Shown in pieces: positions 1 through 64,000 of a stretch of 64,000 nt of DNA; within the stretch, counting starts at the first letter, position 1, and every line of letters starts with the position of its first letter. A program made the translations under genes and the position numbers. Source of the stretch: an uncultured Acidimicrobiales bacterium (GTDB lineage Bacteria > Actinomycetota > Acidimicrobiia > Acidimicrobiales > CATQHL01); contig CATQHL010000001.1 in NCBI GenBank assembly GCA_958295925.1, forward strand, positions 1,129,931-1,193,930, in the 5' to 3' direction. The notes below the pieces were generated by a model. The model was not told the origin of the DNA and made no database searches. It worked only from the letters and a program-made list of their open reading frames with translations.

Positions 1-285
1 CCCACCCGTCCTATGTAGAAGGTCTCGCCGGAAGCCTCCGTATCGATTCGCCCAAAGCAGAGAGAGCGGTTGCCCAGATCAAGCTCGGCCAACCGCTGGA
101 ATACCTTGTGCTCCATGACGTCTCGCTCGTATCTTGCGGCTTGAGTGCCGCCGGGGCCTTGGGGGACTTCCTCCCAATAGCCGCGAACCCGCCTTCGGGC
201 AGACTCCAGGCAGTCGTGGGCACGATCTATGTATGCCTGTTCGTACTGAATCTCGGATGTCTTCAACTCGCCCTCGCCCACCATA
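1..285 (-). CDS. helD: HelD-type UvrD-like helicase, N-terminal fragment (runs off left edge)
   Basis: This partial gene reads leftward and leaves the window, so it is absent from the ORF track. About 95 residues are visible. They begin with an acidic helical segment (ELKTSEIQYEQAYIDRA) and reach 'LCFGRIDTEASGETFYIGR', which matches the N-terminal region of actinobacterial HelD/HelR proteins. These are SF1 helicase-like ATPases that bind RNA polymerase and recycle stalled complexes. The ATPase motifs are outside the window, so function rests on the N-terminus only. I placed the start at the ATG at 285. A TTG lies two codons upstream, and no clear Shine-Dalgarno precedes either. The gene is divergent from hemE with about 70 bp between. 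Confidence 0.7.
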
Positions 286-358
286 TGCAAGTTCACTATT
301 CTATTCTCAGCTTGAAGGCTGACGAATAGGCCAGAGAGCCTCAGGTAAGGTTTTTGGC

Positions 359-1402
359 GTGCCGGCCGACTCCTTCCTGAGAGCCTGTCGGCTTGAACCA
401 GTAGAGAGGGTTCCGATCTGGTTCATGCGTCAGGCGGGCAGGTCGCTTCCCGAGTACCACGCCACACGGGGGGAAAGCACCCTGCTTGATGCGGTGGCGC
501 ACCCGGAAATGGCGGCTGAGCTGACTCTCCAGCCTGTCCGGCGTTACGGGGTGGACGCCGCGATCCTGTTTTCCGACATCATGGTGCCGCTTTGGGCCAT
601 CGGCTTCGGCGTGGACATCGTCCCGGGCGTCGGCCCGGTAGTGGAACGCGCCTTTCGAAGCCGAGCCGACCTGAAGCGGCTGCGCGGGCTGGAGCCGGAC
701 GACATCCCCTTCCTGGAGGAGACCGTGCAAGGAATCAAAAGTGAGTTGGACATCCCGCTCATTGGCTTCGGCGGAGCGCCCTTTACCTTGGCCGGCTACC
801 TCATAGAAGGTCGGCCTTCGACCCGTCTTCACATGACCAAGAAGCTGATGCTCACCTGCGAGGCTCTGTGGTTCAACCTGATGGACCGACTGGCCAGTTT
901 GGTGATCGCCTCGCTGGAGGCACAAGTGTCCGCAGGCGTGGACGCACTTCAAATCTTTGACAGCTGGGGCGGCGTCCTGGGGCCTGACCACTACCGCAGG
1001 TATGCGTTCCCTGCGCACCGGAGAGTGCTGGAGGCTGTGCGCGCAATGGGCGTGCCCTCCATCCTGTTCGGGCTCGGCGCAGGACACCTGCTCGAGCAGT
1101 TCGCAGAGATGGCCGACGTGGTGGGAATCGACTGGCGCATCCCGCTGGAAGAGGCCCGCAGAAAACTGGGGCCAGGCGTTGCGGTTCAGGGAAACCTTGA
1201 CCCGTCGGTCTGCCTTGCGCCCTGGGAAACAGTTGAACACTGCGCCAGAGCGATTATTCGCCAGAATGCCGCAAGGCGGGGCTTCATTTTTAATCTCGGG
1301 CACGGGGTCTTGCCCGAGACCGACCCTGCGAATCTGGAAAGGCTCGTGGAGTTCGTCCACAGAGAGACCGAAAATCCCGACCGGATGGAGGATGTCCGCT
1401 GA
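359..1402 (+). CDS. hemE: Uroporphyrinogen decarboxylase
   Basis: This cytosolic enzyme decarboxylates the four acetate side chains of uroporphyrinogen III to give coproporphyrinogen III. The 347-residue length is normal. The N-terminal signature 'FMRQAGRSLPEY' (canonical MRQAGRYLPEY) supplies the substrate-binding arginines, and 'ILFSDIMVP' holds the catalytic aspartate. 'GFGGAPFTLAGYL', 'GNLDPSV' and 'FNLGHGVLPETDP' are further family blocks. The start is GTG at 359, supported by AGGTAAGG about 9 bases upstream. The stop TGA overlaps the ATG of the next gene (TGATG), so hemE, hemY and lnt are probably co-translated. HemQ further along the window indicates that the product feeds the coproporphyrin-dependent route. 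Confidence 0.96.
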   Translation: MPADSFLRACRLEPVERVPIWFMRQAGRSLPEYHATRGESTLLDAVAHPEMAAELTLQPVRRYGVDAAILFSDIMVPLWAIGFGVDIVPGVGPVVERAFRSRADLKRLRGLEPDDIPFLEETVQGIKSELDIPLIGFGGAPFTLAGYLIEGRPSTRLHMTKKLMLTCEALWFNLMDRLASLVIASLEAQVSAGVDALQIFDSWGGVLGPDHYRRYAFPAHRRVLEAVRAMGVPSILFGLGAGHLLEQFAEMADVVGIDWRIPLEEARRKLGPGVAVQGNLDPSVCLAPWETVEHCARAIIRQNAARRGFIFNLGHGVLPETDPANLERLVEFVHRETENPDRMEDVR

Positions 1403-2781
1403 TGGCCGGCGGCCGTGGTCGGCGGATCTGCGTAGTAGGCGCCGGCATCGCCGGCTTGGCGGCCGGTTGGGAAGTCCGGGAGAAGGCCGATCTCACAATC
1501 TTGGAAAGCAGCCCTCAGGCAGGGGGGGCGATCAAGACGTCCAAGTGCTCTGGGGTCGCAATAGACGAAGCTGCCGACTCTTTTCTTTCACGTGATCGGG
1601 TGGCCTTGGACCTCTGCGAAGAGCTGGGGATTGGCCCGGACCTTGTTTCCCCTGCAACTGCAAGCGCCTCCGTGTACTTGGACGGGGAACTGAGACCTCT
1701 GCCGGCGTCGCAGTTTCTCGGAGTGCCCCTCAGGCCGAAGGAAGTGGACGAAGATCTGCTCTCATCCTTAGGGCGCTCTGCCTTGCTGGCCGACCTTGAG
1801 CGTGGGGAGGGACACGGCGAATCGGCGGACGAGGGCGATGTGAGCGTGGGCGAGCTTGTCCGATCGAGGCTGGGCGACGAAGTGGCAGAGCGCCTGGTGG
1901 GGCCTCTTGTAGACACGATAAGCGCAGGCGACTTCGACCTTCTCAGCGCGCAGGCCGTAACCCCGCTGCTAATGGCCGCGGCGCTGCGTGGGGGAAGCTT
2001 CATCCGCTCCCTCCGCCTGTCGGAAGGCAGAGGGACGGACTCCAGGGGGTTGACAGGGGGAATGGAGCGGCTCACCGAAACGCTTTCCCGTCGGCTCTCG
2101 GGAGTCATTAGCACGAACGAGATGGCCACGGAGATTCGGGTACGCAAAGTCGGCGGAAAGCCGAGGGTCTTCGGAGTCGAGACGGCCTCGGGATTGACTG
2201 CCTGCGACGCCGTGGTGCTATGCACAGGAGCAGAAGCAGGCAGCAGGCTGGTGAGAAAGTGGTCCACCTTCGCCGGGGATGCCATGAAGTCGATCAAGGC
2301 AGCCTCGGTTGCGCTTCTAACGCTTATGTACGATCCTGCGAAAATCCCGGCACTTCCCCAGGGCAGCGGATTCGTAGTACCGCGCTCCTCCGGGCTGACC
2401 ATCACCGCCTGTTCGCTGGCTTCGGCCAAGTGGCCACACCTCGGCTCTCAGTCAGTTGTGCTGCGGGCTAGTGTCGGCCGAAGCGACGACGACGCTGCGC
2501 TTTTGCCCGACGGCGTTCTTATCTCCGCCGTCCGAGCCGACCTCCAGACAACCCTTGGAATCGAGTCCCCTCCCGATGAGATGCGCATTTCCCGCTGGCC
2601 CAACGCATTCCACCAATACGAAGTAGGCCATCTTGCGCTTGTGGGGCGAATAGAGCAGGATCTCCGCGTGGCTGGCGTCTTTCCTGCGGGGTCGGCTTAC
2701 ATGGGAATCGGCATCGAATCCTGCATCAAGAACGGGCGCCAAGCCGCGGCCGACGCCCTTGAGTGGTGCGGAGGGGGATGA
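1402..2781 (+). CDS. hemY: Protoporphyrinogen/coproporphyrinogen III oxidase (HemY/CgoX type)
   Basis: This is an FAD-dependent oxidase of the amine-oxidase fold, 459 residues. The N-terminal dinucleotide-binding motif 'VVGAGIAGLAAGWE' is followed by the E of 'TILESS' and by 'GGAIKTSKCSGVAIDEAADSFLS', typical of HemY. The C-terminus has 'GVFPAGSAYMGIGIESCIKNGR', the second FAD-binding block. In Gram-positive bacteria HemY normally oxidises coproporphyrinogen III to coproporphyrin III, and the HemQ gene at 22 kb supports that reading here; this is inference from family knowledge. The start ATG overlaps the hemE stop, and the gene's own stop overlaps the lnt start as ATGA. Confidence 0.93.
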   Translation: MAGGRGRRICVVGAGIAGLAAGWEVREKADLTILESSPQAGGAIKTSKCSGVAIDEAADSFLSRDRVALDLCEELGIGPDLVSPATASASVYLDGELRPLPASQFLGVPLRPKEVDEDLLSSLGRSALLADLERGEGHGESADEGDVSVGELVRSRLGDEVAERLVGPLVDTISAGDFDLLSAQAVTPLLMAAALRGGSFIRSLRLSEGRGTDSRGLTGGMERLTETLSRRLSGVISTNEMATEIRVRKVGGKPRVFGVETASGLTACDAVVLCTGAEAGSRLVRKWSTFAGDAMKSIKAASVALLTLMYDPAKIPALPQGSGFVVPRSSGLTITACSLASAKWPHLGSQSVVLRASVGRSDDDAALLPDGVLISAVRADLQTTLGIESPPDEMRISRWPNAFHQYEVGHLALVGRIEQDLRVAGVFPAGSAYMGIGIESCIKNGRQAAADALEWCGGG

Positions 2782-4289
2782 GCAGAAAAACAGGCAGCCC
2801 TTCAACCCGCACACCCAAGGGCTGGAGGCAACGAACTGGAATTGCCGTGGGGTGCGCCGCGGCCGGCGCATTGATCTGCCTGTCGATGCCCCCCTGGGGG
2901 TTCTGGCCCCTGGCTTTCCTGGGGTTGGCAGCGCTCGACAGACTCCTCGACGGACAGAAGGTGACGGCCAGACTGATGCGAGGCTGGCTGGTGACTGGAG
3001 TCTGGCTCCTGGGATCCACCTTCTGGATGCTGGACCTTTCCGTCATCGGCTATTTCGCAGCCAACATCACCTATTCCTTCTTTTACGGGATTGCGTGCGC
3101 ACTCACACCAGGGCAGAGGCTGCGCCGGCTGGCTCTGCCTGGTTGGCTGGTGCTGGTCGGGTACCTGCGCTGGCGCTGGCCGTTTGGCGGGGTGCCGCTC
3201 GCAACGCTGGCGCAAAGCCAGTCCGATGCCCCGCTGGGGCAGGTTTCAAGAGTGCTGGGCCCGCTGCTGATCGTGGCGCTGGCAGGCGTAGCGGGCGTTG
3301 CGATCACAGCCCTCCTGCGACGTGCCTGGTTCAGCGCCTTGAGCGGGGCGGCGGTGATTGCCCTTGGTCTGCTGCTGTCCGTTGCCGCTCCCACCGGAGC
3401 CTCGGCCGCGCAGGCGGATGAGCCCCCAGGGACTATTCGAGCCGCACTGGTTCAAGGAGGCGGCCCTCAACGCACACGGGCGTCGAGTACCGATGAACGG
3501 GCAGTGTTTGATCGACATCTCGCAGCCACTGAAACCATCACAGAGCCGTTGGACGTGATCTTTTGGCCGGAAAACGTCGTGAACGTGGACGGAGCCCTCG
3601 ACGGAAGCAGCGAACTTGAAGAGCTGAAAGAAGTCGCCAAACTGCATCGCGCCTGGTTCTTCCCTGGAGTGGTGGAAGACGGCGCACCGAGGGAGTTTCT
3701 CAACTTTTCCGTCGCCATCTCACCCGATGGCGACGTCGTTGATCGCTACGACAAAGTGCGGCTCGTGCCCTTCGGGGAGTATGTGCCCCTGCGGGGGTTC
3801 ATAGAACGCTTCGCAGGAGACAACCTGCCCTACTCCGAGGCCCGGGCAGGGACGGGGGAAGCTGTTCTCAACACCGATCTTGGACGCTTCGGGATAATGA
3901 TCTCCTGGGAGGTCTTCTTCGAAGACAGGGCGCGTGACGCAGTGAAGGCCGGCGGCGAGGTGCTGTTCAACCCCACCAACGGCTCTTCTTACTGGCTGAC
4001 GATCGTGCAATCCCAACAGGTTGCCTCTTCACGCCTTCGTGCCATAGAGAGCGGCCGGTGGGTGCTGCAAGCTGCACCCACCGGATTCAGCGCCGTGGTA
4101 AATCCCGCGGGCAGGGTCTTGGCGCGCACCGACGTCAGCGAACAGGCCGTGCTGTTCGCTGACGTCGAGCCCCGCTCAGGAATGACCTGGGCTGCCAGGG
4201 CAGGGCCGCTGCCCATGCTCGCACTCGCCGCCGCAGCAGTGTGCGCACCGGCGTTCTCGGCTATCAGAACAAGGCGCCTCAACAAGTAG
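2778..4289 (+). CDS. lnt: Apolipoprotein N-acyltransferase-like protein with Ser in place of the catalytic Cys
   Basis: Lnt N-acylates the lipid-modified cysteine of lipoproteins in the membrane. The 503-residue protein has several N-terminal membrane segments, a C-terminal nitrilase-fold domain (about 215-460) and a last hydrophobic segment. Two members of the Glu-Lys-Cys triad are visible: Glu265 in 'FWPENVV' and Lys326 in 'YDKVRLVPFGEY'. The third position, normally I-C-Y-E, reads 'MISWEVFFEDR', which places Ser376 where the nucleophilic Cys should be. Spacings match E. coli Lnt, so this is a substitution and not a misalignment. I chose ATG 2778, which overlaps the hemY stop as ATGA. The ORF-track GTG at 2763 lacks a better ribosome site. 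Activity with serine is uncertain. Confidence 0.85.
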   Translation: MSRKTGSPSTRTPKGWRQRTGIAVGCAAAGALICLSMPPWGFWPLAFLGLAALDRLLDGQKVTARLMRGWLVTGVWLLGSTFWMLDLSVIGYFAANITYSFFYGIACALTPGQRLRRLALPGWLVLVGYLRWRWPFGGVPLATLAQSQSDAPLGQVSRVLGPLLIVALAGVAGVAITALLRRAWFSALSGAAVIALGLLLSVAAPTGASAAQADEPPGTIRAALVQGGGPQRTRASSTDERAVFDRHLAATETITEPLDVIFWPENVVNVDGALDGSSELEELKEVAKLHRAWFFPGVVEDGAPREFLNFSVAISPDGDVVDRYDKVRLVPFGEYVPLRGFIERFAGDNLPYSEARAGTGEAVLNTDLGRFGIMISWEVFFEDRARDAVKAGGEVLFNPTNGSSYWLTIVQSQQVASSRLRAIESGRWVLQAAPTGFSAVVNPAGRVLARTDVSEQAVLFADVEPRSGMTWAARAGPLPMLALAAAAVCAPAFSAIRTRRLNK

Positions 4290-4349
4290 AATGGCACCCG
4301 ATCAACTCGTGTCCACGCCTCGCAGACGCCTAAAGAGCAGGGATCCTTC

Positions 4350-5660
4350 GTGAGCCTCGCGGACTCCGCGGCGCTGGGGAGCCTGGAGGGATCGCCTCCT
4401 TTGAACGCTCCCCTACGCATAGCCCTTCTCACCTACCGCGGCAAGCCGCACTGCGGCGGCCAAGGGGTGTATGTGCGCGAATTGAGCAAGGAGGTCGCCC
4501 GACTGGGGCACCACGTTGAGGTTTACTCCGGCCAGCCCTACCCCGATCTAGTCGACGGCATTCGATTGCACAGGCTGCCCAGCCTTGACATTTTCAACGA
4601 CCACTTCCCCGGGCGGGTGCCGGGCTTCTGGGAGGTCAACACCCTGGCCGACTGGCTGGAGGTCAGCACCTACAGCCTGGGGGCGTTCCCGGAGCCGCTG
4701 GCCTTCAGCGTCCGCGCCTGGCAGGCCCTGCGTCACAGGAGGGACTTCGACATAATCCACGACAACCAGAGCCTGGGCTACGGACTGCTGGGGATGATGC
4801 GCGACGGCATGAGGGTGATGGCGACCATTCACCATCCCATCACAGTCGACCGCCGCCTGGAGATGGCCGCTGCGGAGGGCTATTCAGAGCGCTACGCCAA
4901 GGGCCGCTGGTATTCGTTCGTCAAGATGCAGACCAGGGTCGCTAGGAGGCTGCCCCGCATTCTTACCGTCTCGCAGGCTTCCAAGGCCGACATTCAACGT
5001 GACCACGGTGTTCAGAGCAGGCGGATTTCTGTGGTGCCGGTTGGGGTAGACCCGAAGGTCTTCCGTCCTCTCCCGGAGTTTCCCCGCGAACGAGGTCTGA
5101 TAGTCACCACGGCCTCGGCCGACGCTGCGATGAAGGGACTTCCGGTGCTGCTGGAAGCGGTGGGCAGACTCCTCTCCCGCAGGGAGATTCGTCTGGTGGT
5201 GATCGGCAAGTGTCGCCCCGCAGGCCCCACCGACCGTTTCCTCAGGCAAGCCGGGATGGGGGATTCGGTGAAGTTCGTATCCGATCTCAGCCAAGGTGAG
5301 ATCGTAAGTCTTTATGCAAAGGCCGCCGTGGTGGTAGTGCCTTCGCTCTACGAAGGGTTCTCACTTCCCGCAATCGAGGCCATGAGTTGCGCGGCTCCCC
5401 TGGTTGTCAGCAGCGGAGGCGCCTTGCCGGAGGTGGTAGGAGCGGACGGGGCTGCGCTGTTCGCGCAGCCCGGCAACCACCTTCAGCTAGCGGCCGCCAT
5501 TGAAAAGGTGCTGGATTCAGACGACCTGGCGCGGCAACTGGGCGACAGGGGAAGGCTCAGGGTTCTGGCCAACTGGAGTTGGCGCCGAACCGCTGAGCGC
5601 ACTCTGGCGCAATACCGGTCTGTGTGCCGAGCCCCTTCCGTCGCCGGCGCTATTCGGTGA
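4350..5660 (+). CDS. Glycosyltransferase family 4 protein
   Basis: This is a GT-B fold glycosyltransferase of 436 residues. The N-terminal domain has 'GGQGVYVRELSKEVARLGHHVEVYSG', the usual acceptor-side glycine-rich loop. The C-terminal Glycos_transf_1 domain has 'VVPVGVDPKVFRP' and the nucleotide-sugar-binding 'PSLYEGFSLPAIEAMSC', which contains the retaining-type E-x7-E pattern. No membrane segment is evident, so it should work at the cytosolic face on a lipid- or glycan-linked acceptor, which cannot be identified from sequence. It starts at GTG 4350 behind an AGCAGGGA-like site. A methyltransferase and a toroid protein follow almost without gap, so the three probably act in one pathway. 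Confidence 0.88.
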   Translation: MSLADSAALGSLEGSPPLNAPLRIALLTYRGKPHCGGQGVYVRELSKEVARLGHHVEVYSGQPYPDLVDGIRLHRLPSLDIFNDHFPGRVPGFWEVNTLADWLEVSTYSLGAFPEPLAFSVRAWQALRHRRDFDIIHDNQSLGYGLLGMMRDGMRVMATIHHPITVDRRLEMAAAEGYSERYAKGRWYSFVKMQTRVARRLPRILTVSQASKADIQRDHGVQSRRISVVPVGVDPKVFRPLPEFPRERGLIVTTASADAAMKGLPVLLEAVGRLLSRREIRLVVIGKCRPAGPTDRFLRQAGMGDSVKFVSDLSQGEIVSLYAKAAVVVVPSLYEGFSLPAIEAMSCAAPLVVSSGGALPEVVGADGAALFAQPGNHLQLAAAIEKVLDSDDLARQLGDRGRLRVLANWSWRRTAERTLAQYRSVCRAPSVAGAIR

Positions 5661-5663
5661 GCT

Positions 5664-6428
5664 GTGGAGACAATCCGCTTTGAGCGGCTCAGGCCTCACG
5701 AAGGGGCCATCATTCTTGACGTCGGCTGTGGCGGGGGGCGCCACGCCTACGGTGCGCTGCGACGAGGGGCCTCGGTGGTGGCTTGCGACACGGACCGCTC
5801 CAGCCTCTCCGCTGTAAAATCTCTGATGACAGCCATGGCCGAGGGTGGAGAAGCCCCGCCCGATGCGCTGGCGACAGTGGTCTGCTGCGATGTCCGCCGC
5901 CTTCCCTTCGCCGACAGCTCGTACCAGGCTGTCGTCGCCTCCGAGGTTCTTGAGCACATCCCCGACGAGGGAGACGCCGTGGCCGAGTTTGCGCGCGTGC
6001 TTGCCGACGGCGGAACGTTGGCCGTGAGCGTGCCCTCCTGGTTGCCGGAGAAGCTCTGCTGGCTGTTGTCCAACGACTACCACGCCCCAGCTCAGCCTGG
6101 GGGCCACCTTCGCATCTACACCCGTTCCTCCCTCAGGGAGCTCCTGGCCTCCAGCGGCTTGAAGCCGTCGAAGCAGCACCGGGCGCACGCCTTGCACTCG
6201 CCCTACTGGTGGCTGCGATGCGCCGTCGGACCCAACAACGACAGGAATCCGCTGGTCAAGGCGTACCATCGGCTGCTTTGCTGGGAAATCACCCGAAAGC
6301 CATCCTCGCTTCGCCTTCTAGAGAGGATTCTCTCCCCGATGATTGGAAAGAGTCTCGTGCTCTACGCAGATCTCGAAGAGGGGGGTGGGACAACCTCGGG
6401 CGACGCGGGCGGGTTCGCGCAAAGATGA
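5664..6428 (+). CDS. Class I SAM-dependent methyltransferase
   Basis: A 254-residue Rossmann methyltransferase. Motif I is 'ILDVGCGGGRHAYGALRRG', followed by the acidic residue of motif II in 'VVACDTD'. 'VVCCDVRRLPFADSSYQAVVASEVLEHIPDE' gives motifs III and IV of the Methyltransf_11 type. The start is GTG 5664, three bases after the glycosyltransferase stop. The stop overlaps the ATG of the next gene (ATGA), so the set is translationally coupled. The substrate is unknown; the setting suggests a sugar or polyprenyl-linked intermediate. It is not closely similar to the second methyltransferase at 7445-8071. Confidence 0.88.
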   Translation: METIRFERLRPHEGAIILDVGCGGGRHAYGALRRGASVVACDTDRSSLSAVKSLMTAMAEGGEAPPDALATVVCCDVRRLPFADSSYQAVVASEVLEHIPDEGDAVAEFARVLADGGTLAVSVPSWLPEKLCWLLSNDYHAPAQPGGHLRIYTRSSLRELLASSGLKPSKQHRAHALHSPYWWLRCAVGPNNDRNPLVKAYHRLLCWEITRKPSSLRLLERILSPMIGKSLVLYADLEEGGGTTSGDAGGFAQR

Positions 6429-7468
6429 CTGGTCGCCGCCCGCTCCTGCGTGAAGTCCCCGGACTGCTCTCTGCCGAGGAGATCGGAGCGACCAGCGAGA
6501 GCATCCTCAAGTGTCAGCTGCCATCAGGCCTCATCCTGTGGTTCCAGGGAGGGCACGCCGACCCCTGGAACCATGTCGAATGCGCAATGGCCCTCGACGT
6601 GACAGGTCACAGGTCGGCAGCCGAGAGGGCATATGAATTTCTGGCGAAGAACCAGCTTCCTGGCGGAGGATGGCACCGCTATTACACCGCCTGCGGGGTG
6701 GAGGAGCGCGTGCAGGACGCCAACTGCGCCGCCCACATATCCCAGGGTCTCTGGCAGCACTATCTGCTTGGCCAAGACCTCGGTTTTCTGAAAGCGTTTT
6801 GGCCGGTGCTAAAGCGGGCCATGGGGTTCGTGCTGAATCTTCAGCGCCCGGGCGGTGAGGTGATCTGGGCGAGGCACGCCGACGGTGTGCCCTGGACTTT
6901 CGCGCTGCTCGCCAGCTCCTCCTCGATCTACTCCAGCCTGCTTGCGGCCGTTGCAATTGCAGAGACCTTGGAGCGGCCATGCCACAAATGGCGACTTGGC
7001 GCGGAACGACTGAAAGAAGCCATCTGCCTGCGCCCTAAAGCTTTTTCGCCCCGGGACCGCTGGGCCATGGACTGGTACTACCCGGTGCTCTGCGGAGCTG
7101 TGAACGGCTCGCAGGCTCGCAGGCGCATGCTTGAGGGGGCAGAGTCCTTCGTAATTGAAGGGTGGGGTATTAGATGCGTGTCGGACAAGAACTGGGTTAC
7201 TCCCGCTGAGACCGCCGAGGCTGCGATGGCGTTTCTGAAGACAGGGATGGCCGATGAGGCCTTTCACCTTCTGAAGTGGTCTCAGCGCCTGCGCGACTCA
7301 CAGGGTCGCTACTGGACGGGCATCACGCTGCCAGACAAAGTCCACTTCCCGGCTGATGAGAAGGCCACTTACTCGGCGGCTGCTCAACTTCTCGCAGCGC
7401 ATCTCCTCGTCTCTGCCGACGAGCACTCAGAGGCTGCGGTTGTTTCAGGAGCAGGCGCCTCGGCGTAG
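6425..7468 (+). CDS. Alpha/alpha-toroid protein, prenyltransferase/squalene-cyclase-like
   Basis: A 347-residue protein made of repeating helical-hairpin units with conserved W, G and D/N positions, e.g. 'HADPWNHVECAMAL', 'LAKNQLPGGGWHRYYT', 'PWTFALLASSSSIYSSL' and 'YWTGITLPDKVHFPADEK'. That pattern is typical of the alpha/alpha toroid found in terpenoid cyclases, prenyltransferase beta subunits and six-hairpin glycosidases. I see no DxDD or QW motif that would fix a cyclase. Glycan hydrolysis, glycan binding or lipid binding are equally possible. The true start is ATG 6425, overlapping the methyltransferase stop; the ORF-track start at 6209 lies inside the upstream gene. The 3' end overlaps the convergent methyltransferase by 24 bp. 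Confidence 0.75.
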   Translation: MTGRRPLLREVPGLLSAEEIGATSESILKCQLPSGLILWFQGGHADPWNHVECAMALDVTGHRSAAERAYEFLAKNQLPGGGWHRYYTACGVEERVQDANCAAHISQGLWQHYLLGQDLGFLKAFWPVLKRAMGFVLNLQRPGGEVIWARHADGVPWTFALLASSSSIYSSLLAAVAIAETLERPCHKWRLGAERLKEAICLRPKAFSPRDRWAMDWYYPVLCGAVNGSQARRRMLEGAESFVIEGWGIRCVSDKNWVTPAETAEAAMAFLKTGMADEAFHLLKWSQRLRDSQGRYWTGITLPDKVHFPADEKATYSAAAQLLAAHLLVSADEHSEAAVVSGAGASA

Positions 7469-8071
7469 AACTCGCAGCGAGCCGATTTCGCCCACTTCAA
7501 CAAACACTCCCGAGGCCAGGGCGCGGCAGTAGATCTCATAGGGAGGTCTTCCACCATCGGCCGGGTCGGGGAACACGTCGTGGATCACCAGCAGTCCGTC
7601 GTTCACCACGTGAGGCACCCAGTTTTCGTAATCGGCGTGGGCCGCCGCGACGGAGTGCCCGCCATCGATGAACAGGAGCGCCAAAGGTGTACGCCAGACG
7701 GCCCCTATCCTCGCAGAGTCCCCGACCACCGCCACCACTGAGCCCTCCAGTCCGGCTTCGAAGACGTTGAGGCGAAAATGCGGAAGGGTGTCCAGAATGC
7801 CCGTGCGCACATCGATGAGTGCGGAATCGTGCCACTGCCAGCCTGGCTGATTCTCCTCTGAGCCTCTGTGATGATCGACCGAAAACAGCAGAACCCCTCG
7901 TTCGGCCGCCGCCTGCCCCAGAAACAGGGCCGAACGGCCACAGTATCCCCCGATTTCCAGGAAAGGACCGCCGTCCGGGGCTCCACTAGCAGCCTCGTAG
8001 AGCGCCAGGCCCTCGGAAATGGGCATGAATCCTTTTGCCGCGGATGCCCGCTTCAGCGCCTCAGCGTCCAT
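7445..8071 (-). CDS. Class I SAM-dependent methyltransferase (Methyltransf_24 type)
   Basis: A 208-residue methyltransferase. 'FLEIGGYCGRSALFLGQAAAERG' is motif I and 'LLFSVDHHRGSEEN' carries the acidic motif II. 'PLALLFIDGGHSVAAAHADYENW' is the characteristic D-G-x-H block of the Methyltransf_24 group, and 'DGLLVIHDVFPDP' follows. The start I prefer is ATG 8071, which overlaps the end of the GtrA gene by 11 bp; upstream codons in the ORF-track version lie inside gtrA. Its position facing the glycosyltransferase/toroid set suggests a shared role in surface glycan modification. That is context only, and the substrate is unknown. Confidence 0.82.
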   Translation of the reverse strand: MDAEALKRASAAKGFMPISEGLALYEAASGAPDGGPFLEIGGYCGRSALFLGQAAAERGVLLFSVDHHRGSEENQPGWQWHDSALIDVRTGILDTLPHFRLNVFEAGLEGSVVAVVGDSARIGAVWRTPLALLFIDGGHSVAAAHADYENWVPHVVNDGLLVIHDVFPDPADGGRPPYEIYCRALASGVFVEVGEIGSLRVLRRGACS

Positions 8072-8549
8072 CGACCCGTCGACGCAAGCATTGAAAGAGC
8101 GGCCGAACCCTTCCAAAGATGAAGTGCTCAAGGATGAGGAACTTGAAGATCCAAAGCGACAAATAAGAGAGCACGTTGGCCACAATCGGAACCCAGGAAC
8201 CTCCCCACCGTGCCGATGCTGCGTTCACCATGAGGGTCGAAAGCACCATTCCAGCAAGAGTCATAGCCCAAAAGGGGATGACCTCCCCAAACATGTGGTT
8301 GCGCCCGGTCTTGTTCCAGACCCAGTAGCGGTTTAGCACGTATGCCGGCACGGCGCCGACGTTCACTGCCAGGAGGTTTGCCCTCCACTCCTCCCAGCCC
8401 GCCCAGTTGTCCAGGGCATACAGCAGAAAAAGGGAGATCAGGGAAACCACCGCAGAGACGAGCGCGTACCGGACAATCTTGTAGCTCCGGACAAGCCTTG
8501 CCGCCAACCCCGAGAGACGGCCGAGCATTGCCTGGGGGGGTGGGCTCAA
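8061..8549 (-). CDS. GtrA family membrane protein
   Basis: A 162-residue protein with four predicted membrane segments: 'YALVSAVVSLISLFLLYAL', 'LLAVNVGAVPAYVLNRYWVW', 'VIPFWAMTLAGMVLSTLMV' and 'IVANVLSYLSLWIFKFLIL'. The 'NRYWVW' motif after the second segment and 'FKFLILEHFIFG' near the end are GtrA hallmarks. Family members are thought to translocate polyprenyl-phosphate-linked sugars, or to assist in it. This fits the neighbouring glycosyltransferase and methyltransferases. The start is TTG 8549, overlapping the GNAT stop as TTGA; ATG 8528 is the alternative. Confidence 0.85.
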   Translation of the reverse strand: MSPPPQAMLGRLSGLAARLVRSYKIVRYALVSAVVSLISLFLLYALDNWAGWEEWRANLLAVNVGAVPAYVLNRYWVWNKTGRNHMFGEVIPFWAMTLAGMVLSTLMVNAASARWGGSWVPIVANVLSYLSLWIFKFLILEHFIFGRVRPLFQCLRRRVDGR

Positions 8550-9013
8550 TTATCCTCTATGCGCGCTCGGAATTCCGCCGTGCGATAGCGGAAAACGCTG
8601 GTCTCCCTGAGTTTGAACCCCACTCGCTCGTAAAGCCTGATGGCGTCGGTGCGCTGAGGTCGGGAGGTGAGGTCCACTGTTCTTGCGCCTGCCGCTTCGG
8701 CCTGAGCCAAAGCCTCCCGCAACATCGCCTCCCCCAAACCTCGTGTACGGGCAGCGGCGTCCACCACGACATCCTCGATCCATGCTCGAAGGCCTGTGGG
8801 CAGGCGGAAGAGGGCCAGCGTGGTCATCCCGACAATTTCTCCATCCATCTCAGCAATCAGCAACCTGCAGCAAGGATTCTTGATGATCTCCAGCAGTTCT
8901 CCGGAAGCCGGAGGGGAAGCTGAACTTGACAGCTGCGGCAAGAGTCTCCTCACCGCCTCCTCGAGCTCTGAAGTAAGCGTCCCAGCCTCATAGAGAACTA
9001 CTTTCCGGCTCAT
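8546..9013 (-). CDS. GNAT family N-acetyltransferase
   Basis: A 155-residue acetyltransferase. Motif A is visible as 'AWIEDVVVDAAARTRGLGEAML', where R-G-L-G is the acetyl-CoA pyrophosphate loop (Q/RxxGxG/A type). It is followed by 'DLTSRPQRTDAIRLYERVGF', which matches motif B. The acceptor cannot be predicted. I chose ATG 9013; the ORF-track start 440 bp further upstream lies in sequence that is coding for the divergent PAC2 gene. The stop overlaps the TTG start of gtrA, so the two are coupled. Confidence 0.85.
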   Translation of the reverse strand: MSRKVVLYEAGTLTSELEEAVRRLLPQLSSSASPPASGELLEIIKNPCCRLLIAEMDGEIVGMTTLALFRLPTGLRAWIEDVVVDAAARTRGLGEAMLREALAQAEAAGARTVDLTSRPQRTDAIRLYERVGFKLRETSVFRYRTAEFRARIEDN

Positions 9014-9086
9014 GAATGGCAAGGATAGGGCAACTTTCCCTGGCGACCCTTCCAAGGGGCGCTGCGAGTCGGGTATTGTCTGAGCA

Positions 9087-9974
9087 GTGACAGAACCCGC
9101 CGAATACACCTCGGATCTTACCGACTTGCGCTGGAAGCGGCACCCGAAGCTTGAGCGGCCGGTACTGCTGGCGGCTTTCAAGGGCTGGAACGACGCTGGG
9201 GACGCAGCATCCCTTGCGGCTAAATTTCTCCGCAAGTGCTGGGGATTCAAGCCTTTCGCCGAGATCGACCCCGAGCAGTACTTCGACTTCACGGTGACTA
9301 GACCCCAGGTGTCGTTCGACGACGAGGGACAGCGGCAAATCACCTGGCCCACCAACGCCTTCTCCTCCGCCAGCATCCCCGGGTCAGGCACCGACTTAAT
9401 CCTCCTCGAGGGAGTGGAGCCACATTTCAGGTGGAAGAGGTTCTGCAGCCACATAGTGGGGTTGGCCCTTCACTTCGACGCCTCCCTGGTCGTAACCCTG
9501 GGGGCGCTGCTGGCAGACGTTCCTCACACCCGCCCGGTCACCATCTTCGGCGCCAGCGACGACCCGGATCTGTCGAAAAAGCTGATGCTCAGGCACTCCA
9601 ACTACGAAGGCCCGACCGGGATCGTCGGCGTGCTGGGGGTGATTGGAAGGGCCACGGGGGTTTCTTCGACCTCCCTGTGGGCTTCGGTGCCGGCCTACAC
9701 GGCCAACAACCCTTCCCCCAAGGCCACCAAGGCCCTGGTCGATGAGCTCTCCAAGCTGCTCGGAGCGGAGATCGATTCCTCCTCGCTGCAAAAGCAGGCG
9801 GAGGATTACGAAAGAAACGTCGACGAGATCGTTAGCGCCGATGAAGACGCCCGAGCGTACGTGGACGAACTCGAGCAGTCATACGACTCTCCTGAAGACG
9901 TGGAGAAGGGAGCCCCTGAGCGGCTCGTCGCCGAGGTGGAAAAATTCCTGCGGGAACAACCCCCCCAGACCTGA
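9087..9974 (+). CDS. PAC2 family protein
   Basis: A 295-residue cytosolic protein of the PAC2 (proteasome assembly chaperone 2-like) family. 'RPVLLAAFKGWNDAGDAAS' near the N-terminus and 'GALLADVPHTRPVTIFGASDD' are the recognisable family blocks. The C-terminal third is charged and probably helical ('EDYERNVDEIVSADEDARAYVDELEQ'), as is usual in actinobacterial members. The function in bacteria is not established. The start is GTG 9087. It is convergent with the NUDIX gene, only 16 bp apart. Confidence 0.85.
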   Translation: MTEPAEYTSDLTDLRWKRHPKLERPVLLAAFKGWNDAGDAASLAAKFLRKCWGFKPFAEIDPEQYFDFTVTRPQVSFDDEGQRQITWPTNAFSSASIPGSGTDLILLEGVEPHFRWKRFCSHIVGLALHFDASLVVTLGALLADVPHTRPVTIFGASDDPDLSKKLMLRHSNYEGPTGIVGVLGVIGRATGVSSTSLWASVPAYTANNPSPKATKALVDELSKLLGAEIDSSSLQKQAEDYERNVDEIVSADEDARAYVDELEQSYDSPEDVEKGAPERLVAEVEKFLREQPPQT

Positions 9975-9990
9975 CGCCTTCTCCAGCGGG

Positions 9991-10677
9991 CTAAGAACCC
10001 CAGACAGGTGAGCGTGGCCGATCAAAAAGAACATCGGTGCTCTCCCCCTTGAGAGACGAAAAGGCGTGGGCAGACCAGAACGCAGGGCCAGCCAGAGGCG
10101 AGGGGAGTTCGTCCTCCCCAAAGAAACCGACATCGGTGCACTCCAGCTCGTGCGCCTTCAACACGCCTCCCGTGGCCCGGCACAGGTACACGAGCGAATA
10201 CGTAGGCACCGAGGTAAAACCGTGACGTAGGCTGTCGAGAACGGCGATGAGCCTTATCGGCTCGCACACCACCCCGGTCTCCTCCAGTACTTCCTTCACA
10301 GCCACCTCCGATGACGAGTAGCCCACATCCGCCCAGCCAGTGGGATACAGCCAGCACCCGGAGTCGGCCCGTCTGACAAGCAGCAGCCGTCCCTCAGGAT
10401 TGCCCACCACCGCCCCCACTGCGATCTTGGGCGTCACGTAGCCGGCAATCCCCGATCCGCATGACTGCATCCACTCCTCCACCCGTCGCTCCGGGTCGTG
10501 GGTACGCCCGATGCTCGACTGTATGTCGGCAGCCACGGCCAGTACTTCTTCGAAACGCTCACGCTCGAAGACGTTGCTGGTAAAGCCCAGACCCGTTCGG
10601 GCTATGCCTGCCAAGGTCTCACTCCAGCGGAGAAGCTCGAGTTCGCCAATCGGTTCCGGCAACCGGGGGCTCTCCAT
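9991..10677 (-). CDS. NUDIX hydrolase with N-terminal NUDIX_N-like helical region
   Basis: A 228-residue protein. The Nudix box is 'GWADVGYSSSEVAVKEVLEETGVV', which fits G-x5-E-x7-REUxEE with Lys replacing Arg in the REUxEE part. The preceding 'AVGAVVGNPEGRLLLVRRADSGCWLYPTG' and following 'DSLRHGFTSVPTYSLVYLCRA' are the usual flanking strands. The first 80 residues form a helical extension like the NUDIX_N domain of ADP-ribose/nucleotide-sugar hydrolases. An NDP-sugar or ADP-ribose substrate is the likeliest guess. It sits 22 bp after glnD on the same strand. Confidence 0.86.
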   Translation of the reverse strand: MESPRLPEPIGELELLRWSETLAGIARTGLGFTSNVFERERFEEVLAVAADIQSSIGRTHDPERRVEEWMQSCGSGIAGYVTPKIAVGAVVGNPEGRLLLVRRADSGCWLYPTGWADVGYSSSEVAVKEVLEETGVVCEPIRLIAVLDSLRHGFTSVPTYSLVYLCRATGGVLKAHELECTDVGFFGEDELPSPLAGPAFWSAHAFSSLKGESTDVLFDRPRSPVWGS

Positions 10678-10699
10678 GTCAAGCGAGGCTTATTCCTGG

Positions 10700-13069
10700 C
10701 TAGGTCTCTGCTGCGTCTTCCCTGCGGACACGCTGGTGGCGGGGAGCGTCTCGAATCACGGGTTCGACAAGCCGGGCAATTTCCTCCAGCCTTGCGGCTT
10801 CCGTTATCTTCGTACCTTCCGCATCGGTGACGTCGAAGGAGTCCACGACATGGTCCCCCAGCGTCTGAACACGCGCCCTTTCGATTCGAAGCCCCGTAGA
10901 CACCAGTGCGGAGGTGATGCGAAAGAGCAGGCCCATGCTGTCGGGGGCAGCCAGCTCCAAGACGGTGCAGGTTGTGGACGTGTCGTTGTCGAACCTGATG
11001 AAACTCCCAACGACAGGCTGGGGGGCCGCGGGTTGGGGGGCCGATGTCCAGGCAGTCCTGGTAAGCCTCGACAGACGATCTGCCAGGGCCAGCCTGCCGT
11101 CGAGTGCGGCCTTGAAGTTGTCCAGCACCTTGCCCCACACCGCGTCGTCCTGCCCCGGAGTGTCCACCCTCGCCAGCTGAGCTGTCATCCCACATTCTGT
11201 GTAAAGCATCGCAGACAGGACTCCCAGGCCGTTCAGCGTAAGCACGCCTGCCAGGGTCGGCAAGGCCGCGGCGTCTTGGGGGGTTATGGTCAGAATCATC
11301 TGACCTCCAGCCGTCAGGTGCTGCCTGCCTGTTGACATGCGATCCAGGACTTCCTGCGTGGGGAACGACTTGGGCAGTTCGCTCAACTCGCCTCCCAGCA
11401 GGTAGTGCTCGGTACGACTCACCAGCCCCCTTATGAGAGTCGCCTTCCAACTGCTCCAAACCGACGGCCCTGTGGCCACCGAGTCCGCTTCGGTGAGGGC
11501 TGCCAGCAGTCGAAGGACGCTGACGTTCCCCACTTTGGCGGCCACCCGCAGAACCGTTCCCACCTCTTCGATGTTGCGGCGCGTTGCCACGTCAGGCAAC
11601 AGCAGATGGAGCTCCACGAGCTTGGAAAGCGTGGCCGCGTCCTCCTCCCCGAATCCCATGCGCCCCGCAATCCGCTCAACCAGGGCCATTCCCACCTTGC
11701 TGTGATCGCCCTCATAGCCCTTTCCAATGTCATGGAGGAAAGCCCCCACCAGCAGGAGGTCTGGCCTGTCGATCTCGTCGCCACGAGCAATTAGGGCAGA
11801 CGCTTCGGCGGCGGCCTCACAGAGGTGGCGGTCGACAGTAAAACGGTGGTAGTCGTTGCGTTGAAGAAGCCCTTGGCAGGATTCCCACTCGGGGAGGATC
11901 TTCACCATCGCCCCCACCTGCTCAAGAGACTCAATCACGGGAATTGCGCTGCGACCGCTCGCTAGCAGGCGCACAAACAACTCCCTGCCGTCCGCTGGCC
12001 ACGTATCACCCATGGGACGGACGTCTCTGAGACGTTGAAGGGACTTCAGCTCGATCCGGGCATCCCTTTCGGCGGCGGCCACTGCTATACGCAGAGCGGT
12101 GAATGCGTCTCCAACTCCGACATCGGAGGAAATTACGATCTCGTCGCCGTCGAAAAACACTCCCTCGAATAGTTCCTCGAGCCTTCCGTGAAACTGCCAG
12201 AGCCGCGGTCGGCTCCAATTTTCGATCCTGCTCCAGGTGTTGTCGACAACCCAGGCTGCAGTTCGCCCCGCCGACGACACTTCGGTCATTAATTCCTCGG
12301 CGCCGGAGTAGCCCAGCGCCGAGGCCACGTCGTCCTGCATCTCCAGGGTGAGCAGATTGTTTGATCTTCCCGAAACCCTGTGAAGTTCAACTCGGGCTGC
12401 CAGAATCGACTCGTAAGCCTCATCGGGCAGGGGTGTGTTGGAGACCATCAGGTCGGGCTTGGCCAAGGCCGCGAATCCCAAAGCCTGCATGTCACGCATC
12501 CCCCCCGTGGAATCTTTCAGATCGGGTTGAAGGCGAAATGCCAGGGCCCCGTTCCGCCGACCGCGCTTGCGGGAATCGGCTACCAGCCTTGGTAGCCATA
12601 CTTCGGCTCCCGCCCTCCACTGATGTTCCGCGGACTGCTTCGTAAGCTCTGCCATTTCAGCGTCTCCCGCCAGAAACCGCAGCGAAAGCAGCGACGTGGC
12701 AGTGTCAAGGGAGTGCCTGGACAACTCCAGGGTTTCCGTAATCGTGCGGACGGCGTGGCCGAGCTTAAGGCCTTCGTCCCAGATCGGGTGCCAAATCCCG
12801 ACGGCGAGGTCTTCGATTCCATTCGTGGAGTCGTGAATCAACAAGACATCGAGGTCGCTCTGTGGACTGAGCTCCTCCCTTCCGTAGCCCCCCACCGCTG
12901 TCAGCGCCACAGAGCAGCAGTCGCCCCCTGCAGACTCGAAGAGTTCCTTGAGCCAATCGTCAACATGCCCGCTGTAGGCGCGGCAGAACTCCGCCCCCCT
13001 CAAGTCTCGATCTGCCAGAAGGTCTCGTCGCGGTCGTTTGGCTGCGACGAGACCCTCAGCCTTTTTCAA
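10700..13069 (-). CDS. glnD: [Protein-PII] uridylyltransferase / uridylyl-removing enzyme
   Basis: GlnD transfers UMP to, or removes it from, PII in response to glutamine. The 789 residues are somewhat shorter than the E. coli enzyme (about 890), mainly at the N-terminus. The nucleotidyltransferase motif 'GGYGREELSPQSDLDVLL' is at about 60-77. An HD domain follows with 'LLVGAFLHDIGKGYEGDH', and two ACT-type segments end the protein ('TITPQDAAALPTLAGVL' and 'LAAPDSMGLLFRITSAL'). All elements of a bifunctional enzyme are present. The start is TTG 13069, since no ATG or GTG exists upstream before a stop. Amt lies upstream on the same strand with 133 bp between and no PII gene. Confidence 0.93.
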   Translation of the reverse strand: MKKAEGLVAAKRPRRDLLADRDLRGAEFCRAYSGHVDDWLKELFESAGGDCCSVALTAVGGYGREELSPQSDLDVLLIHDSTNGIEDLAVGIWHPIWDEGLKLGHAVRTITETLELSRHSLDTATSLLSLRFLAGDAEMAELTKQSAEHQWRAGAEVWLPRLVADSRKRGRRNGALAFRLQPDLKDSTGGMRDMQALGFAALAKPDLMVSNTPLPDEAYESILAARVELHRVSGRSNNLLTLEMQDDVASALGYSGAEELMTEVSSAGRTAAWVVDNTWSRIENWSRPRLWQFHGRLEELFEGVFFDGDEIVISSDVGVGDAFTALRIAVAAAERDARIELKSLQRLRDVRPMGDTWPADGRELFVRLLASGRSAIPVIESLEQVGAMVKILPEWESCQGLLQRNDYHRFTVDRHLCEAAAEASALIARGDEIDRPDLLLVGAFLHDIGKGYEGDHSKVGMALVERIAGRMGFGEEDAATLSKLVELHLLLPDVATRRNIEEVGTVLRVAAKVGNVSVLRLLAALTEADSVATGPSVWSSWKATLIRGLVSRTEHYLLGGELSELPKSFPTQEVLDRMSTGRQHLTAGGQMILTITPQDAAALPTLAGVLTLNGLGVLSAMLYTECGMTAQLARVDTPGQDDAVWGKVLDNFKAALDGRLALADRLSRLTRTAWTSAPQPAAPQPVVGSFIRFDNDTSTTCTVLELAAPDSMGLLFRITSALVSTGLRIERARVQTLGDHVVDSFDVTDAEGTKITEAARLEEIARLVEPVIRDAPRHQRVRREDAAET

Positions 13070-13202
13070 GTATTGACCAAACCGTGCGGCACCGGCCGGG
13101 AGCCCGGACTGACGACGCTGGACGACAACTCAGGCGCAAAGGCAAGACGGCGAAGCCCATGAAAGCCGGAAAGGTCCCACGCGAGGTTGTGTCTTGAGCG
13201 AG

Positions 13203-14432
13203 CTACTTCCCTGGGCCGCTTGAAGCTTCCATGTGGATGGCGGCTTCGGCGTGCTCCGCCTGGTCGAGCCCCAACGTCTCCACCTCATCGCTTACTCGCA
13301 ATCCCACAAACTTGTCCACGACCATGGCGATCGCCCAGGTCATTAGGAAGGAGTAGGAGATCGTCACCATGATGGCAATTACCTGGTGCAACAGCAGCAG
13401 CCCGTTGCCCCCGAAAAAGATTCCCTCCTCAAAATCGGCCCCCACGTAAACGGAACTGTCGGCGAAGAAGCCTATGAGAATCCCGCCGACCACTCCCCCG
13501 GCGAGGTGCAATCCAACCACGTCGAGAGTGTCATCGAGCTCTAGAAGGTGCTTAAGACCTACAGCGAAGTAGCAAACGGCCCCCGCTATGAGACCGATGA
13601 TGATGGAGTACATCGGCCCGACGAAGCCCGCAGCCGGGGTGATCGCCACAAGCCCCGCCACGATGCCAGAGCAAACCCCCACCAATTCCGGTGGCTTGCG
13701 CTTAATCCAGCCGACAATCAGCCAGCCCAGGGCGGCGCCTGCCGGAGCCAGCAGCGTGTTCACGAGCGCCAGGGCCGCTAGTTCGTTGGACGCCAGGGCA
13801 GAGCCTGCGTTGAAGCCAAACCAGCCCAGCCAGAGAACCCCTGTTCCTATAAGGAACATTCTCAAGTCGTGCGGGGGGGACGCTTTTCTCGGCTCCCACT
13901 CCTTGCGCGGCCCCAACACAAAGGCCAGGGCAAGTGCACCCGCCCCTGCGTTGATGTGGATCGAAGTGCCGCCCGCAAAATCGTGGGAAGGCAGGTTCAG
14001 CATCCATCCTTCGCCGCCGAAAACCCAGTAGGTGACCGGGCTATAGACGAGAAGCGACCAGAGCGGAACGATGTAGAGCCACGCCTTGAACTTCATCCGC
14101 CCGGCCACCGCCCCCGACATGAGCGCCACTGCTATTACGGCAAAAGTTGCGCCGAAGGCAAAGCCAACCAATCCCTCCGCGCCTGTGACCCCCCGCATGA
14201 GAAAGTGGTCGGCGTTTCCAATGATTGGAACATTCCACGACCCCGCAGCCAGCGAAAAGCCCATCAACGCCCAAATGATGGGAACGGCCACGAGACAGTA
14301 GACGTTCATGGACATCATGTTCACGACGTTTCGCGGGCCTACGAGGCTTCCGTAGAAGATTGCCAGCCCAGGTGTCATGAACAGCACCAAGGCAGTGCAT
14401 ACCAATAGCCATGTCAATGATCCGCTGCCCAT
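13203..14432 (-). CDS. amt: Ammonium transporter
   Basis: A membrane channel of 409 residues with about 11 segments that conducts NH3/NH4+. The signature block 'DFAGGTSIHINAGAGALALA' carries the first pore His, and 'DVVGLHLAGGVVGGILIG' the second, so the twin-His pair is kept. The usual 'PxxHWxWG' region reads 'SPVTYWVFGGEGW', with Thr in place of the common His. The start at ATG 14432 has AGAGGAG just upstream; the longer ORF-track N-terminus is not membrane-like. It heads an apparent amt-glnD unit and diverges from the Liv binding-protein gene across 185 bp. Confidence 0.95.
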   Translation of the reverse strand: MGSGSLTWLLVCTALVLFMTPGLAIFYGSLVGPRNVVNMMSMNVYCLVAVPIIWALMGFSLAAGSWNVPIIGNADHFLMRGVTGAEGLVGFAFGATFAVIAVALMSGAVAGRMKFKAWLYIVPLWSLLVYSPVTYWVFGGEGWMLNLPSHDFAGGTSIHINAGAGALALAFVLGPRKEWEPRKASPPHDLRMFLIGTGVLWLGWFGFNAGSALASNELAALALVNTLLAPAGAALGWLIVGWIKRKPPELVGVCSGIVAGLVAITPAAGFVGPMYSIIIGLIAGAVCYFAVGLKHLLELDDTLDVVGLHLAGGVVGGILIGFFADSSVYVGADFEEGIFFGGNGLLLLHQVIAIMVTISYSFLMTWAIAMVVDKFVGLRVSDEVETLGLDQAEHAEAAIHMEASSGPGK

Positions 14433-14617
14433 CAGACTCCTCTGTTTCTTGTCTTGTTTCCAGTTACTTGCCTTTTTGCAGTTTGCTGCCGGGAATCCTC
14501 TTCCCCGCAACAAGGCCGCTAATAGCTTAGGGCACATTCCACGCAAGTTCTAATGAAACATCAAACACAAACTATGCTTAGGTTGTCAATGGCCCATCCA
14601 TCAAAGGGGAAAATGAA
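14433..14617. promoter_or_regulatory. Divergent regulatory region between amt and the Liv binding-protein gene
   Basis: These 185 bp are AT-richer than the flanks and should hold promoters for both amt (leftward) and the substrate-binding protein (rightward). For the rightward gene, TATGCT at 14573-14578 is a plausible -10 with no good -35, and AGGGGA at 14605-14610 is a proper ribosome site. On the amt side, minus-strand GTAAC (14467-14463) and two GAAAC elements (14460-14456, 14448-14444) recall GlnR-type half-sites. Their spacings (2 and 7 bp) do not match the consensus, and they sit unusually close to the start codon. Confidence 0.4.
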
Positions 14618-16159
14618 ATGAAGAAGCAACCGAACTTCAGATTCGCGCGCTCCGGCAAGTCCAATTCGATTCTGTTCCGGCTGCTGGCAGCCTGCCTGGC
14701 GATCTCACTGGTCGCAGCCGCATGCGGGAGCGACGAGGAAACGGCCGAACCCATGGAAGAAACAGCCGAACCCATGGAGGAAACAGCCGAACCCATGGAA
14801 GAAACAGCCGAACCCATGGAGGAAACAGCCGAACCCATGGAGGAAACAGCCGAACCCATGGAGGAAACAGCCGAACCCATGGAGGAAACAGCCGAACCCA
14901 TGGAGGAAACAGCCGAACCCATGGAGGAAACAGCCGAACCCATGGAGGAAACAGCCGAACCCATGGAGGAAACAGCCGAACCCATGGAGGAAACAGCCGA
15001 ACCCATGGAGGAAACAGCCGAACCCATGGGCGAGTTGCTGGTGGGGTACATGCTCCCTTCCACCGGTGCACTGGCATTCCTCAACGAACCCATGATCAAA
15101 GGGGTGGAATTGGCAAGAGACGAAATCAACGCCGCAGGCGGGGACGTGCGTCTAATAGCAGGGGACTCCGGCAGTTCGGCGGACGTGGCGAGCGCCACCG
15201 CCGATGATTTGCTGGCCGACGGCGTGAGCGCCATCGTAGGGGCGGCGGCATCTGGTGTCTCCCTTTCAGTCATCGATAAAATCACCGATGCAGGCGTCAT
15301 CTTGTTTTCTCCTTCCAACACTTCACCATCCTTCACGACCTACGACGATGGCGGCTTCTACTTCCGTAGCGCGCCCTCAGACCTGCTGCAGGCTCAGGTG
15401 CTCGGCGACCTCGTAACCGACCAGGGAGTCACGGAGACCGGCATTCTGTACCGGGCCGACGACTACGGGAAGAATCTGGCAGAGGCGCTGGAAGCCCGGC
15501 TGACCGACAACGGCGTGGGCAGCGTTTCAATTGCCTACGACCCTGAGGGCAGCAGTTTCGACGCCGAAATTCAGCAGATCCTCAGAGATGGGGTTAACGG
15601 AATAGTGCTAATAGCTTTTGAAGAGGGGGGCAACATCATCGCCGGCATGATCGAGGCGGGCATAGGCCCGAGCGAAGTGCCGCTATTCATGGGCGACGGA
15701 ACCGCTTCAGGCAATCTGTGGAAATTGGTAGATCCCGAAAATCCTGCCGTTCTGGTGGGTGCACTGGCAACGTCCCCATCCGCGGCGCCAAGTGATGGCG
15801 AACCCACCTTTCCGGAGCGGTTCGCGGCTTACGCGGGGACGGACGTCGAGACGATTTTCTCCTCGCACTCCTACGACGCGCTCGTTGTGTTGGCTCTGGC
15901 ATCGATGGTTGCTGGTAGCACTGAAGCCGCTGACTATGTGGGCGAGATAAACGACGTCACACGCGGCGGCACCAAGTGCACCAGTTTTGCAGCGTGCAGC
16001 GACCTGATCGCAGATGGCGAGGACATCGACTACGACGGAGCCAGCGGCCCCCTGGACTTCTCAGAGCCGGGCGAACCCAGCGCTGGCAGCTACGACATCT
16101 CAGAGTTCACCTCTGATGGTTCTCTCAGCTCTATTGCTGAGGTATTCATCGACAGCTAA
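14618..16159 (+). CDS. Branched-chain amino acid-type ABC transporter substrate-binding lipoprotein with heptad-repeat tether
   Basis: A 513-residue periplasmic-binding-protein fold type I lipoprotein (Peripla_BP_6, LivJ/K-like). It has a signal peptide with the lipobox LVAAAC and lipidated Cys36. Fourteen copies of the heptad EETAEPM follow (residues 40-137). The mature domain then begins 'LLVGYMLPSTGALAF' and contains 'VSAIVGAAASGVSLSVIDKI' and 'TGILYRADDYGKNLAEAL', typical of this family. The repeats form a long acidic, proline-containing spacer between membrane anchor and binding domain. AGGGGA lies 7 bases before the ATG. A paralogue lacking the repeat follows, and the livFGMH genes converge from the right. 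The ligand is probably a branched-chain amino acid or amide, unproven. Confidence 0.9.
   Translation: MKKQPNFRFARSGKSNSILFRLLAACLAISLVAAACGSDEETAEPMEETAEPMEETAEPMEETAEPMEETAEPMEETAEPMEETAEPMEETAEPMEETAEPMEETAEPMEETAEPMEETAEPMEETAEPMEETAEPMGELLVGYMLPSTGALAFLNEPMIKGVELARDEINAAGGDVRLIAGDSGSSADVASATADDLLADGVSAIVGAAASGVSLSVIDKITDAGVILFSPSNTSPSFTTYDDGGFYFRSAPSDLLQAQVLGDLVTDQGVTETGILYRADDYGKNLAEALEARLTDNGVGSVSIAYDPEGSSFDAEIQQILRDGVNGIVLIAFEEGGNIIAGMIEAGIGPSEVPLFMGDGTASGNLWKLVDPENPAVLVGALATSPSAAPSDGEPTFPERFAAYAGTDVETIFSSHSYDALVVLALASMVAGSTEAADYVGEINDVTRGGTKCTSFAACSDLIADGEDIDYDGASGPLDFSEPGEPSAGSYDISEFTSDGSLSSIAEVFIDS
14735..15028 (+). repeat. In-frame 21-bp tandem repeat, 14 copies
   Basis: The unit GAGGAAACAGCCGAACCCATG encodes EETAEPM. 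Its ATG recurs every 21 bases from 14753 to 15026, giving 14 copies. The first copy has acggcc for acagcc, and the second and fourth begin gaagaa instead of gaggaa; the rest are identical. Near-identity at synonymous positions indicates recent expansion by slippage or unequal exchange. Because the unit is a multiple of three, copy-number change keeps the reading frame and only alters tether length. Confidence 0.98.
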
Positions 16160-16202
16160 TAATTCGGTGGATGAGGAAGCCGCCCCCCCTTAGAATTGCA
16201 GA

Positions 16203-16250
16203 TTGCCCACGCAGTGCTCTGTTTGAGCAACGGAAGCACTGCGTGGGCAA
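16203..16250 (+). terminator. Perfect 16-bp inverted repeat between the two binding-protein genes
   Basis: TTGCCCACGCAGTGCT at 16203-16218 is exactly complementary to AGCACTGCGTGGGCAA at 16235-16250, around a 16-nt loop. The stem is GC-rich and very stable. No T-tract follows, so a classical intrinsic terminator is unlikely. An mRNA-stabilising or attenuating hairpin, letting the first binding protein be made in excess of the second, fits its place 43 bp after the first gene's stop. Confidence 0.75.
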
Positions 16251-16308
16251 CGCTACAACCGCTTCCATGACGGGCTCGAGCGTCAGGCGGATTCAGGGGA
16301 GAAGAAAA

Positions 16309-17592
16309 ATGACGGTTATGCGCACATCGAAACCAGTCGCAAGGACGCTGCGGCGACTGCCTGTTCCCGCCCTGGCTCTTTGCCTATTAGCCGCCGCCTG
16401 TGGAAGCAGCGGGGGCACCTCAGAGGCGACTGAACCAGCCTCGCTACCGATGGAAGAGTTGGTGGTGGGGTATTTGCTGCCCTCCACAGGTGCGCTGGCG
16501 TTCCTGAATGAACCTATGGTCAGGGCGGTGGAAATGGCGCTGGACGAGATCAACGCCGCAGGCGGAAGGGTCCGCCTCATCTCAGGGGACTCCGGCAGTT
16601 CGGCGGACGTGGCGAGCACCACCGTCGACGATCTGCTCGCAGACAGCGTGAGCGCCATCGTAGGGGCGGCGGCTTCCGGCATCTCGCTGTCCGTGCTCGA
16701 CAAGGTCTCCGGCGCGGAGGTGGTCATGATTGCCCCCTCCAACACTTCGCCAACCTTCACGACCTACGACGACGGCGGCTACTACTTCCGCACCTCGCCG
16801 TCCGACGTTCTGCGAGCGCAAGTGCTCGCAGACCTCGTGACCGAAGACGGGGTCACAGACGTCGGCATCGTGTACAGGGCCGACGACTACGGCAGGAACC
16901 TGGCGGCAGAGCTGGAGAGTCGGCTGACCGACAACGGCGTGAACATCAAAGAGTCGATCGCCTACGACCCGGTAGGCGCAAGTTTCGTCGCCGAGATACA
17001 TCAACTCCTCGAGTCGGGCGTAAACGGAATTGTGCTGATCGCCTTCAGCGAAGGCGCCAAAATCATTGCAGGGATGATCGAAGCTGAAATAGGCCCAAGC
17101 GACATACCACTGTTCTTGGGCGACGGAATAGCAGGAGACAGCCTGTGGAAGTCCGTGGATGCCACCAACCCCGCGGTGCTCGTGGGAGCAAAGGTGGCCG
17201 CCCCCTCTAGCGCCCCTGAGGACGGCGAGCCAACGTTTCCGGCACGGTTCTTGGCATTTGTCGGAGACGACGACGCAGAGATGATCTACTCTCCACAGGC
17301 ATATGACGCCCTCGTCATTGTCGCTCTGGCATCGCGGGCGGCCGGTAGCACGATGGCCACCGACTTTGTGGGTGAAATCAACGACGTCACACGCGGCGGA
17401 ACCAAGTGCAGCTCTTACGCTGCCTGCGTCGAACTAATTTCCGCCGGCGAAGACATCGACTACGATGGAGCCAGCGGCCCCCTGGAGTTCACAGAGTCGG
17501 GCGAACCAAGCGTTGTGACCTACGACATCTCAGGCTTCAACGCCGAAGGGAAGCGCGAAGTCATCGATCAGATCGCCGTGGCAATCAACTAG
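16309..17592 (+). CDS. Branched-chain amino acid-type ABC transporter substrate-binding lipoprotein (paralogue, no repeats)
   Basis: A 427-residue Peripla_BP_6 lipoprotein with signal peptide and lipobox LLAAAC (Cys31). Its body is collinear with the preceding protein, e.g. 'LLPSTGALAFLNEPMV', 'GDSGSSADVAS', 'VSAIVGAAASGISLSVLDKV' and the C-terminal 'INDVTRGGTKCSSYAAC'. Where the first paralogue has 14 heptads, this one has only a short linker containing a single EATEPASLPM-like remnant. I chose ATG 16309 with GGGGAGAAG upstream; the ORF-track start at 16171 would add 46 residues spanning the intergenic hairpin. The pair arose by duplication, and long stretches remain nearly identical at DNA level. 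Confidence 0.9.
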   Translation: MTVMRTSKPVARTLRRLPVPALALCLLAAACGSSGGTSEATEPASLPMEELVVGYLLPSTGALAFLNEPMVRAVEMALDEINAAGGRVRLISGDSGSSADVASTTVDDLLADSVSAIVGAAASGISLSVLDKVSGAEVVMIAPSNTSPTFTTYDDGGYYFRTSPSDVLRAQVLADLVTEDGVTDVGIVYRADDYGRNLAAELESRLTDNGVNIKESIAYDPVGASFVAEIHQLLESGVNGIVLIAFSEGAKIIAGMIEAEIGPSDIPLFLGDGIAGDSLWKSVDATNPAVLVGAKVAAPSSAPEDGEPTFPARFLAFVGDDDAEMIYSPQAYDALVIVALASRAAGSTMATDFVGEINDVTRGGTKCSSYAACVELISAGEDIDYDGASGPLEFTESGEPSVVTYDISGFNAEGKREVIDQIAVAIN

Positions 17593-17623
17593 ATCGCGCC
17601 GCTCACGTGAGCAAACGGGTTTC

Positions 17624-18418
17624 CTATCTTCTGATGGAAGTCCCGAGGTAAAGCTCAACCACCTTCGGATCAGCGAGAAGAGACCTGCCTGTGCCTTCGT
17701 AGGCGTTCCGGCCCTGGTCCAACACGTAAGCCCTGTCGCAGATTTGCAGGCATCGGCGGGCGTTCTGTTCCACAATTATGATGGACACACCTGAGTTGTG
17801 GATCTGCTTTATGCGTTCGAATGCCGCCGACTGATTTGCAGGCGACAACCCTGCCGAAGGCTCGTCCAACAACAGCACCTCGGGGTTCATCATCAAACCT
17901 CGGCCCATGGCCACCATCTGGCGCTCACCCCCTGACATCAGCCCGGCTCTCTGTCGAGTGCGCTCAGCGAGCAGCGGAAAGAGCTCCACGACCTTCTCGT
18001 ACCTTTCGTCAAACAACTTGGGGTTCCTGTAGACACCCATGCGGAGGTTCTCCTCTACGCTCAGCTCCGCGAAGACATTGGCCACCTGAGGGACGTAACC
18101 CACCCCGGCCGAGACAAGAAACGGGGCGGAACGGCCGGTGACGTCCTCGCCGCGCAGGAGCACCTGACCTGAACGTACCTGAAGAAGCCCGAACAAGGCC
18201 TTCAGCAGCGTGGACTTACCGGCCCCGTTCGGCCCGACTATCCCTACCAACTCGCCTTTATTCACGTCCAGGCTGCAGGCGTTCAGAATGTCAACACCAG
18301 GGAAATACCCTGCTGTGACCGTTGCGGCGCTCAGCAAAGGTGGCGGGACGGCCATATCCACGGGCACCTGATCGAGGGGGGTCGCGCTCTTTCCACCAAG
18401 GTGACGAAGGCCCTTCAT
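17624..18418 (-). CDS. livF: Branched-chain amino acid ABC transporter ATP-binding protein LivF
   Basis: A 264-residue ABC ATPase of the LivF type. Walker A is 'GIVGPNGAGKSTLLKALFGLL', the signature is 'MSGGERQMVAMGRGLM', Walker B is 'PEVLLLDEPSAGLSP', and the switch His is replaced by Gln in 'IIIVEQNA', as is normal for LivF. The start ATG overlaps the livG stop (TAATG). It is the last gene of the livH-M-G-F run and converges on the second binding-protein gene with 31 bp between, in which GCTCACGTGAGC is a perfect 12-bp palindrome. Confidence 0.94.
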   Translation of the reverse strand: MKGLRHLGGKSATPLDQVPVDMAVPPPLLSAATVTAGYFPGVDILNACSLDVNKGELVGIVGPNGAGKSTLLKALFGLLQVRSGQVLLRGEDVTGRSAPFLVSAGVGYVPQVANVFAELSVEENLRMGVYRNPKLFDERYEKVVELFPLLAERTRQRAGLMSGGERQMVAMGRGLMMNPEVLLLDEPSAGLSPANQSAAFERIKQIHNSGVSIIIVEQNARRCLQICDRAYVLDQGRNAYEGTGRSLLADPKVVELYLGTSIRR

Positions 18419-19332
18419 TACTCCTCCCTTCCAAGATAGGCGTCTACGACAAGCGGGTCGCTGGCTACGACCTCAGGAGGCCCTTCGGCTATCACGCTCC
18501 CTTCCTCGAGGCACACGACCCAGTCGCTGATGCTCATCACCATGTCCATGCTGTGCTCCACAAACAAGACCGTCATGCCTTCGGCAGGGAACTTCAACAA
18601 GTGCTCGAGGATCGACTCCACCAAAGCCGGGTTTACACCTGCCAACGGCTCGTCAAGCAAAAGTAGGGAAGGCCTGGCCATCACGGCCCTGGCCAGTTCC
18701 AGCAGTTTCCGCTGCCCGCCCGAGAGCGCGCCTGCGTACTCATCGCTCATGTGGGCGAGGCCAAACCGCTCAAGAATCTCCATCGCAGCTGAACGGTTCC
18801 TTTCGTCGATTTCGCGCCACCTCCTGCCCAAAGAGCGCGACAGGCGTTCGCCTACTTGATCTTTCGCCGCAAGCAGCACATTGTCCAAGACGCTCAGGAG
18901 CGAAAGCGACTTGGTGAGCTGGAACGTGCGCACCATGCCCAGCCGGGCGATCTCGTAGGACTGCCTTCCGGTAAGCCTTACCTCACCCAACTTTGACTCT
19001 TCGGCCTCAGGCCCTGGCTGAACGCCACCGCCACGGGAGCCGGGAAAAATCCTCCACTCCCCTTCGTCCACAGAGTCGAAGCCGCACAGCAGATTGAAGA
19101 GCGTCGTTTTCCCGGAGCCGTTTGGGCCGATGAGGGCGGTCACGCTGCTCCGCTGAATTTCGAGATGCTCGACATCCACAGCCACGAGGCCGCCGAACGC
19201 CCGTCTTACGCCTTCTACAACCAGAATGGGGGAAGGCTTGGCGACCCCTGGGCGTCCAGGCACGCTCTTTAAGGCTTCGGCCATCGGCCGCGCTCTGCCC
19301 AGCGAATCCAACAGAGAGGAATCAGGTTCCAC
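18418..19332 (-). CDS. livG: Branched-chain amino acid ABC transporter ATP-binding protein LivG
   Basis: A 304-residue ABC ATPase. Walker A is 'ALIGPNGSGKTTLFNLLCGF', the signature 'ALSGGQRKLLELARAVM', Walker B 'PSLLLLDEPLAGVNP', and 'VLFVEHSMD' carries the switch His. The segment 'GMVRTFQLTKSLSLLSVLDNVLLA' is characteristic of LivG. It has a 35-residue N-terminal extension and a 25-residue glycine/glutamate-rich insert after the first strands, both longer than in typical 255-residue LivG. The start is GTG 19332, overlapping livM by 11 bp. Confidence 0.93.
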   Translation of the reverse strand: MEPDSSLLDSLGRARPMAEALKSVPGRPGVAKPSPILVVEGVRRAFGGLVAVDVEHLEIQRSSVTALIGPNGSGKTTLFNLLCGFDSVDEGEWRIFPGSRGGGVQPGPEAEESKLGEVRLTGRQSYEIARLGMVRTFQLTKSLSLLSVLDNVLLAAKDQVGERLSRSLGRRWREIDERNRSAAMEILERFGLAHMSDEYAGALSGGQRKLLELARAVMARPSLLLLDEPLAGVNPALVESILEHLLKFPAEGMTVLFVEHSMDMVMSISDWVVCLEEGSVIAEGPPEVVASDPLVVDAYLGREE

Positions 19333-20320
19333 CCAGAATCACCTCCCGGCGCCTGCCGAACAATCCCTGTGGGCGGAAGACCATCAGACAAACCAGCCCT
19401 ATCCCAAGCAGGACGGTCCGGATTCGCCCCGAGTCCGCGGGCTCGAAGAGCAGTCCAAAGTAGCCCTCGGTCATAGCGGAGTTGATCACCCCGTCAAGCC
19501 ACTCAAATAAGAACCAATAGATAATTGAGGCAGCCATTGGCCCCCAGACGCTTCCAGCCCCACCCAGGATTACGATCGCAAAGGCGTTGATCGTGACTAG
19601 CGGAATATAGAAGTCGGGATAGACGTTCTGGGTTTCGATGCCCAGCAGGATTCCGCCCAGTGCTCCAATCACGCTGCCGATGATCAGTGCCTGCTGCTTG
19701 TACAGATAGACATTCTTGCCGAGGCTGCGGGCTGCGTCCTCGTCCTCCCTCACCGCCTTGACCGTCCGTCCCCAGGGGCTGCGCATCAGGCTCCTGAACA
19801 GCAGCGTTGCCAAAATCGCCAATCCCCAGCACACCGACATAACCCATAGCTGCCGCTCGGAGAACCGAATCGGGTTGGATGCGATTTCAAAGCCGTAGTC
19901 CCCATCGGGAATGGGGTTCCAATCGTAGAACTCGTCGGCGAAACGCTGAATTCCGTAGACGCTCTTCGTAAACGGGTTTGCCCAGTTGCTGCGGATTAGA
20001 AAACGCAGTATCTCCCCAAAGGAAAGAGTCACGACCGTCAAGTAGTCGGCGCGCAGGCGCAGGGTGGTTATTCCCCACAACCAGCCCAAGAGCGCAGCTG
20101 CGGCCACCCCGACCAGCACCCCGAGGAGAAGCGGGCCGCCAAGATCCACCACGATCGCCATTCCGTAGGCGCCTACGAGCATTGACGCGACATGGCCGAA
20201 GTTGAGCAGTCCAGCAGAGCCGAACTGCAAGTTCAGCCCAATGGATGAAAGGGCGTATGCTGCCGCCACCAGGGAGACTGAGCCCCTCAACGAGTCGACG
20301 GTAATCTCCAGCCAGTCCAT
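19322..20320 (-). CDS. livM: Branched-chain amino acid ABC transporter permease LivM
   Basis: A 332-residue inner-membrane permease. 'LNLQFGSAGLLNFGHVASMLVGAYG' is the N-terminal LivM motif, and 'GRTVKAVREDEDAARSLGKNVYLYK' is the cytoplasmic EAA-type loop that contacts the ATPases. It ends 'FRPQGLFGRR', a common ending for LivH/M proteins. The start is ATG 20320, overlapping the livH stop as TGATG. The 99-residue N-terminal extension of the ORF-track entry is a shadow of livH. Confidence 0.94.
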   Translation of the reverse strand: MDWLEITVDSLRGSVSLVAAAYALSSIGLNLQFGSAGLLNFGHVASMLVGAYGMAIVVDLGGPLLLGVLVGVAAAALLGWLWGITTLRLRADYLTVVTLSFGEILRFLIRSNWANPFTKSVYGIQRFADEFYDWNPIPDGDYGFEIASNPIRFSERQLWVMSVCWGLAILATLLFRSLMRSPWGRTVKAVREDEDAARSLGKNVYLYKQQALIIGSVIGALGGILLGIETQNVYPDFYIPLVTINAFAIVILGGAGSVWGPMAASIIYWFLFEWLDGVINSAMTEGYFGLLFEPADSGRIRTVLLGIGLVCLMVFRPQGLFGRRREVILGGT

Positions 20321-21648
20321 CAGCCGATCCGTCCTCGTAACCCCATGAGACCCTGGGGCCGAAACAGGAGCATGAGAACCAGCACTCCCAGGCCTATCGC
20401 CGTCTTGAACTGGACGTCCACCCAGTACGTGCTGATCTCCACCAGGAAGCCGATGGCGAACCCTCCGACCATGGCTCCGAAAGTTGTGCCTATGCCCCCC
20501 AGCACCATCCCGGCAAAGATCAACAGCAACAGCTTGAAGCCCATGTCCCACTCGACGGATTCGCCTATTCCAAGAAATACCCCACCCAGCGCCGTCAGCG
20601 CCGTTCCAACAATCCACGTCACCAGGAACACGTGGTGGACGTCAATGCCGGAGGATTCGGCCAGTTCCCGGTTGTCGGCCACGGCCCTGATTGCCGTTCC
20701 AATTCGCGTGTAGCGCAGGAGCATTCCGCCGCCTAGGAGCAGCAAAACGGCCAGACCGATGATGAAGAGATTCTTGGGGGGCGTTGAGACCGTAAGAAAC
20801 TCAATCGGATCTTGAATGTTAAAGTTCTTGTAGGGTTTTGGGCTTTGCCCGAAGATGAGCAGCAGCAGGTAGCGCAAGAAAAGGGAAAAGCCGATGCTCA
20901 CCAGAGTGAGGCCGACAACCCCTGTCTTGCGGCGCCTCAAGGGCCGCCAGAGGCCGAACTCCATCAGCCCCCCAATGCACCCGGCCATGAGCATGGTTGG
21001 GAAGACCGCCGCCGCCAGGTGCCATTGCGGGCCGCCCGGCGAGGTACTAAGGAGGTAGGCCAGCATCGCTCCCAGCGTGACTAGTTCCCCATGCGCGAAG
21101 TTGAACATTCCACTGATGCTGTACAGGAGGGACAACCCAACAGAGGAAAGGGCGATGATGGCCCCCAGGCGCAATCCCAGCACCACGAGGTTGGAGAGGC
21201 TCTCAAGCGTCGAAAGCGACTTGGTGAAACCTGGGCCCAGGCTGAACCGCACGGTCTTGCGCTGGCCTTCCCGAACCTGGACGGCGCTCAGTTCCACCCT
21301 TTCGGGATCGGTCAGCTGAACGCCCGCCGGCAGGGTGTCGACCTCAAGGCGCACTTGGTACGTGCCCGCCTCGGGAACCTGAACAGACCATTCGCCCGAG
21401 GCGTCGCTGCGAACGCGCCCTATTTCCACCCCGTCGGCGGAGACGATCATCTCCACGCCCTCCACAGGTCGTCGTTCCTCGTCTTCAATTACCTCCATGA
21501 CACCCCTGATTTGCTGACCATCGACATCGTCCTGTCCCAGCGCGGCACCGTCCCAGAGCCATCCGAATGAACCGGTGAATGTCATAATCGCCAGGGCGGC
21601 GACAACCAAAACGCGGCGCTTGGGATCGGAAAGCAGGCCGCCGGACAT
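20320..21648 (-). CDS. livH: Branched-chain amino acid ABC transporter permease LivH with N-terminal extracellular beta domain
   Basis: A 442-residue protein, about 150 longer than a standard LivH. Residues 11-35 form a signal or anchor. About 45-140 look like a carboxypeptidase-regulatory/CnaB-like beta-sandwich ('GVEMIVSADGVEIGRVRSDASGEWSVQVPEAGTY' pattern). The permease follows from about 150, with 'ALSSVGLSLLYSISGMFNFAHGE', the loop 'GTAIRAVADNRELAESSGID' and the ending 'FRPQGLMG'. The extra domain should sit outside the membrane, close to the docking site of the binding lipoproteins. The start is ATG 21648, four bases after the hemQ stop, so hemQ and livHMGF may share a transcript. Confidence 0.9.
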   Translation of the reverse strand: MSGGLLSDPKRRVLVVAALAIMTFTGSFGWLWDGAALGQDDVDGQQIRGVMEVIEDEERRPVEGVEMIVSADGVEIGRVRSDASGEWSVQVPEAGTYQVRLEVDTLPAGVQLTDPERVELSAVQVREGQRKTVRFSLGPGFTKSLSTLESLSNLVVLGLRLGAIIALSSVGLSLLYSISGMFNFAHGELVTLGAMLAYLLSTSPGGPQWHLAAAVFPTMLMAGCIGGLMEFGLWRPLRRRKTGVVGLTLVSIGFSLFLRYLLLLIFGQSPKPYKNFNIQDPIEFLTVSTPPKNLFIIGLAVLLLLGGGMLLRYTRIGTAIRAVADNRELAESSGIDVHHVFLVTWIVGTALTALGGVFLGIGESVEWDMGFKLLLLIFAGMVLGGIGTTFGAMVGGFAIGFLVEISTYWVDVQFKTAIGLGVLVLMLLFRPQGLMGLRGRIG

Positions 21649-21652
21649 CTGC

Positions 21653-22399
21653 CTATCGGGCTCCTGGGGGACTCGCCCTGCCGCTGTCAGCCGAGGCGTC
21701 ATCATCGGGTGGAATGAGTCGCCGCAGCAGCGTCTCGGTCGGAACGACCATCCCAACATAAAACGAGCCGAACACGCCGTAGAGGGCAGACGCCCGGTCG
21801 AAGCGGAGCTTGTAGACGACTTCCTTTAGATCCTCCGGCGTGGCGCAAAAAAGCGTGACACCCCATTCGAAGTCGTCGATGCCGGTTGAACCCGTCACCA
21901 CCTGGAGCACCCTGCCGGCAAAACGCCGGCCAGAGGCCCCGTGCTCGAACATAAGTTCGCTCCTTTCCTTAAAAGGCAGCGAAAACCAGTTCAGGTGCTC
22001 GCCTCTACGCTTGGACATGGGGTAAAAGCACCAGATGGGCATATCTCGAGGAGGAAGTTCTGGGTAAAGGCGCGCCTGAAGATGCTGCTCAGGCATTCCG
22101 GCGGCGTATTCTGAAACCTCGGTCAGGGAGACGTAGGAATCCACGGGCTTCAGGCCCGAGGATGCCAGGCGACTCTGGAAGTCCCGCAACTTCCAGAAGT
22201 CGGCGTCGAGCGCCATGAAAGCCATGTCTGCCCTGTGGCCCAGGATGGCTGCGGTGACCACCTGAGTGCCTCCGTCGCGGGACCTGTCAACACAGTCGGC
22301 GACACGGCTCGGGTCGACCGAGGCATCCACGCGACAGAACAGGTGCAAGACCCCAAGACCGGAAGAGGACGATGTGGAGCCCTTGGGGGATGCCTTCAC
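21653..22399 (-). CDS. hemQ: Coproheme decarboxylase (HemQ/ChdC)
   Basis: A 248-residue member of the chlorite-dismutase-like family. HemQ oxidatively decarboxylates Fe-coproporphyrin III to haem b in the coproporphyrin-dependent pathway. The block 'FYPMSKRRGEHLNWFSLPFKER' carries the radical-forming Tyr. 'ELMFEHGASGRRFAGRVLQVVTGSTGIDDFEWGVTLF' includes the proximal haem-ligand His in 'FEHG'. The arginine of true chlorite dismutases is not at its usual place, consistent with HemQ. The start is GTG 22399. It is separated from hemE-hemY by about 19 kb. Confidence 0.92.
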   Translation of the reverse strand: MKASPKGSTSSSSGLGVLHLFCRVDASVDPSRVADCVDRSRDGGTQVVTAAILGHRADMAFMALDADFWKLRDFQSRLASSGLKPVDSYVSLTEVSEYAAGMPEQHLQARLYPELPPRDMPIWCFYPMSKRRGEHLNWFSLPFKERSELMFEHGASGRRFAGRVLQVVTGSTGIDDFEWGVTLFCATPEDLKEVVYKLRFDRASALYGVFGSFYVGMVVPTETLLRRLIPPDDDASADSGRASPPGAR

Positions 22400-22414
22400 G
22401 ACTGTGACATTATC

Positions 22415-22439
22415 CTGCCTGCGGAAGCTGAGCAGGCAG
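22415..22439 (-). terminator. Hairpin between coaX and hemQ
   Basis: CTGCCTGC at 22415-22422 is complementary to GCAGGCAG at 22432-22439 around a 9-nt loop. It sits in the 63-bp gap after coaX on the transcribed minus strand. No T-run follows, so it may be an mRNA-processing or partial-termination hairpin. Confidence 0.45.
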
Positions 22440-22462
22440 CCTGGGAGAAGCGACAGTAAAGC

Positions 22463-23257
22463 TCAAGGAACTGTGTTGAGTCGCCATATCTTGCGTAGCC
22501 CATGCAGGGTTAGAAACGGCTGAAGCTCCTTTACGCACTCTGTGTGAGGAGAGATGATCGGTGCCAAGCCACCAGTTCCCAACACTTTTGCAGGGCCCAG
22601 CTCATCCATCATGCGCCTGCAAATGCCGTCCACCCCGGCCGCGTATCCGTAGAGGGTCCCCGCCTGAAGCGACTCGACGGTGTTCTTGCCGATCACGCCT
22701 CGAGGCTCGAGAAACTCCACCGAGCTGAGGGCGGAAGCCCGCTGCACCAGGGCGTTGAGGCTTACCTCAATCCCAGGCGAGATGGCGCCGCCCAGGTACT
22801 CCCCTTCAGAACTGATGGCGTCGAAGGTCGTACCCGTACCGAAGTCCACCACGATGATCGGGCCGTCGCACAGCTCGAGGGCGCCCACTGCATTAGCAAT
22901 ACGGTCGGCTCCCACCTCACGTGGATTGTCGTATCTGATGGGAACCCCGGAGCGGACCCCCGGCCCTACCACAACCGGATCTGCGTTGAGGCGGCGGCGC
23001 GTCATCTTCCGCACCTCCGAGGTGACCGGCGGCACCCCCGATGCCACTGCGACACCCGAGAGGTCTTCCCCCAGCCCGAATCCGACGCCGGCCAGGAAGC
23101 CGTCGATCATAATTGCGAGTTCATCGGCGGTTCGCTCCACCACCGTGGCAGATCTCCAGTGGCCCAGCAGACCCGCCTCGGCCGAATGTGGATCGACATC
23201 CAGGTCGTACAGCCCGACCACGCACTGTGTGTTGCCTACGTCGATCGTCAGGAGCAA
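22463..23257 (-). CDS. coaX: Type III pantothenate kinase
   Basis: CoaX phosphorylates pantothenate, the first step of coenzyme A synthesis, and belongs to the ASKHA fold. The N-terminal phosphate loop 'LLTIDVGNTQCVVGLYD' is diagnostic. 'VVDFGTGTTFDAISSEGEYLGGAISPGI' is the PHOSPHATE-2/adenosine block. The protein is 264 residues. I chose TTG 23257, because the D-V-G-N-T strand begins two codons later and the upstream part of the ORF-track entry is lysS sequence. GGAG lies about 14 bases ahead, and the gene overlaps the lysS stop by 10 bp. Confidence 0.92.
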   Translation of the reverse strand: MLLTIDVGNTQCVVGLYDLDVDPHSAEAGLLGHWRSATVVERTADELAIMIDGFLAGVGFGLGEDLSGVAVASGVPPVTSEVRKMTRRRLNADPVVVGPGVRSGVPIRYDNPREVGADRIANAVGALELCDGPIIVVDFGTGTTFDAISSEGEYLGGAISPGIEVSLNALVQRASALSSVEFLEPRGVIGKNTVESLQAGTLYGYAAGVDGICRRMMDELGPAKVLGTGGLAPIISPHTECVKELQPFLTLHGLRKIWRLNTVP

Positions 23258-24711
23258 GTCGCCTGCCTCTGCTCCGCGGGCTCGCCCTCTTCTGCCGGGG
23301 TGGGGCGAAGCGTGGGGAATGCGATCACATCCCGGATGCTCTCCGTCGCGCACAAGAGCATCGTGAGCCGGTCGATTCCTATGCCCAGGCCCCCGGTCGG
23401 GGGCAGGCCGTATTCCAGGGCGCTCAAATAGTCTTCGTCGATGGTCGCAGGCTCGCACTCGTCTTGGCCTGCGCTCTGCCCCTGGAAGGCAAATCGCCCT
23501 CGCTGCTCGTCGGGATCGGTCAACTCGGAAAAGGCGTTTGCCAGCTCCCGGCCCGCCGCCACTGCCTCGAAGCGCTCAACCAAACCGGCCCGACTGCGGT
23601 GGCGGCGGGCGAGCGGAGAGACCTCAACCGGAAAATCGCAGACGAAGACCGGGCCCAGGAGCGTGCCTTCCACGACGCGCTCGTAGACCTCTGAAAGAAC
23701 CTGCCCGGCGCTGGAGCCTGCCTCTACCTCCACCCCGAGTTTCGCGGCGGTTCGACGGGCTTCAGCGGCGTCGAGGTCAGCAGTCAACTCGCAGCCTGTC
23801 ACCTCGGCCACCACCTCCTCCATGCCCACTCGCCGCCATGGGGGCGCCAGGTTCAGAATCTGATCCCCGGCTATCACTTCTGTCGTGCCAACTGACGCCA
23901 GGGCGACCTCTGAGATGAGACTCTCAGTGAGCTCCATGATGTCCCGGTAGTCGGCATAGGCCTGATACAACTCCAGCATTGTGAACTCCGGGCTGTGGCG
24001 AGGGGAAAGCCCTTCGTTGCGAAACACCCGGCCGATCTCAAATACCTTGGAAAGACCGCCCACCACGAGCCGTTTGAGGTAAAGCTCCGGGGCGACCCTG
24101 AGATAGAAGTCACAGTTCAGGGAGTTGTGATGTGTAACGAAAGGCCTGGCCGCCGCGCCGCCGGCGATGGGGTGCAGCATGGGTGTCTCGACTTCAATGA
24201 ACCCCTTCTCTTCCAACAGGCGGCGCATAGAGGAGATCATCCGGCTGCGGGTCTGCAATCGAAGCCGCGACTCAGGGGAAACCCAGAGATCCACGTAACG
24301 GCGTCGGTAGCGGGCATCGATGTCGGCGAGGCCGTGCCACTTGTCGGGGAACGGCCTGCGCGCCTCTGCCAGCAGGTGCCAAGTGGAAACCTCCACCGAC
24401 AGCTCCCCCCTCCGGGTCTTTATCACCTCTCCGGCGGCGCCCACCCAGTCCCCTACCGAGAGCCTCGCGAATGAGCGGTACTCGTTGGTGTCAGTCTGGG
24501 TTGCAAAAAGCTGTATGCGCCTGCCGCTGGCGTCATCGAGGGTTCCGAAGCAGATCCGTCCCTGCACCCGGCGCAGCATGAGCCTTCCCGCCACGCTCAC
24601 TGAGACACCTGAGCGCTCATCCGGGCAAAGGTCGGCATGCGTCTCGTGCAGCTCGGCGGCAGTGGCCGTGACTTCGAAGCTGTAGGGGATGTCGTTTTCT
24701 GATGAGTTCAT
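23248..24711 (-). CDS. lysS: Lysyl-tRNA synthetase, class II
   Basis: A 487-residue class IIb synthetase. The OB-fold anticodon-binding domain spans about 30-140 ('VAGRLMLRRVQGRICFGTLDD'). Class II motif 1 lies around 'FIEVETPMLHPIAGGAAARPF', motif 2 is 'FEIGRVFRNEGLSPRHSPEFTMLE', and motif 3 is 'GLPPTGGLGIGIDRLTMLL'. All are intact. It lies between panC and coaX, both coenzyme A genes, in a tight minus-strand run. Confidence 0.96.
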   Translation of the reverse strand: MNSSENDIPYSFEVTATAAELHETHADLCPDERSGVSVSVAGRLMLRRVQGRICFGTLDDASGRRIQLFATQTDTNEYRSFARLSVGDWVGAAGEVIKTRRGELSVEVSTWHLLAEARRPFPDKWHGLADIDARYRRRYVDLWVSPESRLRLQTRSRMISSMRRLLEEKGFIEVETPMLHPIAGGAAARPFVTHHNSLNCDFYLRVAPELYLKRLVVGGLSKVFEIGRVFRNEGLSPRHSPEFTMLELYQAYADYRDIMELTESLISEVALASVGTTEVIAGDQILNLAPPWRRVGMEEVVAEVTGCELTADLDAAEARRTAAKLGVEVEAGSSAGQVLSEVYERVVEGTLLGPVFVCDFPVEVSPLARRHRSRAGLVERFEAVAAGRELANAFSELTDPDEQRGRFAFQGQSAGQDECEPATIDEDYLSALEYGLPPTGGLGIGIDRLTMLLCATESIRDVIAFPTLRPTPAEEGEPAEQRQATCS

Positions 24712-24735
24712 GTGACCCTGTTGGCGCGGAATTCG

Positions 24736-25626
24736 TTAGGCGCGCACACCCTCACCAAGCGTAGACAGGGGTGGCGGGCGGTCAGCACGGGCACCCAGGT
24801 TGTCAATGAGGCGAGTCCCGCCAACGTTCGCCGCAACCAGCAGCCGGAGATCACCAGAGAGGAAATCAACCGGCATCAGTGTCGCGGCGTCGCGCACTAC
24901 GGCGTAGTCGGGCGAGAGTCCCTTCACCTCGGCCAGCACTAGAGCCATTGCCTCCTCCACAGCGTCTCGGCTTCGCTCCCCTGACTCGATCTTGTCAGAT
25001 CCCACCCGCAGGCTGCGGTACAGCCCCAGGGCCGATTGGCGCTCGGTTGCGCTGAGGTAGGCGTTTCGACTCGAAAGCGCCAACCCGTCGGAGTCGCGCA
25101 CCGTCTCACAACCCAATACCTCCACGGGAAAGGCGAGTTCCGCAGTCAGGCGCCGCACCACCGCCAACTGCTGCCAGTCTTTATCGCCGAAGTATGCGCG
25201 GCACGCCCCTACGACATTGAACAGCTTGGCAATCACCAGACCCACGCCTGCGAAGTGGCCAGGTCGATGCCTGCCCTCGAGGTCGGACGTGAGGCCGCCG
25301 AAGTCAAGGCTCAACGTCTGAGGCGTCGGGTACATCTCGGCGACAGACGGCGCGAACACCGCATCAACCCCCATCTCACGGCAAAGCCCGGCGTCATAGT
25401 CCAGGTCACGGGGGTAGGCGACAAAGTCCTCATCGGGGCCAAACTGGGCGGGATTGACAAAGATCGACACCATCACGGTTTCGTTCTCTTCCCTGCAACT
25501 TCGGATGAGGCTGATGTGACCCTCGTGAAACGCCCCCATCGTGGGCACGAAGCCGATATCCGTCCCGCCGGAACGCGCACGGCTGCAGAAACTTCGCGCT
25601 TCATCAATTCTTTGAAAGATGTGCAT
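24736..25626 (-). CDS. panC: Pantothenate synthetase
   Basis: PanC condenses pantoate and beta-alanine using ATP. The 296-residue protein has 'FVPTMGAFHEGHISLIR', which contains the HxGH-type motif (here H-E-G-H), 'SIFVNPAQFGPDEDF', 'YFGDKDWQQLAVVRRL' and the KMSKS-equivalent loop 'DGLALSSRNAYLS'. I favour ATG 25626. A TTG at 25680 overlapping folK is possible but adds a non-homologous leader. panB and panD are not in the window. Confidence 0.94.
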   Translation of the reverse strand: MHIFQRIDEARSFCSRARSGGTDIGFVPTMGAFHEGHISLIRSCREENETVMVSIFVNPAQFGPDEDFVAYPRDLDYDAGLCREMGVDAVFAPSVAEMYPTPQTLSLDFGGLTSDLEGRHRPGHFAGVGLVIAKLFNVVGACRAYFGDKDWQQLAVVRRLTAELAFPVEVLGCETVRDSDGLALSSRNAYLSATERQSALGLYRSLRVGSDKIESGERSRDAVEEAMALVLAEVKGLSPDYAVVRDAATLMPVDFLSGDLRLLVAANVGGTRLIDNLGARADRPPPLSTLGEGVRA

Positions 25627-25663
25627 CACACAGAGGTAATTTGCGGCAGCCGGAGCCTCATTT

Positions 25664-26146
25664 TCAGGCGTCTTGTTCAAAGAGCGGCCCGAGGCATCTC
25701 ACGCCGGAGGCGTCGAGCGTCTCAGCAGCCGGCTTCCACCGCTCGGCCAACTCCGCTAGGGGAACCATCACGAACGCCCGCTCGAGCATGCGGGGATGCG
25801 GCACCCGCAAGTCGGGCTCGTCCACCTCCTCGCCGTCAACCCACAGCACGTCAACGTCGAGCGATCGTGGCCCCCAACGCACTCGTCGTGTGCGACCGGC
25901 AGCCGCTTCCAGCTCAAGGGAACGTTCAAGCAGATCCCTCGCAGTGCGGTCGGAGCGCACCTCCACGACGATGTTCAGATACGGCCCCTGGGGAGGCCCG
26001 CCAACGGGATCGGTTTCGTAGACAGAAGAGACGCCAACCACGTCAGGAAGGGCTTGCACAGCCTCGATGAGTAGACGCCGACGATCCCCAAGATTGGACC
26101 CCAATCCAAGGAAGGCCCGCCTTGCGCTCCGATCGGAGTCATTCAC
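25664..26146 (-). CDS. folK: 2-amino-4-hydroxy-6-hydroxymethyldihydropteridine pyrophosphokinase
   Basis: HPPK transfers pyrophosphate from ATP to the pterin alcohol in folate synthesis. The 160 residues carry 'FLGLGSNLGDRRRLL', 'SSVYETDPVGGPPQGPYLNIVVEV' and the signature 'RVRWGPRSLDVDVLWVDG', with the metal-binding D-x-D, and 'VPHPRMLERAFVMVPLAEL'. All key elements look intact, unlike the upstream FolP-like protein. I chose GTG 26146, just before the first conserved strand. The longer ORF-track start (26224) overlaps the preceding gene. Confidence 0.92.
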   Translation of the reverse strand: MNDSDRSARRAFLGLGSNLGDRRRLLIEAVQALPDVVGVSSVYETDPVGGPPQGPYLNIVVEVRSDRTARDLLERSLELEAAAGRTRRVRWGPRSLDVDVLWVDGEEVDEPDLRVPHPRMLERAFVMVPLAELAERWKPAAETLDASGVRCLGPLFEQDA

Positions 26147-26174
26147 GGCAGTCTGAGTCGTAAGCCAGGCAGGG

Positions 26175-26684
26175 TCACGAGCGCTGAGTAAGCCCGCTTG
26201 CGGCGAACTCCGCCACGATTTCACGCCCAGGCCCCCCGACGGGACGGCGCAAGATCTGCTCTACCATCGCCACAGCTTGCGGAGGTTCTTTGATCCGGCC
26301 CTTCCACAAGCCAAATCCGGCAAGGAAACCCCCCATCACGTCGTCCACCTTGTCTCGATGCATCAGCAGGATTTCCCCCTTCGCCATCGCACTGGTTATG
26401 GATTCGTAGGCGGTGGCGAGAGTTTCAGGGGTCGGGTTCGAGGGAATCGGAGAATGCAGAAAGTTCACTTCTTCCTTGACATAGTGGCTGATGTTGTGAG
26501 GTCCCGGGATCAGCGACACAAGACAAGTGAACTCGCTGCGCTTGATCCAGATGATCTCCTCGGTCCGCCGCACCATGCGATGATCGCTTCCGTATCCCCC
26601 TGGCCGCTCGCATATAGCCAGATGGGACTTGATGACCCAAAGAAGGTCGCGGGGAGGGATGCCCTCAGCCCAGCGGCCTCTCAC
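26175..26684 (-). CDS. Dual-specificity-phosphatase-fold protein lacking the catalytic Cys (pseudophosphatase)
   Basis: A 169-residue protein whose layout follows DSP/PTP phosphatases: 'WVIKSHLAICERPGGYG', a helix-strand with 'FTCLVSLIPG', 'VNFLHSPIPSNPTPETLATAYESI', then the position of the P-loop. Instead of V-H-C-x5-R-[ST]-G the loop reads 'LLMHRDKVDDVMGGFLAG'. The His is kept, but the nucleophilic Cys is Arg and the phosphate-binding Arg is missing. It is therefore probably not a phosphatase, though it may bind ligand or protein. The GTG start overlaps the stop of the FolP-like gene (GTGA). The slot between folP and folK often holds folB, which is absent here. Confidence 0.68.
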   Translation of the reverse strand: MRGRWAEGIPPRDLLWVIKSHLAICERPGGYGSDHRMVRRTEEIIWIKRSEFTCLVSLIPGPHNISHYVKEEVNFLHSPIPSNPTPETLATAYESITSAMAKGEILLMHRDKVDDVMGGFLAGFGLWKGRIKEPPQAVAMVEQILRRPVGGPGREIVAEFAASGLTQRS

Positions 26685-27445
26685 GTTCTGCCCGCATTTG
26701 TTTTAGCCCGCGCGGGAGGCTTGGCGCCAATTACCCGGGCGACATCGTTGACCTCCTCAAGGTTGCGGCTGCGGATCACCGAGGCTCCGGCAAGCATCGC
26801 CCAAGCCGCCATCGCAAGGGTTGCGTCCAGGGAGGCCGTGCCCTGCAGCTTCAACAATTTCTCCGGGAACTCCCCCCCGTCCACATCCACGACCATCGGC
26901 AGACACGACCGTGCGAGGAGTTCAAGGCTCGCAAAAAGGTCGAGGTCCTGCTCGAACGTGGAAACCCCGATCCCCGGATCGATGTACGCCTCCTCGATCC
27001 CTGCCTGCTCCGCTAAGCAAGCGTGCCTGCGGGAAAACTCCTCCACCCTCCCAATCAGTTCGGCGCCCCTTAGCGTTCCCTGATCGGAAAACACCCCTAC
27101 CCAGGTGGTGTAGATGCCTGGTGGTGGCGCATCGGTGTGCTCGGACACGTCGTTTATCAAGGAAGCCCCTGCAGCCGCCGCCGCTGTGGCCACGGCTGGG
27201 GAACTCGTCGAAATAGACACCCGCACCTCTTTGCTCAGCGAGGCGATGGCGTCGAGCACGAAACCCAGCCTGGAGACCTCAAACCCTCTGCTGTCATTGG
27301 CAAACCCGCCACCACCGACGTCGACAAAATCCACGATGTCCGCACTTTCAGCAATCAAACGCCGTCCCTTCTCCAGCATCCCGGCGTGGAATCCGCCCTT
27401 CGAACCAGGCGACGCCCCCACCGGCAACGTTCCCATGATCTTCAC
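26681..27445 (-). CDS. Dihydropteroate-synthase-like protein with degenerate active site
   Basis: A 254-residue TIM-barrel protein related to FolP. Family blocks can be aligned: 'IMGTLPVGASPGSKGGF' for the N-V-T-P-D-S-F-S-D-G strand, 'DFVDVGGGGF' for D-V-G-G-E-S-T-R-P, 'SLINDVSE' and 'YIDPGIGVSTFEQDL'. Most catalytic residues are lost. N-x-T-P-D-S-F is gone, D-x-S/T is 'SIST', and the S-R-K-S loop is 'DVDGGEFPE', without its Lys. Dihydropteroate synthesis is therefore doubtful, and a new role or pseudoenzyme status is likely. I chose GTG 27445, 14 bp after hpt; ATG 27436 is the alternative. The gene is coupled to the pseudophosphatase gene. Confidence 0.75.
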   Translation of the reverse strand: MKIMGTLPVGASPGSKGGFHAGMLEKGRRLIAESADIVDFVDVGGGGFANDSRGFEVSRLGFVLDAIASLSKEVRVSISTSSPAVATAAAAAGASLINDVSEHTDAPPPGIYTTWVGVFSDQGTLRGAELIGRVEEFSRRHACLAEQAGIEEAYIDPGIGVSTFEQDLDLFASLELLARSCLPMVVDVDGGEFPEKLLKLQGTASLDATLAMAAWAMLAGASVIRSRNLEEVNDVARVIGAKPPARAKTNAGRT

Positions 27446-27458
27446 GTCAATCGCTTTC

Positions 27459-28070
27459 TCACCTGCCCGTCCGCCTGCCTCTGAGGACACCCGAGAGAGC
27501 TTTGAGGCTACCCCCCGTCCTGACGCTCTCGGGGTCTTCGTAGACACTGATGTGGGAAAGGCTGCGGTACTTCTCGTCGAGGTCAAGCCCGTAACCTATG
27601 ACGAATTCGCGGGGAATGGGAAAGCCCACGTATTTTAAATATTCCGGGGGGATGACGCTGTCGGCCTTCACCAGCAAGGCGCATATCTCGAGCGAAGCCG
27701 GGGAGCGTGCCCGAAGCATTCCCAGCAGGTACTGCAACGTCAGGCCGCTGTCTACGACGTCCTCCACCAGGAGGACGTCCCTGCCCCCGATGTCGGTGTC
27801 AAGATCTTTCAGGATGCGCACCTCACCGCTGCTGCGGGTGCCCGCTCCGTATGAGGACACTGCAAGGAAATCAATCGAGACCGGCAACTTAATCTCCCGC
27901 ATCAGGTCGCTCATGAACATAAACGCCCCTTTGAGCACGCCGATCAGCAGCAGCCTGCGACCCGCATAGTCGGCGCTGATGGCCTTTCCCAGTTCGGCGT
28001 TGCGGCGCGCTATGTCTTCGCCGGAGATAAGCGTGTTTCCAACAGGATCGGCCGGCTTTTTTTGCTTCAA
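27459..28070 (-). CDS. hpt: Hypoxanthine phosphoribosyltransferase
   Basis: Hpt salvages hypoxanthine and guanine using PRPP. The PRPP-binding motif is 'DVLLVEDVVDSGLTLQYLL'. 'LIGVLKGAFMFMSDLMREI' and 'VSSYGAGTRSSGEVRILKDLD' are the pyrophosphate-binding and flexible loops, and 'VGFPIPREFVIGYGLDLDEKYR' closes the active site. The protein is 203 residues from the TTG at 28070, which overlaps the tilS stop as TTGA. The tilS-hpt pairing is common across bacteria, but the ftsH gene that often follows is absent here. Confidence 0.95.
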   Translation of the reverse strand: MKQKKPADPVGNTLISGEDIARRNAELGKAISADYAGRRLLLIGVLKGAFMFMSDLMREIKLPVSIDFLAVSSYGAGTRSSGEVRILKDLDTDIGGRDVLLVEDVVDSGLTLQYLLGMLRARSPASLEICALLVKADSVIPPEYLKYVGFPIPREFVIGYGLDLDEKYRSLSHISVYEDPESVRTGGSLKALSGVLRGRRTGR

Positions 28071-28999
28071 GACAGAGTCGACTCCAGGAACAGGCGCCCG
28101 CCCGAGCGCCGAAGTCGCCAGTGTCGACCAACATCGGTCGCCCTCGCGCACCCGGTCGCCACGTCGAGCGCTCGACGGGTAGCCGCCTGGTCAAGAGGGT
28201 GCGGAGATCTCGTTTCCCGGGAAATCCATCTCCTCAGGGTCCAGGCCGCCAAGACGGGCGGCAGTTCTGCGACCGCCCGGCAGTCTGCGGGGTCTACTTT
28301 GACGCTGAGATCGTCGAGCAATTCCACAGCGTCGCGCGCCAGGTCGGCGTGACGGCACAGCAGCGGCACGACGTCCCGTTGAAGAACGTCGTTGAGCAGG
28401 GGCATCACCTCCCGCCTGATGCGGTTGCGGCGAAAGGCGGGATCCTCGTTGGAGGGGTCCTGAAACGGCTGCAGGCCGACCAGGCGACAGATATTGGCGG
28501 TGTCGGCGCGGCGGAGGGCCAAAATTGGCCGACGCCAGCCGGGTTGCATGCCTGAAGCGCCGGAAAGCCCGGCGCCCCTGAACAGGTTGAGCAGCACCGT
28601 CTCCGCCTGATCGTCCGCGGTGTGCCCCAGCATCGACCCCTTGGGCAATGCGGCATGCCTGGCATTGCGCGCCCTCTCCTCAAGGTTCGCGCCCGGCTCA
28701 ACTTCAACCCGGACAGAACGGAAGCCCGCCCCCAGGAAAGTGGCTGCTGATTCCACCAGGGCCGCCTCCTCGCCCGAGTTCCGGCGCAGACCGTGATCTA
28801 CATGAACCGCCTCTACGCTCAGGCCGACGGAGGTGGCAAGCACCAGCAGTGCCAGGGAGTCAGCGCCGCCGGAGACTGCACAGACGGCTTGAGCAGGGAC
28901 CGGCGGGAAGTTGCAGCTTCGCAGGTAGCTGAGAAGTTCCGTCGAATCCGAGGACGCAGCACCGCCGACTAGGCGGGGTCCTGCATCCTGGCGATCCAC
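28067..28999 (-). CDS. tilS: tRNA(Ile)-lysidine synthetase
   Basis: TilS modifies C34 of tRNA-Ile(CAU) to lysidine. The N-type ATP pyrophosphatase loop 'AVCAVSGGADSLALLVLA' contains SGGxDS. 'VEAVHVDHGLRRNSGEEAALV' and 'LGHTADDQAETVLLNLFRGAGLSG' are further family blocks, and 'RNRIRREVMPLLN' is the R-N-x-I-R motif. I suggest GTG 28999 as start (310 residues), overlapping the DUF2342 gene by 31 bp. The ATG at 29053 is the ORF-track start and cannot be excluded. Confidence 0.92.
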   Translation of the reverse strand: MDRQDAGPRLVGGAASSDSTELLSYLRSCNFPPVPAQAVCAVSGGADSLALLVLATSVGLSVEAVHVDHGLRRNSGEEAALVESAATFLGAGFRSVRVEVEPGANLEERARNARHAALPKGSMLGHTADDQAETVLLNLFRGAGLSGASGMQPGWRRPILALRRADTANICRLVGLQPFQDPSNEDPAFRRNRIRREVMPLLNDVLQRDVVPLLCRHADLARDAVELLDDLSVKVDPADCRAVAELPPVLAAWTLRRWISRETRSPHPLDQAATRRALDVATGCARATDVGRHWRLRRSGGRLFLESTLS

Positions 29000-30039
29000 G
29001 ATTCCGGCTCTCGGATCTCCGACATGGTGGGAAGGCACTCTGGACCTCTCCACGCCCTGTCCACAAAATCCATCCCTGAATGCCTCTCCACTTCCTCTAT
29101 GAAGTCCTCCCCGGCCTGGTACTGATTCAATTTGGCCTCAATGCCGGAGACTTGGGTGAAGATTCTGGTAAATCCTCGCGCCGAACGGCGCCGTGCTCTC
29201 AACACCCGCCCGAAGCGGGCAGCCTCGGGCAACTGGTCTGCCCCCGCCCGATCCATGGTCACGTCCCCGTGGCCTTCAAGCAGGCTCATCATCCCTGTGA
29301 GCTTTTCCAGGCTCTCCTGCTGCTCAGCAGGGGCCAGCAGCGTCGACAGGCCGCCAAATCGGAAAGGATCCTCACCCGCCCGACGTGCCTCGAGAATCTT
29401 GCGGACAGCCTCCATCAATCGCTTGGCGTCCGGTTCCACCACGTCGAGAACGTCTTCGACGAGGCTCAGGAAGTGGCTGCGCAGCCAGGGGATGCCCGTG
29501 AACTGCGCCCGATGGGTCACCTCGTGAAGGGCCAGCCACAAACGAAACTCCTGATGCGGGAACCCGTGCCTGCGCTCAAGTCCTGCCACGTTCGGCCCCA
29601 CGTAATACACCATGTCCTGCAATTCGGGGTTGTCGTCCTCGATGATGAGCAGGTCGTACTGACCCAGCACACGAGTAGACATCCAACCCAGCAGAACCCC
29701 TACTTGAGCCCCGGCGATCTTGCGAGTCATCTCCAGCTTGACCCCTGAATCATCGCCACCCTCCGCGAGCCGTTCGCTGAGCGGACGGAGCAGACGCTGG
29801 AAAGAGGCGATGTTGACCTGAATCCACTCGGAGCGGTCTACCACCCGCGAGCGGGCCCGGCCGTTGGCGGACGCCAGCCCAGTTGCCTCGCCCACAAGAA
29901 CCTCCGCCCGCGACGTGGCCTCCCTGAAGTCGTCGACCATGGTGGCGATTTCACGCCAGCGCGGCACCGGGTAGGGCGACTTGTGCGAAACCCGCACGGC
30001 CACGCGCTGAGCGAGGTCCCAGTCCACCGACTGGGACAT
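28969..30039 (-). CDS. Zinc-dependent metalloprotease-like protein (DUF2342)
   Basis: A 356-residue actinobacterial protein. The zincin motif H-E-x-x-H is visible in 'LWLALHEVTHRAQFTGIPWL', and the downstream 'MSLLEGHGDVTMDRAG' probably supplies another ligand. 'YVGPNVAGLERRHGFPHQEFR' is also typical. Members are often annotated as coenzyme F420 biosynthesis-associated, but their substrate is unknown. The start is ATG 30039, overlapping the stop of a small membrane-protein gene (TGATG). It lies next to tilS, a neighbourhood common in actinobacteria. Confidence 0.85.
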   Translation of the reverse strand: MSQSVDWDLAQRVAVRVSHKSPYPVPRWREIATMVDDFREATSRAEVLVGEATGLASANGRARSRVVDRSEWIQVNIASFQRLLRPLSERLAEGGDDSGVKLEMTRKIAGAQVGVLLGWMSTRVLGQYDLLIIEDDNPELQDMVYYVGPNVAGLERRHGFPHQEFRLWLALHEVTHRAQFTGIPWLRSHFLSLVEDVLDVVEPDAKRLMEAVRKILEARRAGEDPFRFGGLSTLLAPAEQQESLEKLTGMMSLLEGHGDVTMDRAGADQLPEAARFGRVLRARRRSARGFTRIFTQVSGIEAKLNQYQAGEDFIEEVERHSGMDFVDRAWRGPECLPTMSEIREPESWIARMQDPA

Positions 30040-30197
30040 CAGGCGTCTCTTTCTTCCTGATCCTCCGGGGGAAACCTGGGTCTGACCACCTTTGCGTGGT
30101 AGCCCACGATCGTGGCGATAATTATCAGTATCCCCCCAGCCACCAGAGGCGGGGCAATCCACCAGTGCCAGACAACCGCCAAGGACAGAAAAGTCAT
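30039..30197 (-). CDS. Small single-pass membrane protein, 52 aa (not in ORF track)
   Basis: This ORF is too short for the supplied track. From ATG 30197 it encodes 52 residues: a short start, one hydrophobic stretch ('IAPPLVAGGILIIIATIVGY'), then a basic and finally acidic tail ('FPPEDQEERDA'). The stop TGA overlaps the ATG of the DUF2342 gene, giving TGATG coupling. That coupling, the clean membrane segment and the charged C-terminus favour a real gene. A role with the DUF2342 protease is conceivable but unsupported. Confidence 0.6.
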   Translation of the reverse strand: MTFLSLAVVWHWWIAPPLVAGGILIIIATIVGYHAKVVRPRFPPEDQEERDA

Positions 30198-30242
30198 TGC
30201 GTCATCTTAGAAGGCGCCAAGCTTGAACCCTCCGCCCCTGAG

Positions 30243-30563
30243 CTATCCCTGGGGCGGGAAGCTTAGATCGGTGATGTCCAAAGAGTCGAGTTCCACACGC
30301 TTAAGCGTCTCTGAGATGCGGATACGAAGATTCTCCGGTGCTTGAACCCTGCAGTGCAGGGCGACCATCTGCTGAAAGCCAAGTTCCAGCTCCAGCGCAG
30401 CGAGGCAGGGGTCGCAGTTTGCCAGTTCGCTCTTTAGCGCCTCGGCCCGCCCCGGACTGCCGAATCCGTCGGTCGCCTCCATAAGCAGGCGCTGTGCGTG
30501 CTCACACTCGTGAGGTACGCCGTTACATCCGCCGGAATGATCATCCACCCCACAACTCTTCAT
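30243..30563 (-). CDS. Anti-sigma factor, RsrA/RshA-like (ZAS family)
   Basis: A 106-residue protein coupled to the ECF sigma gene. It has the layout of mycothiol-system anti-sigma factors: an early Cys ('HECEHAQRLLMEATDG'), then 'ELANCDPCLAALELE' with the C-x-x-C, then a C-terminal helix with 'PENLRIRISETL'. In the ZAS motif H-x3-C-x2-C, the His position is Glu here, so zinc or thiol chemistry may differ, perhaps using the 'HECEH' histidines. The start at ATG 30563 overlaps the sigma stop as ATGA; GTG 30572 is the alternative. It should hold the sigma factor inactive until oxidative or thiol stress. Confidence 0.75.
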   Translation of the reverse strand: MKSCGVDDHSGGCNGVPHECEHAQRLLMEATDGFGSPGRAEALKSELANCDPCLAALELELGFQQMVALHCRVQAPENLRIRISETLKRVELDSLDITDLSFPPQG

Positions 30564-31180
30564 GCCGGACACCCAACCGCATCACCTACTGCCTGGGGCT
30601 GCAAAGAATGCCCCCCTCCGTTAAGCAGACCCCTGGCTCGGGCAAATTCGTACAGGGACTGTTGCAACTTCTTCCTCCCACGGTGGATGCGGCTCATTAC
30701 CGTGCCAATCGGCACCTCCAGTATCTCAGCAATCTCGGAGTACGTGAAACCCTCCACGTCGGCCAGCAGCACCGCGACCCGATTGATGTCGGGCAGTGAC
30801 TCCACCGCCTTTTGGACTTCCTCAGAGGTCAGGGAAGACATCAACACGTCTTCGGCGCTTCTCCCCAGGGAGGCGCCGCTTTCTTCGCCTCCCAGACGCC
30901 GATAGAGATACATGCCGTCCAACTCGCCCAGATCGGTCTCAGCCGGGCGGCTCTTGCGGCGACGGAAATTGCTGATGTGGGCATTTGCGAGAATGCGAAA
31001 AAGCCACGCACGCAAATTCGTGCCTTCGGTAAATCCGTCAAAGCTCTTGTATGCCCTCAGGTAGGTCTCCTGAACGAGATCTTCTGCGTCGGTGGTGTTG
31101 CCCGTCATTCTGCGGGCCGCCGAATAGAGCTGGTTCATGTAGGGCATTGCCTGTTCCACAAAGCTGGCCCTGTCCGCCAC
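30560..31180 (-). CDS. ECF RNA polymerase sigma factor, SigH/SigR-like
   Basis: A 206-residue group 4 sigma factor. Region 2 includes 'YSAARRMTGNTTDAEDLVQETYLRAYKSFDGF' and 'NLRAWLFRILANAHISNFRRRK'. Region 4 includes 'SLPDINRVAVLLADVEGFTYSEIAEIL' and 'IGTVMSRIHRGRKKLQQSL', a helix-turn-helix of the -35-recognition type. The 'GTNLRAWLFRI' form resembles SigH/SigR factors of actinobacteria, paired with a redox-sensing anti-sigma factor as here. The coupling to the next gene supports a partner pair. Confidence 0.92.
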   Translation of the reverse strand: MADRASFVEQAMPYMNQLYSAARRMTGNTTDAEDLVQETYLRAYKSFDGFTEGTNLRAWLFRILANAHISNFRRRKSRPAETDLGELDGMYLYRRLGGEESGASLGRSAEDVLMSSLTSEEVQKAVESLPDINRVAVLLADVEGFTYSEIAEILEVPIGTVMSRIHRGRKKLQQSLYEFARARGLLNGGGHSLQPQAVGDAVGCPA

Positions 31181-31278
31181 ATCCCCAGTCTATCGGTGGG
31201 CGTTGAGCGCGTGATGAGCGTCGCATCCCCTCGCCCTGCCTTAGCCGCGGCCCTAGCGAGTCACACTGGAAGCGGATG

Positions 31279-31351
31279 AGCCCGGGCGGGGAATCGAACC
31301 CCGGACCTATTCATTACGAGTGAATCGCTCTGCCGACTGAGCTACCCGGGC
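31279..31351 (-). tRNA. tRNA-Thr (anticodon CGT)
   Basis: The acceptor arms GCCCGGG and CCCGGGC pair perfectly. The D arm is GCTCAGTCGGCAGAGC, the anticodon stem ATTCA/TGAAT encloses the loop CTCGTAA (anticodon CGT), and the T arm is CGGGG-TTCGATT-CCCCG. The discriminator is T, and CCA is not encoded. Confidence 0.95.
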
Positions 31352-31517
31352 TTTAGGGTTCCATGCAAAGAGCACGGTGCCTCTTTGAACCCCAATCAGG
31401 TTAAGGCATCGGGACGGCTTTCAAGGTGGGCTCCCATGCCAGGCAGAAGCACAAGGCGGCAGCTGAATTCGTTTGAGGCCCGTACCGCTCCCTTGCCCCT
31501 TGGATGCCCAGGCGCCT

Positions 31518-32573
31518 CTAGCGCTGCAACGGGGGAAGCTGGAGGAAGAGGTTCTGAAGAAGGAGCTTTTCGTTGGGATTGAAGACCAGCGCCTTCGCCG
31601 CGGCATTCAGCAGGTCGATGGCTTTCGACGCTTGAGAGGCGGCGGGCCCTGTGAGCATGGCGGAATAGTGGTTGAGCAGCACCGCTAGCCCAAAACGGAG
31701 TTCAGCGTCGTGAAGGGCGCGGCTCAGGCGCGCTCGACGCTGGGAACGTTCAGTGCTGGATTCCGCCGATGCGTCGACGATTCCTTCGGCTTTCCGGGTG
31801 CTTTCGGCAAACTTCCGTGCAGACGCCTCAGAGGCGGCGATGACCCCCAGGGCCTCATCGACCATTACCGCGGCATCTGCGCCTGAAGAGGAAAAGCGCC
31901 TCGGCAGCGATCCCCAGAAATCGTTCCGTCGGCTCAGCCCCTCCCCGGCAGGATAGTGCTCATCCCCGGACGGGTCGAGGGCGGAGGTCAAACTCCACTC
32001 GTTGATCATCAAGTCGTACGCCCGTCGCAGTTCCCCTGCAGAAGCCCGCGCCGCGGACTCGCCCGAGGCAATGGATCGACTGGGCTTGAAGAGCGCCTTG
32101 ACGCAACGGGAGGCCACCGTGACGTGATCTGGACGCACGAAGGCGGCGAGCAGCACAATCACGACAGACTCGGGCGGCTCCTCAAGCGTTTTCAGAATTT
32201 TGGGCGCCACTGTTGGGTGAGCAGTGTGGAAACGGTCCACCAGAATCACCTTGCGTGCCCCCACGGAGGGCTTTCGGCTGGCTTCGACGACGATCAGAGA
32301 GGCCTGTTCGTCGAGCAGGCTGCGGCCTCTTGGCCTTACTTCCACGAAGTCTGGATGCGTACCTTCGAGAACGCTTTGACGATGCCGAGGTGCCGAGGCG
32401 CCATCGGCGGCAGAGGCCATGAGCTCCGCAGCGAAAACCCGGGCTACCTCATGCTTGCCGATGCCGTCCGGCCCTAGGAACAGGTAGGCGTGAAGGGGAG
32501 AGGCCAGGAACGCCTCGAGTTGTCGGGTCAGGCCACTCTCCTCCACCAACGGCGGCCAAGCCGCCTCCCTCAA
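31518..32573 (-). CDS. holB: DNA polymerase III delta' subunit-like protein
   Basis: A clamp-loader AAA+ protein of 351 residues. 'HAYLFLGPDGIGKHEVARVFAAELM' is the P-loop region, and 'HPTVAPKILKTLEEPPESVVIVLLA' contains the K-x-L-E-E-P-P motif typical of delta'. The nucleotide-binding loop (GPDGIGKHE) lacks the normal T/S after GK, as in the non-ATPase delta' subunit. The Cys cluster for zinc is absent. I chose TTG 32573 with AGGAAAGGA upstream; the ORF-track ATG at 32648 would overlap tmk. The tmk-holB order is conserved in many bacteria. Confidence 0.88.
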   Translation of the reverse strand: MREAAWPPLVEESGLTRQLEAFLASPLHAYLFLGPDGIGKHEVARVFAAELMASAADGASAPRHRQSVLEGTHPDFVEVRPRGRSLLDEQASLIVVEASRKPSVGARKVILVDRFHTAHPTVAPKILKTLEEPPESVVIVLLAAFVRPDHVTVASRCVKALFKPSRSIASGESAARASAGELRRAYDLMINEWSLTSALDPSGDEHYPAGEGLSRRNDFWGSLPRRFSSSGADAAVMVDEALGVIAASEASARKFAESTRKAEGIVDASAESSTERSQRRARLSRALHDAELRFGLAVLLNHYSAMLTGPAASQASKAIDLLNAAAKALVFNPNEKLLLQNLFLQLPPLQR

Positions 32574-32614
32574 GGTTTCCTTTCCTGCCCGATGAAAATC
32601 CCCTGGGCGACCAC

Positions 32615-33229
32615 TTACCAGCCCAGACGCTCCGAGACTGCCCTCCATACCGATTCCGAGACCGCGTTGGGCGGCCTGTCGGCGTCTATCACAACCCAGC
32701 GGTCGGAGTCTTCAGCAGCCAGGGCCTTATAGCCCTCTCGCACACGCAGGTGGAAATCGAGCCCCAGAACCTCGAAGCGGTCCACCTTTTGCCGCATGGT
32801 CGTTCGAACCCGCGCCCGCTCAGGCGAAATGTCCAGCAGCAGCACCAAATCGGACCGAATCCCTCCGGTCGCCCAGTTGGTAAGACTGCGAACAAAATCC
32901 AAGTCGAGCTCACGACCAAACCCTTGATAGGCCAGAAAAGACTCCGCGTAGCGGTCGCAGACGACGTCTGTTCCCTCCAAGAGCGCAGGACGGATGACCT
33001 CTTCGACGTGTTGGGCGCGGTCGGCGGCCATTAGCAAGGCCTCTGAGCGCCAGGTAATCCGGAACTCGGGGGAAAGCAGCAGCCTTCGCAGCTCCCCACC
33101 CAGCTCGGTGTCGCCCGGCTCGAAGGTCAGCAACGCCTCTCGCTGCGCGGCCAGTAGAGCGGCTTGAGTGGATTTGCCGACAGACTCTCCCCCCTCGAAG
33201 GTGACCAGCCTTCCCTCCTGATTCGTCAT
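32615..33229 (-). CDS. tmk: Thymidylate kinase
   Basis: This enzyme phosphorylates dTMP to dTDP. In its 204 residues the P-loop is 'FEGGESVGKSTQAALLA', 'CDRYAESFLAYQGFGRELD' has the D-R-Y/F motif, and 'LVLLLDISPERARVR' precedes the lid. 'FEPGDTELGGELRRLLL' replaces the more usual 'REPGGT', so the Arg next to E-P-G is Phe here, a minor deviation. The start ATG overlaps the MFS stop as ATGA. Confidence 0.93.
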   Translation of the reverse strand: MTNQEGRLVTFEGGESVGKSTQAALLAAQREALLTFEPGDTELGGELRRLLLSPEFRITWRSEALLMAADRAQHVEEVIRPALLEGTDVVCDRYAESFLAYQGFGRELDLDFVRSLTNWATGGIRSDLVLLLDISPERARVRTTMRQKVDRFEVLGLDFHLRVREGYKALAAEDSDRWVVIDADRPPNAVSESVWRAVSERLGW

Positions 33230-34854
33230 AGTGATTCGCCCGCGTCGTCGCCGGGGACGGCAGTGCCATCGCCAGCCTCCCCGGAGCCGACGCCAGTCTG
33301 CGCTGCTGAGTCTCCCACGCCCTCCGTCTTCGCCCCTTCCGATGCGAATTTAAGAGCGCCTTGCTTCTGCTGTCGCCTCACCAGCAACCCCGCCAGCACG
33401 ATGGTCGCACCCGCAAGCCAAAGGGTTAAGCGCACGCCAGGCAGTTCAATCCTGAAACCGATGTCCAAGGCACCGTCAAACAACCATTCCGAGAGTTGGT
33501 CCAGGCCTGTGGAGAGCGACGGGCCCATCACCAGGGCAAGAACCAGACAGATCCGAAAGATGGAGTTGATCCCAGCGAAGACCCGCCCTCGCAACTCGTC
33601 TGCAGTGTTGGAATGAAGCAGGGTGAAGCCCAGCACATACACCCCTCCGGCACTCAGGCCCAGCGCACCGGCCATAAGAATTACGCCGGTCAGTGTGCTG
33701 AGCGTCGCCGCCAGGAATAGCGAAACACCGGCTGCGGCGACCGAGACGGCGAAAATAAATTCCTTGTTGAGCTTTTGCTGAACTACAAGCAACACCCCCA
33801 CGCCTATAGCAACCCCCACGCCCAGCCCTGTCGTGACGTACCCGAAGTCTCTTGACAGGTTGTCGTCGACGATTCCGACCACTTCCCGCAGATAGACAAG
33901 GGCGAGCGGCACCAACATCCCACCACCAATGAGCGCGGTGGCAAGCCCGAAGCCGATTGGGCGCACGGTGGAGTTCCCAAACACATAGCCCCAACCCTCG
34001 CGCGTCTCCCTGACAAAATTCCGCCAGATGACGGAGAACTTCTGTCCTGGGCGAACGCCCCCCCGCCTCATGCGACGGACGCGCTCCCGCGTCTTCTTCC
34101 AAGCTTCCAATAACTTCCTGGTGAGCTTCACCCCAACCACCGAACCGTCAGATGTTCTGATAAAGAACAACAGAACTGCCGAGACGACGAACGTGAGGGA
34201 GTTGATGTAGAAGGCGAAGGCCTCCTTCTCCAGCCGCAGCGCTTTAGCAAACCCTGAGTTCTCCAGCCCAATGGCGGCACTCTGCACCCCTGTGAGCACC
34301 AGGGCGGCGATTGGGAACATCCCGTAGGTGGCGAGCATCGAAAGCGAGTTGGCCGTGGTGAGGTGCTTTCGATCCAACAGGTTGGGAACCATCGCCTCCT
34401 TGGCCGGAATCCAGACAAGCGTGAAGGCCTCAATAACGAGCGAAGCCAGCACGAGCGCCCAGAGGCTGTTCACAAAGGGAACGAAAAGGAAGATGCCGGC
34501 TCGCGCCAAGTCGCAGACAATCATCAGCCGGCGACGGTCGAAGCGGTCGGCCAGCACGCCCGCAATCTGAGAGAAGAACAATCCCGGCACCAGACGGGTG
34601 GCCATTACAAAGGCGATCGACAGCTCGGGGTTGGCTCCCACGCGCTCAGCCACGATCGCCAAGGCCAGGAACCCCAGCCAGTCACCCAGGGACGTCACCA
34701 GTTGCGCTGACCAGAGATGACGGAATTGCCGAGTCCCGAACACGCGATCCGAGAAATTCCGCCAGTTCCTTCCCAGGTTCCCGGCCCAACTGGATATCTC
34801 GTCCGGGAGAGGGTCTACGGGCTCAGGTCGTTTGCGCTCATAGTCAGCCGGCAT
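33226..34854 (-). CDS. MFS transporter (MFS_3/EntS-like)
   Basis: A 542-residue polytopic protein with about 12 membrane segments. The loop 2-3 signature 'GVLADRFDRRRLMIVCDLARAG' is typical of MFS exporters of the EntS/macrolide-efflux group. 'FRHLWSAQLVTSLGDWLGFLALA' opens the first segment. Residues 220-275 form a long central loop rich in basic residues, and the C-terminal 40 residues are a low-complexity tail. The substrate is unknown. It is coupled to tmk, probably through genome compaction and not function. Confidence 0.85.
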   Translation of the reverse strand: MPADYERKRPEPVDPLPDEISSWAGNLGRNWRNFSDRVFGTRQFRHLWSAQLVTSLGDWLGFLALAIVAERVGANPELSIAFVMATRLVPGLFFSQIAGVLADRFDRRRLMIVCDLARAGIFLFVPFVNSLWALVLASLVIEAFTLVWIPAKEAMVPNLLDRKHLTTANSLSMLATYGMFPIAALVLTGVQSAAIGLENSGFAKALRLEKEAFAFYINSLTFVVSAVLLFFIRTSDGSVVGVKLTRKLLEAWKKTRERVRRMRRGGVRPGQKFSVIWRNFVRETREGWGYVFGNSTVRPIGFGLATALIGGGMLVPLALVYLREVVGIVDDNLSRDFGYVTTGLGVGVAIGVGVLLVVQQKLNKEFIFAVSVAAAGVSLFLAATLSTLTGVILMAGALGLSAGGVYVLGFTLLHSNTADELRGRVFAGINSIFRICLVLALVMGPSLSTGLDQLSEWLFDGALDIGFRIELPGVRLTLWLAGATIVLAGLLVRRQQKQGALKFASEGAKTEGVGDSAAQTGVGSGEAGDGTAVPGDDAGESL

Positions 34855-34875
34855 TTGACGGTCTTCTCGCCAGTC

Positions 34876-37530
34876 TCAGGAAGAGCGGCGCTTGGCCGGG
34901 CGGGCCGAACGGCCGGAACGTGAACGCCCGCCTCGAGGCTTTCCGCCCGAAGCCCGTCGTTCCTCAAGTAGCTCCAAAGCACGCTGAATGCTCACGGTTT
35001 CGGGATCCTCGCCCTTCGACAACGACGCGTTCGTCTCACCGTCGCTCACATACGGGCCGTAACGACCGTCTCTCACGGTGATCTCCCTGCCGGTCGCCGG
35101 GTCGTCGCCGAGCGTCCGAAGCTGCCTTTGCGTGGTTGACGAAGCCCTTCGCTTGGGCTGTGAAAGCAGTTGCCTGGCTTCGGTGAGAGTGACGGTGAAT
35201 AGCTGCTCCTCGAAATCGAGGGAGCGAGTCTCCTTTCCCTTCTTGATGAAAGGCCCGTAGCGGCCGTTCTGAACGACGATGACCTCACCATCCGAGTCGT
35301 CCTCCAAGTGGCGCGGCAGGCTGAGCAGTTTCAAGGCCTCCTCAAGCGTCACCGTCTCGGGTGACATGGATTTGAACAAGGAGGCGTATCGAGGCTTGGA
35401 GCCGTCGTCGTCGGGCGACGGACCCAGCTGCACAAACGGCCCGTAGCGCCCAGTGCGGGCGGTGACGGGAAGACCGCTAACGGGATCCGCCCCTAATTCC
35501 CGCGCCTCCGCCCTGGTTTCAAGAAGCTGAAGCGCGCGGTCAACGGTCAACTCGTCAGGGGGCAGGTTTTCCGGCAGGTCGGCGCGCTTGTCGCCGCACA
35601 TTATGAACGTCCCGTAGCGCCCATGCCTTACTTCAACGGGGCTCCCGTCGGGAAGTTCGCCCACCGGGACGCTATTGATGGCGCGGGCGTCAATGTCGCT
35701 GACGTTGTCCGTGACCATGGCCTTGAGACCGCCCTGCGCGCCGTCGCCAAAATAGAACATCCGCAGCCAGGGGACAGACTCGTTGGAACCGTTTGCGATC
35801 TGATCCAGATCGTCTTCCATACGGGCTGTGAAGGTGTAGTCCACCAGGTCGGCGAAGTGCTGCTCCATCAACCCGACCACGATGAATGCGGTAAAGGCAG
35901 GCACAAGCGCCGAGCCCTTTTTCCAGACGTAGCCGCGATCTTGGATGGTTCCCATAATGGATGCGTAGGTGGATGGGCGGCCTACTCCCATCTCCTCGAG
36001 TCGACGTATAAGCGAAGCTTCGGTAAAGCGTGCGGGGGGCTTGGTCTCATGACCGGCCGGTTCAGGCTCCGAGATCTGCACCGAGGCTCCTTCGGCCACG
36101 GCCGGCAAGACCTGATCGCTCAAAGCCTCCTTCCTGACTTCTTCCCCGTTGTCCGCAGCTTTGGCGTAGGGTGTCAGCGCCTTTCGGAAACCAGCGTGTG
36201 AAATGACAGTGCCGGAGGCTGAGAAGACGGCTTCCCCTTGAGAGGATTGGGCGGCGAGAGCCACTCTCACCGTCTTGCCTGTGGCGTCTGTCATCTGAGA
36301 GGCCATCGTGCGGCGCCAGATGAGATCGTAGAGACGGGCCTCCTGGCGCTTCAGCGCGCCGATTACCTCGGAAGGGTGGCGCAGCTTCTCGCCTGCTGGT
36401 CGGATGGCCTCGTGGGCCTCCTGCGCATTACGGGACTTGGCCCGATACTGGCGCGGCTTCGGGGGCAGGTACTCCTCTCCAAAGCGTTTGCCCACCTCAG
36501 CACGCACGGTGGCGATGGCCGTGCCGGAGAGCGCAGTGGAGTCGGTGCGCATATAGGTGATGAAGCCCTGCTCATACAGAGACTGGGCAAGCTGCATCAC
36601 CTGCTTGGAAGACAGCCCCAGTCGCCTTTCCCCCTCCTGCTGGAGAGTGGACGTGATGAACGGTGGATTGGGCCTGCGTCGATACGGCTTCTGGCTCACC
36701 GACGACACCTTCCCCTCTTTGCCGTCGAGGTCTTTGCCCAGTCGCTCAGCCTCCAAGGCCGTCAGCACGAAGACTTTCTCGGCGTTCACCTTTCCGTCGG
36801 AACCGAAGTTGCGGCTTTGAGCCACAACCTGGCCGTTCAGGCTGGACAGCCTGGAGGTGAAGCTCGCACCGTCCTGCAGACTCGCCTTCATCGTCAAAGA
36901 CCAGAAAGGCGCCGACACGAACTCAATCCGTTCACGTTCCCTTCCCACCACTATGCGGGTCGCCACGCTTTGAACCCGACCGGCCGAGAGACCCGAAGCC
37001 ACCTTCTTCCACAGCACTGGCGAGACCTCAAAGCCGTAGAGACGATCAAGCAGGCGGCGGGCTTCCTGGGCGTCCACGAGCCGCCGGTCGATGTCCCGCA
37101 GATTTTCGAGAGCCCTTGCAATGGCCTCCCGGGTGATCTCGTGAAAAACCATTCTGTGAACCCGAATCCTCGATGGTGGGCTCAGCTCCTCCAGCAGGTG
37201 CCAGGCGATTGCCTCCCCCTCACGATCTTCGTCGGTAGCCAGGTAAAGCTCATCGGCTTCTCTCACGATCTGGCGCAGCTCACGCACCCTCTTTGCCCCC
37301 TCCCTGGAAACTACATACAAGGGCTTGAAGTCGTTCTCTATGTCGATGCCCAACCGCGCCCACGGCTCGGATTTATACGCCTTTGGCACCTCTGCGCTGC
37401 TTCTGGGCAGGTCCCGGATGTGCCCGAAGGACGACTCCACCGTGTAGCTGTCGTCCAGAAATCGGGAAATGGTCCTGGCCTTGGTAGGCGACTCGACAAT
37501 GACGACTCGATTTGGTTTGGTGTTTGACAT
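34876..37530 (-). CDS. topA: DNA topoisomerase I
   Basis: A type IA topoisomerase of 884 residues. The TOPRIM domain begins 'RVVIVESPTKARTISRFL' and contains 'YLATDEDREGEAIAWHLLE' (D-x-D-x-E). The active-site tyrosine is in 'GFITYMRTDSTALS'. The C-terminus has four Toprim-C repeats with the G-R-Y-G-x-F/Y pattern ('HGRYGTFIMCG', 'TGRYGPFVQLG', 'NGRYGPFIKKG', 'DGRYGPYVSDG') and a basic tail, without Cys4 zinc fingers, as in other actinobacteria. I chose ATG 37530; the ORF-track TTG at 37548 adds six residues. Confidence 0.96.
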   Translation of the reverse strand: MSNTKPNRVVIVESPTKARTISRFLDDSYTVESSFGHIRDLPRSSAEVPKAYKSEPWARLGIDIENDFKPLYVVSREGAKRVRELRQIVREADELYLATDEDREGEAIAWHLLEELSPPSRIRVHRMVFHEITREAIARALENLRDIDRRLVDAQEARRLLDRLYGFEVSPVLWKKVASGLSAGRVQSVATRIVVGRERERIEFVSAPFWSLTMKASLQDGASFTSRLSSLNGQVVAQSRNFGSDGKVNAEKVFVLTALEAERLGKDLDGKEGKVSSVSQKPYRRRPNPPFITSTLQQEGERRLGLSSKQVMQLAQSLYEQGFITYMRTDSTALSGTAIATVRAEVGKRFGEEYLPPKPRQYRAKSRNAQEAHEAIRPAGEKLRHPSEVIGALKRQEARLYDLIWRRTMASQMTDATGKTVRVALAAQSSQGEAVFSASGTVISHAGFRKALTPYAKAADNGEEVRKEALSDQVLPAVAEGASVQISEPEPAGHETKPPARFTEASLIRRLEEMGVGRPSTYASIMGTIQDRGYVWKKGSALVPAFTAFIVVGLMEQHFADLVDYTFTARMEDDLDQIANGSNESVPWLRMFYFGDGAQGGLKAMVTDNVSDIDARAINSVPVGELPDGSPVEVRHGRYGTFIMCGDKRADLPENLPPDELTVDRALQLLETRAEARELGADPVSGLPVTARTGRYGPFVQLGPSPDDDGSKPRYASLFKSMSPETVTLEEALKLLSLPRHLEDDSDGEVIVVQNGRYGPFIKKGKETRSLDFEEQLFTVTLTEARQLLSQPKRRASSTTQRQLRTLGDDPATGREITVRDGRYGPYVSDGETNASLSKGEDPETVSIQRALELLEERRASGGKPRGGRSRSGRSARPAKRRSS

Positions 37531-37595
37531 GGTCAGGCTTTGCTCCAAAACGGATTGCGATCAGACGAAAGGAGGTTATGAGCACCGCGCGGCGA

Positions 37596-39155
37596 TCATG
37601 TGTCTTCCTCAACGAGGCCCCTCTGGGACGCCTCCTCCCGGCGTGAAGCTAGCCAGAGAACGCTCAGCCCGACCAGAAATGCTATGAGCGAGCCCCCGAG
37701 CACGCCTATCTTGGCTTGATCCTCAACCGTCGGAACGGTGGCGGAATGCCCGCTTTCGTTGACAGCCTCCGCATCTGCTTCCGATAATGCAACCGCTGCG
37801 GTCTCCGTGGAGACGTGTTCACCGTCGTCGCCCTCAAAAGCCAGGACCGTGATGAACAGCGAAACTGTGAAGCCGATGCCGGCCACGATGGAAATTCCCA
37901 GCACGTGAAGACCGTTGATCCCCGGCGGCAGCCGTCCGAGCTTGAATTTCGTCACCAGCCAGGTGAAGAAGGAGACCCCCACCGTATTGCCGACCAACAG
38001 ACCGATGGCCACCCCTAAGGTCACCCGGGAGGTGACAGCGGAGGCGAGCATCTCCCGACTTAGAACCACCCCTGCGTTCGCTAGGGCGAAGACCGGCACA
38101 ACGAGATAGCTCACGAAAGGGTGCAGGGTTCGCTCCAGCCTCTCTGCCATAGAGCGTGACTCGGTGATGTTGAAGCCGGCTCGCCGGATGTCGTTCAAGG
38201 AAATGGCTTTCTTCCGCTCCAGCCAGCGGGCCACCGAGCGGGCTCCTGACTCGGTCTGCAGAGGGCGAGCCGGAGTCATCAGGCCCAGGGCCACCCCGGC
38301 AATCGTGGCGTGGACGCCCGAGCGGTACGTTGCCCACCAGACGACAAGCCCGAGCAGGACATAGGTGGGAACGTGCCAGACGCGCACACGGGTGAGGGTT
38401 GCTATCAGCAGGCAGACCCCGATGGCCAGCGCCAGCCAGCCCATCGAGATGTTTGAGCTGTAGAAAATGGCTATTACGGCGATGGCGCCAATGTCGTCTG
38501 CAATCGCCAGTGTCAACAGGAAGAGTTTCAGCCACGACGGCGTCCTCTTTCCCAAGAGAGACACGACCCCGACCGCAAAGGCAATGTCGGTGGCCATCGG
38601 GATGCCCCAGCCGTTCAGGTTTTCGGTGCCGGCGTTGAAAGCCACATAGATGAGGGCTGGAACAAGCATCCCTCCCACGGCCGCCCCGACCGGCAGGATC
38701 ACATCACGCGGCCTGCTGAGCCGCCCTGTAACCATCTCCCGCTTTATCTCCAGGCCGACCACGAAGAAAAACAGCACCATCAGCGCGTCGTTCACCAGGG
38801 CGTGGATGTCGCCGTCGAAGATGGGGAAGTTACCGACAGTAAGGTGGAGCGGGGTGTGCCAAAAGCTGAAATAGCTGTCGCCGAACTGGGAATTCACCCA
38901 AATCAGGGCGATTGCCGTTGCGACTATGAGCAGAATCCCCCCTGAGGCTTCGATGTGCAGAAAGCGGCGCAATGGCTGGGCCACCACACGCTCAAGAGCG
39001 CTGTTGCGGCCTACCCAGGTGAGATCCCCCCCTGGCGACTCCAAGTGCTCTTCGCCCTCGGAATGCGCTGAGCCTGACTCATGGACTTCGTGGTCCAAAG
39101 AGTCGAAGAAGGCGTCCTTCGGATCCTCCTCGTGCTGATGGTTGTCGGGTTGCAT
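37596..39155 (-). CDS. nhaA: Na+/H+ antiporter NhaA
   Basis: A 519-residue antiporter. The paired aspartates of the ion site appear in 'LTLAIADDIGAIAVIAIFYSS', and 'ALMVLFFFVVGLEIKREMVTGRLSRPRDVILPVGAAVGGMLVPALIY' is the N-terminal family block. 'GIPMATDIAFAVGVVSLLG' and 'GIGFTVSLFITVLAFE' are also diagnostic. It has a 45-residue acidic N-terminal tail and a C-terminal extension of about 70 residues with one extra membrane segment, making it longer than E. coli NhaA (388). Confidence 0.95.
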   Translation of the reverse strand: MQPDNHQHEEDPKDAFFDSLDHEVHESGSAHSEGEEHLESPGGDLTWVGRNSALERVVAQPLRRFLHIEASGGILLIVATAIALIWVNSQFGDSYFSFWHTPLHLTVGNFPIFDGDIHALVNDALMVLFFFVVGLEIKREMVTGRLSRPRDVILPVGAAVGGMLVPALIYVAFNAGTENLNGWGIPMATDIAFAVGVVSLLGKRTPSWLKLFLLTLAIADDIGAIAVIAIFYSSNISMGWLALAIGVCLLIATLTRVRVWHVPTYVLLGLVVWWATYRSGVHATIAGVALGLMTPARPLQTESGARSVARWLERKKAISLNDIRRAGFNITESRSMAERLERTLHPFVSYLVVPVFALANAGVVLSREMLASAVTSRVTLGVAIGLLVGNTVGVSFFTWLVTKFKLGRLPPGINGLHVLGISIVAGIGFTVSLFITVLAFEGDDGEHVSTETAAVALSEADAEAVNESGHSATVPTVEDQAKIGVLGGSLIAFLVGLSVLWLASRREEASQRGLVEEDT

Positions 39156-39287
39156 TCGTTTCAGGCTGCCTTTGATCGATTCGGATTCAATCGTGCGGAG
39201 GCCGAGGACTCAGTTACCAGTGAATCCTTCCAGGCAACTCGGCAATTCGGCATGGGTGGAGTCGACTTAAGGAACACCGGAAGCCGA

Positions 39288-39737
39288 TCAGTCAGGTGCC
39301 GTGTAGACCACCAGCCGCACCTCTGTTCCTTCGGCGCTCGGGCGGATGGAATGCTCGTCAACCATCGAACGCATGAGGCTGAGGCCCAGACCGCTTTCGA
39401 AGTGCGTCCTGAGGGGGTCCTCCGGGGGCGGAACCTGCTTGATGCTACCAAGATCGAAGCCTCCCCCCTGATCGATGATCCGCACCTCCACGCGGCCCGG
39501 GCCGGGCGCGCAGACCAGGCGAATTGGCTTTCTCGATCCATTCGCTGAGACTGCTGCTATTGAGTTTGCGACAGCCTCGGAAACAGCAAAACGCAGATTC
39601 TCCAGCCGTTCGGTCGAGACTTGAGCAGTTGCGGAAACCGCTGCCACCAGGACTTCACGCGTCGCGGCCAGATATTCGTTTCCGGCCGGCACTTCCAGCT
39701 CTACGCCGTCTTTCCAGTTGCCTTCACCAAGCTTCAC
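39288..39737 (-). CDS. ATP-binding anti-sigma regulatory kinase domain (RsbW/SpoIIAB-like)
   Basis: A GHKL-fold protein of 149 residues from the GTG I prefer. The N box is 'LRFAVSEAVANSIAAVS', G1 is 'VRIIDQGGGFDLG', and G2 is 'GLGLSLMRSMVDEHSI'. Such kinases bind a sigma factor and phosphorylate STAS antagonists. A STAS protein with an intact Ser lies at 58.3 kb, but pairing is only a guess. The ORF track starts at 39842; that extra stretch is AT-richer, uses codons unlike its neighbours and probably contains the promoter. The gene follows the tad locus. Confidence 0.82.
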   Translation of the reverse strand: MKLGEGNWKDGVELEVPAGNEYLAATREVLVAAVSATAQVSTERLENLRFAVSEAVANSIAAVSANGSRKPIRLVCAPGPGRVEVRIIDQGGGFDLGSIKQVPPPEDPLRTHFESGLGLSLMRSMVDEHSIRPSAEGTEVRLVVYTAPD

Positions 39738-39857
39738 AGTTGCGACACAATCGATAGTCCTGTCTTCGGAGAATCTTGCGCCACAAAGGCGCATCGCCAA
39801 CAATAATGCGAAAGATTTGGAACAGACGGCATGCACAACCATCCGGCCACCAGGCTC

Positions 39858-40265
39858 CTAGGGGCTTTGACCGTACATGTCGCCGCCTTGTTCGGCCTTC
39901 GTTATAAACACCTCGGTCATCCTTACCTCGTCTAGCACCAGCGTGAACGGCGATATTCGAATCGGCGAGCGGTATTCCACACGCACTTCCACATCCCCGC
40001 CCAGCCCCACAGGTGTGATGCTTACCTGCAAGCGGGAAGGGTCCAGCTGCGTCGAGGCTCGAGCCGCGTCGACAGCCTGGGACTGATTGTTGAAGACCGC
40101 CGCCGACACCGCCGCCGATCTGGCGCTGTGTGCAAGCAATATCTGATCTCGCACCAGCAATCCGACCTGAACGCATAACAGCACCATGAGCATGAGCACA
40201 GGCAGAGTCAGCGCCAGTTCCAGGGTGGCCTGACCTCTTTGTGCGGAGCGAACCCGAGACAGCAC
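39858..40265 (-). CDS. TadE-like pseudopilin
   Basis: A 135-residue protein with a short basic leader, then 'RGQATLELALTLPVLMLMVLL'. This is a TadE prepilin-type motif: cleavage after Gly with Glu at +5, followed by one hydrophobic helix. The rest is a beta-rich extracellular part. It is the last structural gene of the tad locus, starting at GTG 40265, six bases after the stop of the Flp-like pilin gene. Confidence 0.87.
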   Translation of the reverse strand: MLSRVRSAQRGQATLELALTLPVLMLMVLLCVQVGLLVRDQILLAHSARSAAVSAAVFNNQSQAVDAARASTQLDPSRLQVSITPVGLGGDVEVRVEYRSPIRISPFTLVLDEVRMTEVFITKAEQGGDMYGQSP

Positions 40266-40271
40266 GCTTGT

Positions 40272-40562
40272 TCAGGTCACGAGGTCTTTAAGCGAACGCA
40301 TCACGGCGTTGAAGAAACTCCCGATCCGCTTGGTGTCGGTGGCCCAGGCCACAAACAACATGGCCAAGGCGGCCGCCCCGAGAATCACCAAGGCGTATTC
40401 AGCGGTGGCTTGTCCCCGTTCTTCTAAGCGGGTCGACCGCCCCAACCTGCCGGCGAAGCACTTGGCCAGGACAACGAGTCCTCCCCAACTGCGGCATGCG
40501 CCCGACAACAGCCACCTGATCGCGCGCGTCGAGGCGGCGATGGCCGATTCTGCATAATTCAT
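40272..40562 (-). CDS. Flp-like pilin (DUF4244)
   Basis: A 96-residue protein. After a 50-residue leader comes 'RGQATAEYALVILGAAALAML', a textbook Flp motif (G, then E-Y at +5/+6) followed by the hydrophobic helix. The short mature part ends 'FNAVMRSLKDLVT'. It should be the major Tad pilin after prepilin-peptidase cleavage. The leader is long and contains Cys residues and a hydrophobic patch, which is unusual. AAGGAGG eight bases before the ATG is the strongest ribosome site in the locus, fitting a highly made subunit. Confidence 0.85.
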   Translation of the reverse strand: MNYAESAIAASTRAIRWLLSGACRSWGGLVVLAKCFAGRLGRSTRLEERGQATAEYALVILGAAALAMLFVAWATDTKRIGSFFNAVMRSLKDLVT

Positions 40563-40659
40563 GATCTTCCTCCTTGTTTGTTAGCTAGAGGGGGAAGTAC
40601 GCAGGGGAAGTAGCGAGCGCATCGGGCGGGGGAGCAGCGGCCCTGCGATGACCTGGCCA

Positions 40660-41460
40660 TCAGAGATTAAGGAAATCCAGTGAGCTCGCCAGCGAGGGAA
40701 CGATGGTGAGCAGCATGAACGCAGGCAGCACGCACACCGACAGGGGCAGGAGAAGCCTGAGCGGGACCATCCGGGATGACCGCTCAGCCTGGCGACGCCG
40801 GGCCTGCCGGGCCTGCTCCGCGGCTTGCGACAAGCTGGAGGAAAGCGACGTCCCGTAGCGCAGCGAGTTGACAAGAGGCCTTGATAGCTCCCTCATCGAC
40901 TCTCCGTACATCCCTGGGAGCTCCTCGAACGCCTCGGCGACATCCATGCCCATCCCGATTCGTCGCTGTGCGCTCTTGAGAGCCTCCCCTACCGGCCCCT
41001 CAAGGCGAACTGCGACCTCGTCAAGAGACTGCCTGACGCTGAGGCCGGCGCTTGTTGCAAGCGCGAAGAGATCAAGCGCCTCGGGCAAGCCCCGACGCAG
41101 TTCAATAGAAGTCTTGCGTCGCAGATGAATGCCTCTGCGAACCATCCACAGCCACACCCCCAAGGCCGCAATCACCCCCAATCGGACATCAACGAGCGCG
41201 CCGAGAGCGCCGATAATCAGCGTCAAGCCCATTCTGCGCTCGGCAATGGGATCGGAAACAAGACCGAAAAGAGATCGCGGCAGGCGGCCCAGCGAAGCCA
41301 GCAGATGCCCACCATGGCGAATTCTCTCATCATGGTCTTTTCCCTTCCCAGGAGCCTGTCCAATTCTCCGCCCCAGCGCAGAGCTACGACGCAGCCTTGC
41401 AATCCCGCGCCCGGCGCCCCAAGCCAGCGCCAACACCCACAGAACTGTCAGGACGCTCAT
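40660..41460 (-). CDS. tadC: Tad pilus assembly protein TadC (type II secretion F domain)
   Basis: A 266-residue inner-membrane platform protein. The T2SSF domain includes 'LPEALDLFALATSAGLSVRQSLDEVAVRL', 'GMGMDVAEAFEELPG' and 'LVNSLRYGTSLSSSLSQAAEQARQARRRQAE', with flanking membrane segments near the start, middle and end. The ATG overlaps the tadB stop as ATGA. A gap of about 100 bp to the pilin gene holds only the pilin ribosome site. Confidence 0.88.
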   Translation of the reverse strand: MSVLTVLWVLALAWGAGRGIARLRRSSALGRRIGQAPGKGKDHDERIRHGGHLLASLGRLPRSLFGLVSDPIAERRMGLTLIIGALGALVDVRLGVIAALGVWLWMVRRGIHLRRKTSIELRRGLPEALDLFALATSAGLSVRQSLDEVAVRLEGPVGEALKSAQRRIGMGMDVAEAFEELPGMYGESMRELSRPLVNSLRYGTSLSSSLSQAAEQARQARRRQAERSSRMVPLRLLLPLSVCVLPAFMLLTIVPSLASSLDFLNL

Positions 41461-42413
41461 GCCGATCGGGTAATTCGATACATCCAGATGAAGGCGATGG
41501 CGTCGAGCCCCAACCCCAGCCCCAGACAGATCAGTCCCAGAGAAGAAGAGAGCAAATAGCGCAGCGTGTCTCCCCCGATCAGCGAATCAAGCCCCAGAAA
41601 ACCCAGCGGCAGCAAGACGATGATCAGAGCAGAGGCTCTGCCTTGCAGCGACAAGGTGGAGAGTTCGCCGAGCGAATTCCTGCCGGCGCGCAACGTGGCG
41701 GCCACCCCATCGATGGCTTGCGCACGTCTCCCACCAGCGGCCCCAATAGAAAGGGCCGCAACCGCCAAGTTCACGTCAGGGTGGCTGCGTCGCACCCGCC
41801 AGCGCTCCAGAACTGAGGGCAGAGGACGCCCCGCGGACACACCCGCCAGCACCTCCCCCATCTCTTCCCGCAGGGGGGAGCGAGCCTCTCGCTGGGCTTC
41901 CGCCAGCGCGGCCAGGGTGGAGACATCTGCCCTGAAGCCGTGCGCGACCCTCTCCAGAAAGTCAGGCAATGAGTCAAGGAGACGACGCTCGCAACGCTTG
42001 CGCAGGGCCAGCAGCAGCAGCGGGGGAGCCACAGCACCCAAGGCCAGCCCAATCAGTGAGACTGCGGCCGAGCGGGCTGCCAGTCCGCCCAGGGCTCCCA
42101 GGGCGGCGGAGGCAATCCAGACCTTGCAGGCGCCCGCGGGGCTCCAGTCAACAGCCGCCTCCGCCAGGCTGAGCTTGAGCCGGTGGCCTAGCTTCGACTC
42201 CCGGATTGCCTCGTGCGCGAGGGACGTCTTCGCTCCTCCTGCCCCCCTGGGAACAGAGTGGCCGGAACCGTCCCTGATTCGGGGGAAGGCTTCTTGCGGC
42301 AACCCACCTCCGCTGCATCGCCGAATGATCTTCCGGCGCAACATCGCCGACGGCAGTCGGCGGACTAGGCATGCAGCCGTCATCAGCAACGCAGCAGCGC
42401 CCAGCAACCCCAT
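41457..42413 (-). CDS. tadB: Tad pilus assembly protein TadB (type II secretion F domain)
   Basis: A 318-residue membrane protein with the second T2SSF domain of the locus: 'LDSLPDFLERVAHGFRADVSTLAALAEAQREA', 'EMGEVLAGVSAGRPLPSVLERW' and 'LSIGAAGGRRAQAIDGVAATLR'. Membrane segments surround about 105-145 and 250-310. It starts three bases after cpaF and is coupled to tadC. Confidence 0.87.
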   Translation of the reverse strand: MGLLGAAALLMTAACLVRRLPSAMLRRKIIRRCSGGGLPQEAFPRIRDGSGHSVPRGAGGAKTSLAHEAIRESKLGHRLKLSLAEAAVDWSPAGACKVWIASAALGALGGLAARSAAVSLIGLALGAVAPPLLLLALRKRCERRLLDSLPDFLERVAHGFRADVSTLAALAEAQREARSPLREEMGEVLAGVSAGRPLPSVLERWRVRRSHPDVNLAVAALSIGAAGGRRAQAIDGVAATLRAGRNSLGELSTLSLQGRASALIIVLLPLGFLGLDSLIGGDTLRYLLSSSLGLICLGLGLGLDAIAFIWMYRITRSA

Positions 42414-42416
42414 TTA

Positions 42417-43583
42417 TCAACCGACCTCCAGCCAGGCATTTTGCGGGGGCGAGACCTGGGCGACGCGCCCGCTAAAACGCGGCATCGCCAAGAGTCCCCC
42501 CGACCCAGCCAGAATTTCAAGGTGGGCCTGACTGCCTACTTCGGCGACCTCCACAATTCGCCTTTGGCCAGCGGCGCCCCGCGCCAAATGCACCACGAAG
42601 TCAAGGGCGGAGGAAATCTGGTCCCTCAGTGCCCCCAGGGGCAGTCCGCTGTCGGCCATCATCACCATGCTCTCGAGGCGGCGCAGGGCGTCTTCGGCTC
42701 CGTTGGCGTGACAGGTGGACATGCATCCGTCGTGGCCGGTGTTCATGGCCTGCAGGAGGTCAAAGGCCTCTGCCCCTCTCACTTCCCCCACAAGGATGCG
42801 GTCCGGGCGCATCCGCAGGGCGTTTCGTACAAGGTCCCTTACTGTCACAGGCGCCAATCCCTCCACGCTCCTGGTGCGGGCCTCAAGGCGAACCACGTGA
42901 TCGGAGTCGAGTCGAAGTTCGGCAGCGTCCTCAACGCTGATGATTCGGGCGCCCCGAGGTATCTCGCCGGCCATCGTGTTCAGGAGCGTGGTCTTTCCTG
43001 CCCCTGTGCCACCGCTCACCAGGACGTTTGCCCGCGCCCTGACAATCCAGCCGAGCAAGCTCGCCACACCGTGCGAAGCGAAGTCCTCCAATTTCAAGCG
43101 CAGTGACCCGAATCTGCGGATGCACAGATACGGGCCGTCCACCGCAATCGGCGGCATCACCACGTTCACGCGGGAGCCGTCGGGCAGACGGGCGTCTACC
43201 AGAGGCGAGGTTCGATCAGCGCGAAGACCCAGCGGGGAGACGATCTGCTCGATCAACTGCCCAAGGGTGGACTCGCCGATAGTCACCTCAACGGGGCGCA
43301 GTTCGCCCGCCGACTCAATCCAGACTCCGCCGCGTCCGTTTACCATCACCTCATTCACGGAGGGGTCGTCCAGAAACTGTTCGAGCGGGCCAAAACCGCA
43401 CATCCGAGCCAATACCCTCTCGGCCAGCTCACGCTGAAGTTCCGGGCTCAAGAGCGGCGTCCGGCGGTTTACGATTTCCCTAACACGGTCATAATCGGGA
43501 GGAACTCCACCGGAGGTGGAATCGGCTACCAGCCGGTGAAGTTCGCTCTCCTCATGGGCGAGGTGACGGTTCAGTCTTTCCAC
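42417..43583 (-). CDS. cpaF: Tad pilus ATPase (CpaF/TadA family)
   Basis: A secretion ATPase of 388 residues that powers pilus assembly. Walker A is '[22 protein letters not shown]', the Asp box/Walker B region is '[34 protein letters not shown]', and the His box follows as '[16 protein letters not shown]'. The N-terminal '[20 protein letters not shown]' is also typical. I chose GTG 43583, overlapping the upstream gene by 13 bp. The 75 extra residues of the ORF-track entry are a shadow of that gene. Confidence 0.93.
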
Positions 43584-44272
43584 GCCTGTTGCACTGCCTT
43601 TGCAACTCCGTTCGGAAATCTTCCCACCAGCACGCCGGCGTCCACCGAGCGCGCCACGGCTGGATCCACCTCCAGTCGCAACACCAGAGGCGCCCCCACC
43701 ACGTCTTCGACGTCGTTGGGAGTGAGCGCGCGGCCTGCCTCCTGAAGCAGGACAACCCCGCTTGGCTGAAGCGGCGCCCGGGCTGCGCGTCTCAATGCCA
43801 GGAAGCACGGCCTAGTGACCAGCCAGGACCTGTCGGCCTGCGCAACCACCGCGCGCCGCACCTCTATCTCGTCGGGCTTGCTCTTAAGGTCGGGGGAGTC
43901 ACCGCCCGGACGCCAGAGGCAGCCACCGTCTATGACCGTCTCACGGTGTTCCGCAGAGAGCTCCCGCGACATCACTTCAGCCCTTTCCGGGTGTCGAAGG
44001 GGCCCCGAGCCCCGTGGCAGCAGAGAGAGATTCTCAGCCGCTTCCCGCTCCAGAAGCCTGAGCGCGTCTATGCGCACCTCGTCTTCGGCGCTCAGCCATT
44101 CGGCAATCCCTGGCGACGATGGTTCGGGCACACCCAGGACGCCGGGGGCGTCTCCGTCGAGGTCAACCAGCAGCGCCCCTGAGCTGAACATCTCAGCTGC
44201 CTGGCGCGCCAGAAGCGCTGCCACCACCGACGCTCCAACGCCGCCCTTTACCGACCAACATGCAATACTCAT
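43571..44272 (-). CDS. CpaE/TadZ-like MinD-family ATPase of the tad locus
   Basis: A 233-residue protein starting 'SIACWSVKGGVGASVVAALLA', a deviant Walker A (K-G-G-x-G-x-S). 'GALLVDLDGDAPGVLGV' is the switch region. The remainder is shorter and more divergent than true MinD, as in CpaE/Ssd-like localisation factors that lead actinobacterial tad operons. The ATG at 44272 has AAGGAG eight bases upstream, and the 51 extra residues of the ORF-track version precede that site. It probably positions the pilus machine. Confidence 0.8.
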   Translation of the reverse strand: MSIACWSVKGGVGASVVAALLARQAAEMFSSGALLVDLDGDAPGVLGVPEPSSPGIAEWLSAEDEVRIDALRLLEREAAENLSLLPRGSGPLRHPERAEVMSRELSAEHRETVIDGGCLWRPGGDSPDLKSKPDEIEVRRAVVAQADRSWLVTRPCFLALRRAARAPLQPSGVVLLQEAGRALTPNDVEDVVGAPLVLRLEVDPAVARSVDAGVLVGRFPNGVAKAVQQAWKD

Positions 44273-44627
44273 CCCATAACTCCTTGATTCGTTTCCGTTT
44301 TCCTGGGGGAAGGGAGGGAAGATCCTGAGGGGGGGAGGAGCGTTGGGCAGCCACGGGGGCGGAACTCCGGCGGGGCGGCCTGGAATCGCCTGCTGCTGAG
44401 GTCCAACTAGTCCGCTGGTGGCCAAGGTTGGCCAATTACGGACGCAGGAAGCCGATCAGAGACCAGTCAGGCCACAGGCAGCCCCGAGAGCTGACCCGAA
44501 CTAGCTCAGGCAGAACGCGAAAGCGTCAAATGAGGGGGAAGGTGAGTGCTTTTGCGGGGAGGGAGGGGAAATGTTGGTAGACGCAGGGGTAGGCCGCGGC
44601 GTCAAGCAGGACGGCTTGTCCGGAAAG
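44273..44627. other. Non-coding leader upstream of the tad locus
   Basis: About 355 bp with no supportable gene on either strand. It contains purine-rich G runs on the plus strand and the AAGGAG ribosome site of the CpaE-like gene at its left end. If the promoter at 44710-44738 drives the tad genes, this stretch is a long 5' leader. I found no clear riboswitch or terminator. Confidence 0.5.
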
Positions 44628-44702
44628 TCAGACCTCCCGGACCTTCTTAGCCACCCAAGCCACGAGCGCTGCTACCAGTACGAAAAGAAAAAACTTCCTC
44701 AC
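44628..44702 (-). CDS. Possible leaderless 24-aa membrane peptide (not in ORF track)
   Basis: The GTG at 44702 opens a 24-residue frame: basic start (RKFF), a hydrophobic core ('LFVLVAALVAWVA') and a basic end ('KKVREV'), then TGA. The start codon lies about eight bases after a good -10 element, so transcription would begin at or next to the start codon, giving a leaderless message as is common in actinobacteria. Such a short frame could arise by chance; the membrane-peptide pattern and the promoter placement are the only support. Confidence 0.35.
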   Translation of the reverse strand: MRKFFLFVLVAALVAWVAKKVREV

Positions 44703-44709
44703 GCATCAA

Positions 44710-44738
44710 AGTATACGTGCTTGCGCGGCGGGCCGCAA
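44710..44738 (-). promoter_or_regulatory. Sigma-A-type promoter between selC and the tad locus
   Basis: Read on the minus strand, TTGCGG (44738-44733) and TATACT (44715-44710) are separated by exactly 17 bp, a good housekeeping promoter. It points left, away from selC, toward the 24-aa frame and the tad genes. Confidence 0.55.
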
Positions 44739-44778
44739 TAGGGAATGCCCCACAAATCTCAGGGATTGCCTTGGTTTG

Positions 44779-44874
44779 TGGCGGAGGTGGACGGGAATCG
44801 AACCCGCCGGATGGGGATCGCCCATCCCACCCGCTTTGAAGGCGGGGGAGCCCACCAGGCGCTCGGACACCTCC
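44779..44874 (-). tRNA. selC: tRNA-Sec (selenocysteine, anticodon TCA)
   Basis: The minus strand folds as a selenocysteine tRNA of 93 nt plus encoded CCA. It has a GGAGGTG/CACCTCC acceptor, an anticodon stem CCCGC/GCGGG around CTTCAAA (anticodon TCA, reading UGA), a long GC-rich variable arm, and a GGCGGG-TTCGATT-CCCGTC T arm. Acceptor plus T stem total 13 bp, as bacterial tRNA-Sec requires (8+5). The discriminator is G. It could be mistaken for tRNA-Ser, but the anticodon and stem lengths decide. selA and selB lie 9 kb to the right. Confidence 0.95.
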
Positions 44875-44922
44875 GCGGCAAAGCAGAACCCTACAACTGC
44901 AGCCCACCCGTCCGACAGGCGC

Positions 44923-45858
44923 TCAGACTGGTAGAAGCTCCCTTGCGCCGGTGTCGGAGGAAGGATGGCGTAACTTCGACATGGCACGAGCCTCGAGCTG
45001 GCGGATTCTCTCGCGGGTTAGGTTGAACTCCTCTCCCACTTCCTCGAGGGTAAGAGGCCCACGTCCGTCGAGTCCGTAGCGCAGGGTGAGAATTTGCCTC
45101 TCTCGCAACTTGAGAGGGGAGAGCAGGCGCTGAATTTCGTCGGGCAGCAGTTTCGTTGCGGCAACCTCAAAGGGCGACTCGGCCGAACGGTCCTCCACAA
45201 CGTCCGCCAAATTGGCTTCACCATCTTCTCTGAGGGGCTCGGAGAGAGAGCGCGGATCGGAGGCGAAACGCATCGCCTCGGTGACTTTTTGTTCCGGCAT
45301 CTCCACCATGTCCGCCACCTCCTTGAGGGTGGGGGCACGGCCCAGTTCCAACTCCAGCCTTGCCCTGGCCTTTTGAACCCTGGTCAAGGTGTCCCCGGCG
45401 TGTACCGGCAGTCGAATCGTGCGCCCAGTGTTTGCAATGCCTCTGGTGATGGCTTGACGAATCCACCACGTGGCATACGTGGAGAACTTGAACCCTTTGC
45501 GCCAGTCAAACTTCTCCACTGCGTGGATGAGCCCCAGGTTGCCTTCCTGAACCAGGTCGAGCAGCGGCAGCCCCGAAGCCTGATATTTCTTGGCGATCGA
45601 CACGACCAGCCGCAGATTCGACTGGACGAACCTCTTTTCCGCCTTCGCCCCCTCGCTCTTTATTCGCTCCAATTCCCTGCGGCGTTTTTCGCTTAACGGC
45701 TTTCGGTGGACAAGCTCCTTTTTTGCTTCCTTGCCGTCTTCGATTTTCTGGGCGAGCTGCACCTCCCCTTCTTTCGTGAGGAGCGGATGCTGGCCGATTT
45801 CAGTCAGGTAGCGGCGTACGAGGTCCTCGTCGTCTCGTTCGTACCTGTCCCTGGTCAT
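44923..45858 (-). CDS. RNA polymerase sigma factor, RpoD/HrdB family (sigma-70 group 1/2)
   Basis: A 311-residue sigma-70. Region 1.2 is '[26 protein letters not shown]'. Region 2 includes '[54 protein letters not shown]'. Regions 3 and 4 are intact, ending '[20 protein letters not shown]'. The 35-residue basic segment after 1.2 ('[25 protein letters not shown]') is a short insertion. It lacks the long acidic region 1.1, so it may be the primary or a close secondary factor (SigA/SigB/HrdB-like). It lies directly upstream of selC on the same strand. Confidence 0.9.
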
Positions 45859-45954
45859 TAACCCAACCTCTCGAAATAACGCAGAACGAATAATCGCCAG
45901 CAGACCATTGGCTTCTCCCTAGCCCGCCCCATTTTACCGATTTAGTCCTTCTCT

Positions 45955-46521
45955 TCAACGCATATCCGGCATTGGCCCGAAGATGCGGCCGCCCGCGCCT
46001 TCAGCGCTCCCGACCGTTCGCCTTGCCAAGCGCTTGGCAATTTCTGTATTGCCCGAAGTAGCCAACAGACCCTCCAGCAGATCCTCCCCAGTCGAGATGA
46101 ACCCCCTGACATCGCTCAGCGCAAGGGCGGCGTGACGGCGTTCCGGCGCTTCCGCGACGCAGCCGAGAACGCTGAGAAACTCAGCCAACGACACTTCAAG
46201 GGGAGGCAGAATCGCACGGTTCAAAACCGCTAGCCGCTCAAACGTATGAAAAAGGCCGGTGCACTCAGCGCCGGGCCACCCTTCCCAGCCTGGAAAAGGT
46301 GCTATGCGCTCGACGGCGGCCAGGGCCGGGGAGTCGGGCAGCAACACCTCCCATATGAAGCCGTGCACCTCAGACTGCCTGCCCAAGGTGTGAAAGTGCA
46401 GCCTGGCCCGGGGATTCTGCTCATCGGCCGCCCAGCCGGACAGAAGCCTCCCAAGGCTCTGCCCGAACCACGTGTAGCGCCCCACGCGGTCAGCCAGATC
46501 CTCTATTGGAACGCCGATCAC
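45955..46521 (-). CDS. Uncharacterised protein, possibly ferritin-like helical
   Basis: A 188-residue protein I cannot assign firmly. The first 80 residues ('DRVGRYTWFGQSLGRLLSGWAADEQNPRARLHFHTLGRQSEVHGFIWEVLLP') have the spacing of a helical bundle seen in actinobacterial ferritin-like proteins of unknown function, with several His and Glu that might bind metal. The rest is also mostly helical, with no signal peptide. The GTG start overlaps the nadE stop as GTGA, so it is made with NAD synthetase. That coupling is the main clue. Confidence 0.6.
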   Translation of the reverse strand: MIGVPIEDLADRVGRYTWFGQSLGRLLSGWAADEQNPRARLHFHTLGRQSEVHGFIWEVLLPDSPALAAVERIAPFPGWEGWPGAECTGLFHTFERLAVLNRAILPPLEVSLAEFLSVLGCVAEAPERRHAALALSDVRGFISTGEDLLEGLLATSGNTEIAKRLARRTVGSAEGAGGRIFGPMPDMR

Positions 46522-48224
46522 TGCACAGATCCCCGATAGTGGCTGGTGATTGGCATGCGGCGGTCCTTGCCGAACGCCTTGGCGGTAACGCGCACCCCGG
46601 GCGGGGATTGTCGACGCTTGTACTCCGCGTAGTCCACCATCTGGGCCAACCTAAGCACCAAGACGTCATCGGCCCCCGAGGCGATGAGTTCGGCTGGCGT
46701 CTTGTCGTCTTCCACCAGGGCTCTGGCGAGAGGATCGAGCATCTCGTAGGGGGGGAGGCTCTGGGAATCGATCTGATCCGGCCGAAGTTCGGCGGAGGGT
46801 TCCTTAACGAGCACCCCCGCAGGGATGAGCGAAAAACCCGCCAGTGCGTTGCGATAGCGGGCAAGTTCGTATACCTGCATCTTCCAGACGTCCTTTATGG
46901 GGGCGAAAGCGCCGGCCGAGTCTCCGTAGAGGGTGGAGTAACCAACGGCGCTCTCCGTCTTGTTGCCTGTGGCGAGCACCAGCCAGCCGAACTTGTTGGC
47001 GAGAGCCATAAGGATCACGGCCCTGATGCGAGACTGGATGTTCTCTTCAGTGGTGTCGGGGGGCAAATCGCCGAACCCGGGCGCCAGCATCTTTCCGAAG
47101 GCTGCGTGAGCAGGCTCAATCGGAATCAGCCGACTGTCCACCCCCAGGTTGGAGCAGAGTTCCTCGGCGTCTTCAACGGAGTGCCCTGAGGAGAAGCGGG
47201 AGGGCATCAGCACGCAGCAGACGTTCTCAGGCCCCAGGGCGTCTGCGGCCACCGTCGCCACGAGGGATGAGTCCACACCCCCAGAGGCGCCTAGGCAGGC
47301 TCGGGAAAAGCCGTTCTTGCGAACGTAGTCGCGGGTTCCCAATACCAAAGCCGCGTAGACCTCGGCCAGCCGGTCGGTGTCCACTGGCAGAGCGGAGCCG
47401 CTCAAGGGCCGCCTGGCGACTGCTTGAGTCTCGCTCACGCAGTGCCTGCGCACGCCAAGATCGGCGTTGCCCTCTGCCGGTGGCCTTTTCGCAACCTCTA
47501 CGTCTGCCACCAGAGACTGTTCGGCAAACGAGGCCGCCTTCGCAACTGTCTTTCCCGAGGCGTCCACCACCAGGGAGTTGCCGTCGAAAACCAACTCGTC
47601 CTGTCCCCCCACCAAGTTGAGGTAGGCGATCGGGCGGTCGATCTCGCCCGCACGCCGCCGCAGAAGATCAAAACGCTCGCTCGCCTTTCCCTGGCAGTAT
47701 GGGGAGGCGTTGATGTTGAGAATCAGCTCCGCGCCCGCTTCCGCCAGTTTGTTGACAGCCCCTCCGTCTACCCAGAGATCCTCGCAGATGGACACCCCCA
47801 GACTCACGCCTCCGACCGTAAAGAGGCTGTCGGGCCTGCCCGGGGCAAAGTAACGGCGTTCGTCAAAGACCCCGTAGTTTGGAAGGTGGGCCTTTCGAAC
47901 GAAGCCGATTATGTCGCCTTCGGCGCAAATCGCCGCTGCGTTATAGACGGCGCCCGACTCCTCCTCCAACAAGGGCAGGCCCACCACGGCCGCACAACGT
48001 GCGGTGGCTGCAGCCACCTTTTCCAGGCTGCTGCGGCAGTCTGCTATGAATTGCGGCTTGCCAAGCAAGTCCTCGGGTGGGTAGCCGCAAATTGCCAGTT
48101 CCGGGAAAGCAGCCAAGTCGGCTCCGGCTTCGGCGGCGAAGGCCAGACCGTCGAGAACCCGCCTGAGGTTGCCTTCGAGGTCACCTACTACGAAATTGAG
48201 CTGGAAAAGCCCGATTCGAAGCAC
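46518..48224 (-). CDS. nadE: Glutamine-dependent NAD+ synthetase
   Basis: A 568-residue two-domain enzyme. The N-terminal nitrilase-type glutaminase has its Glu in 'AAFPELAICGYPPEDLL', Lys in 'VRKAHLPNYGVFDERRYF' and Cys in 'LGVSICEDLWVDGGA'. The C-terminal synthetase has the PP-loop 'CLGASGGVDSSLVATVAADAL' and 'LATGNKTESAVGYSTLYGDSAGAFAPIKDVWK'. The enzyme aminates deamido-NAD using glutamine-derived ammonia. It sits 54 bp after glnA on the same strand, which links glutamine supply and use. Confidence 0.96.
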   Translation of the reverse strand: MLRIGLFQLNFVVGDLEGNLRRVLDGLAFAAEAGADLAAFPELAICGYPPEDLLGKPQFIADCRSSLEKVAAATARCAAVVGLPLLEEESGAVYNAAAICAEGDIIGFVRKAHLPNYGVFDERRYFAPGRPDSLFTVGGVSLGVSICEDLWVDGGAVNKLAEAGAELILNINASPYCQGKASERFDLLRRRAGEIDRPIAYLNLVGGQDELVFDGNSLVVDASGKTVAKAASFAEQSLVADVEVAKRPPAEGNADLGVRRHCVSETQAVARRPLSGSALPVDTDRLAEVYAALVLGTRDYVRKNGFSRACLGASGGVDSSLVATVAADALGPENVCCVLMPSRFSSGHSVEDAEELCSNLGVDSRLIPIEPAHAAFGKMLAPGFGDLPPDTTEENIQSRIRAVILMALANKFGWLVLATGNKTESAVGYSTLYGDSAGAFAPIKDVWKMQVYELARYRNALAGFSLIPAGVLVKEPSAELRPDQIDSQSLPPYEMLDPLARALVEDDKTPAELIASGADDVLVLRLAQMVDYAEYKRRQSPPGVRVTAKAFGKDRRMPITSHYRGSVQ

Positions 48225-48278
48225 GTCGCAGACTCCAGTAAACAGGCCATGCCGCCCGGCGGGCGACAGGGCACGGTG

Positions 48279-49706
48279 CTAGACCGAGTAGTAGAGCTCG
48301 TACTCCATCGGGTGAGGACGCAGTCCTATCTCGTCTATCTCGGCTCGCTTGCATTCTGTGTAGGACTCCAGCAAAGACTTGCTGAACACACCGCCGGCAA
48401 GCAGGAAGTCGTGATCTGACTCGAGGGCGTCCAGCGACCGGGACAGAAATCTCGGAACAGTCCGTACACGGCTCGCTTCCTCCGGGGAAAGGGCGTAGAT
48501 GTTGGTGTCGAGTGGATCGCCCGGGGAAAGCTCCCTCTCGATTCCGTCAAGACCAGCCATGAGCATGGCGGCAAACGTCAAGTATGGGTTGGCGGAGGGG
48601 TCTGGACAGCGGAACTCCAGCCGACGGGCTGCGGGTTGGTCGGAGTACATCGGAATCCTGATGGCAGCCGAGCGGTTGCGCTGGGAGTAGACCAGGTGCA
48701 CCGGGGCCTCGTATCCCGGCACGAGCCGCTTGTAGGAGTTGACCGTGGGGGCGGCGAAGGCCATCACCGTGGCGGCGTGGGCCAGCAGCCCGCCGATGAA
48801 GTGCAGCGCCATCGGCGACAGGCTGGCGTAGCCCGACGCGTCGTAGAACAGATTCTCCTCGGCTTTCCAGAGCGACATGTGGGTGTGCATGCCCGATCCG
48901 TTGTCATTGTAGATCGGCTTAGGCATGAACGTGGCCGTCTTGCCCGCCAGTGCGGCGACGTTCTTGCAGACGTACTTGTAAGTCTGCGCCTTGTCGGCCA
49001 TTTTGGTCAAGGAGTCGAAGCGCAGGTCTATCTCTACCTGCCCCGCCGTGCCAACCTCGTGGTGATGCAGCTCCACCTCCACCCCACATAACTCGAGGAT
49101 CTTGGTCATCTCGGAGCGAAGATCATGGCAGGAGTCCAGCGGGGAAAGCGGGACGTAGCCGCCTTTGTAGGGAATCTTGTGGCCTGTGTTGAGCGCCCCC
49201 TGAATGTCGGTGTGATCCTGCGAGGTCCAGGGCGCCTCTACCGAGTAGACCTTGAACATGGCGCTGCTGGGCGTGTTTTCATAGGCGACGCTGTCGAAGA
49301 TGAAGAACTCCAGCTCCGGGCCTACGTAGCAGGTGTCGGCGATGCCTATGTTCGCCAGGTGCTGCTCGGCCCTCCTCGCCACTACACGCGAGTCTTTGTC
49401 GTAATCCGCCCCCGTCACCGGGTCGCGTACGGTTCCCAGCATTACCAGGGTGGAGTACTGGTAGAAGGGATCCATAAAAGCCGTCTCGGGGTTAGGCGTC
49501 AGCAGCATGTCGGAGTCGTCGATGGACTGAAAGCCTCTGATAGACGAACCGTCAAACCCCAGACCGTGGCTAAAGAAACTCTCATTCAGCTGGGAACGGG
49601 GGATGGTGAAGTGTTGCTGGAGTCCGTGGAGGTCGGTGGAGCGGACCTCCACAAACTCGACATCCTCCTTAGCAACCTTGTGCATTACTTCTTGGGCTGT
49701 TGACAT
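48279..49706 (-). CDS. glnA: Glutamine synthetase, type I
   Basis: A GSI enzyme of 475 residues. It has the beta-grasp N-terminus 'FVEVRSTDLHG', 'GLGFDGSSIRGFQSIDDSDMLLTPN' and the ATP-binding 'KPIYNDNGSGMHTHMSLWK'. The glutamate-binding loop ends 'RNRSAAIRIP'. Near the C-terminus, 'NIYALSPEEA' keeps the tyrosine that GlnE adenylylates in GSI-beta enzymes, so covalent control is possible. ATG 49706 follows GAGGTG at proper distance; the GTG at 49712 in the ORF track is less likely. Confidence 0.97.
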   Translation of the reverse strand: MSTAQEVMHKVAKEDVEFVEVRSTDLHGLQQHFTIPRSQLNESFFSHGLGFDGSSIRGFQSIDDSDMLLTPNPETAFMDPFYQYSTLVMLGTVRDPVTGADYDKDSRVVARRAEQHLANIGIADTCYVGPELEFFIFDSVAYENTPSSAMFKVYSVEAPWTSQDHTDIQGALNTGHKIPYKGGYVPLSPLDSCHDLRSEMTKILELCGVEVELHHHEVGTAGQVEIDLRFDSLTKMADKAQTYKYVCKNVAALAGKTATFMPKPIYNDNGSGMHTHMSLWKAEENLFYDASGYASLSPMALHFIGGLLAHAATVMAFAAPTVNSYKRLVPGYEAPVHLVYSQRNRSAAIRIPMYSDQPAARRLEFRCPDPSANPYLTFAAMLMAGLDGIERELSPGDPLDTNIYALSPEEASRVRTVPRFLSRSLDALESDHDFLLAGGVFSKSLLESYTECKRAEIDEIGLRPHPMEYELYYSV

Positions 49707-49793
49707 ATACACACCTCAAATTGGTCGGGAACGAACAAAGTAATAAATGGGGAGTCTCCAGATTTCGCCTCGCCGACTGGGGATCCCTCTGGC

Positions 49794-49822
49794 ATTCTAG
49801 GCAACCTGAGGCGATCTTGAAA
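49794..49822 (-). promoter_or_regulatory. Candidate promoter for glnA
   Basis: Read leftward, TTTCAA (49822-49817) and TAGAAT (49799-49794) are separated by 17 bp. The -10 matches the consensus at five of six positions, the -35 at three. The start site would be near 49787, giving an 80-nt leader. I saw no clear GlnR site. Confidence 0.4.
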
Positions 49823-49844
49823 CTTGGATTTTGCATTTGCGCCC

Positions 49845-51488
49845 TCAGCGATCTGTGGGCCATCGAGGTGGACACCCTCTAGCCAGCCAAGTGGCCGCCA
49901 CAGTCGCCACGAAAACGGAATCTGAACCGTTCACCGGTTCGCCCTCGCTGGGCAGGATTCTTACCTCAATCCTGGGAGTTCTTGCCGCAGGCACCACGCC
50001 AAAAGAGCGGATGGTGAGATCGGCCACATGGCCTTCAGGGCTAACGGCAACGGCCTCTGACGTGACCAGGCTGTACCCCATGTGGGCAGCGCCGATGCAG
50101 TACGAACGCAGCACCACCTCGTCGATTGGATCTCCGCAGCGGACTTCCACTTCGATTACCTCTTCTGTGCCATCCGTGCGCAGCCATGCCCTTGCCTCGC
50201 CGCCACCAGGAACCGTCACAGGGGAAAGCTTGCCTTCAGCCCCTGCGATGAGCGCCACGGCCTCAGCCACCCCGGCAGCGCGGGCATGCATCGTTGTGGG
50301 AGGCCCCGGCAAATCCAGGAGACGCATCTCCAGGCCAGGGGCGACGGAAGAGACTGCGGCGGCTAGGCCGGGTGTCCGAGCGGCCAGCAGCACGCCAGTC
50401 CCGTCGGGGTTGGCTCCCCCTGCCACGGGAGGGCGCTTGGCGCCCAGTCGCGTCGCCTCCTCTCGAGGGTAGACCACCCTCACCGCCCGCCCCGTCTCAT
50501 CGGCCAACCGTCGGGCGGCGGCCTGAACCTCGCTGCCTCGCTTCCCACCGAACGCACCTCCGTTGGCGAGCGGGCTGGCAGGCTCGCCGCCGGGCAGACA
50601 CCATGAGGAGTCAAGTTCCAGATAGGCGGGTTCTACCCAGCAAGTGCTCAAAGTGCAGGCCCACTCTCCCGGGGGCGCCTTCAGCGGCGGCGTAGGGGGC
50701 ATGCCGCTGCGCCTGCCGCCGGGCGTTGCGGCGGCGGCGCGCGCTTCGGACAGGCTCTCTCCCAGCGCCCAGCCGCCGATGGTGGTGGGGACTGCCACGA
50801 GCGCGTCGACGGGGGCGCAGTCCTCTGCGAAACCGCCCATTCCAAGAGCCACCTGCACGCCTACCGCCTGCCTGCACCTGCCCTCCAGTTCCGCCCTTCG
50901 AGCCGCAGCCTGAAAGTCTCGCCGCCTCGTCTGCGCCCCTTTGAGGAAGTTCGGGCGCGCACCCACCGCTCTCGGCCGCTCATCGGGGCAGGAGTTCAGT
51001 GGAGATTGCGCCAGAGGCGCAGTTGCCTTGATCGCATCGGTTCCTGCACTTCCTGCCACGTTTCGCCAAGCCTCGGCGATCGTCTGCCACCCCGTGCAGC
51101 GGCAAAGGTGCGCAGCCAGGGCGCGGCTCGGATCGCCGTCCGGCGAGCGACGTCTCAGGCCTTCAAGTCGGAGGATGATACCCGGGGTGCAAAATCCGCA
51201 CTGGCTGGCACCAGTGGCGCAGAACGCCTCCGCCCACGTAAGGGCGTCATCTCCAAGCCCTTCAAGCGTCGTCACATCACGTCCGGAAACCCTGCGGGCG
51301 GGGGTGACGCAGGAAACCCTTGGCGCCCCGTCTACCAGTACCGTGCAGGCCCCGCATTGACCTTGTGGAGAGCAGCCGTCCTTCACGCTGCGAATCCCCA
51401 AGCACTCCCGAAGCAACGAGAGCAACGAAACCCCTGAGTCAGGAAAGCTCATGTCCTGGCCGTTTACGTGCAGACTGAGTTCAGCCAC
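49845..51488 (-). CDS. Fusion of a 2Fe-2S hydroxylase subunit with a shortened molybdopterin-subunit-like domain
   Basis: A 547-residue protein. Residues 1-150 are a CoxS/XdhC-type 2Fe-2S subunit: 'GCSPQGQCGACTVLVDG' (plant-type cluster) and 'QCGFCTPGIIL...HLCRCTGW' (second cluster), both complete. The remaining 400 residues resemble a xanthine-dehydrogenase large subunit reduced to half the normal 750 or more. 'ALVAVPTTIGGWALGE' and the pterin loop 'NGGAFGGKRGSEVQAAA' are recognisable, but the hammerhead domain and the usual active-site Glu region are not. No FAD subunit is adjacent. It may be a scaffold, an electron-transfer protein or a remodelled enzyme. The frame is open throughout, so a simple frameshift is not evident. 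Confidence 0.75.
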   Translation of the reverse strand: MAELSLHVNGQDMSFPDSGVSLLSLLRECLGIRSVKDGCSPQGQCGACTVLVDGAPRVSCVTPARRVSGRDVTTLEGLGDDALTWAEAFCATGASQCGFCTPGIILRLEGLRRRSPDGDPSRALAAHLCRCTGWQTIAEAWRNVAGSAGTDAIKATAPLAQSPLNSCPDERPRAVGARPNFLKGAQTRRRDFQAAARRAELEGRCRQAVGVQVALGMGGFAEDCAPVDALVAVPTTIGGWALGESLSEARAAAATPGGRRSGMPPTPPLKAPPGEWACTLSTCWVEPAYLELDSSWCLPGGEPASPLANGGAFGGKRGSEVQAAARRLADETGRAVRVVYPREEATRLGAKRPPVAGGANPDGTGVLLAARTPGLAAAVSSVAPGLEMRLLDLPGPPTTMHARAAGVAEAVALIAGAEGKLSPVTVPGGGEARAWLRTDGTEEVIEVEVRCGDPIDEVVLRSYCIGAAHMGYSLVTSEAVAVSPEGHVADLTIRSFGVVPAARTPRIEVRILPSEGEPVNGSDSVFVATVAATWLARGCPPRWPTDR

Positions 51489-51711
51489 GCACTACCCCTT
51501 CTGCTGGAGGTAGCCGACCTGAGCGCCCCGCCTTCCCTCGCCGGCGGGCTCCTCCGCAGTCATCCTTCGCCAACGACGGGTTGACGGGATGCGACAGCCC
51601 GACCGGCTGCCGAACAGGAACTTCCCAATCAAGAAGCCCTGCCACTGGAAGATGGCCTACCCCTTGACAGGCGCCCCTGGGCTTGTGGGCAGGCGCCGAG
51701 AATTGCTGTGT

Positions 51712-52032
51712 CTAGCTGAAGGACTGCCCGCAGCCGCAGGTGCGCTGAGCGTTGGGGTTGTCAATGGAAAACCCCGAGCTCTGCAGCCCGTCGCTGTAGT
51801 CGAGAGTGGCCCCCTCGAGGAGCATTGCGCTGGACGGGTCGATCATCACCCTTACCCCCTCGAAGGCGACGCTCTTGTCACTCTCGTCCTTCTCGGTGTC
51901 GAAGTACATCTCGTAGCTGAATCCGGAGCATCCGCCTGGTCGCACCGCTACGCGCAGGAAGAGGTTGTCTTCGCCTTCCTGCTCGAGCAGCTCTCCAACC
52001 TTTGTGGTGGCGGAGGGTGTCAATGTAAGCAT
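51712..52032 (-). CDS. erpA: Iron-sulfur cluster insertion protein, A-type (ErpA/IscA)
   Basis: A 106-residue A-type carrier. The three ligand cysteines are present: one in 'RPGGCSGFSYEM' and two in the C-terminal 'TCGCGQSFS'. 'DPSSAMLLEGATLDYSDGLQSSGFSIDNPNA' is diagnostic. I chose ATG 52032, after AGGAG and a purine-rich stretch; the ORF track starts 24 codons upstream. It is divergent from mrp, another Fe-S protein, across 215 bp. The 51489-51711 gap on its other side holds no gene, only a GGCGCC repeat pair at 51670-51694. Confidence 0.93.
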   Translation of the reverse strand: MLTLTPSATTKVGELLEQEGEDNLFLRVAVRPGGCSGFSYEMYFDTEKDESDKSVAFEGVRVMIDPSSAMLLEGATLDYSDGLQSSGFSIDNPNAQRTCGCGQSFS

Positions 52033-52247
52033 CTCAGACCTCTTCTCCTTTCTCCTCATTCTTTGTGTAGGACTTGTTGGCGTTTGCCGTCTTCCGACGT
52101 CCAAGCCTGGCTACAGCCTTGTGTGTTTGCCTTGATCGTCCAATTCTGATTCCATCTTAGATTTTACGTGGGATAGTCCACCATTCCTGCGGCAAGTGCG
52201 CCTCGTATTGACCACTGCCGTGCAAAGGCCGAAATACACTCACCAAA

Positions 52248-53447
52248 GTGAGTAGAAGCATCCAGCCACCGGCATCAGAGCGGATCGTCTCGCTGCTGCG
52301 CGACGTAATCGACCCTGAGCTTGGCAGCAACATTGTTGATCTGGGGATGGTCAAGGGTGTCTCCATCAGCAACGACGGGAACGTGGGGGTGACCATTGCC
52401 CTTACCACACTGGGTTGCCCGCTTCGGGCTCAGATACAGCGCGACGTGAAAGACCGTATCGCAACCCTCGACGGCGTGGCCGGCGTGAAGATCAACTGGT
52501 CGGAACTCACGGCAGAGGAAAAGTCCCGGACAATGAGCATCGCCCGCAAGAACGTGGCCTCTCAAACGCCGGATACGGAGATTCCGCTCACAACGAGGGT
52601 TCTGCTGGTGTCGTCCGGGAAGGGAGGGGTGGGCAAATCATCAATCGCTGTGAATCTTGCGGTGGCTCTGGCTTCTGGGGGGCGGTGCGTCGGGCTGCTC
52701 GACGCGGACATCTGGGGATACTCGGTGCCGCGGATGCTGGGAATTAGCGGACGACTGGAAGGCGCAACAGATCAAAAGAAGATCCTGCCCACAACGTTGG
52801 AGATGGGCGATGGCGTCCTCAAAGTGGTCTCGATGGGGCTGCTGGTTGACGACGAGAAGACTGCTCTCATGTGGAGGGGCCTGATACTCAACCGGGCCGT
52901 GCGACATTTCCTCGAAGACGTTCTCTGGGGGTCTATGGACTTCCTGCTCGTTGACATGCCCCCTGGCACCGGCGACGTGCAGATGGGGGTGGCCAAGCTG
53001 TTGCCGCGAGCCGAGATGATCATCGTCACCACCCCTTCGCGCAGCGTTCAGAACGTTGCGGCCAGGGCGGCGAGGATGGGGCGCAACAACTATCTCCGGA
53101 TAGCCGGCGTGATTGAGAACATGACCATTTTCACCTCCGACGACGGGGCGGAGCACGCTCTTTTTGGCAGTGGGGGGGGCGAGAGCCTGGCGGCGGAAAT
53201 CGGCGTTCCGTTCCTGGGGCATGTGCCCATCGATCCCGCAGTCACCCCGTCGAGCGACGAGGGACGCCCGTTTGTGCTGAAAGACGGGGCAGCCGCCGAG
53301 GCGGTGCGGGCAGTGGCCAGGCAGCTTGCGGCCGAGACCGTCCCGGCCGGCGTAATGGGCAGATGCAGCGCTCACTTGCTGGCGGACCGACTGGGTGACG
53401 CTGCTCGCCCGGCCGAGGCGGCGGAGTCGCCGGTACGCATCGGTTGA
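52248..53447 (+). CDS. mrp: Mrp/NBP35-family Fe-S carrier ATPase
   Basis: A 399-residue protein with an N-terminal MIP18/DUF59 domain ('VIDPELGSNIVDLGMVKGVSI') and a P-loop ATPase ('LVSSGKGGVGKSSIAVNLAVALA', deviant Walker A). 'DMPPGTGDVQMGVAKLLP' is the switch region. The C-x-x-C that binds the cluster in many Mrp proteins is missing: the loop after 'VIENM' reads 'TIFTSDDGAEHALFG', as in other actinobacterial homologues. It starts at GTG 52248, and selA follows nine bases after its stop, so mrp-selA-selB may be one transcript. Confidence 0.93.
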   Translation: MSRSIQPPASERIVSLLRDVIDPELGSNIVDLGMVKGVSISNDGNVGVTIALTTLGCPLRAQIQRDVKDRIATLDGVAGVKINWSELTAEEKSRTMSIARKNVASQTPDTEIPLTTRVLLVSSGKGGVGKSSIAVNLAVALASGGRCVGLLDADIWGYSVPRMLGISGRLEGATDQKKILPTTLEMGDGVLKVVSMGLLVDDEKTALMWRGLILNRAVRHFLEDVLWGSMDFLLVDMPPGTGDVQMGVAKLLPRAEMIIVTTPSRSVQNVAARAARMGRNNYLRIAGVIENMTIFTSDDGAEHALFGSGGGESLAAEIGVPFLGHVPIDPAVTPSSDEGRPFVLKDGAAAEAVRAVARQLAAETVPAGVMGRCSAHLLADRLGDAARPAEAAESPVRIG

Positions 53448-53456
53448 TCTCTGCAA

Positions 53457-54743
53457 ATGGCGGAGGTTGATTCCCGCCCCCCCTCTGTAGACGCGCTGGC
53501 GCGCTCCCTGGTCAACACCGGGCTACCACATCCGCTGCGTGTGGATGCCGCCCGCAGTGCCATAGCCGAAGGAGACCCCGGCGCAGCCCGTGAGATTGCA
53601 CAGGGCTATGCAGATGGATTCCTGCGGCCGGTCATAAACGCCACCGGCGTGCTGTTGCACACCAACCTGGGACGAGCGCCGCGCCCTCCGCTGAGCGAAT
53701 TTGCGGAATCAGGAATCCGCTACAGCAATCTTGAGTTCGACGTTCGCAGCGGAAAGCGCGGATCACGCCACTCTCACGCTGCTTCGCTGCTCGCCCGCCT
53801 TTGCAAGTCGGAAGACGCCCTGGTGGTAAACAACTGCGCCGCGGCCGTCACGCTCGCCTTGGCTGCCTTGGCCAAAGGGCGCGGCGTGGCGGTCTCACGA
53901 AGCGAACTCGTGGAAATCGGGGGCGGGTTCAGGGTGCCGGAGGTCATCGCCACCTCAAACGCCCGCCTGGTGGAAGTGGGCACAACCAATCGCACCCGCA
54001 TAGACGACTATCAAAGGGCCCTGGCTGAGAAGAGCAACGACGTCGCCGCCCTGTTGAAGGTTCATCAGTCCAACTACCGAATAGTGGGGTTCACCGAGTC
54101 TGCTTCGATAGCGGAGCTGGCGGAACTGCGTGTGCCTCTTGTGGTGGATATCGGTTCGGGGCTGATCGACGAGGCGTGCTGGTGGCTGAAAGGAGGGGCA
54201 CCCAGCTGGCTGCGGGGCGAGCCCGCGGCACGCTCAACCCTCGCCGCAGGGGCCGACCTTGTGACATTCTCGGGCGACAAACTCCTGGGCGGGCCGCAGG
54301 CAGGAATAATTGCAGGGAAGGCCGAACTCGTGCAGCTCTGCGCCCGCCACCCCCTGGCCAGGGCCTTCAGGGCAGGCGCGCTGACTCTCGTAGATCTCCA
54401 GTCCCTGGCACTCACCTACCTTCACCGACGTGGCGGCGACATTCCCTTCTGGCGGATGGCCGCCACCACCGAGGGTGAGTTGATGAGCCGAGCCGAATCC
54501 CTGGGAGTGGGGTCGCCTCGACCGATGAGCGCCACCACAGGAGGCGGAACCCTGCCCGGGGTGAGTATCCCCTCAGCCGGGATATCGCTGCCGGGCGACT
54601 TCTCCAAAGCCCTGCGCAAAGCCTCAGTTCCGATCATCTCCCGGGTCTCAGATCAGCAGACCTTCCTTGACCTGCGATGTGTGGACCCGCTCGACGACGA
54701 GTCGCTGGCCGCCGAGGTGAGGACGGCGCTCGGGCGGCAGTGA
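53457..54743 (+). CDS. selA: L-seryl-tRNA(Sec) selenium transferase
   Basis: SelA converts Ser-tRNA-Sec to Sec-tRNA-Sec with selenophosphate. The 428-residue PLP enzyme shows 'VINATGVLLHTNLGRAP', 'YSNLEFDVRSGKRGSRHSH', 'VEVGTTNRTRIDDYQRAL', 'LVVDIGSGLID' and the PLP-lysine motif 'VTFSGDKLLGGPQAGIIAG'. All are well conserved. The start is ATG 53457. With selB and selC in the window it completes most of the decoding apparatus; selD, needed for selenophosphate, is not seen here. Confidence 0.97.
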   Translation: MAEVDSRPPSVDALARSLVNTGLPHPLRVDAARSAIAEGDPGAAREIAQGYADGFLRPVINATGVLLHTNLGRAPRPPLSEFAESGIRYSNLEFDVRSGKRGSRHSHAASLLARLCKSEDALVVNNCAAAVTLALAALAKGRGVAVSRSELVEIGGGFRVPEVIATSNARLVEVGTTNRTRIDDYQRALAEKSNDVAALLKVHQSNYRIVGFTESASIAELAELRVPLVVDIGSGLIDEACWWLKGGAPSWLRGEPAARSTLAAGADLVTFSGDKLLGGPQAGIIAGKAELVQLCARHPLARAFRAGALTLVDLQSLALTYLHRRGGDIPFWRMAATTEGELMSRAESLGVGSPRPMSATTGGGTLPGVSIPSAGISLPGDFSKALRKASVPIISRVSDQQTFLDLRCVDPLDDESLAAEVRTALGRQ

Positions 54744-54812
54744 TCCCCGACCAGTGATCTCGCATTCCGACATTGAGGTTCCTGGCTCTCGGACGCGGCA
54801 TCGGCGCCCACT

Positions 54813-56552
54813 GTGCGGGTAATCGCCACAGCCGGACACGTAGACCACGGCAAGTCGACGCTTGTGGGCGCCCTTACGGGCGTCAACCCCGATCGCTGGG
54901 AGGAAGAGCGTCGACGGGGCCTCACAATCGACCTGGGTTTCGCAGCAGCGCGGCTTCCAAGCGGAGAGTCCTTCGCTTTCGTTGACGTCCCTGGCCACGT
55001 CCGCTTCATAAAGAACATGCTGGCCGGGGTGGGTTCGGTGGATGCCTGCTGCTTCGTGGTTGCGGCCAACGAGGGGTGGAAACCACAGTCTGAGGAGCAT
55101 CTGCGCATCCTCGAATTGCTGGGGGTGACTCACGGTCTGATAGTGCTCACCAAGTCCGACCTGGTAGACGAGGAACTGCTTGAGATAGCAAAGCTCGAAG
55201 TGGAGGACCGAGTTGCGGGCACTTTTCTCGCCAAGGCGGAGACAGTCGCTGTTGACAGCCTTTCAGGAAGGGGAATGGCCGAGTTTGGCAGGGCTCTGGC
55301 GCGACTGCTGGCTCGCACTCCCGAGGCCACAGACAACGGAAGGGCGCGCCTGTGGGTAGACCGTTCGTTCGTGATTCAAGGATCAGGCACCGTGGTAACC
55401 GGCACCCTCATAGGCGGTGGGCTGAAACGCGGCGAGGAGCTGCTGGTCTGCCCTGGGGGACGGAAGGCGCGAATCCGCGCACTTCAAACTCTGGGCGAAA
55501 CCCGTGAGAGAATCCCCCCGGGGCGGCGATGCGCCCTGAACCTTGCCTGGGTGAATCGTGAGCAAATCAAGAGAGGCGACGCCCTGGTTCGTCCGGGTGA
55601 GTGGCATCAGAGCGGACGCGTCGACGCCTCCCTGCAGGTGCTGAAAAACCTCTCCCACGAAGTCTCCCGACGAGGGGCCTTCGTCGCCTACCTGGGGTCG
55701 GGGGAATTCCCCGTGAGGCTGCGCCTACTGGGAAACGACGCCCTCTCCCCAGGTGAGTCAGGGGCTGTCCGCCTCTTCCTGCCGCAGCGGCTTCCGCTGC
55801 TACCCGGGGATCGATACGTGCTGAGGGAGAGCGGGCGCAACGAGACGGTCGGCGGCGGGGAGGTGCTTGACGTCGATCCTCGCCTGCCGGCTTCACGAGC
55901 GAGACCCGACCGCAACCCGGACAGGGTGATCGCCGAGCGCGGCTGGATGCGAACCGATGAACTGCTGCGCCTCACCGGAGCAAGCCGCAAGGCCGATGTG
56001 GGGCGCTGGCTGGTCTCTCCACAGGCGCTGAGCAGCGCCAAGGGGGGGCTTCTTGCCCGCATAGCGGAAGCCGGGCCGCTGGGACTGGATCTAGCCGCCC
56101 TCGATCAACGCCAACGAGCCTTGCTGGAACTGATGGACGGAATTGAATCCGTGGGCGGTCGGGTCAGGACATCAGGCATCGAAGACCCCTTGGCGAACCA
56201 CTCCTTTCTGGCAGAACTGGAAACTCGGCCCTTCAACCCCCCCGAGCCCCGGAAAGTAGACCCACGGGAACTCAGTGAAATGTTGCGGCGAAGTCTCATC
56301 ATCTCGCGCGAAGGCGCTGTCTTTCCCTCCAGTGCCGTAACAAAAGCCGCCAAGGCCGCCTCCGCTCTGCTCAAGAAACACCCAGGGGGGTTTACTGTCG
56401 CTCAGTTCAGGGACGCGCTCTCCACCACTAGAAAATTTGCGCTGCCATTGTTGGCAGAACTCGATGAAAGGGGCATCACCAGCAGAAAAGGTGATCTGCG
56501 GTTGGGCGGGCCGCGACTATCCGAGATGCGCCCCGCAGAAGAAGGAAGTTAG
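54813..56552 (+). CDS. selB: Selenocysteine-specific translation elongation factor
   Basis: A 579-residue GTPase that delivers Sec-tRNA to UGA at a SECIS element. G1 is 'ATAGHVDHGKSTLVGAL', G3 'VDVPGHVRFIKNML', and G4 'LTKSDLVD'. EF-Tu-like domains II and III follow ('IQGSGTVVTGTLIGGGLKRGEELLV'). From about residue 350 the C-terminus contains winged-helix segments that bind SECIS RNA, ending 'FALPLLAELDERGITSRKGDLRLGG'. The start is GTG 54813, at the first conserved strand. The 69-bp gap from selA shows no hairpin. The 3' end overlaps whiB by 4 bp. Confidence 0.97.
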   Translation: MRVIATAGHVDHGKSTLVGALTGVNPDRWEEERRRGLTIDLGFAAARLPSGESFAFVDVPGHVRFIKNMLAGVGSVDACCFVVAANEGWKPQSEEHLRILELLGVTHGLIVLTKSDLVDEELLEIAKLEVEDRVAGTFLAKAETVAVDSLSGRGMAEFGRALARLLARTPEATDNGRARLWVDRSFVIQGSGTVVTGTLIGGGLKRGEELLVCPGGRKARIRALQTLGETRERIPPGRRCALNLAWVNREQIKRGDALVRPGEWHQSGRVDASLQVLKNLSHEVSRRGAFVAYLGSGEFPVRLRLLGNDALSPGESGAVRLFLPQRLPLLPGDRYVLRESGRNETVGGGEVLDVDPRLPASRARPDRNPDRVIAERGWMRTDELLRLTGASRKADVGRWLVSPQALSSAKGGLLARIAEAGPLGLDLAALDQRQRALLELMDGIESVGGRVRTSGIEDPLANHSFLAELETRPFNPPEPRKVDPRELSEMLRRSLIISREGAVFPSSAVTKAAKAASALLKKHPGGFTVAQFRDALSTTRKFALPLLAELDERGITSRKGDLRLGGPRLSEMRPAEEGS

Positions 56553-56812
56553 AAGTAGACCCTCCGCTCCCTTTCGGTAAGGCCACCCCAGATTCCGTGC
56601 AGCTCCCGGATGCGAATCGAGTAATCGAGGCACTCTTGAACGACTTCGCAGCGAGCACATATCTCTTTCGCCCGCCGCTCTCTCTCTATTTTCTCGCTCT
56701 TGCGCTCGGCCTTGGAGGGCGGATAGAAGAAGTCGGTGTTAGGCCCCCTGCACGCCGCCCTGGTTTGCCAGGCAACTTCGCTGGGCTGCGCCCCCATGTT
56801 GAAATTCACCAA
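56549..56812 (-). CDS. WhiB-family transcriptional regulator
   Basis: An 87-residue WhiB-like protein. Four cluster cysteines are present: C21 ('AACRG'), and C52, C55 and C61 in 'ICARCEVVQECLDYS'. 'GIWGGLTERERR' is the conserved turn and basic C-terminus used for DNA or sigma-factor contact. The fold binds a [4Fe-4S] cluster and works with the primary sigma factor. WhiB proteins are restricted to actinobacteria and their phages, which fixes the broad taxonomy. The start may be GTG 56812 or ATG 56797. Confidence 0.95.
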   Translation of the reverse strand: MVNFNMGAQPSEVAWQTRAACRGPNTDFFYPPSKAERKSEKIERERRAKEICARCEVVQECLDYSIRIRELHGIWGGLTERERRVYF

Positions 56813-56917
56813 TCGTAGACACTATGAGCAAAATCGTCCGATCCCACCAGCATTCCGAATCCACTCCACAGCGGGTTAAGCAGAAAGAAGAACCCTGACA
56901 GCTTTCATAACCGATTC

Positions 56918-58276
56918 TCAGGATTGCGAATCCGTCGATGTGGATGCCTCTTCTTCAGCGCCTCGTTTTTCAGCCTCTCCTTCCAAGGTCTCGGCAACGG
57001 GCGACACCTCGATCATCAGTCCGTCTATGCCGGTTACGGCCACATCGCCGCCTATGGGAATAGAAGATGCCCGGTAGGTCTTGGCGCGCCAAAGCGCACC
57101 TTCGATGCTTACCACCCCGTAGGGGTTCACTGGCTCGACAGCCTCGCCAATCATGCCCGTCATCCATTCCCTTCCTATGGTGGGCGTGGAAAACCTGGTG
57201 CGGATAAGAGGTGGCAGACCACCCACAACCCCGAGCATGAGGCACAACAACCCGCCCAGCATCGGCACCCAGGACATGCTCACCCCATCGTAGAGATTGA
57301 GTGTCCCGGCGATAACGCACCCAGTGCCGACCGCCGTCCACAGCCGCGGCACGCCGGTCTGCACATCTACCGCGAACCCGAAGAAGCCGAAGACTATGAG
57401 AGCCACTGCCCAGATGTTTGTGGGAAGTGTCACCAGCCCATATGCCGCCAAGACCCCGCAGCCGGCCGCCACCACCCCGGCTATCCCCACTCCAGCCGTG
57501 AAGAGCTCCAGTACCACCAGGAAGAGCGCAACGAGCAAAAGCAGATAGGCCACGGGCGGACTCGCCACGGAGTGCATGAGCCCGCTGCCGTAGGGAAGAC
57601 CCACGAAGCGAACCTCTGTCAGCGGAGTGCGCCTGGGATCTCCTTCCTCCGTGGTTACTACCTCTGTCTGAAAACCCAGGTCATCGAGGGTAAGAAGAAA
57701 GTCCCCCACGGTCTCGGCCTCGTCTGACACGATTCCCAACTCAAGAGCCTCAACATGATCCACGGCCCGGTTTCGCATCACTGCTGTGGCTTCGCCCCAG
57801 GGGTTGCCTTTTACTGCAGGGTCGCCCAGTTTGCCCAGCCAGGCGCCAGGCGCCAGCCCAAGGCGATCCACAAGACCCAGCAGTTGGGCAACCTCACCTC
57901 CTGCCCTCGCACCGCTAGGCCCCACCCAGGCGGCGATGGGCACAGGGGATCCCTCAATCGCCTGCGAGAGCTCTTCGAGGGCGCTTGAGCCGATGACCGC
58001 CCTGGGGCTGTCGACCCTCAAGATGACGGCGAGGGTGTTCCCTTCCTCAGGGGCGGACGCAATTCGTCCCTTTATAAACTCCGCAAGTACGGGATCCAAC
58101 AATCCCACCATCTCCACCACGACCACGTTTTCCTCACTGTCGGCAGGTGGCTGCGCCTCGGCGGCCGCTGCTGGCAACCAGACCCCGATGGCCGTTATCG
58201 CCGCTGTAAGGGCCACAACGGCGATAAAAAAGCGTCGTCGTCCGATTTGCCCGCCTGTTTTACTAGGCGACGACAA
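56918..58276 (-). CDS. NfeD family membrane protein with inactive ClpP-like domain
   Basis: A 452-residue protein with a signal peptide, a ClpP/SppA-like domain (about 48-220), four membrane segments (about 235-345) and a C-terminal NfeD OB-fold ('GMIGEAVEPVNPYGVVSIEGALWRAKTY'). In active NfeD1b proteases the nucleophile lies in G-A-x-A-A-S-A-G. Here it reads 'PSGARAGGEVAQL', so the Ser is replaced and peptidase activity is unlikely. The start appears to be TTG 58276, six bases after the STAS gene stop. It may serve in membrane-domain organisation, as other NfeD proteins do. Confidence 0.85.
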   Translation of the reverse strand: MSSPSKTGGQIGRRRFFIAVVALTAAITAIGVWLPAAAAEAQPPADSEENVVVVEMVGLLDPVLAEFIKGRIASAPEEGNTLAVILRVDSPRAVIGSSALEELSQAIEGSPVPIAAWVGPSGARAGGEVAQLLGLVDRLGLAPGAWLGKLGDPAVKGNPWGEATAVMRNRAVDHVEALELGIVSDEAETVGDFLLTLDDLGFQTEVVTTEEGDPRRTPLTEVRFVGLPYGSGLMHSVASPPVAYLLLLVALFLVVLELFTAGVGIAGVVAAGCGVLAAYGLVTLPTNIWAVALIVFGFFGFAVDVQTGVPRLWTAVGTGCVIAGTLNLYDGVSMSWVPMLGGLLCLMLGVVGGLPPLIRTRFSTPTIGREWMTGMIGEAVEPVNPYGVVSIEGALWRAKTYRASSIPIGGDVAVTGIDGLMIEVSPVAETLEGEAEKRGAEEEASTSTDSQS

Positions 58277-58282
58277 CGGACG

Positions 58283-58624
58283 TCAGTCGTCCGACGTCAA
58301 GGCGCTGATGGCTTCGTCGAGAGTCCCCACCACGGGGACGATGCGGTCGAAGCCAGTGGTGTGCAGCAGTCTGACCAGAGACGAGTTGGAGCAGGCAACC
58401 GCAACTTCGCCGCCATTTTCGCGAACCCGCCGAATCCCCCCGATCAGGGCCCCCAGCCCGGCCGAGTCCATGAAGGGGACCTCGGAAAGCTCGATGACAA
58501 GGCCCTTGCGGTCAACGAGTTCGTTCAGCGCAGCTCGAAAATCCGCGACGGTGTAGGCGTCGATATCGCCTTTGGGTCGACAGACTGCCTTCCTTTTTAT
58601 GTTGTCTACTTGAACTTCCAGCAC
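58283..58624 (-). CDS. STAS-domain anti-anti-sigma factor (SpoIIAA/RsbV-like)
   Basis: A 113-residue single-domain protein. 'CRPKGDIDAYTVADFRAAL' is the N-terminal STAS strand-helix, and 'SEVPFMDSAGLGALIGGIRR' holds the phosphorylatable Ser (D-S-A/S-G). The unphosphorylated form would sequester an RsbW-like kinase; one is encoded at 39.3 kb. The start is GTG 58624, with AGGAGGTGAG directly upstream, an unusually strong site. It is divergent from the receiver-domain gene. Confidence 0.92.
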   Translation of the reverse strand: MLEVQVDNIKRKAVCRPKGDIDAYTVADFRAALNELVDRKGLVIELSEVPFMDSAGLGALIGGIRRVRENGGEVAVACSNSSLVRLLHTTGFDRIVPVVGTLDEAISALTSDD

Positions 58625-58674
58625 ACCTCACCTCCTATCGCTCCAGGAATGCTACAGCGGCACTAGTCTGTGAT

Positions 58675-59112
58675 GTGGTGGAGTTGCTCCTAGCCACCGA
58701 CGCGGATTGGATTTTTGACCTTGTCTCCTCAGCCTTGGCCGGCGAGGACGCACGCGTCAACAGGGTCGGCGACGGGCGCCACGTTCTCCCCGCAGCCTCT
58801 GAGCTCAAGCCCGACCTCGTAATCTGCGATCTGCAGGTAGTCGGTATGGGAGGCGTTGCGATCTGCCACGATCTGCGTCTTGAAAGCGGAGCAGGGCGGC
58901 TGGCGCGCTGCCCGGTGCTGATCCTCCTCGACCGGGAAGCCGACATCTACATTGCCAGGAAGTCTGAAGCCGACGGATGGCTCATCAAGCCGCTCGACTC
59001 CTTTCGACTGAGAATGGCGTCCGACGCGCTGCTCGGAGGGGGCTCCTACTACGAGTCCTCACAGCGGCAGCGCCTGGTGCAAGGCCCCCAGGCGGGGTTG
59101 GTATCCTCGTAG
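58675..59112 (+). CDS. Response-regulator receiver-domain protein
   Basis: A 145-residue stand-alone CheY-like domain. The phospho-acceptor Asp is in '[15 protein letters not shown]', and the conserved Lys is in '[14 protein letters not shown]'. The N-terminal acidic patch is reduced ('[11 protein letters not shown]'), leaving one clear Asp pair. There is no output domain; the last 25 residues are a short tail. No histidine kinase is adjacent. The start is GTG 58675 or 58678. Confidence 0.86.
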
Positions 59113-59116
59113 CCAT

Positions 59117-59193
<77 letters not shown>

Positions 59194-59200
59194 ACAAGCC

Positions 59201-61118
<1,918 letters not shown>

Positions 61119-61121
61119 GGG

Positions 61122-62342
61122 CTAAGAAGCTTCGGCCAGGCCGAAGGCGTCGTGCAGCACATTCACGGCCTGCACCACGTCTTCTGATCGCACCACGCAG
61201 GAGATGCGGATGGCAGAGGTGGAGATCATCTCGATGTTGATGCTTCGCTCCCCAAGCTTTTCGAACATCGTGGCGGCCACCCCCGGGTTGCTCTTCATCC
61301 CCGCCCCTATGAGGCTTACCCGTGCGATGTCGGTGTCTTCAGACACCCCACCTGCCCCGATCTCGGCTCCGAGATCTCTTGTGACCTGGGTGGATATCCC
61401 CAGTTGTCGGCGTGGAACCGTAAACGAGATGTCGGTCACCCCGTCGGCCGAGACGTTCTGGACGATCATGTCCACGTTCACGTCGAGGTCAGCGAGGCGA
61501 CGGAAGAGAGCCCCGGCTATGCCAGGGCGATCCGGCACGCCGGTGATCGTGATCTTTGCTTCGCTGATGTCGTGGGTGACCGCTGAAACGAGCGGTTGTT
61601 CCATCGAAGGGTCCTCCTCTCCTATCCAGGTGCCGGCCTCCCAGGTAAACGCAGATCGCACGTGCAGACGCACTCCCCGCGCCCGGGCGACCTCCACAGA
61701 ACGCATAGCGGGCTTGGGGCAGCCGGTGGCCGTCATCTCAAGAATTTCGTCATAGCTCAGCCGGCCGATGCGGCGAGCCGTGGGCACCACCCGAGGGTCG
61801 CTCGTGAACACCCCCGAAACGTCGGTGTAGAGCTCGCAGGCGTCAGCCTCAATCACATTCGCAAGCGCCACCGCCGTGGTGTCTGAGCCGCCACGCCCAA
61901 GGAAGGTCACGTCGTTGCTCGTCGAGACGCCCTGTGAGCCCGCCACCACAGGCACCCTGCCTCCCTGAAGTGCCGCCAGCACCCGCTGTGGCCGAATATC
62001 CAGTATCCGTGCGTTCTCGTGAGTCTCGTCGGTAATGAACCCGGCCTGAGAGCCAGTGAGCGACTCAGCCGGCACGTTGTGGTCAATGAGCGCCATGCAT
62101 ACAAGCGCTGTGGCCTTTCGCTCACCGGCGGTAATGAGCATGTCCATCTCACGGCCTGATCGACGATCGGCCACGCTGCGGGCAAGGGCGAGCATCTCGT
62201 CGGTCTCTGTGCCCATGGCGCTCACCACCAGCACAAGATCGTCGCCCGACCGACGACGCAGGCGCACCTGCTCGGCCACCTCCCTGATGCGATCGGGGGT
62301 GGCCACAGACGTGCCGCCAAATTTCTGAACCAGCAACGGCAT
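61122..62342 (-). CDS. lysC: Aspartate kinase
   Basis: A 406-residue kinase starting the aspartate pathway. 'LLVQKFGGTSVATPDRI' is the N-terminal substrate motif, 'VTFLGRGGSDTTAVALA' the Asp/ATP site, and 'LYTDVSGVFTSDPR' follows. Two ACT domains end the protein ('ITGVPDRPGIAGALFRRLADLDVNVDMIVQNV' and 'VSLIGAGMKSNPGVAATMFEKL'), implying feedback inhibition, probably by lysine and/or threonine. ATG 62342 is preferred over the GTG at 62351. lysC and asd are convergent here instead of forming the usual operon. No lysine riboswitch is seen upstream. Confidence 0.96.
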   Translation of the reverse strand: MPLLVQKFGGTSVATPDRIREVAEQVRLRRRSGDDLVLVVSAMGTETDEMLALARSVADRRSGREMDMLITAGERKATALVCMALIDHNVPAESLTGSQAGFITDETHENARILDIRPQRVLAALQGGRVPVVAGSQGVSTSNDVTFLGRGGSDTTAVALANVIEADACELYTDVSGVFTSDPRVVPTARRIGRLSYDEILEMTATGCPKPAMRSVEVARARGVRLHVRSAFTWEAGTWIGEEDPSMEQPLVSAVTHDISEAKITITGVPDRPGIAGALFRRLADLDVNVDMIVQNVSADGVTDISFTVPRRQLGISTQVTRDLGAEIGAGGVSEDTDIARVSLIGAGMKSNPGVAATMFEKLGERSINIEMISTSAIRISCVVRSEDVVQAVNVLHDAFGLAEAS

Positions 62343-62409
62343 GGACCCCACGGTACCCCGACCCGAAGGGACGCTCGCGCCCAGCCCCCTCGGGCTGTAG
62401 CGTAAAAGC

Positions 62410-63468
62410 GTGGGTACCGATAAGCGCTCCCGTCAGAAGGCAGGCAGGAACATTCGGCGAGAGGAGAAGGTGGCGGCGGCGGCGCGTCAGAAGCGAAAGA
62501 GAAACTTCGTCCGGGTGGCGGTGATCATTGCCATCGCCGTGGGGCTCTACTTTTTGATCACGTTCTGCAGCGGTCGGGGCGAGGGAGAGGCCACCGTGGA
62601 CGTGGCCGAAACTGTCGAGGAGGAACTACCGGGGCCGACTCCGTCGCTGTCGGACTCGCAGGACGAACAGGACGAGCTGGAGGACTCGGAGGGCTCGGAG
62701 GACTCGCAGGAGGGGAGTGCGAGTGTGCCAGCGACCGATGAGAGAGTTTCCGACGAGAGAACTTCCGACGAAGAGACCACCGAAGCCGATGTTGAAGCCC
62801 CCGAGGAGGATGACATGTTTCGCTCGAGAAACCAGCCAAATTACAGGCCCTACAGAACGGAGGACTACGGAGGGGGGCAGTGCGCGCCAGAAGAAGGCGT
62901 GGAAGAGCCGGTGCTGGAGTTTGCAAACGCCCCGCCCCTCTGCATTGACACCTCAAAGAGTTACACGGCCGTCTTCGAAACCACGCTTGGCACCGTGATT
63001 GTCGCGCTCGACGCAATAAACACCCCTGGCACCGTCAACAACTTCGTGAACCTCGCACGCTTCGGTTACTACGAGGGAACCCTCATTCACCGCAGCGCGC
63101 CGAGCATCGGAATACTGCAAGGAGGCTCGCCACACACAAATTCGGCAGCCGACCCCGGGCCGGGCTATAAGATTTGGGACGAGGGCAGCGACTTCAAGTA
63201 CCGCCCGGGGCAGATCGTGATGGCCCGAACCGGAGAGCGCAACAGTGCAGGCGCACAGTACTTCTTTACGGTCACCGAGGACGCCGGACTGCTCGACAAT
63301 TCTGGCGAATACGTGGTCTTCGGTGAAGTTACGCAGGGGCTCGAAGTGCTGGAAGCCATGCTCGACTCCCACGAGGAATATCCGCCGGAACATCCCTTGG
63401 CGGGGTCTGGTCTTGGAGGATCCCCCAGTCCACCGGTGAGCGTGAGCGTGAGAATTGAGTCCGCCTAG
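62410..63468 (+). CDS. Membrane-anchored cyclophilin-type peptidylprolyl isomerase
   Basis: A 352-residue protein. The basic N-terminus ('RQKRKRNFVRVAVIIAIAVGLYFLITF') forms one membrane anchor. A strongly acidic, Ser/Glu/Asp-rich linker spans about 57-135. The cyclophilin domain covers about 185-350: 'TTLGTVIVALDAINTPGTVNNFVNLARFGYYEGTLIHR' and 'GQIVMARTGERNSAGAQYFFTV', where the usual F-x-R is 'LIHR' and the S-Q-F-F-I strand is 'AQYFF'. The domain should lie outside the membrane and help extracytoplasmic folding. The start is GTG 62410. Confidence 0.9.
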   Translation: MGTDKRSRQKAGRNIRREEKVAAAARQKRKRNFVRVAVIIAIAVGLYFLITFCSGRGEGEATVDVAETVEEELPGPTPSLSDSQDEQDELEDSEGSEDSQEGSASVPATDERVSDERTSDEETTEADVEAPEEDDMFRSRNQPNYRPYRTEDYGGGQCAPEEGVEEPVLEFANAPPLCIDTSKSYTAVFETTLGTVIVALDAINTPGTVNNFVNLARFGYYEGTLIHRSAPSIGILQGGSPHTNSAADPGPGYKIWDEGSDFKYRPGQIVMARTGERNSAGAQYFFTVTEDAGLLDNSGEYVVFGEVTQGLEVLEAMLDSHEEYPPEHPLAGSGLGGSPSPPVSVSVRIESA

Positions 63469-63513
63469 CTGCGGTCAACAGACCAGAACAGGCGGATTCG
63501 CGAGCTTCGCCCG

Positions 63514-63993
63514 CTAGAAATCGGGATTCAGTCGGGCGACTCCGTATACAACCTTGACGGTCACCGGCCCCAGCACCGGTACGGGCCACCGCTGAAGGTA
63601 AAGCAGTTCGAACCCCGATCTCCAGAGGGTGCCGGAGATGTCACGCGAGGCGGAAACCCCCCAGATGAGCCGAACTGAGCCATCCAACAGTTTCCGCCAT
63701 CGAGACGCCTCGCCATCGAGTTCCACAAATAAAAGGCGACTGTGGCTGCCCATGGCCGCGCGGATGTATTCAAGCCCGAATTGCAGCTCCTCAACCTCCG
63801 ACAGCGCTCCGAAGGAGCAAACCGTGTCGAACGGGCTATTGGCCGAGCTGCCCCCGATGCGAGCCACCACGAGATCCGAAGCTCTCTCGTAGGCAAATCC
63901 GCTGGCAAGCGGGCCTCTGAGATCCAACACCCTTCCCACCGCTGCCCGCTGAGCGGCACTCACGAGACGGTAAAGGCGACGAGCCAGCACCAC
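63514..63993 (-). CDS. Class I SAM methyltransferase-like protein (possibly partial at right edge)
   Basis: At least 159 residues, reading from the right edge. 'GRVLDLRGPLASGFAYERAS' sits where motif I should be, but it lacks the G-x-G-x-G. 'FDTVCSFGALSEVEELQFGLEYIRAAM' and 'HSRLLFVELDGEASRW' match motifs IV and V of UbiE/Methyltransf_11 proteins, and 'GTLWRSGFELLYLQRW' is the typical end. Cofactor binding may be weak or lost. GTG 63993 is a possible start, but the frame remains open to the window edge. Confidence 0.6.
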   Translation of the reverse strand: MVLARRLYRLVSAAQRAAVGRVLDLRGPLASGFAYERASDLVVARIGGSSANSPFDTVCSFGALSEVEELQFGLEYIRAAMGSHSRLLFVELDGEASRWRKLLDGSVRLIWGVSASRDISGTLWRSGFELLYLQRWPVPVLGPVTVKVVYGVARLNPDF

Positions 63994-64000
63994 ACAGTCA

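Follow-up and report, generated by a model that had tools for sequence, protein, structure and literature searches.

Do two neighbouring proteins of a folate operon, both apparently deprived of their catalytic residues, work as a pair, or did they come to lie side by side independently? This question is raised by a locus in the window, i.e. the whole stretch of 64,000 nucleotides of DNA from an uncultured Acidimicrobiales bacterium that was analysed here. An operon on the minus strand, with the order tilS-hpt-P1-P2-folK-panC-lysS-coaX, encodes a protein of the dihydropteroate synthase (DHPS) fold, P1, followed by a protein of the phosphatase-type DSP fold, P2. A first-pass annotation of this DNA described both as pseudoenzyme-like and proposed that they form a repurposed module or a substitute folate route. 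Its coordinates, reading frames and GTGA overlap (26684-26681, minus strand) agree with ours, and the description of two adjacent pseudoenzyme-like proteins is borne out by the residue losses in P1 and P2. The features of the locus are:

24736..25680, minus strand: panC, downstream operon gene
25664..26224, minus strand: folK (HPPK); Pfam HPPK 123 bits, TIGR01498 124 bits
26175..26684, minus strand: P2, class-wide DSP-fold protein without the catalytic Cys, 169 aa
26325..26363 (approximate), minus strand: degenerate P-loop of P2, MHRDKVDDVMGG, residues 108-119
26553..26609 (approximate), minus strand: P2 segment ERPGGYGSDHRMVRRTEEI, residues 26-44, near-invariant across the P2 family
26681..26684, minus strand: GTGA, overlap of the P1 stop with the P2 start, read from the sequence and the translations
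26681..27445, minus strand: P1, putative decayed FolP1 ortholog of the DHPS fold, 254 aa, GTG start
27459..28151, minus strand: hpt (hypoxanthine phosphoribosyltransferase), TIGR01203 191 bits, directly upstream of P1
28067..29053, minus strand: tilS, conserved upstream operon gene

The open frame of P1 contains an upstream TTG, at 27586, as another possible start. The product of folK has its RWGPRSLDVDV motif intact. A Zincin_2 metallopeptidase gene (window 28969-30162) lies upstream of tilS, and it occupies the same place in most of the Acidimicrobiia loci examined. The ancestral order, found in relatives, is ftsH-folE-folP-P2-folB-folK, with ftsH and folE placed between hpt and folP; both are missing between hpt and P1 in the operon of the window. 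The earlier statement that the two genes lie where folP and folB normally sit is thus inexact with respect to folB, as P2 precedes folB in the relatives and does not take its place, and folB has been deleted here.

When P1 was compared with the Pterin_bind profile (PF00809), a check named in the first-pass annotation, it matched the family with 57.3 bits (cut-off 25.5), and its score of 67.1 bits against the DHPS model TIGR01496 lies below the equivalog cut-off of 162.6. Residues were read from an alignment of 39 sequences, comprising 18 intact operon FolPs, 14 proteins of the FolP2 type and seven members of the P1 family; the numbering, mapped by motif, is that of E. coli DHPS. P1 of the window lacks N22, T62, R63, D96, S219, R220, K221 and H257 in this alignment, and retains D56, N115, D116, D185 and R255; among N22, T62, R63, D96, N115, D185, K221, R255 and H257, only N115, D185 and R255 are left. 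In all seven aligned members (the window and six relatives) N22, T62/R63, D96, S219, R220 and K221 are gone and D185 and R255 are kept, H257 is sometimes present in other members of the family, and the glycine which stands in place of K221 is conserved among the P1 members of the window's family. The loss of key residues had been recognized in the first-pass annotation, and N22, T62/R63 and the S-R-K residues are indeed absent; the retained ones had gone unmentioned. Displacement of the catalytic residues to shifted positions, which would have undermined that claim, is ruled out by the same alignment, in which none of them is shifted.

In the phylogenetic tree, the seven P1 proteins form one clade (99/96) nested among the operon FolP1s, FolP1 and P1 together being supported by 100/99, and the proteins of FolP2 type group apart from them (100/100). 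P1 therefore cannot be regarded as a FolP2, since it falls outside that clade and is devoid of the GGVKAGPG and SNK motifs. By topology and synteny, it is the vertically inherited ortholog of FolP1 from the operons of other Acidimicrobiia. The branch leading to P1 of the window is very long (1.88 changes per column), and the P1 members of its family differ by large insertions. Among the family members, dN/dS equals 0.35-0.53 for P1 versus 0.15-0.41 for FolK; selection acting on P1 appears to be relaxed, not neutral. The AF2 model contains a barrel with a pLDDT of 85.8 and low values in the loops of the first lost motifs, and a Foldseek search with this model retrieves DHPS structures (E 6e-15). 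P1 is best read as a relic in a lineage that abandoned de novo folate synthesis. The gene is nevertheless not a pseudogene. No family member seen has an interrupted reading frame, dN/dS stays under 1, and the glycine replacing K221, as well as D185 and R255, is conserved within the family, so that its product may have a new function.

A search for a second folP in the genome, also named in the first-pass annotation, revealed one, at C2:2435564 (L001:1363-2289), which is a FolP2-type paralog and not a canonical FolP1. It belongs to the FolP2 clade and carries the motifs GGVKAAPG and SNK. The gene sits between comEC-like and holA-like ORFs (neighbours named by eye). Proteins of this type, which resemble mycobacterial FolP2 (PDB 2vp8), are class-wide, being found beside FolP1 across many families of Acidimicrobiia. 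FolP2 is 72-76% identical within the window's family, scores above the TIGR01496 cut-off and keeps N22, D96, N115, D185, K221, R255 and H257; T62/R63 are absent in all 14 FolP2-type members. A comparative study from 2007 (PMC1971073) reported that an E. coli folP mutant is not complemented by folP2 of M. leprae, and that genes of the cell wall are found clustered with folP2; salvage of pterin and pABA fragments is mentioned there as well. Because it is of the FolP2 type, we rejected this second, intact-looking folP as a canonical DHPS that would rescue the pathway. As a separate observation, genomes of about 1 Mb assigned to family f22 (G013, G019, G025 and others) have a single FolP with 26-31% identity to the FolP2 query, of which only the first 208 residues align.

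Other steps of folate synthesis were followed, by family searches on which the pathway gaps rest, in the nine available genomes of the window's family, four of them at least 90% complete. FolE, FolE2, FolB and PTPS were each found in none of the nine; for folB and folE this is the outcome of the genome search that had been proposed earlier, and FolE2 and PTPS can be dismissed as a by-pass. The same FolB search detected the protein in 105 of 119 genomes of the class. The genomes are mostly MAGs, and it is unlikely that absence from 9/9 stems from incompleteness alone. With the PabB model, each genome yields two proteins. The first is TrpE-like, its score being 568 bits with an anthranilate synthase model versus 340 with the best of the PabB models, and lies below the curated cut-off of every model, the call of PabB absence resting on this ranking of scores; the other is an isochorismate synthase, above its model cut-off, beside which a MenD-like sequence (MenD by eye) is found in the related locus L190. 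TrpE and MenF are the most plausible identities of the two, with no clear PabB. Hence, since FolE, FolE2, FolB and PTPS are absent and no PabB is evident, there is no pathway around P1 for which it could substitute. FolK is intact and well conserved in the family although no enzyme producing its substrate was found, and an unseen source of hydroxymethyldihydropterin is for this reason possible. The family includes sponge symbionts (the MAG of specimen 277c, a label given to a sample of the sponge Petrosia ficiformis), which together with the pathway gaps makes dependence on external folate plausible. A literature search on folate auxotrophy in Acidimicrobiia found no paper in the collection consulted.

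As regards P2, its AF2 model has a pLDDT of 94.9, the best Foldseek matches include DUSP23/VHZ at the top (E 2e-8, TM about 0.68-0.75) and archaeal Tk-PTP, and a profile search finds the bacterial DSP of PDB 25xa (E 1.7e-12). The DSP fold of P2 and its homology to DSPs are thereby confirmed, as is the earlier reading of its loop, HRDKVDDVMGG (from H109), in place of HCx5R. P2 is assigned to no family of Pfam, NCBIfam or PHROG; the window's protein is unmatched by DSPc (PF00782) at E up to 1, and one of 57 members of the family matches it, with E 0.004. A PAS_3 match of P2 (E 0.004, below the cut-off) is considered a chance one, given the DSP fold. Among 135 aligned rows, some of which come from the same genomes, position 110 is variable and occupied by Cys in four, Arg116 is present in 72 (Val in the window), and the two never occur together. 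H109 is conserved in 134 of the rows, R39 is nearly invariant, and W16, A23, E26, G29, R36, R40 and W46 do not vary at all; in the 57-member alignment, which includes distant homologs from outside the class, the invariant residues are P11, W16, A23, E26, G29, G30, R36, R39, R40, W46 and H109. The HRxVRR part of ERPGGYGSDHRMVRRTEEI is an insertion relative to the active DSP 25xa. Where DSPs have IPD, in the general-acid region, the window has IPSN, and relatives have acidic residues at 83-84, possibly shifted by loop length; the general acid has apparently been lost.

P2 was detected in 185 of the 198 Acidimicrobiia genomes (99 of 104 genera), including genomes of about 1 Mb, and the matching loci come mostly from Acidimicrobiia and Acidimicrobiales; a search on plasmids gave no match. 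It is usually found in the order folP-P2-folB-folK, it directly follows a folP in 114 of 149 locus records (some genomes being counted twice), and it co-occurs with FolB and an intact folP in most genomes of the class, which excludes it as a FolB substitute. Since P2 is class-wide alongside intact folP and folB, the loss of its Cys long predates the loss of folate synthesis, and P1 and P2 did not become a pair in this lineage; the loss of catalysis appears to be ancestral and unrelated to the window. P2 also outlives its folate neighbours. In family f2 (Ilumatobacter-type) it lies behind tilS, without folate genes at its side, and marine lineages, from whose operon folE, folP and folB are gone, have tilS-hpt-P2-folK. 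The latter, marine and Microthrix-like, lineage represents a second loss of these three genes from the operon with P2 and FolK kept. P2-folK with no folP between was seen in marine and Microthrix-like loci L101-L105, L107, L109, L111, L114, L116, L119 and L165; L101 and L103, checked in detail, read tilS-hpt-P2-folK.

Outside the class, a search of the wider phylum detected just three distant P2 homologs, with E about 1e-8, away from folate genes; they have an HCDR loop, and the signature Arg is absent. They belong to the actinobacterial family f61 (L095:1426-1914, L096:1396-1878 and L097:1504 onward), possess ERPGG/HRxxRR motifs, and neighbour a thioesterase-like gene. In genus g45 (L091:1498-2889), P2 has a Lys/Ala-rich basic tail of about 290 residues, as in some nucleic-acid-binding proteins, and the MAG SKS5.bin46 has two P2 copies, located on separate contigs (L126 and L131).

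The explanation which we favour, and consider probable, is that a relic of FolP1 and a class-wide pseudophosphatase acting outside folate synthesis stand next to each other independently. P1 is a vertically inherited FolP1 that has been deprived of its catalytic residues, so that it would no longer make dihydropteroate, and this decay would have proceeded alongside the loss of GTP cyclohydrolase, dihydroneopterin aldolase and, most likely, aminodeoxychorismate synthase. P1 may persist as a folded relic under relaxed selection, perhaps retained by translational coupling, in which its stop codon, within the GTGA overlap, would serve as the site of ribosome hand-over to P2. The P2 family, in turn, would descend from active DUSP23-like DSPs through a founder in which the Cys nucleophile, and apparently the general acid as well, disappeared and the HRxVRR insertion arose. 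Its present members may bind a phosphorylated small molecule, nucleic acid or a protein partner through an Arg/His pocket, presumably in a housekeeping process outside folate synthesis, because P2 is kept after the fol genes go. Homologies, residue losses, distribution, gene order and pathway gaps are direct observations; retention of P1 by coupling, ligand binding and the role of P2 are inferences. The tight association between P2 and folP in most genomes (the 114/149 records mentioned above) counts against this explanation, as do the possible new function of P1, the intact FolK and the ranking of scores behind the PabB call.

It is unlikely that P2 has enzymatic activity through a re-invented site, in which invariant His109, Arg36, Arg39/40 and Glu26 replace the Cys chemistry on a phosphorylated substrate. 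Invariance of charged residues in the 57-member alignment is as expected of a catalytic site, and the P-loop Arg116 is retained in 72/135 rows; however, the nucleophile is missing, the general acid apparently too, and Arg116 has been lost in the window's family. Rather improbable, in our opinion, is a role of P1 as a maintained pseudoenzyme which scaffolds or regulates FolK (or FolP2), by analogy to fused HPPK-DHPS proteins. An intact and conserved FolK encoded in the same operon, the confident barrel, invariant D185 and R255 and the dN/dS values would fit such a role, whereas the branch of 1.88 and the large insertions among members are unlike a conserved interface, and in marine relatives, which keep P2-folK, hpt and P2 are not separated by a folP gene.

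We also doubt that the window's family recycles fragments of pterin and pABA, with no uptake of intact folate, so that FolK and the FolP2-type protein perform the last steps and P1 has been superseded. Strong conservation of intact FolK and FolP2, the catalytic residues and TIGR01496 score of the latter, and the mention of such recycling in PMC1971073 speak for it, but the lack of T62/R63 in 14/14 FolP2-type proteins, the coexistence of FolP2 with FolP1 in other families and the failed complementation by M. leprae folP2 (PMC1971073) do not. Very improbable is the proposal of the first-pass annotation that P1 and P2 are a repurposed pair providing a substitute folate route, e.g. an alternative aldolase step. 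The GTGA overlap, co-conservation within the window's family, and the absence of FolB and FolE with FolK retained could be read in its favour; on the other hand, P1 is degenerate in 7/7 members with its conservation relaxed, not enhanced, P2 is class-wide alongside intact folP and FolB, marine relatives keep P2-folK without P1 after the loss of folE, folP and folB from the operon, and PTPS and FolE2 are absent. The proposal is therefore not upheld.

A tentative suggestion, which we regard as possible though doubtful, is that the P2 family has established on a DSP scaffold without the cysteine a new His/Arg/Glu site, catalytic or ligand-sensing, with a core housekeeping function in the class. 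If true, P2 would be a core function of Acidimicrobiia outside all current family databases, as a protein with near-invariant ERPGG, HRxVRR and His that is encoded by >90% of the genomes sampled across an entire bacterial class and unannotated in Pfam, NCBIfam and PHROGs. P1, under the favoured explanation, would be a folate enzyme caught in mid-decay, with FolK kept and the rest of de novo synthesis lost, and in its family, which includes sponge symbionts, the dependence of symbionts on a vitamin could be put to the test.

Among known systems, P1 most resembles FolP1 (TIGR01496, PF00809), whose ortholog it is according to tree, synteny and barrel fold; unlike FolP1, it is without most key catalytic residues, D185, R255 and, in the window, N115 being those that remain, and it falls below the equivalog cut-off. 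Actinobacterial FolP2 (PDB 2vp8; M. leprae folP2) is an already known case of a DHPS-fold paralog without DHPS function, but P1 belongs to a separate clade, has suffered other residue losses and sits in a folate operon. P2 shares its fold and detectable sequence homology with the small DSPs DUSP23/VHZ and Tk-PTP (PDB 2img, 5z5a; 25xa). It also has the His (H109) that precedes the Cys position, and about half of the family retains the P-loop Arg. It differs from them in that Cys and Arg never coincide in one member, a clear general acid Asp is missing from the expected position, and the HRxVRR segment has been added. Pseudophosphatases are familiar mainly from eukaryotes, where STYX and others have kept the DSP domain as a binding module after the loss of the catalytic Cys. 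P2 resembles STYX in being a DSP fold without this residue, and differs from it as a bacterial, single-domain, class-wide protein with an arginine-rich insertion.
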